NCBI RefSeq assembly: GCF_946478835.1
Contig: NZ_CAMLDV010000117.1
Coordinates: forward strand, 1 to 11,191
DNA: 11,191 bases
Source: an uncultured Bdellovibrio sp.
GTDB lineage: Bacteria > Bdellovibrionota > Bdellovibrionia > Bdellovibrionales > Bdellovibrionaceae
Direction: 5' to 3'
Shown here: positions 1 to 11,191 of the stretch, piece by piece
Layout of the letters: each line of letters begins with the position of its first letter
Position numbering within the stretch: position 1 is the first letter of the stretch
Notes under the pieces: generated by a model
Told to the model about the DNA's origin: nothing
What the model saw: only the letters and a program-made list of their open reading frames with translations
Database searches by the model: none
Translations under genes and position numbers: made by a program

Positions 1-18
1 GCTGAGTGCAGGGTGGTT

Positions 19-747
19 ATGTTAAGTCAGATTCTTGTTAATATTCAGGACCTCACAAAACAAGGTAAAAAGAGCCTTGTGGTCTTTGATTTGGACTCCA
101 CTCTTTTTGATGTCAGTCCCCGCGTAGAACGAATTCTTCTCGACTTTGCTGCCGCCCCTATCAATCAAAAGCGTTTTCCTGAACAAGTCGCTCTTTTTAA
201 TAAAATTAAAACTATGCGCACGGATTGGGGCATCCAAAATGCTTTGCAAAGAGCTGGACTTGATGGCCATCATCCCGAATTTCAAGAAGCCGTTCGCGAG
301 TATTGGCAAAAACATTTTTTCTCAAATCATTATCTGCAATTCGATAACCCTTATGAGGGTGCGATTGAGTTTGTTCAGGCCGTAGATCAAGCGAAAGCTG
401 AAATCGTGTATCTCACAGGCCGCGACGTGGAAAGAATGGGAACAGGGTCTGTTGAGATTTTGCATCAATGGGGATTTCCTCTTCATGAACGTGCGAAACT
501 GGTTTTAAAACCTCATCGCAGTATGGACGATGCCCAATTCAAAACCGATTATTTTGTCGAAGCCGAAAAGAAAGACTACGCCAAAATTTATTTCTTTGAA
601 AACGAACCGGTGAATTTACATCACCTTATGCAGTTCTGCCCTCACGTTGAAATGATTTTCTTTGAAAGCACTCATGCGGGAAAGGCAGAACCACCCGAGG
701 ACCTTCCTCGTATTATGAATTTCCTGCTTTCGCAAAAGGAATCCTAA
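19..747 (+). CDS. HAD-superfamily hydrolase (probable phosphatase)
   Basis: A soluble 242-residue protein of the haloacid dehalogenase superfamily, probably a Mg2+-dependent phosphatase using an aspartyl-phosphate intermediate; the substrate cannot be read from sequence. Motif I is FDLDST, with nucleophile Asp24 and acid/base Asp26. Motif II is YLTGRD with Thr133. A motif III lysine is probably Lys164 or Lys175. Where motif IV normally has two Asp there is FFENEP (residues 192-197), so Glu194 or Glu196 may supply the metal ligand. The segment between motifs I and II (about residues 35-120) is a helical cap. The ATG at 19 is preferred because AGGG lies just upstream; a GTG at 13 is possible, and the frame stays open to the window edge, so a start further upstream cannot be excluded. 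The stop TAA shares one base with the next ATG, so the three plus-strand genes are probably one coupled operon. No signal peptide. Confidence 0.85.
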   Translation: MLSQILVNIQDLTKQGKKSLVVFDLDSTLFDVSPRVERILLDFAAAPINQKRFPEQVALFNKIKTMRTDWGIQNALQRAGLDGHHPEFQEAVREYWQKHFFSNHYLQFDNPYEGAIEFVQAVDQAKAEIVYLTGRDVERMGTGSVEILHQWGFPLHERAKLVLKPHRSMDDAQFKTDYFVEAEKKDYAKIYFFENEPVNLHHLMQFCPHVEMIFFESTHAGKAEPPEDLPRIMNFLLSQKES

Positions 748-1403
748 TGCTTTATCTGGTTGCGACTCCGATCGGCGACACAACGGAAATCACGTTGCGT
801 GCGTTAGAAATTTTAAAATCCTGCGATGTTGTGATTTGCGAAAGCACGAAAGAGGCTTCAAAACTTTTGCGCGCTCATGGCATCACGGGAAAGACTTACG
901 AAGTTTTAGACGAGCATTCCACGCCTGACGACAAAGCGGCTTTGGTTCCTTTGTGTGCAGAAAAGAATGTAGCTTTAGTGACAGACTGTGGGACCCCGGG
1001 TTTTTGTGATCCAGGAGCCGATCTCGTCAGACTGTGCCGTCAGAAAAACGTTCCTGTAAAATCAGCTTTGGGCGCTTCAGCCTTGATGGGACTTCTTTCC
1101 TTAAGTGGCCAGCGTTTGGACGAATTTGTCTTCCGCGGATTTTTACCGGCGGAAACCGAATCCCGCGCTAAGGCTTTAAAAGAACTCACCAAAGAAAAAC
1201 GCGCGATTATTGTGATGGATACTCCCTATCGTTTGAAGAAAACTCTTAACGATATGAAAGAGCATTTCTCGCACAGAAAGTTTTTATTAACTTTAAATCT
1301 GTCTCAAGAAGACGAAGCCGTTCTTGAAGGATCTATCGATAAACTCACTTCAGGACTTCGTTTCGATAAAGCGGAGTTCATGCTTCTTATTTATCCTGCG
1401 TAA
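747..1403 (+). CDS. RsmI-like SAM-dependent methyltransferase, short form
   Basis: A 218-residue tetrapyrrole-methylase-fold SAM methyltransferase related to RsmI, which methylates the 2'-oxygen of C1402 in 16S rRNA. Visible family motifs: LYLVATPIG at the N-terminus (RsmI: VATPIGNLGD), CESTKEA at 31-37 in place of EDTR, VTDCGTPGFCDPG at 78-90 (RsmI: VSDAGTPxxSDPG), LGASA at 108-112 in place of PGPSA, and FRGFLPAE at 129-136. Typical RsmI proteins are about 280 residues, so this one lacks the C-terminal part and several signature residues are changed. It may be a shorter paralogue of RsmI acting on a different or unknown substrate rather than RsmI itself; hence no gene symbol. It starts on ATG within TAATG at the end of the HAD gene and ends in the same arrangement before hrpB, so translation is probably coupled through all three. 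Confidence 0.85.
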   Translation: MLYLVATPIGDTTEITLRALEILKSCDVVICESTKEASKLLRAHGITGKTYEVLDEHSTPDDKAALVPLCAEKNVALVTDCGTPGFCDPGADLVRLCRQKNVPVKSALGASALMGLLSLSGQRLDEFVFRGFLPAETESRAKALKELTKEKRAIIVMDTPYRLKKTLNDMKEHFSHRKFLLTLNLSQEDEAVLEGSIDKLTSGLRFDKAEFMLLIYPA

Positions 1404-3928
1404 TGCCCAATTTGATTTCGCTTCCCATTGATGACTTCACTCCTGCGATTGAGGAACAACTCAAAAAGGGAATGAATCTTGTTATCACCGCGGCGCCGGG
1501 CGCAGGTAAAACCACACGACTTCCACCCGCTCTTTTGAAAGTCACATCAAAAAAAGTAATTGTCCTTGAGCCCCGTCGTATGGCAGCCATTGCGGCGGCC
1601 CATCGCATCGCTGAAGAACAAGGCTGGCAAGTCGGTCGCGAGGTCGGTTACCAAGTTCGCTTTGCCAATAAAACTTCACCTGAGACCCGCCTGATTTTTA
1701 TGACGGAAGCTCTTCTCGCAAGACAGATGATTCAAGACCCTGAGCTTTCCGACGTGGACCTTGTGATCCTGGATGAGTTTCATGAAAGATCCATGCATGT
1801 TGATTTGGCGCTGGGACTTTTACGGGAACTGCAGGAGCTTGGCCGAGATATTAAAATTCTTGTGATGTCAGCCACACTCGAAGCGGAAAAGATCGCCGAC
1901 TACCTTGGTCACTGTCCTGTCGTGAGCGTACCCGGAAAATTATTCGAGCTGGATGTGCGATATCAAAAAGGTTCCCAGCTTCTTCAAACCTTGCCGTCTT
2001 TTTACGAAACTCTTTTGCAAACAACAAAGGAAGCCCAAGCACAAACAGACAAAGATATTTTGATCTTCCTTCCCGGTGTCGGTGAAATTGATCGCGCGCA
2101 AAACACATTGCAAAGTTGGGCAGACAGTAAAAATATCGAGATCATGCCACTGCATGGCTCTTTAAATCTGGAAGATCAAAGAAAAGCTCTGCAAAAATCC
2201 GCACGCCAAAGAATTATTCTTTCGACCAATATCGCGGAATCCTCTGTAACCTTAGATGGTGTAAACACCGTTATCGATTCGGGTCTTGCAAAAAATATGA
2301 AGCAAGATCACCGCACAGGATTTTCTCGCCTGGAACTAGGCCGTATCAGCTTATCAAGTGCGATTCAAAGGGCTGGCCGTGCCGCACGTCAGTTTCCGGG
2401 TGTTTGTTATCGCCTGTGGAATAAAATGGATGAGCTGTCATTCAATAAAAGCGATATCGCTGAAATTCAAAGAATTGATCTTACCGAAAGTTTGCTGTTC
2501 TTAAGTGCTCAAGGCGTTACAGACTTTGAAGCTTTTAGCTGGTTTGAAAAACCTCCGGCAGTGGCTTTGCAAAATGCTGTGCGTTTCTTAAGAATTGCGG
2601 GAGCGGTTAGCAACGAAAATAAAATCACCGATCTTGGCAAAAAGATTCTCTACTTCCCTTTGCCTGTGCGTTTGGCAAAGCTCATGCTTGTGGGAATGGA
2701 AATGGGAGCCACCGAACTTGCTTCAGAGATGGCGGCCCTTCTGCAGGAACGAGATATTCTAAGGCGCGAAGCTGTCGCGCACTTTATCGGCGATCAGTTT
2801 GAAAACGATCTAGCGGCACGCCTTGAAGTGCTCCATCAGTTCCGTCGCGATAAAAAAGCGCCAAGAGAAGTCTCTTTTTACTCTCTGCAAACCGTAGATC
2901 AGTCCGCAAGACAGATCGCGGACCTTGCAAAAAAACTGGGGCCGCAAACGGCACCTTCCAACGAAGATTCTTTGACCCTTACAAAAAAGATCCTGCTGAA
3001 AGCCTATGCCGACCGTCTGTGCCGTCGCCGCGGAAAATCAGAACGCGCTTTGATGGTCGGCGGTCGCGGTGTAAAATTGCAAACTGAAAGCCTTGTAAAA
3101 ACGTCGGAATTCTTCGTTGCACTCAATGGCGTTGAGGGAAGTTCCGATGCCGAAACAATCGTGAGTCTTGCTTGCGGTTTTGAAAAAGATTTTATTCTGC
3201 AAAACTTTAAAGAAAAAATCGAAAAAACCCGCGATGTCACATTCATTGAAGAAAAAGGACAGTTTTTCACCCGCGAATATCGTTCTTTGCATGGGCTTCC
3301 TCTGGATGAGCCTGCACTGACTCCAGCTTCGGGCGAAGAAATTGCAGAAAAACTTCCACAGATTTTAAGTGATAAATTTGATCTTGTCTTAAAGACCAAC
3401 GAGAAGCTCGCTCACTGGTGGAGTCGTTTGGAATTTTTAGAGCGCCAAGAGCCGCAGAACTTAGATCTCGAATCTCTGAAGCTAGAGGCGCTTACGCAGG
3501 CATCATTAGGCGAAAAGAAAATGCAAACGGTGATGGAGAAAGATTTGGTCTTTTTCTTTGAAAACGTTTTTCCAAATGACGTCATTAAAACTTTAAAAAA
3601 AGAAATTCCCGAAAGAATCGAAGTTCCCAGCGGCAGTAAAATTCCTGTGCTCTATCCTTCTGATAAAAATCCTTATCTGGAAGTTCGCATCCAGGAAGTT
3701 TTTGGCATGATGGAAACTCCCAAAGTTTATTTTGGAAAGATTCCTGTGACTTTGCATCTTTTGGGACCGAATTTCCGTCCCGTGCAAGTGACCTCAAGCT
3801 TAGAAAGTTTTTGGAAAAACGGTTATCCCGAGGTTCGTAAAGAATTGCGAATCAAGTATCCTAAACACCAATGGCCGGAAGACCCCGCTGATGGAATTCC
3901 CGAGGCCAAAGGCCGCCGTAGAAATTAG
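1403..3928 (+). CDS. hrpB: ATP-dependent helicase HrpB
   Basis: An 841-residue DExH-box RNA helicase-like ATPase of the HrpB family, close to the usual 800-850 residues. The helicase motifs are complete: Walker A APGAGKTT (31-38), motif II DEFH (124-127), motif III SAT (156-158), FLPGVGEI for the start of the second RecA domain, motif V STNIAESS (274-281) and motif VI QRAGRAAR (322-329). An HA2/ratchet region follows at about 350-500. The C-terminal HrpB-specific domain is recognisable from LLGPNFRPVQVT, SFWKNGYPEVRKEL and YPKHQWPEDP near residues 785-832, which separates it from HrpA. The cellular role of HrpB is poorly defined in most bacteria; RNA remodelling is assumed from the family. 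The ATG overlaps the preceding stop by one base. The TAG stop faces the stop of a minus-strand gene only two bases away, so the 3' ends of the two transcripts must overlap. Confidence 0.97.
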   Translation: MPNLISLPIDDFTPAIEEQLKKGMNLVITAAPGAGKTTRLPPALLKVTSKKVIVLEPRRMAAIAAAHRIAEEQGWQVGREVGYQVRFANKTSPETRLIFMTEALLARQMIQDPELSDVDLVILDEFHERSMHVDLALGLLRELQELGRDIKILVMSATLEAEKIADYLGHCPVVSVPGKLFELDVRYQKGSQLLQTLPSFYETLLQTTKEAQAQTDKDILIFLPGVGEIDRAQNTLQSWADSKNIEIMPLHGSLNLEDQRKALQKSARQRIILSTNIAESSVTLDGVNTVIDSGLAKNMKQDHRTGFSRLELGRISLSSAIQRAGRAARQFPGVCYRLWNKMDELSFNKSDIAEIQRIDLTESLLFLSAQGVTDFEAFSWFEKPPAVALQNAVRFLRIAGAVSNENKITDLGKKILYFPLPVRLAKLMLVGMEMGATELASEMAALLQERDILRREAVAHFIGDQFENDLAARLEVLHQFRRDKKAPREVSFYSLQTVDQSARQIADLAKKLGPQTAPSNEDSLTLTKKILLKAYADRLCRRRGKSERALMVGGRGVKLQTESLVKTSEFFVALNGVEGSSDAETIVSLACGFEKDFILQNFKEKIEKTRDVTFIEEKGQFFTREYRSLHGLPLDEPALTPASGEEIAEKLPQILSDKFDLVLKTNEKLAHWWSRLEFLERQEPQNLDLESLKLEALTQASLGEKKMQTVMEKDLVFFFENVFPNDVIKTLKKEIPERIEVPSGSKIPVLYPSDKNPYLEVRIQEVFGMMETPKVYFGKIPVTLHLLGPNFRPVQVTSSLESFWKNGYPEVRKELRIKYPKHQWPEDPADGIPEAKGRRRN

Positions 3929-3930
3929 TC

Positions 3931-4638
3931 TTAATTGCTATTAAAAATACGGCGAGTGATATTTAAATATTCAACGTGGGACATTTTCCCAATGGCATCT
4001 GAAAGAATCAAAGCATTGAAATAACGTGCGGGCTCTGAAGTGCCCGTCCACGCTTTGGACTCTGCCAAGTCACGATAAATAATTTCATGCAAGATCGCAG
4101 CGGCTTGCTGCTGAGGCTGCATCCACTGCCAATAATCCAAAGCCACCATATAACGACGGTCTTGAGGGAATTTAGGTGTTCGTTGAATGATGAGCTGATG
4201 CAATGAACATTGTGGCGGAATAAAACCAATTCCAGTGTCAGGAATATCAAACAACTCCACCTCAGGTAAGAAACGTGCTTCGTTTTTAAACTCCGCCAAC
4301 CATTCAAAATATTTTTGTGCACGTACGGGATCTTGCGTCTCGATACGCTGGACCAGTTCCTTGGCAATTTTCAGGCTGAAATCCAAAGACATTTCATCAC
4401 CATAATTCGGAGCGCCCGTATCTGGCCATTGTGGTTCTTCTAAATTCGGAAAAATCAGCTCAAACTGGTAACGCACTTCTGCTTCATAAGCGTCGTACAT
4501 AAGATTGCCGCGAGCCGATTGGGGACACACGACGACGTCCCCACCGTTACCGCGCTCTGCCCAGTCATTAGGGTCTGCGCAAACAAGAGCACTCCAAAGC
4601 ACCAAACCTACTGCCATGACTGAGCTTAATAAACGCAC
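3931..4638 (-). CDS. Secreted protein of unknown function, GNGGD and HEIIYRD motifs
   Basis: A 235-residue exported protein. The first 21 residues form a signal peptide: MR, a hydrophobic core, then an Ala-Leu-Val-Cys-Ala end, with likely cleavage before Asp22. The residue before Cys20 is Val, so it is not a convincing lipobox. The mature N-terminus carries ERGNGGDVVVCP (28-39), a motif I associate with families of secreted Bdellovibrio proteins. A second landmark is AAILHEIIYRDLAES (180-194), which begins like a zincin HExxH helix but has Tyr where the second His is expected; no protease activity should be assumed. Mature cysteines Cys38 and Cys144 could form a disulfide. The start is GTG, chosen because GGTGAGG lies about 5 bases upstream and the codon shares one base with the TAG stop of the TIGR02147 gene, implying coupled translation. 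Function unknown; probably periplasmic or released. Confidence 0.85.
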   Translation of the reverse strand: MRLLSSVMAVGLVLWSALVCADPNDWAERGNGGDVVVCPQSARGNLMYDAYEAEVRYQFELIFPNLEEPQWPDTGAPNYGDEMSLDFSLKIAKELVQRIETQDPVRAQKYFEWLAEFKNEARFLPEVELFDIPDTGIGFIPPQCSLHQLIIQRTPKFPQDRRYMVALDYWQWMQPQQQAAAILHEIIYRDLAESKAWTGTSEPARYFNALILSDAIGKMSHVEYLNITRRIFNSN

Positions 4639-5399
4639 TACGTCCTCACCTTGGTAACCGGAACCAACTGGATGTTTAAATTATAAACTTCGGTAGACCT
4701 ACCTTCGGTAAGAAGTCTTGTCATCTTTCTTCTGAAGTCGCGGATGATTTTTTTCGCTTCGGGGATTTTTTCAGGGTCTGAAGGAAGGGTTATAGAGGTA
4801 ATGTCGCGCAGAGCCGGATCATCCTGCATTAAAGACACAATAGCTTTCTCGCGAATCTGCCGATGCGACTCCCGAAGAATTGGTGAAGGCACATCGTGTG
4901 TTGTCGTAATACGACGGCGAGTTCTTTCCCACAATCCGTTTTCGGTCTTTACTAAATTCAATCTTTGCAAACGCTCCAGCGCCGCACGAATGCGAAGTTC
5001 TGAGATTCCCAAACGCTCTGCCATCCACGGTTCGTAGGGCCTGAAGTCGTGAGTTCCCATAAGCATCAAAACCGCATAGTTTTCCCAGTCCGCGATCAAT
5101 GCAAATTCATCTTCGCTCAGTTGATAAGCGTCCGCCCTTTCCTCGGTCAAAATTTTTTGTCTCTCGATCAAACTGAAAAACTTTTTCGACTCGTCTTCAG
5201 ACATTTTAAGGGAACTGACGATGCGATTTCTTATTTCTTTTCCTGGAAGACGCCTGCCCGAAAGAAGATCAGAAAGACGTCCCGGAGAAAGTCCTAAGTC
5301 TCTGGCAAAAGCGCGCATAGAATACTTGGGATTGCGCAAACGGCGCGTCTCAAGAACGTCATGAAGAAAAATAGAAAGTGACGAGTGATTTTCGGCCAT
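4638..5399 (-). CDS. TIGR02147-family transcriptional regulator
   Basis: A cytoplasmic protein of about 253 residues in the TIGR02147 (DUF4423-containing) family, common and multi-copy in Bdellovibrio and Fibrobacter. The N-terminal region is a helix-turn-helix: YSMRAFARDLGLSPGRLSDL (26-45) followed by LSGRRLP. A second winged-helix-like segment is PWMAERLGISELRIRAALER (124-143). The C-terminus has the family hallmark: ITSITLPSD, then a charged helix, then VYNLNIQLVPVTK. DNA binding and gene regulation are inferred from the family. Its stop TAG overlaps the GTG start of the secreted-protein gene, so that gene is its likely partner or target. The ATG at 5399 is preferred because the family alignment begins near SLSIFLHDVL. 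An in-frame ATG at 5447 would add 16 residues from an A-rich stretch that looks untranslated. Neither start has a clear Shine-Dalgarno sequence, and a weak promoter-like TTGGAG-N17-TAAAAA ends five bases before ATG 5399. Confidence 0.88.
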   Translation of the reverse strand: MAENHSSLSIFLHDVLETRRLRNPKYSMRAFARDLGLSPGRLSDLLSGRRLPGKEIRNRIVSSLKMSEDESKKFFSLIERQKILTEERADAYQLSEDEFALIADWENYAVLMLMGTHDFRPYEPWMAERLGISELRIRAALERLQRLNLVKTENGLWERTRRRITTTHDVPSPILRESHRQIREKAIVSLMQDDPALRDITSITLPSDPEKIPEAKKIIRDFRRKMTRLLTEGRSTEVYNLNIQLVPVTKVRT

Positions 5400-5483
5400 A
5401 TCTATTTTTATTTTTATTAGGCCCGTGCTCCAATGTTTCAGATTCATTTGGGAACACTTTTTCGACTTTTTTTCGAGAGTGCC

Positions 5484-5702
5484 TCAATGAACTTTCAGTT
5501 CTGAATTTTCGCAAGCGCAGGAGGCTTGTTGTTCTTCTCGGCCTTCAAGGTAAGAAAGAAACGCGGCACTCCGAAAAGCCAGATCGTACAAAGTATCCAC
5601 GTCGATCACGAACTTTTCGTCGCCGAGTTTTAAAGCCACCCAATCTGTCGTCACTTCTTCGAAAGCAATTTGCTCTGCTTCGATGAACTTAGAAGTTTTC
5701 AT
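5484..5702 (-). CDS. 72-residue protein of unknown function, coupled to rpsD
   Basis: A small acidic soluble protein that I do not recognise. It has no signal peptide or membrane segment. It is rich in Glu and Asp, with a predicted mixed alpha/beta N-terminal part (WVALKLGDEKFVIDVDTL, about 21-38), and it ends in a polar tail with a Cys-Ala-Cys pair near residues 62-64. It is supported as a real gene by context: its ATG overlaps the rpsD stop codon by one base (TAATG), and GAGGGG sits three bases before the start. It is therefore almost certainly co-translated with the S4 protein, and a ribosome- or translation-related role is a reasonable but unproved guess. An 84-base gap to the next gene on the same strand shows no clear terminator. 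Confidence 0.72.
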   Translation of the reverse strand: MKTSKFIEAEQIAFEEVTTDWVALKLGDEKFVIDVDTLYDLAFRSAAFLSYLEGREEQQASCACENSELKVH

Positions 5703-6328
5703 TAGCCCCTCATTGAGTAGTAACCGATAACAAGTCCCGGTTCGAAGGCAAACGGCACGGCTTCTAAATTCGGCTCATCCGTTAAACGACCTTCTTCTTT
5801 ACCGCTGATTTCTTCTTTCGTCATGAATGTCGGCAGAGGAAGGCGCGGAGTTTGTTTGGCCTGCATGTAGACTTGGTTTTCGTAGGCTTCCGGTTTTAAA
5901 GTGATCTTGTCGCCCACGCGAATAATCTGCGATGCGATGTTCACTTTCTTTCCGTTCACCAAAACTTTTCCATGCGACACCAATTGTTTTGCAGCGGGAA
6001 TGCTCGGCGCAAATCCCAAGCGGAACACTACATTATCCAAACGTTTTTCCAAAAGGTTCACTAAAGCTTCCACCCAGTTTGTTGCAGCGGATTTTTTTGC
6101 TTTCACAATCATGCGGCGAAACTGTTCTTCGCGAATTCCATAGTGGAAGCGAAGTTTCTGTTTCTCTTCCAGTTGCAATGCGAATTCAGAATACTTACGG
6201 CGCTGTAAGCCATGCTGCCCCGGTGGATAAGGACGTCTTTCCAACGCACCCGCTTTTCCCATACCGGGAAGTTCCGTGAGAAGTCGTCTTTGTCTTTTAA
6301 ATCGCGCTGTCTTACCTTTTCTTTTCAT
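5702..6328 (-). CDS. rpsD: 30S ribosomal protein S4, cysteine-free form
   Basis: A 208-residue ribosomal protein S4, a primary 16S rRNA binder that nucleates assembly of the 30S body. Family signatures: ERRPYPPGQHG (30-40), YSEFALQLEEKQKLR (46-60), LLEKRLDNVVFRLGFAPS (92-109), and the S4 RNA-binding domain at about 96-156 with QLVSHGKVLVNGKKVNI. It ends with a typical YYS-type tail. The N-terminus (MKRKGKTARFKRQRR) lacks the zinc-binding cysteine cluster of many bacterial S4 proteins, and the whole protein has no cysteine, so this is a C-minus form. It stands outside the usual rpsM-rpsK-rpsD-rpoA-rplQ cluster, so it may be a second S4 copy; the window cannot show whether another exists. The start is set by GAAGGA about 9 bases upstream of ATG 6328. 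No strong promoter was found in the 150 bases upstream. The next gene overlaps its stop. Confidence 0.95.
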   Translation of the reverse strand: MKRKGKTARFKRQRRLLTELPGMGKAGALERRPYPPGQHGLQRRKYSEFALQLEEKQKLRFHYGIREEQFRRMIVKAKKSAATNWVEALVNLLEKRLDNVVFRLGFAPSIPAAKQLVSHGKVLVNGKKVNIASQIIRVGDKITLKPEAYENQVYMQAKQTPRLPLPTFMTKEEISGKEEGRLTDEPNLEAVPFAFEPGLVIGYYSMRG

Positions 6329-6459
6329 AAATCCGATCCTTCAAATGTCGTTAGACGATTTAAAAGCCTCTTGAAAGAAAGAACAGAATTTCCTGATTTT
6401 TTCGGTGAAATGAAAGTATGAAGAAAACCGAATGAAAGGAAGATGAGAGTGAAAACAAG

Positions 6460-6488
6460 TTGAAAGTCATAGAGAGCTTTGTTAGAAC
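6460..6488 (+). promoter_or_regulatory. Sigma70-like promoter
   Basis: TTGAAA (6460-6465, five of six to TTGACA), a 17-base spacer, then TAGAAC (6483-6488, four of six to TATAAT). Transcription would start near 6495, giving a leader of about 17 bases that contains the ribosome binding site of the small periplasmic protein gene at 6512. It is the best promoter match seen in the window. Confidence 0.55.
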
Positions 6489-6511
6489 CCGCCCCAACAA
6501 AGGAAATGACG

Positions 6512-6871
6512 ATGAAAACATTTGTTGCACTTGCCACTGTTCTTTTCGGTTTCAAAGCGATGGCGGCTTCTGAAGTTCTTCTTAACTGCAAAAATATCGA
6601 TCAAGACGATATCACTTCCGCGATTGTTCGCACTTACGAAGACCCTGCAAAAAAATTCTCTTTAGAGTTGGTTTTGACTTCTCCAAAAGGTGAAGTTCAA
6701 TCTCTTGAAATTGATTCTGAAGATTACAATGAAGGTTGGATTGCTTTGCCTACTGATGATACGGCAGAACGCTATTTGACTCGCCAACAAGAAGGCTGGG
6801 AAATCTTCGGAACTATCGGACAAGTGAACTTCACGGCCGAAGCTCAATGTGAAGAGGCGCCGTTATACTAG
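6512..6871 (+). CDS. Small periplasmic protein of unknown function
   Basis: A 119-residue exported protein. MKTFVALATVLFGFKAMA is a clear signal peptide with likely cleavage after Ala18. The mature part of about 100 residues is acidic, probably beta-rich, and has two cysteines (Cys26 and Cys113) placed to form a disulfide linking its two ends. I do not recognise the family. The start at 6512 is chosen because AAAGGA lies seven bases before it and because the signal peptide begins there. An ATG at 6506 is too close to that site, and a TTG at 6479 would lie upstream of the predicted transcription start. The gene stands alone on the plus strand with its own promoter, diverging from rpsD and converging on the minus-strand small ORF. 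No terminator in its own direction is apparent: the hairpin downstream has its T tract on the opposite strand. Confidence 0.8.
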   Translation: MKTFVALATVLFGFKAMAASEVLLNCKNIDQDDITSAIVRTYEDPAKKFSLELVLTSPKGEVQSLEIDSEDYNEGWIALPTDDTAERYLTRQQEGWEIFGTIGQVNFTAEAQCEEAPLY

Positions 6872-6891
6872 ATTGACAATCGAACGAAGTG

Positions 6892-7000
6892 AAAAAAATT
6901 AGGACGCGATAAAATGAGTTTTATCAAGGCGGGAGGAGGAAGGCGTACTTCGAGTACGTCGACGACGACCAACGAAGAGAAAACTCATTTTACCGCGTCC
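6892..7000 (-). terminator. Long-hairpin terminator on the minus strand
   Basis: Read on the minus strand, 21-base arms at 7000-6980 and 6922-6902 pair over their whole length, with one G-U, and the second arm is followed at once by TAATTTTTTT (6901-6892). This is the form of a Rho-independent terminator with an unusually long stem and a loop of 57 bases. It starts five bases after the stop codon of the 38-residue ORF and could end the whole minus-strand operon. The plus strand lacks a T tract after the stem, so termination should be one-directional. Confidence 0.65.
6902..7000. repeat. Nested inverted repeat, MITE- or REP-like
   Basis: Outer arms 6902-6922 and 6980-7000 match at 20 of 21 positions, the only difference being at 6909/6993, and share the core AAAATGAGTTTT. 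Inside lies a second hairpin, GGCGTACT-TCG-AGTACGTC (6942-6960), flanked by purine-rich GGAGGAGGA on one side and GACGACGACC on the other. An outer palindrome enclosing an inner one in under 100 bases suggests a dispersed intergenic repeat that has been recruited as a terminator. No target-site duplication is obvious at the ends. Whether it recurs elsewhere in the genome cannot be seen here. Confidence 0.7.
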
Positions 7001-7005
7001 GGGTC

Positions 7006-7122
7006 TTACCAGCTCGGTAGACGGCGACGGCGGTTGCGCTTGCGAACGGGAGCAGTTGTTCCTGTGCTCTCTTGATGTGTGTTCGTTGTTGGAGCCGTCG
7101 GGATTGTTTCTGTCTGCTTCAT
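7006..7122 (-). CDS. 38-residue arginine-rich small protein (putative)
   Basis: A small ORF of 38 residues. The first 25 residues are Thr-, Pro- and Asn-rich (it begins MKQTETIPTAPTT) and probably disordered. The last 13 are strongly basic and end RKRNRRRRLPSW. The start is well supported: AAAGGAG (7136-7130) lies seven bases before the ATG, one of the best ribosome binding sites in the window. The stop is followed after five bases by the hairpin terminator. No hydrophobic segment is present. The basic tail suggests RNA, DNA or ribosome binding, like very small ribosome-associated proteins, but no family is recognised. It lies 110 bases downstream of the DUF962 gene on the same strand and may be the last gene of that operon or have its own promoter; none is convincing. 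It could also be a regulatory leader-type peptide. Confidence 0.55.
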   Translation of the reverse strand: MKQTETIPTAPTTNTHQESTGTTAPVRKRNRRRRLPSW

Positions 7123-7129
7123 AGCCGAA

Positions 7130-7136
7130 CTCCTTT
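7130..7136 (-). promoter_or_regulatory. Strong Shine-Dalgarno site of the 38-residue ORF
   Basis: AAAGGAG on the minus strand with a seven-base spacer (TTCGGCT) to ATG 7122. It is what separates this small ORF from the longer overlapping frame, which would need a TTG start without a ribosome binding site. Confidence 0.65.
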
Positions 7137-7161
7137 CGTGCTAGATTAAGAACTCCAGCTA

Positions 7162-7174
7162 TTCTCTCAGAGAA
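7162..7174. other. Short perfect palindrome upstream of the small ORF
   Basis: TTCTCT-C-AGAGAA: six-base arms around one central base, about 40 bases before the start of the 38-residue ORF. It could be an operator or a small leader hairpin. The match is short enough to be chance. Confidence 0.25.
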
Positions 7175-7232
7175 GCAGGGCAGCAAGCGACGGTTTTAAT
7201 ATTAGTATTGAGTTATGAAAACGGGTTGAGAA

Positions 7233-7670
7233 TCAAAATCGGCCTTTAAATAGGAACTTTACGACCCACAAGGGCCCTACGAGCAAATACTGTAAGTCTT
7301 TGAAAAATGAAGGCTTTTTACCTTCGACCTTGTGCCCGTAAAATTGTCCAAGCCAAGCTAAAACAAATATAATGATGAGCGGAACCAGTGGATCTGTCAC
7401 TTGGCGGAGTGCGTAAAAAAGGACATAACAGATCGCTAATTGTGCCAACATCACGACGAAAGGCTTGGGTCCCAAAGTAAAATACCATCCTAAAGCGATC
7501 GCGATCAGAATTTCACCGACACGCAAAGGTCCCAAACTGTACGGAATTAAAATCAGAAGACCGACGATCGAAAAGAAAATCAGCGGCACGCAAATCTTAT
7601 GAATCCACTGATTCGTGGGATGCTGGTGGCTTTCACCATACTCTGCAAACCATTGATCCAGTGTTTTCAT
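7233..7670 (-). CDS. DUF962 / Mpo1-like membrane protein
   Basis: A 145-residue polytopic inner-membrane protein of the DUF962 (YGL010W/Mpo1-like) family. In yeast Mpo1 is an iron-dependent dioxygenase in the alpha-oxidation of 2-hydroxy fatty acids; that role for this protein is inference from the family. Conserved histidines are visible: an N-terminal HQHPTNQWIH (15-24), followed by a Pro, and QFYGHKVEGKKP (109-120) near the C-terminus. Between and after them are about four or five hydrophobic segments (roughly 29-46, 52-68, 70-88, 94-108 and 126-141). Start ATG 7670 gives MKTLDQWF; a GTG at 7676 would add two residues, and neither has a good Shine-Dalgarno sequence. It begins 17 bases after the cysE-like stop, so it is probably translated from the same mRNA. 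Confidence 0.88.
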   Translation of the reverse strand: MKTLDQWFAEYGESHQHPTNQWIHKICVPLIFFSIVGLLILIPYSLGPLRVGEILIAIALGWYFTLGPKPFVVMLAQLAICYVLFYALRQVTDPLVPLIIIFVLAWLGQFYGHKVEGKKPSFFKDLQYLLVGPLWVVKFLFKGRF

Positions 7671-7687
7671 TATCACATCGCGTGTTT

Positions 7688-8206
7688 TTATTTTTGCACG
7701 GCTAACGGTCCCACCATCGTCGCACCTGGTGGCACATCTCTGACAACAACGGCGTTAGCACCAATCATCGCTCCGTCGCCAACTGTGATCGGACCTAAAA
7801 CTTTCGCACCCGTTCCAATCAAAACTTTATTGCCTACAGTGGGATGACGTTTCACCGGATCAAATTTGAGTCCGCCCAACGTCACACCGTGAAAGATAAT
7901 GCAATCATCACCGATGACCGCTGTTTCACCGATCACCACCCCCATGCCGTGATCAATCACCAGGCGTTTTCCCACCGTGGCGCCTGGGTGAAGTTCAATC
8001 CCCGTGAGCAAACGAGAGATTTCAGCCACCAGTCGCGCTAAGAAATACCAATGATTTTTATAAAGAGCATGCGCGATTCTATGACAGAACAAAGCCTTCG
8101 GTCCCGGATACAAAATGGCGATCTCGATTAAAGATTTCGCCGCAGGGTCATAGTTTTTATATGTGCGCAGAAGTTCCAGGATACGATCAATCATTGAGTT
8201 TCTCAT
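7688..8206 (-). CDS. cysE: Serine O-acetyltransferase, short CysE/EpsC type
   Basis: A 172-residue enzyme that transfers acetyl from acetyl-CoA to L-serine, giving O-acetylserine for cysteine synthesis. After a helical N-terminal domain (about 1-68) comes a left-handed beta-helix of hexapeptide repeats. [11 protein letters not shown] (69-79) and [17 protein letters not shown] (83-99) hold the catalytic pair: His86, with Glu71 where E. coli CysE has Asp. VTLGG (108-112) and RHP (120-122) are further family marks. It is the short form (E. coli CysE is 273 residues), lacking most of the N-terminal domain. The usual C-terminal VPARV-type tail is replaced by VGPLAVQK. The start overlaps the exoribonuclease gene by 20 bases; an ATG at 8194 is an alternative giving an 8-base overlap. 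A different acyl acceptor cannot be excluded, but the serine acetyltransferase call is strong. Confidence 0.9.
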
Positions 8207-9155
8207 TTAGGTCTTCAAGCAGGAAGTACCGATCAAAAAGTTCATTGTAGCGAGACCACTTTTCACCCGAACCACGCTCGGCATCGACAATTGTTTTTAG
8301 TGTGCTCACTTTGCTGTCGAAATCATCCACCATGGCAACAACCATAGCTTCCAGGAATTTAGGTCTCTTCGGAGAACCGTATTCCAACTTTCCATGATGA
8401 CTTAGGATAATATGCTTACAGATGTCACGCAGTTCTTCGTTAAATCCCAAAATGCGAGATGCCTTTTTATCTATCAATTCACAGGCAATCTGCATGTGAC
8501 CGATCAAACGACCGCGATCCGTGTAAGAGATGCCATTATCGTAAGAAAGCTCCCACAGTTTTCCGATATCGTGAAAAATCCCGCCAAAGAGTAACAGATC
8601 GCGATTCAAAAATGGATAATGTGTACCCATGAAATCCATGATCTTGGAAATCGATAAGATATGCTCCAACAATCCACCAAGCCATGCATGGTGAATGGAT
8701 TTTGCCGCCGGAGCCTTGAGCATCATCGGACGAATTTCTGGATCTTCCAAAGTATCGAGAACAAGCTGGCGCAGATGATCGTTTTTCATTGTGCGCACCA
8801 GTTGCAGCAACTCGACCATCATGTCTTCGGTGTTCTTAGAAGCCTTCGGAATAAAATCTTCAAAATTCACTGTCGCAGAATCTACACGCTCCAGACGATG
8901 CACAATCAACTGTTTGCGATTCTGAAAAATCTGCACTTGGCCTTTGATTTTTAAAACGTCGCCGACTTCAAATTCGCGGGCAAGTTCATCCACGCGATCC
9001 CATAGACGCGCATCAATGCTACCGGAAGAATCTCCCAGTTGCAGTCCCATGAAGGGACGGCCATTCTTACCAACCCCCACTGTTTTTTCTTTCACGAGGT
9101 AACAAGAATCAACAGTGTCTTTGTCTTTAAGACTGTGAATACTTTGTCTTTCCAT
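8187..9155 (-). CDS. 3'-5' exoribonuclease, YhaM/CBF1 family (OB fold + HD domain)
   Basis: A 322-residue cytoplasmic protein. The N-terminal part is an OB-fold nucleic-acid-binding domain (about 10-92): [38 protein letters not shown]. The C-terminal part is an HD metal-dependent phosphohydrolase domain: His165 in GLLEHILS, the HD pair 195-196 in [12 protein letters not shown], His220 in [19 protein letters not shown] with His253/254, and an Asp in VDDFDSK (277-282). This order and spacing are those of YhaM and staphylococcal CBF1, which degrade RNA, and single-stranded DNA in some cases, in the 3'-5' direction; length agrees. The ATG overlaps the lipoprotein stop by one base, with GAGGTG about six bases upstream. 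It is the third gene of a coupled run. Confidence 0.93.
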
Positions 9156-9850
9156 TAGGGCACCTCACAAAAAAGCGGCGTGTACTGAGAGTTTTTAAAC
9201 GTCACTTGCGCAACGTGAATGTCACTGCCTTGTTGAGCTGAAAATAAAAACGTCCCACCCAAAACACTTAAGTAGCGCTCTTGAGTGGTGTTGACTTTCA
9301 AACCTTCACCTTTCATTTCTTTCATGAAACGATCGGTGATATCAAAAAATTGATTGCAACCTGCTCCGAAGATTTTTTGCTCAATTCTTCTTTTGCGAGT
9401 GCCGCTGACGAACAAAACTTTTTTCGCAGTGGCTTTTTCAAAGGCCGGAAACTCAAAACCGACGTAGAAAGAGCCTCTTTGTCCTGTGATAAAGCGAGAA
9501 AGATCAATCGTGCCGCCACCTTTGGGCAGAAGAATCTTAACGGCTTCACCTTCAACAATGCCGGGATTTTTTTGTACCAAAAATACTGTGACTTCAGAGA
9601 ATAATAAATTCTTCGTTGAGGAGTGTTCTCCTCCGGCCGGAGCGCCGTGCTCCCCGCCTGCCGAAGGAGCGGCCTCTTCGTGCCCACCTGCGGACTTAAA
9701 TTCAAGGGCGTCCCAGGCCTTCGCTGGGATTTTGATATCTTCTGCTAAGTCTTCGAATTTGATTTCTTGGTATTCTTCGACGTGATATCCAGGACTTCCC
9801 GTGCAGCCAACTAAGACCAAGAGCAAAAGGCTTATAGGCAACAAGTTCAT
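9155..9850 (-). CDS. Lipoprotein with His/Gly/Ala-rich linker
   Basis: A 231-residue predicted lipoprotein. It has a short signal (MNLLPISLLLLVLVGC) with a proper lipobox LVGC and lipidated Cys16. The +2 residue is Thr, not Asp, which suggests transport to the outer membrane. About residues 52-77 form a low-complexity linker with repeats of the type GGEHGAPAGGEHS, rich in Gly, Ala, Glu and His. A probably beta-rich domain follows (about 78-230) with two cysteines, in GAGCNQFF and near the C-terminus in LFCEVP. I do not recognise the fold. ATG 9850 is chosen because it gives a one-base TGATG overlap with the TPR gene and GGAG lies eight bases upstream; a GTG at 9853 would add one residue. Its tight coupling to a membrane-anchored TPR protein suggests a shared envelope complex, as inference only. 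Confidence 0.82.
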   Translation of the reverse strand: MNLLPISLLLLVLVGCTGSPGYHVEEYQEIKFEDLAEDIKIPAKAWDALEFKSAGGHEEAAPSAGGEHGAPAGGEHSSTKNLLFSEVTVFLVQKNPGIVEGEAVKILLPKGGGTIDLSRFITGQRGSFYVGFEFPAFEKATAKKVLFVSGTRKRRIEQKIFGAGCNQFFDITDRFMKEMKGEGLKVNTTQERYLSVLGGTFLFSAQQGSDIHVAQVTFKNSQYTPLFCEVP

Positions 9851-11191
9851 CACTCGTACTCCAGTTGATCCCTCAACTCTAATAACGGTAAGAAGTTAGG
9901 TTCCGATTGCAGACCCGCGCGAACATAGTCGTACGCTTTCGTGCGATCGTTATTACGCATTACCACCCAAGCCAATCCATATAGAGCGACGGCGTTCTTT
10001 GGATCTTGATTGTAAACTTGCGTATACGCATTTTGAGCGCAACTGATATCTTGGGTATTAATACAGATATCGCCCAACAAAAGGTTCTTTACGGACAAGG
10101 TTTGCAGTTCTGGCATTTTCAAAATTGTCGTGGCTTCCGGAAGACGACCTATTTTTGCTAAATAACTTGCCTGAGTTGCCAGCACATAAGGATCTTTCGG
10201 AGCTTCTGCCAAAGCTTCTTGCAAAAGTTTAGCGGCATCAGAGTCACGATTGACTTCCATTAAGCACACGGCACGCAAAGCTTTTAGTTCCGGATGCGGA
10301 TTTTGTTTTTGATAAACTTCCGCGCAGTATTTCTCTAGATAATCCCACTGAGTGAAACGCCACTCCACATGTAAAGGATGCGTGTAGTTGCGCGCCTGTC
10401 CCGGCATTTGATTAAGAAATTGGACTACCGATTGATTCACACCATCGACATCGCCCAAAATACTTTGCGCATAAACCACAAACAACAAGAGTTCCTGGCG
10501 CAAATAACCTGTTTTTTGAACGTTGGCTTTAATATCGCGAATCAAAGATTGCAAAGCATTGGAGTCTGAATTCGCTTTTGCGTATTCAACAGTTGAAAGA
10601 GCGCGACCAAAAAGAGCCAAAACAGATTGCGGATTTTTGCGATAAATCGCATCGAAATCACGCATGGCCTCGCCATAATTTCCTTTTTTCTGCTGGATGA
10701 TCGCAAGGTTCAACAACGCCGAAACGTTGAAGGGCTCATGTCCGATCGCTTTTTGCAAAGTATCTTCGGCTTGTTTTAAATCCCCGTCCATCATGTAAGA
10801 AACGGCGATGCCCAGATAAGCATCTACGATCTCCGCACGACTGCGACCTTCCTGGACAAGGGCACGCTCCAAAATTCTTCGTCCCATCAAGCTTTGACGG
10901 TCTTCGGAAATAAGTACGGATGCCATTTGCACTTGAGATTCCGCATCGGGTTCTTTAAGTTTTGTGGCCTTGAGATAAGCCTGCAAAGACTTCTCGTAAA
11001 GCCCCAAAGTTTTATAGCGAATCGCCTGATTCATGAGTTCGTCATAACCCATGCTTTTCTTTTTATCTTTTTGCGAAAGTCCAAAGATCACAACACCGGC
11101 TACCGCAATGGCCGCTACAATCATGCTCCAACGAAGAAGGTTGGATTTCTGACGAAGCTTTCCTTGAAGACGGGTATCTCCTGTTGCTCCG
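9850..11191 (-). CDS. Membrane-anchored TPR-repeat protein (5' end outside window)
   Basis: A partial gene: the reading frame has no stop up to the window edge, and the first 22 codons beyond the earliest ATG (11124) read as a plausible cytoplasmic basic tail (LQGKLRQKSNLLRWS). That ATG has GGAG only one base away, which is too close, so the true start lies outside. The order is therefore a short basic cytoplasmic N-terminus, one transmembrane helix (IVAAIAVAGVVIFGL), then a periplasmic region of about 400 residues made of tetratricopeptide repeats. Typical TPR helices are YEKSLQAYLKAT, DLKQAEDTLQKAI, NYGEAMRDFDAIY, DSDAAKLLQEALAEAP and KAYDYVRAGLQSEPN. Such proteins act as scaffolds for protein complexes. 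The partner is probably the lipoprotein encoded immediately downstream with overlapping stop and start. A motility or secretion role is possible but not shown. Confidence 0.88.
   Translation of the reverse strand, partial: GATGDTRLQGKLRQKSNLLRWSMIVAAIAVAGVVIFGLSQKDKKKSMGYDELMNQAIRYKTLGLYEKSLQAYLKATKLKEPDAESQVQMASVLISEDRQSLMGRRILERALVQEGRSRAEIVDAYLGIAVSYMMDGDLKQAEDTLQKAIGHEPFNVSALLNLAIIQQKKGNYGEAMRDFDAIYRKNPQSVLALFGRALSTVEYAKANSDSNALQSLIRDIKANVQKTGYLRQELLLFVVYAQSILGDVDGVNQSVVQFLNQMPGQARNYTHPLHVEWRFTQWDYLEKYCAEVYQKQNPHPELKALRAVCLMEVNRDSDAAKLLQEALAEAPKDPYVLATQASYLAKIGRLPEATTILKMPELQTLSVKNLLLGDICINTQDISCAQNAYTQVYNQDPKNAVALYGLAWVVMRNNDRTKAYDYVRAGLQSEPNFLPLLELRDQLEYE

Follow-up and report, generated by a model that had tools for sequence, protein, structure and literature searches.

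A conserved arginine-tailed microprotein gene of Bdellovibrio, its near-invariant leader and a terminator from a dispersed hairpin family

An 11,191-nt stretch of DNA from an uncultured Bdellovibrio sp. (the window) carries on its minus strand a 38-codon frame that is almost certainly a real translated gene, judged from its conservation among relatives. The product, which ends in a basic tail, is probably a nucleic-acid-binding microprotein. The gene has a near-invariant leader, and its terminator, to judge from alignment of the copies, is a member of a family of look-alike hairpins scattered through Bdellovibrio genomes. The features discussed here are as follows.

7006..7122, minus strand: arginine-tailed microprotein gene, 38 codons, stop TAA included (frame kept, purifying selection, C-terminal signature)
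7123..7138, minus strand: near-invariant leader CGAAAGGAGTTCGGCT, with the Shine-Dalgarno AAAGGAG at 7130-7136 (conservation over 23 genomes)
7126-7138, minus strand: inverted repeat CGAA-AGGAG-TTCG around the Shine-Dalgarno (leader comparison)
7161..7189, minus strand: likely sigma-70-type promoter, CGCTTG (7184-7189), 17 nt, GAGAAT (7161-7166) (conserved blocks, by eye)
6900..7003, minus strand: 104-nt terminator hairpin, copy of the dispersed element (104.5 bits with model R1, this copy being among the sequences used to build the model; T run 6892-6898 next to it)
6923..6979, minus strand: conserved 57-nt apical core of the element, CTCTTCGTTGG...CGCCTTGAT (alignment of copies)
6954-6966, minus strand: exact GTCGTCGACGTAC inside the apical core (sequence reading)
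7233..7676, minus strand: Mpo1-like protein, upstream neighbour, context (Pfam search)
5702..6328, minus strand: rpsD (ribosomal protein S4), context (ORF list and Pfam search)
6479-6871, plus strand: convergent gene between the microprotein gene and rpsD (ORF list)

Direct reading of the minus strand gives the order ...CTAGCA CGAAAGGAGTTCGGCT ATG..., in which AAAGGAG (7136-7130) and a 7-nt spacer precede the ATG (7122-7120), and the 38 codons up to the stop TAA (7008-7006) translate as MKQTETIPTAPTTNTHQESTGTTAPVRKRNRRRRLPSW. The stop is followed by GACCC (5 nt), a hairpin whose arms are 21 nt long, and seven T in a row (6898-6892), which is the arrangement of an intrinsic terminator. The first-pass annotation had described the ribosome-binding site seven bases before the ATG, the hairpin with its T tract five bases past the stop and the 361-base gap around them, and all three descriptions agree with the sequence, with flanking frames at 6871 and 7233. 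A 271-nt segment spanning the unit has a folding energy of -85.5 kcal/mol (z -4.03, unmatched by any of 200 shuffles), a value dominated by the terminator. Two longer frames share the gap, one of 95 aa started by TTG (minus strand, 6899-7186) and one of 53 aa (plus strand, 6914-7075), and the window holds 114 frames of at least 30 aa; frame length by itself is no proof of a gene. The 53-aa frame, which runs through the hairpin, also encodes an arginine run opposite the basic tail, and this run is probably incidental.

The unit had been judged too tidy to be chance, and it is indeed genuine, conserved and protein-coding; what exceeds chance is its conservation, not its length. A search for homologues in relatives, as the annotation had proposed, found the frame without internal stop in 23 of 66 family-level genomes (E < 1e-5), and the match in G029 is 100% identical to the window peptide. 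The frame is likewise present in all six close Bdellovibrio relatives, among 11 loci fetched via the neighbouring protein (8187-9155). Frameshifts or stops accompanied by loss of the ribosome-binding site, which had been named as evidence against a gene, are absent from the 23 close genomes. The proposed check for selection shows that the frame is under purifying selection. In 23 aligned coding sequences (the window and 22 loci, with L018, which is near-identical to the window, L040 and L042 left out), pN is smaller than pS in 252 of 252 differing pairs, the identical pair L028/L029 having been dropped from 253. The pooled pN/pS is 0.32, with 0.23 in the last 14 codons and 0.38 in the rest; these values are uncorrected, with pS (0.61) near saturation and pairs that are not independent. 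Length differences preserve the reading frame, and the arginines are retained through different codons. The terminator sequence differs between species and is not conserved.

Profile searches extended the set to distant members, adding G030 and G040 from 143 class genomes and G037 from 368 phylum genomes, of which 30 matched at E <= 0.01. The G037 frame has 31 aa, MNLANNSQNSIESTQATTTSSRKRRRRLAGW, and is preceded by AGGAG. At the sensitivity of the profile search the microprotein is present in 26 of the 368 phylum genomes, a count that excludes the weak rows G334, G070, G356 and G134 (E 8e-4 to 0.006). Three loci (L040, L042 and L050) were kept as members because a Shine-Dalgarno and an ATG precede the frame, which ends R-R-L-x-x-W-stop. 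Seven were set aside as chance matches, L017, L041 and L043 from their sequence and L016, L037, L038 and L039 from the match tables.

In a set of 5.8 billion proteins the family comprises 69 clusters at E <= 1, with scoring limited to the 7975 candidates that had most words in common; a repeat search from a different alignment returned 60 rows, six of them new, and all six end L-x-x-W. Each of the 69 clusters closes with R-x-x-L-x-x-W after a variable Thr/Glu/Ser-rich part. The tryptophan is last, leucine is at -4, arginine at -7 and A, G or S at -2 in 69 of 69, and arginine is at -6 and at -5 in 68 of 69 each. This C-terminal constancy is partly due to the search design, since the profile favours that C-terminus, and the position of W as the final residue is not forced by the search. 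Cluster lengths range from 35 to 70 aa with an N-terminal part of varying length, composed of T (22%), E (11%) and S (9%) among others. The last 14 residues carry a net charge of +6 to +7 and the N-terminal part a median of -1; the tail of the window protein reads V-R-K-R-N-R-R-R-R-L-P-S-W-COOH. An aromatic residue besides the last W occurs in 5 of the 69 clusters.

The expectation that standard gene finders would miss the frame was wrong in part. Several clusters are labelled 'hypothetical protein' in public sets (Bb109J_c2894 of strain 109J, B. svalbardensis, HCB337), so the family is not wholly unannotated; cluster P0013, like the window's own protein, has no source record. The window protein has no match in Pfam and 18 members have none in NCBIfam; PHROGs gave one weak match (E 0.081, 1 of 18 members), and the best match among PDB sequences (E 0.74) covers the N-terminal part only. 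With no naming match in these four collections, nothing names a function, and profile and sequence searches placed the protein in no known small ribosomal protein or RNA-binding family. An AlphaFold model, made for the 41-aa L036 member (identical in sequence to the B. svalbardensis protein) and not for that of the window, gives no useful information (pLDDT 60.3, pTM 0.12).

Composition and the constant basic C-terminus are what suggest binding to the ribosome or to RNA. Bacteria have small basic ribosome-associated proteins such as bTHX, SRA/bS22, bL36 and RMF. The microprotein is like these in being short (25-55 aa) and strongly basic. Unlike them, it has its charge confined to the C-terminal 14 residues with a terminal Trp, lacks a match in Pfam, NCBIfam and PDB sequences and was found in 26 of 368 genomes within the one phylum searched. 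Arginine-rich motifs also occur in RNA-binding peptides such as lambda N and HIV-1 Rev, which the microprotein resembles, without further implication, in its short Arg-rich stretch with a Trp nearby. In contrast to them, its motif lies at the extreme C-terminus; homology to them is not seen, and RNA binding is putative. We give about even chances to the tail working by binding nucleic acid or a ribonucleoprotein.

The usual gene order is cysE-[mpo1]-microprotein gene-[secreted protein]-rpsD, in which mpo1 and the secreted-protein gene come and go, and in many genomes rpsD lies downstream on the same strand as the microprotein gene. In L031 the unit has the opposite orientation with respect to cysE and rpsD. 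No rpsD match was found in the 5.2 kb downstream in L005 (L013 is the same genome) or within 1.5 kb on each side in L040 and L042; when the four window neighbours were sought within the same 1.5 kb, L042 had none and L040 had cysE only. From the inversion and the missing rpsD the gene looks like an independent unit, which speaks against a cis leader peptide. In L025 (G012) the Mpo1-like gene beside the microprotein gene matches as two overlapping pieces, which suggests that it is frameshifted there.

The leader is near-invariant, a feature that the first-pass annotation had overlooked. The 12 nt before the ATG have a mean conservation of 0.996 in 23 genomes, as against 0.519 for rpsD in 22 genomes, and the third positions of codons 2-10 are similar in the two genes (0.725 vs 0.712). 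Only rpsD was used as a control, because the mpo1 leader, whose start is not set at the true start codon, is unreliable. Pairing of one part of the leader, GAAAGGAG, with a CCUCCUUUC-type 16S tail could extend over 8 nt and would leave TTCGGCT unexplained. The Shine-Dalgarno is flanked by inverted repeats that differ by lineage: CGAA/TTCG in the window, AGGAA/TTCCT in G030, AAAAC/GTTTT in G040 and AATGA/TCATT in G037, the last three lying outside the genus. Control leaders from four genomes have an inverted repeat of at least 4 bp in 8 of 98 cases and of 5 bp in 2 of 98, in a post hoc test for which the control GGA was chosen slightly more strictly than in the five test leaders. Outside the CGAA/TTCG core, L032 has AGT..ACT where most of the genus has AGC..GCT, a paired change; some genus members carry a mismatch there.

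When ten leaders were folded with their context, the hairpin that places the Shine-Dalgarno in its loop appeared in the best structure of five (window, L014, L032, L030, L028) and was absent from that of the other five, the distant L040 and L042 included. The window leader has a folding z of -1.66, with 15 of 200 shuffles folding equally well; the remaining nine lie between -0.80 and 0.94. CsrA/RsmA-controlled leaders are a known class, and CsrA prefers an A at -2 of the GGA. As in these, the GGA of the microprotein Shine-Dalgarno lies between short inverted repeats, in four lineages, and csrA is in the genomes, the family scoring over the cut-off in 8 of 8 tested. Unlike them, the microprotein leader has a weak stem of 4-5 bp and the preferred A is missing in G037; the CsrA site is putative. 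The 13-nt leader motif stands at the microprotein gene in 7 of 7 genomes, and two genomes hold one further copy; the reversed motif has three copies in the seven genomes, about as many as the extra copies, and hence nothing points to a regulon with this motif. Translational control is plausible from these comparisons, and the leader may be a translational switch, a reading that we hold tentatively.

The GAGAAT of the window's likely promoter is replaced by GATACT in several relatives. By eye, L028, L029, L031 and L033 have about 30-35 nt of extra leader between the promoter-like block and the invariant Shine-Dalgarno block. We took G012 to be strain HD100 for comparison with the RNAs of Karunker et al. 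None of the eight attack-phase RNAs in Table 2 of that study covers the locus in G012 (PMC3627812). The FliA-type consensus given there is TTAAG-N16-CCGATA (Karunker et al., PMC3627812); inspection by eye upstream of the gene did not show it at proper spacing.

That the terminator is a copy of a dispersed repeat had also escaped the first-pass annotation. The terminator hairpin of the window, used as a query, gave 32 matches in 7 of 9 genomes. Thirty loci were fetched and two (L064, L070) dropped as partial, which leaves 28 and the window copy, 29 in all. In alignment A4, which contains 24 of the 29 and omits five of unusual length or with insertions and so favours clean structure, RNAalifold predicts 29 pairs, and at 22 of them one or more copies have both partners changed. 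A conserved apex, TGCGTTGCTnCGTCGTCGGCGTAC..GTACGCCTTCCTCCTnGCGCCTTG, is flanked by arms that are locus-specific and covary. Model R1 matches 20 of 24 chosen genomes at E <= 0.01 (G004 weakly, E 0.004), and the element is present in 55 of 141 class genomes under stricter filters (E <= 1e-4), with up to 28 copies per genome (loci L052-L081, L094-L149). Insertion of the element into pre-existing terminators of differing size became less likely, since arm pairs sit equidistant from the apex across copies: columns 4-105 through 24-85 are paired in 14 to 24 of the 24 copies, the equal segment lengths coming partly from trimming of copies.

Rfam covariance models have 0 matches in the window at the gathering score, and viral contigs have 0 matches to one form of the apex. 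One archaeal-plasmid match (22% of the query, E 8e-3) was judged chance; a second copy found no match in plasmids and a third none in phages. A REP/CGTC repeat is a palindrome of 20-40 bp with an unpaired GTAG or CGTC tag at one end, as described in PMC3733652, whose main text has 0 occurrences of 'Bdellovibrio'. Like those palindromes, the element is dispersed, often lies just past stop codons and has in its apex CGTC before an inverted repeat (PMC3733652). Unlike them, it is 104 nt rather than 20-40 bp, which places it outside that class, forms one long hairpin with 29 predicted pairs and locus-specific arms, and is aligned with replication in G023. No earlier description of the microprotein or of the hairpin element was found in the literature, subscription papers and supplements being outside the scope of the search.

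In G023 the GC skew is positive in 11 of 11 stretches at 0-2.0 Mb and negative in 9 of 9 at 2.2-3.9 Mb. The copies of this genome (L098, L116, L124-L149) lie on the plus strand in 13 of 14 cases below 2.05 Mb and on the minus strand in 14 of 14 above, so that 27 of 28 follow the replication direction; two of the 28 (2.02 and 2.09 Mb) lie in the unsampled stretch near the skew switch. Without the seven weak copies (E 5e-5 to 1e-3) the count is 20 of 21. Mechanically called ORFs in the sampled stretches are on the leading strand in 104 of 176 cases, and the binomial value for 27 of 28 is 8e-6, with copies taken as independent. With an origin near position 0, the strand as written would be the lagging-strand template. 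The element starts -10 to +13 nt from the stop of a co-oriented ORF in 15 of 28 cases; the ORF upstream points the same way as the element in 21 and the opposite way in 7, and a mechanical ORF crosses the element in 8 of 28. Agreement with the skew, scored by eye, is six copies for, one against and two unclear in G018 (9 of 11 copies), eight, none and four in G022 (12 of 13) and thirteen, three and one in G024 (17 of 23); the for and against counts omit copies near the switch or with a skew of about 0, and copies shared between relatives are not independent.

At the microprotein gene itself, strong R1 scores are confined to the window (104.5 bits) and L014 (72.8 bits) among 26 sources; five other microprotein loci have weak matches of 21-26 bits, of which L022, L023 and L027 lie immediately downstream of the gene. 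L018 (G029) encodes the window's peptide with 3 of 117 coding bases changed and shares the aligned bases just upstream; the two terminators differ over most of their length, which indicates that the site changed recently in one strain, by insertion, loss, replacement or recombination. The idea of fast-evolving arms was dropped, since the arms are alike by eye in 8 of 10 orthologous copy pairs, whose best flank matches are mostly 78-96% identical. The L127/L080 arms are alike except at the outer 3' end, the L126/L081 copies differ greatly, as the window and L018 also do, and L141/L066 differ by an insertion. Paired arm changes are seen by eye in L130/L109 and L131/L076; orthologous copies are otherwise mostly stable.

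These data bear on what the protein does. Docking of the C-terminus to a protein partner, in which the free carboxylate after L-x-x-W would be recognised and the arginines would make charge contacts, fits the W at the very end and the A, G or S at -2 in all 69 clusters, together with the variable length of the N-terminal part. We consider it unlikely, because a net +6 to +7 in 14 residues looks, in our judgement, more like nucleic-acid contact, and because no constant partner gene is known to accompany the family, with none of the four window neighbours near L042 and cysE only near L040. The short, cationic product could also suggest a secreted or membrane-active peptide, which is very improbable: no hydrophobic stretch or signal sequence was seen by eye, the N-terminal part is polar, and aromatic residues other than the final W occur in 5 of 69 clusters.

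Two further alternatives were weighed. The conserved C-terminus adjoins the stop and then a terminator hairpin, and rpsD follows on the same strand in many genomes, as a regulatory leader peptide would require if stalling at the C-terminus governed the hairpin and hence expression of rpsD or another downstream gene. That reading is quite improbable, since the frame and rpsD are separated in the window by a convergent gene (6479-6871, plus strand), and the two strains with the same peptide have terminators that differ over most of their length. Nor does the frame hold a fixed position upstream of a regulated gene, being inverted in L031 and lacking an rpsD match around L005/L013, L040 and L042 (1.5-5.2 kb). 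A small regulatory RNA with an incidental frame would explain the near-invariant leader, the promoter-like block and the terminator, and is barely credible beside the codon-level selection and the arginines kept via different codons.

The explanation that we prefer is an autonomous gene whose 38-aa product has an RNA- or RNP-binding tail, with control through the leader and a terminator of its own; as a whole, it stands at even odds. Expression would be driven by the gene's own promoter, as we infer from the conserved blocks. The Thr/Pro/Asn/Glu-rich N-terminal part is probably disordered, and the C-terminal basic tail would most likely bind RNA or a ribonucleoprotein such as the ribosome. The leader would present the Shine-Dalgarno in the loop of a small hairpin, where a trans factor, CsrA or the microprotein itself, could block translation, and the intrinsic terminator would end the transcript.

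A bolder version, improbable as a whole, would make the microprotein a lineage-specific ribosome- or RNA-binding switch of predators, whose R-rich L-x-x-W tail reads structured RNA, including its own Shine-Dalgarno-loop hairpin (autoregulation), and aids the change between attack and growth; its terminator would represent a class of dispersed hairpins, oriented with replication and so far undescribed, in which the apex is functional and the arms are made afresh or corrected per locus on the lagging-strand template. For the biology of the predator, the microprotein enlarges a poorly known small proteome by a conserved family whose C-terminal signature is constant, and its leader offers a possible translational control that can be tested. 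The element exposes a class of hairpin repeats with a conserved apex, covarying arms and, in G023, a replication-strand bias. With these features, strain comparison can test how such repeats arise, whether by ssDNA-based spread, template switching or co-option of terminators.
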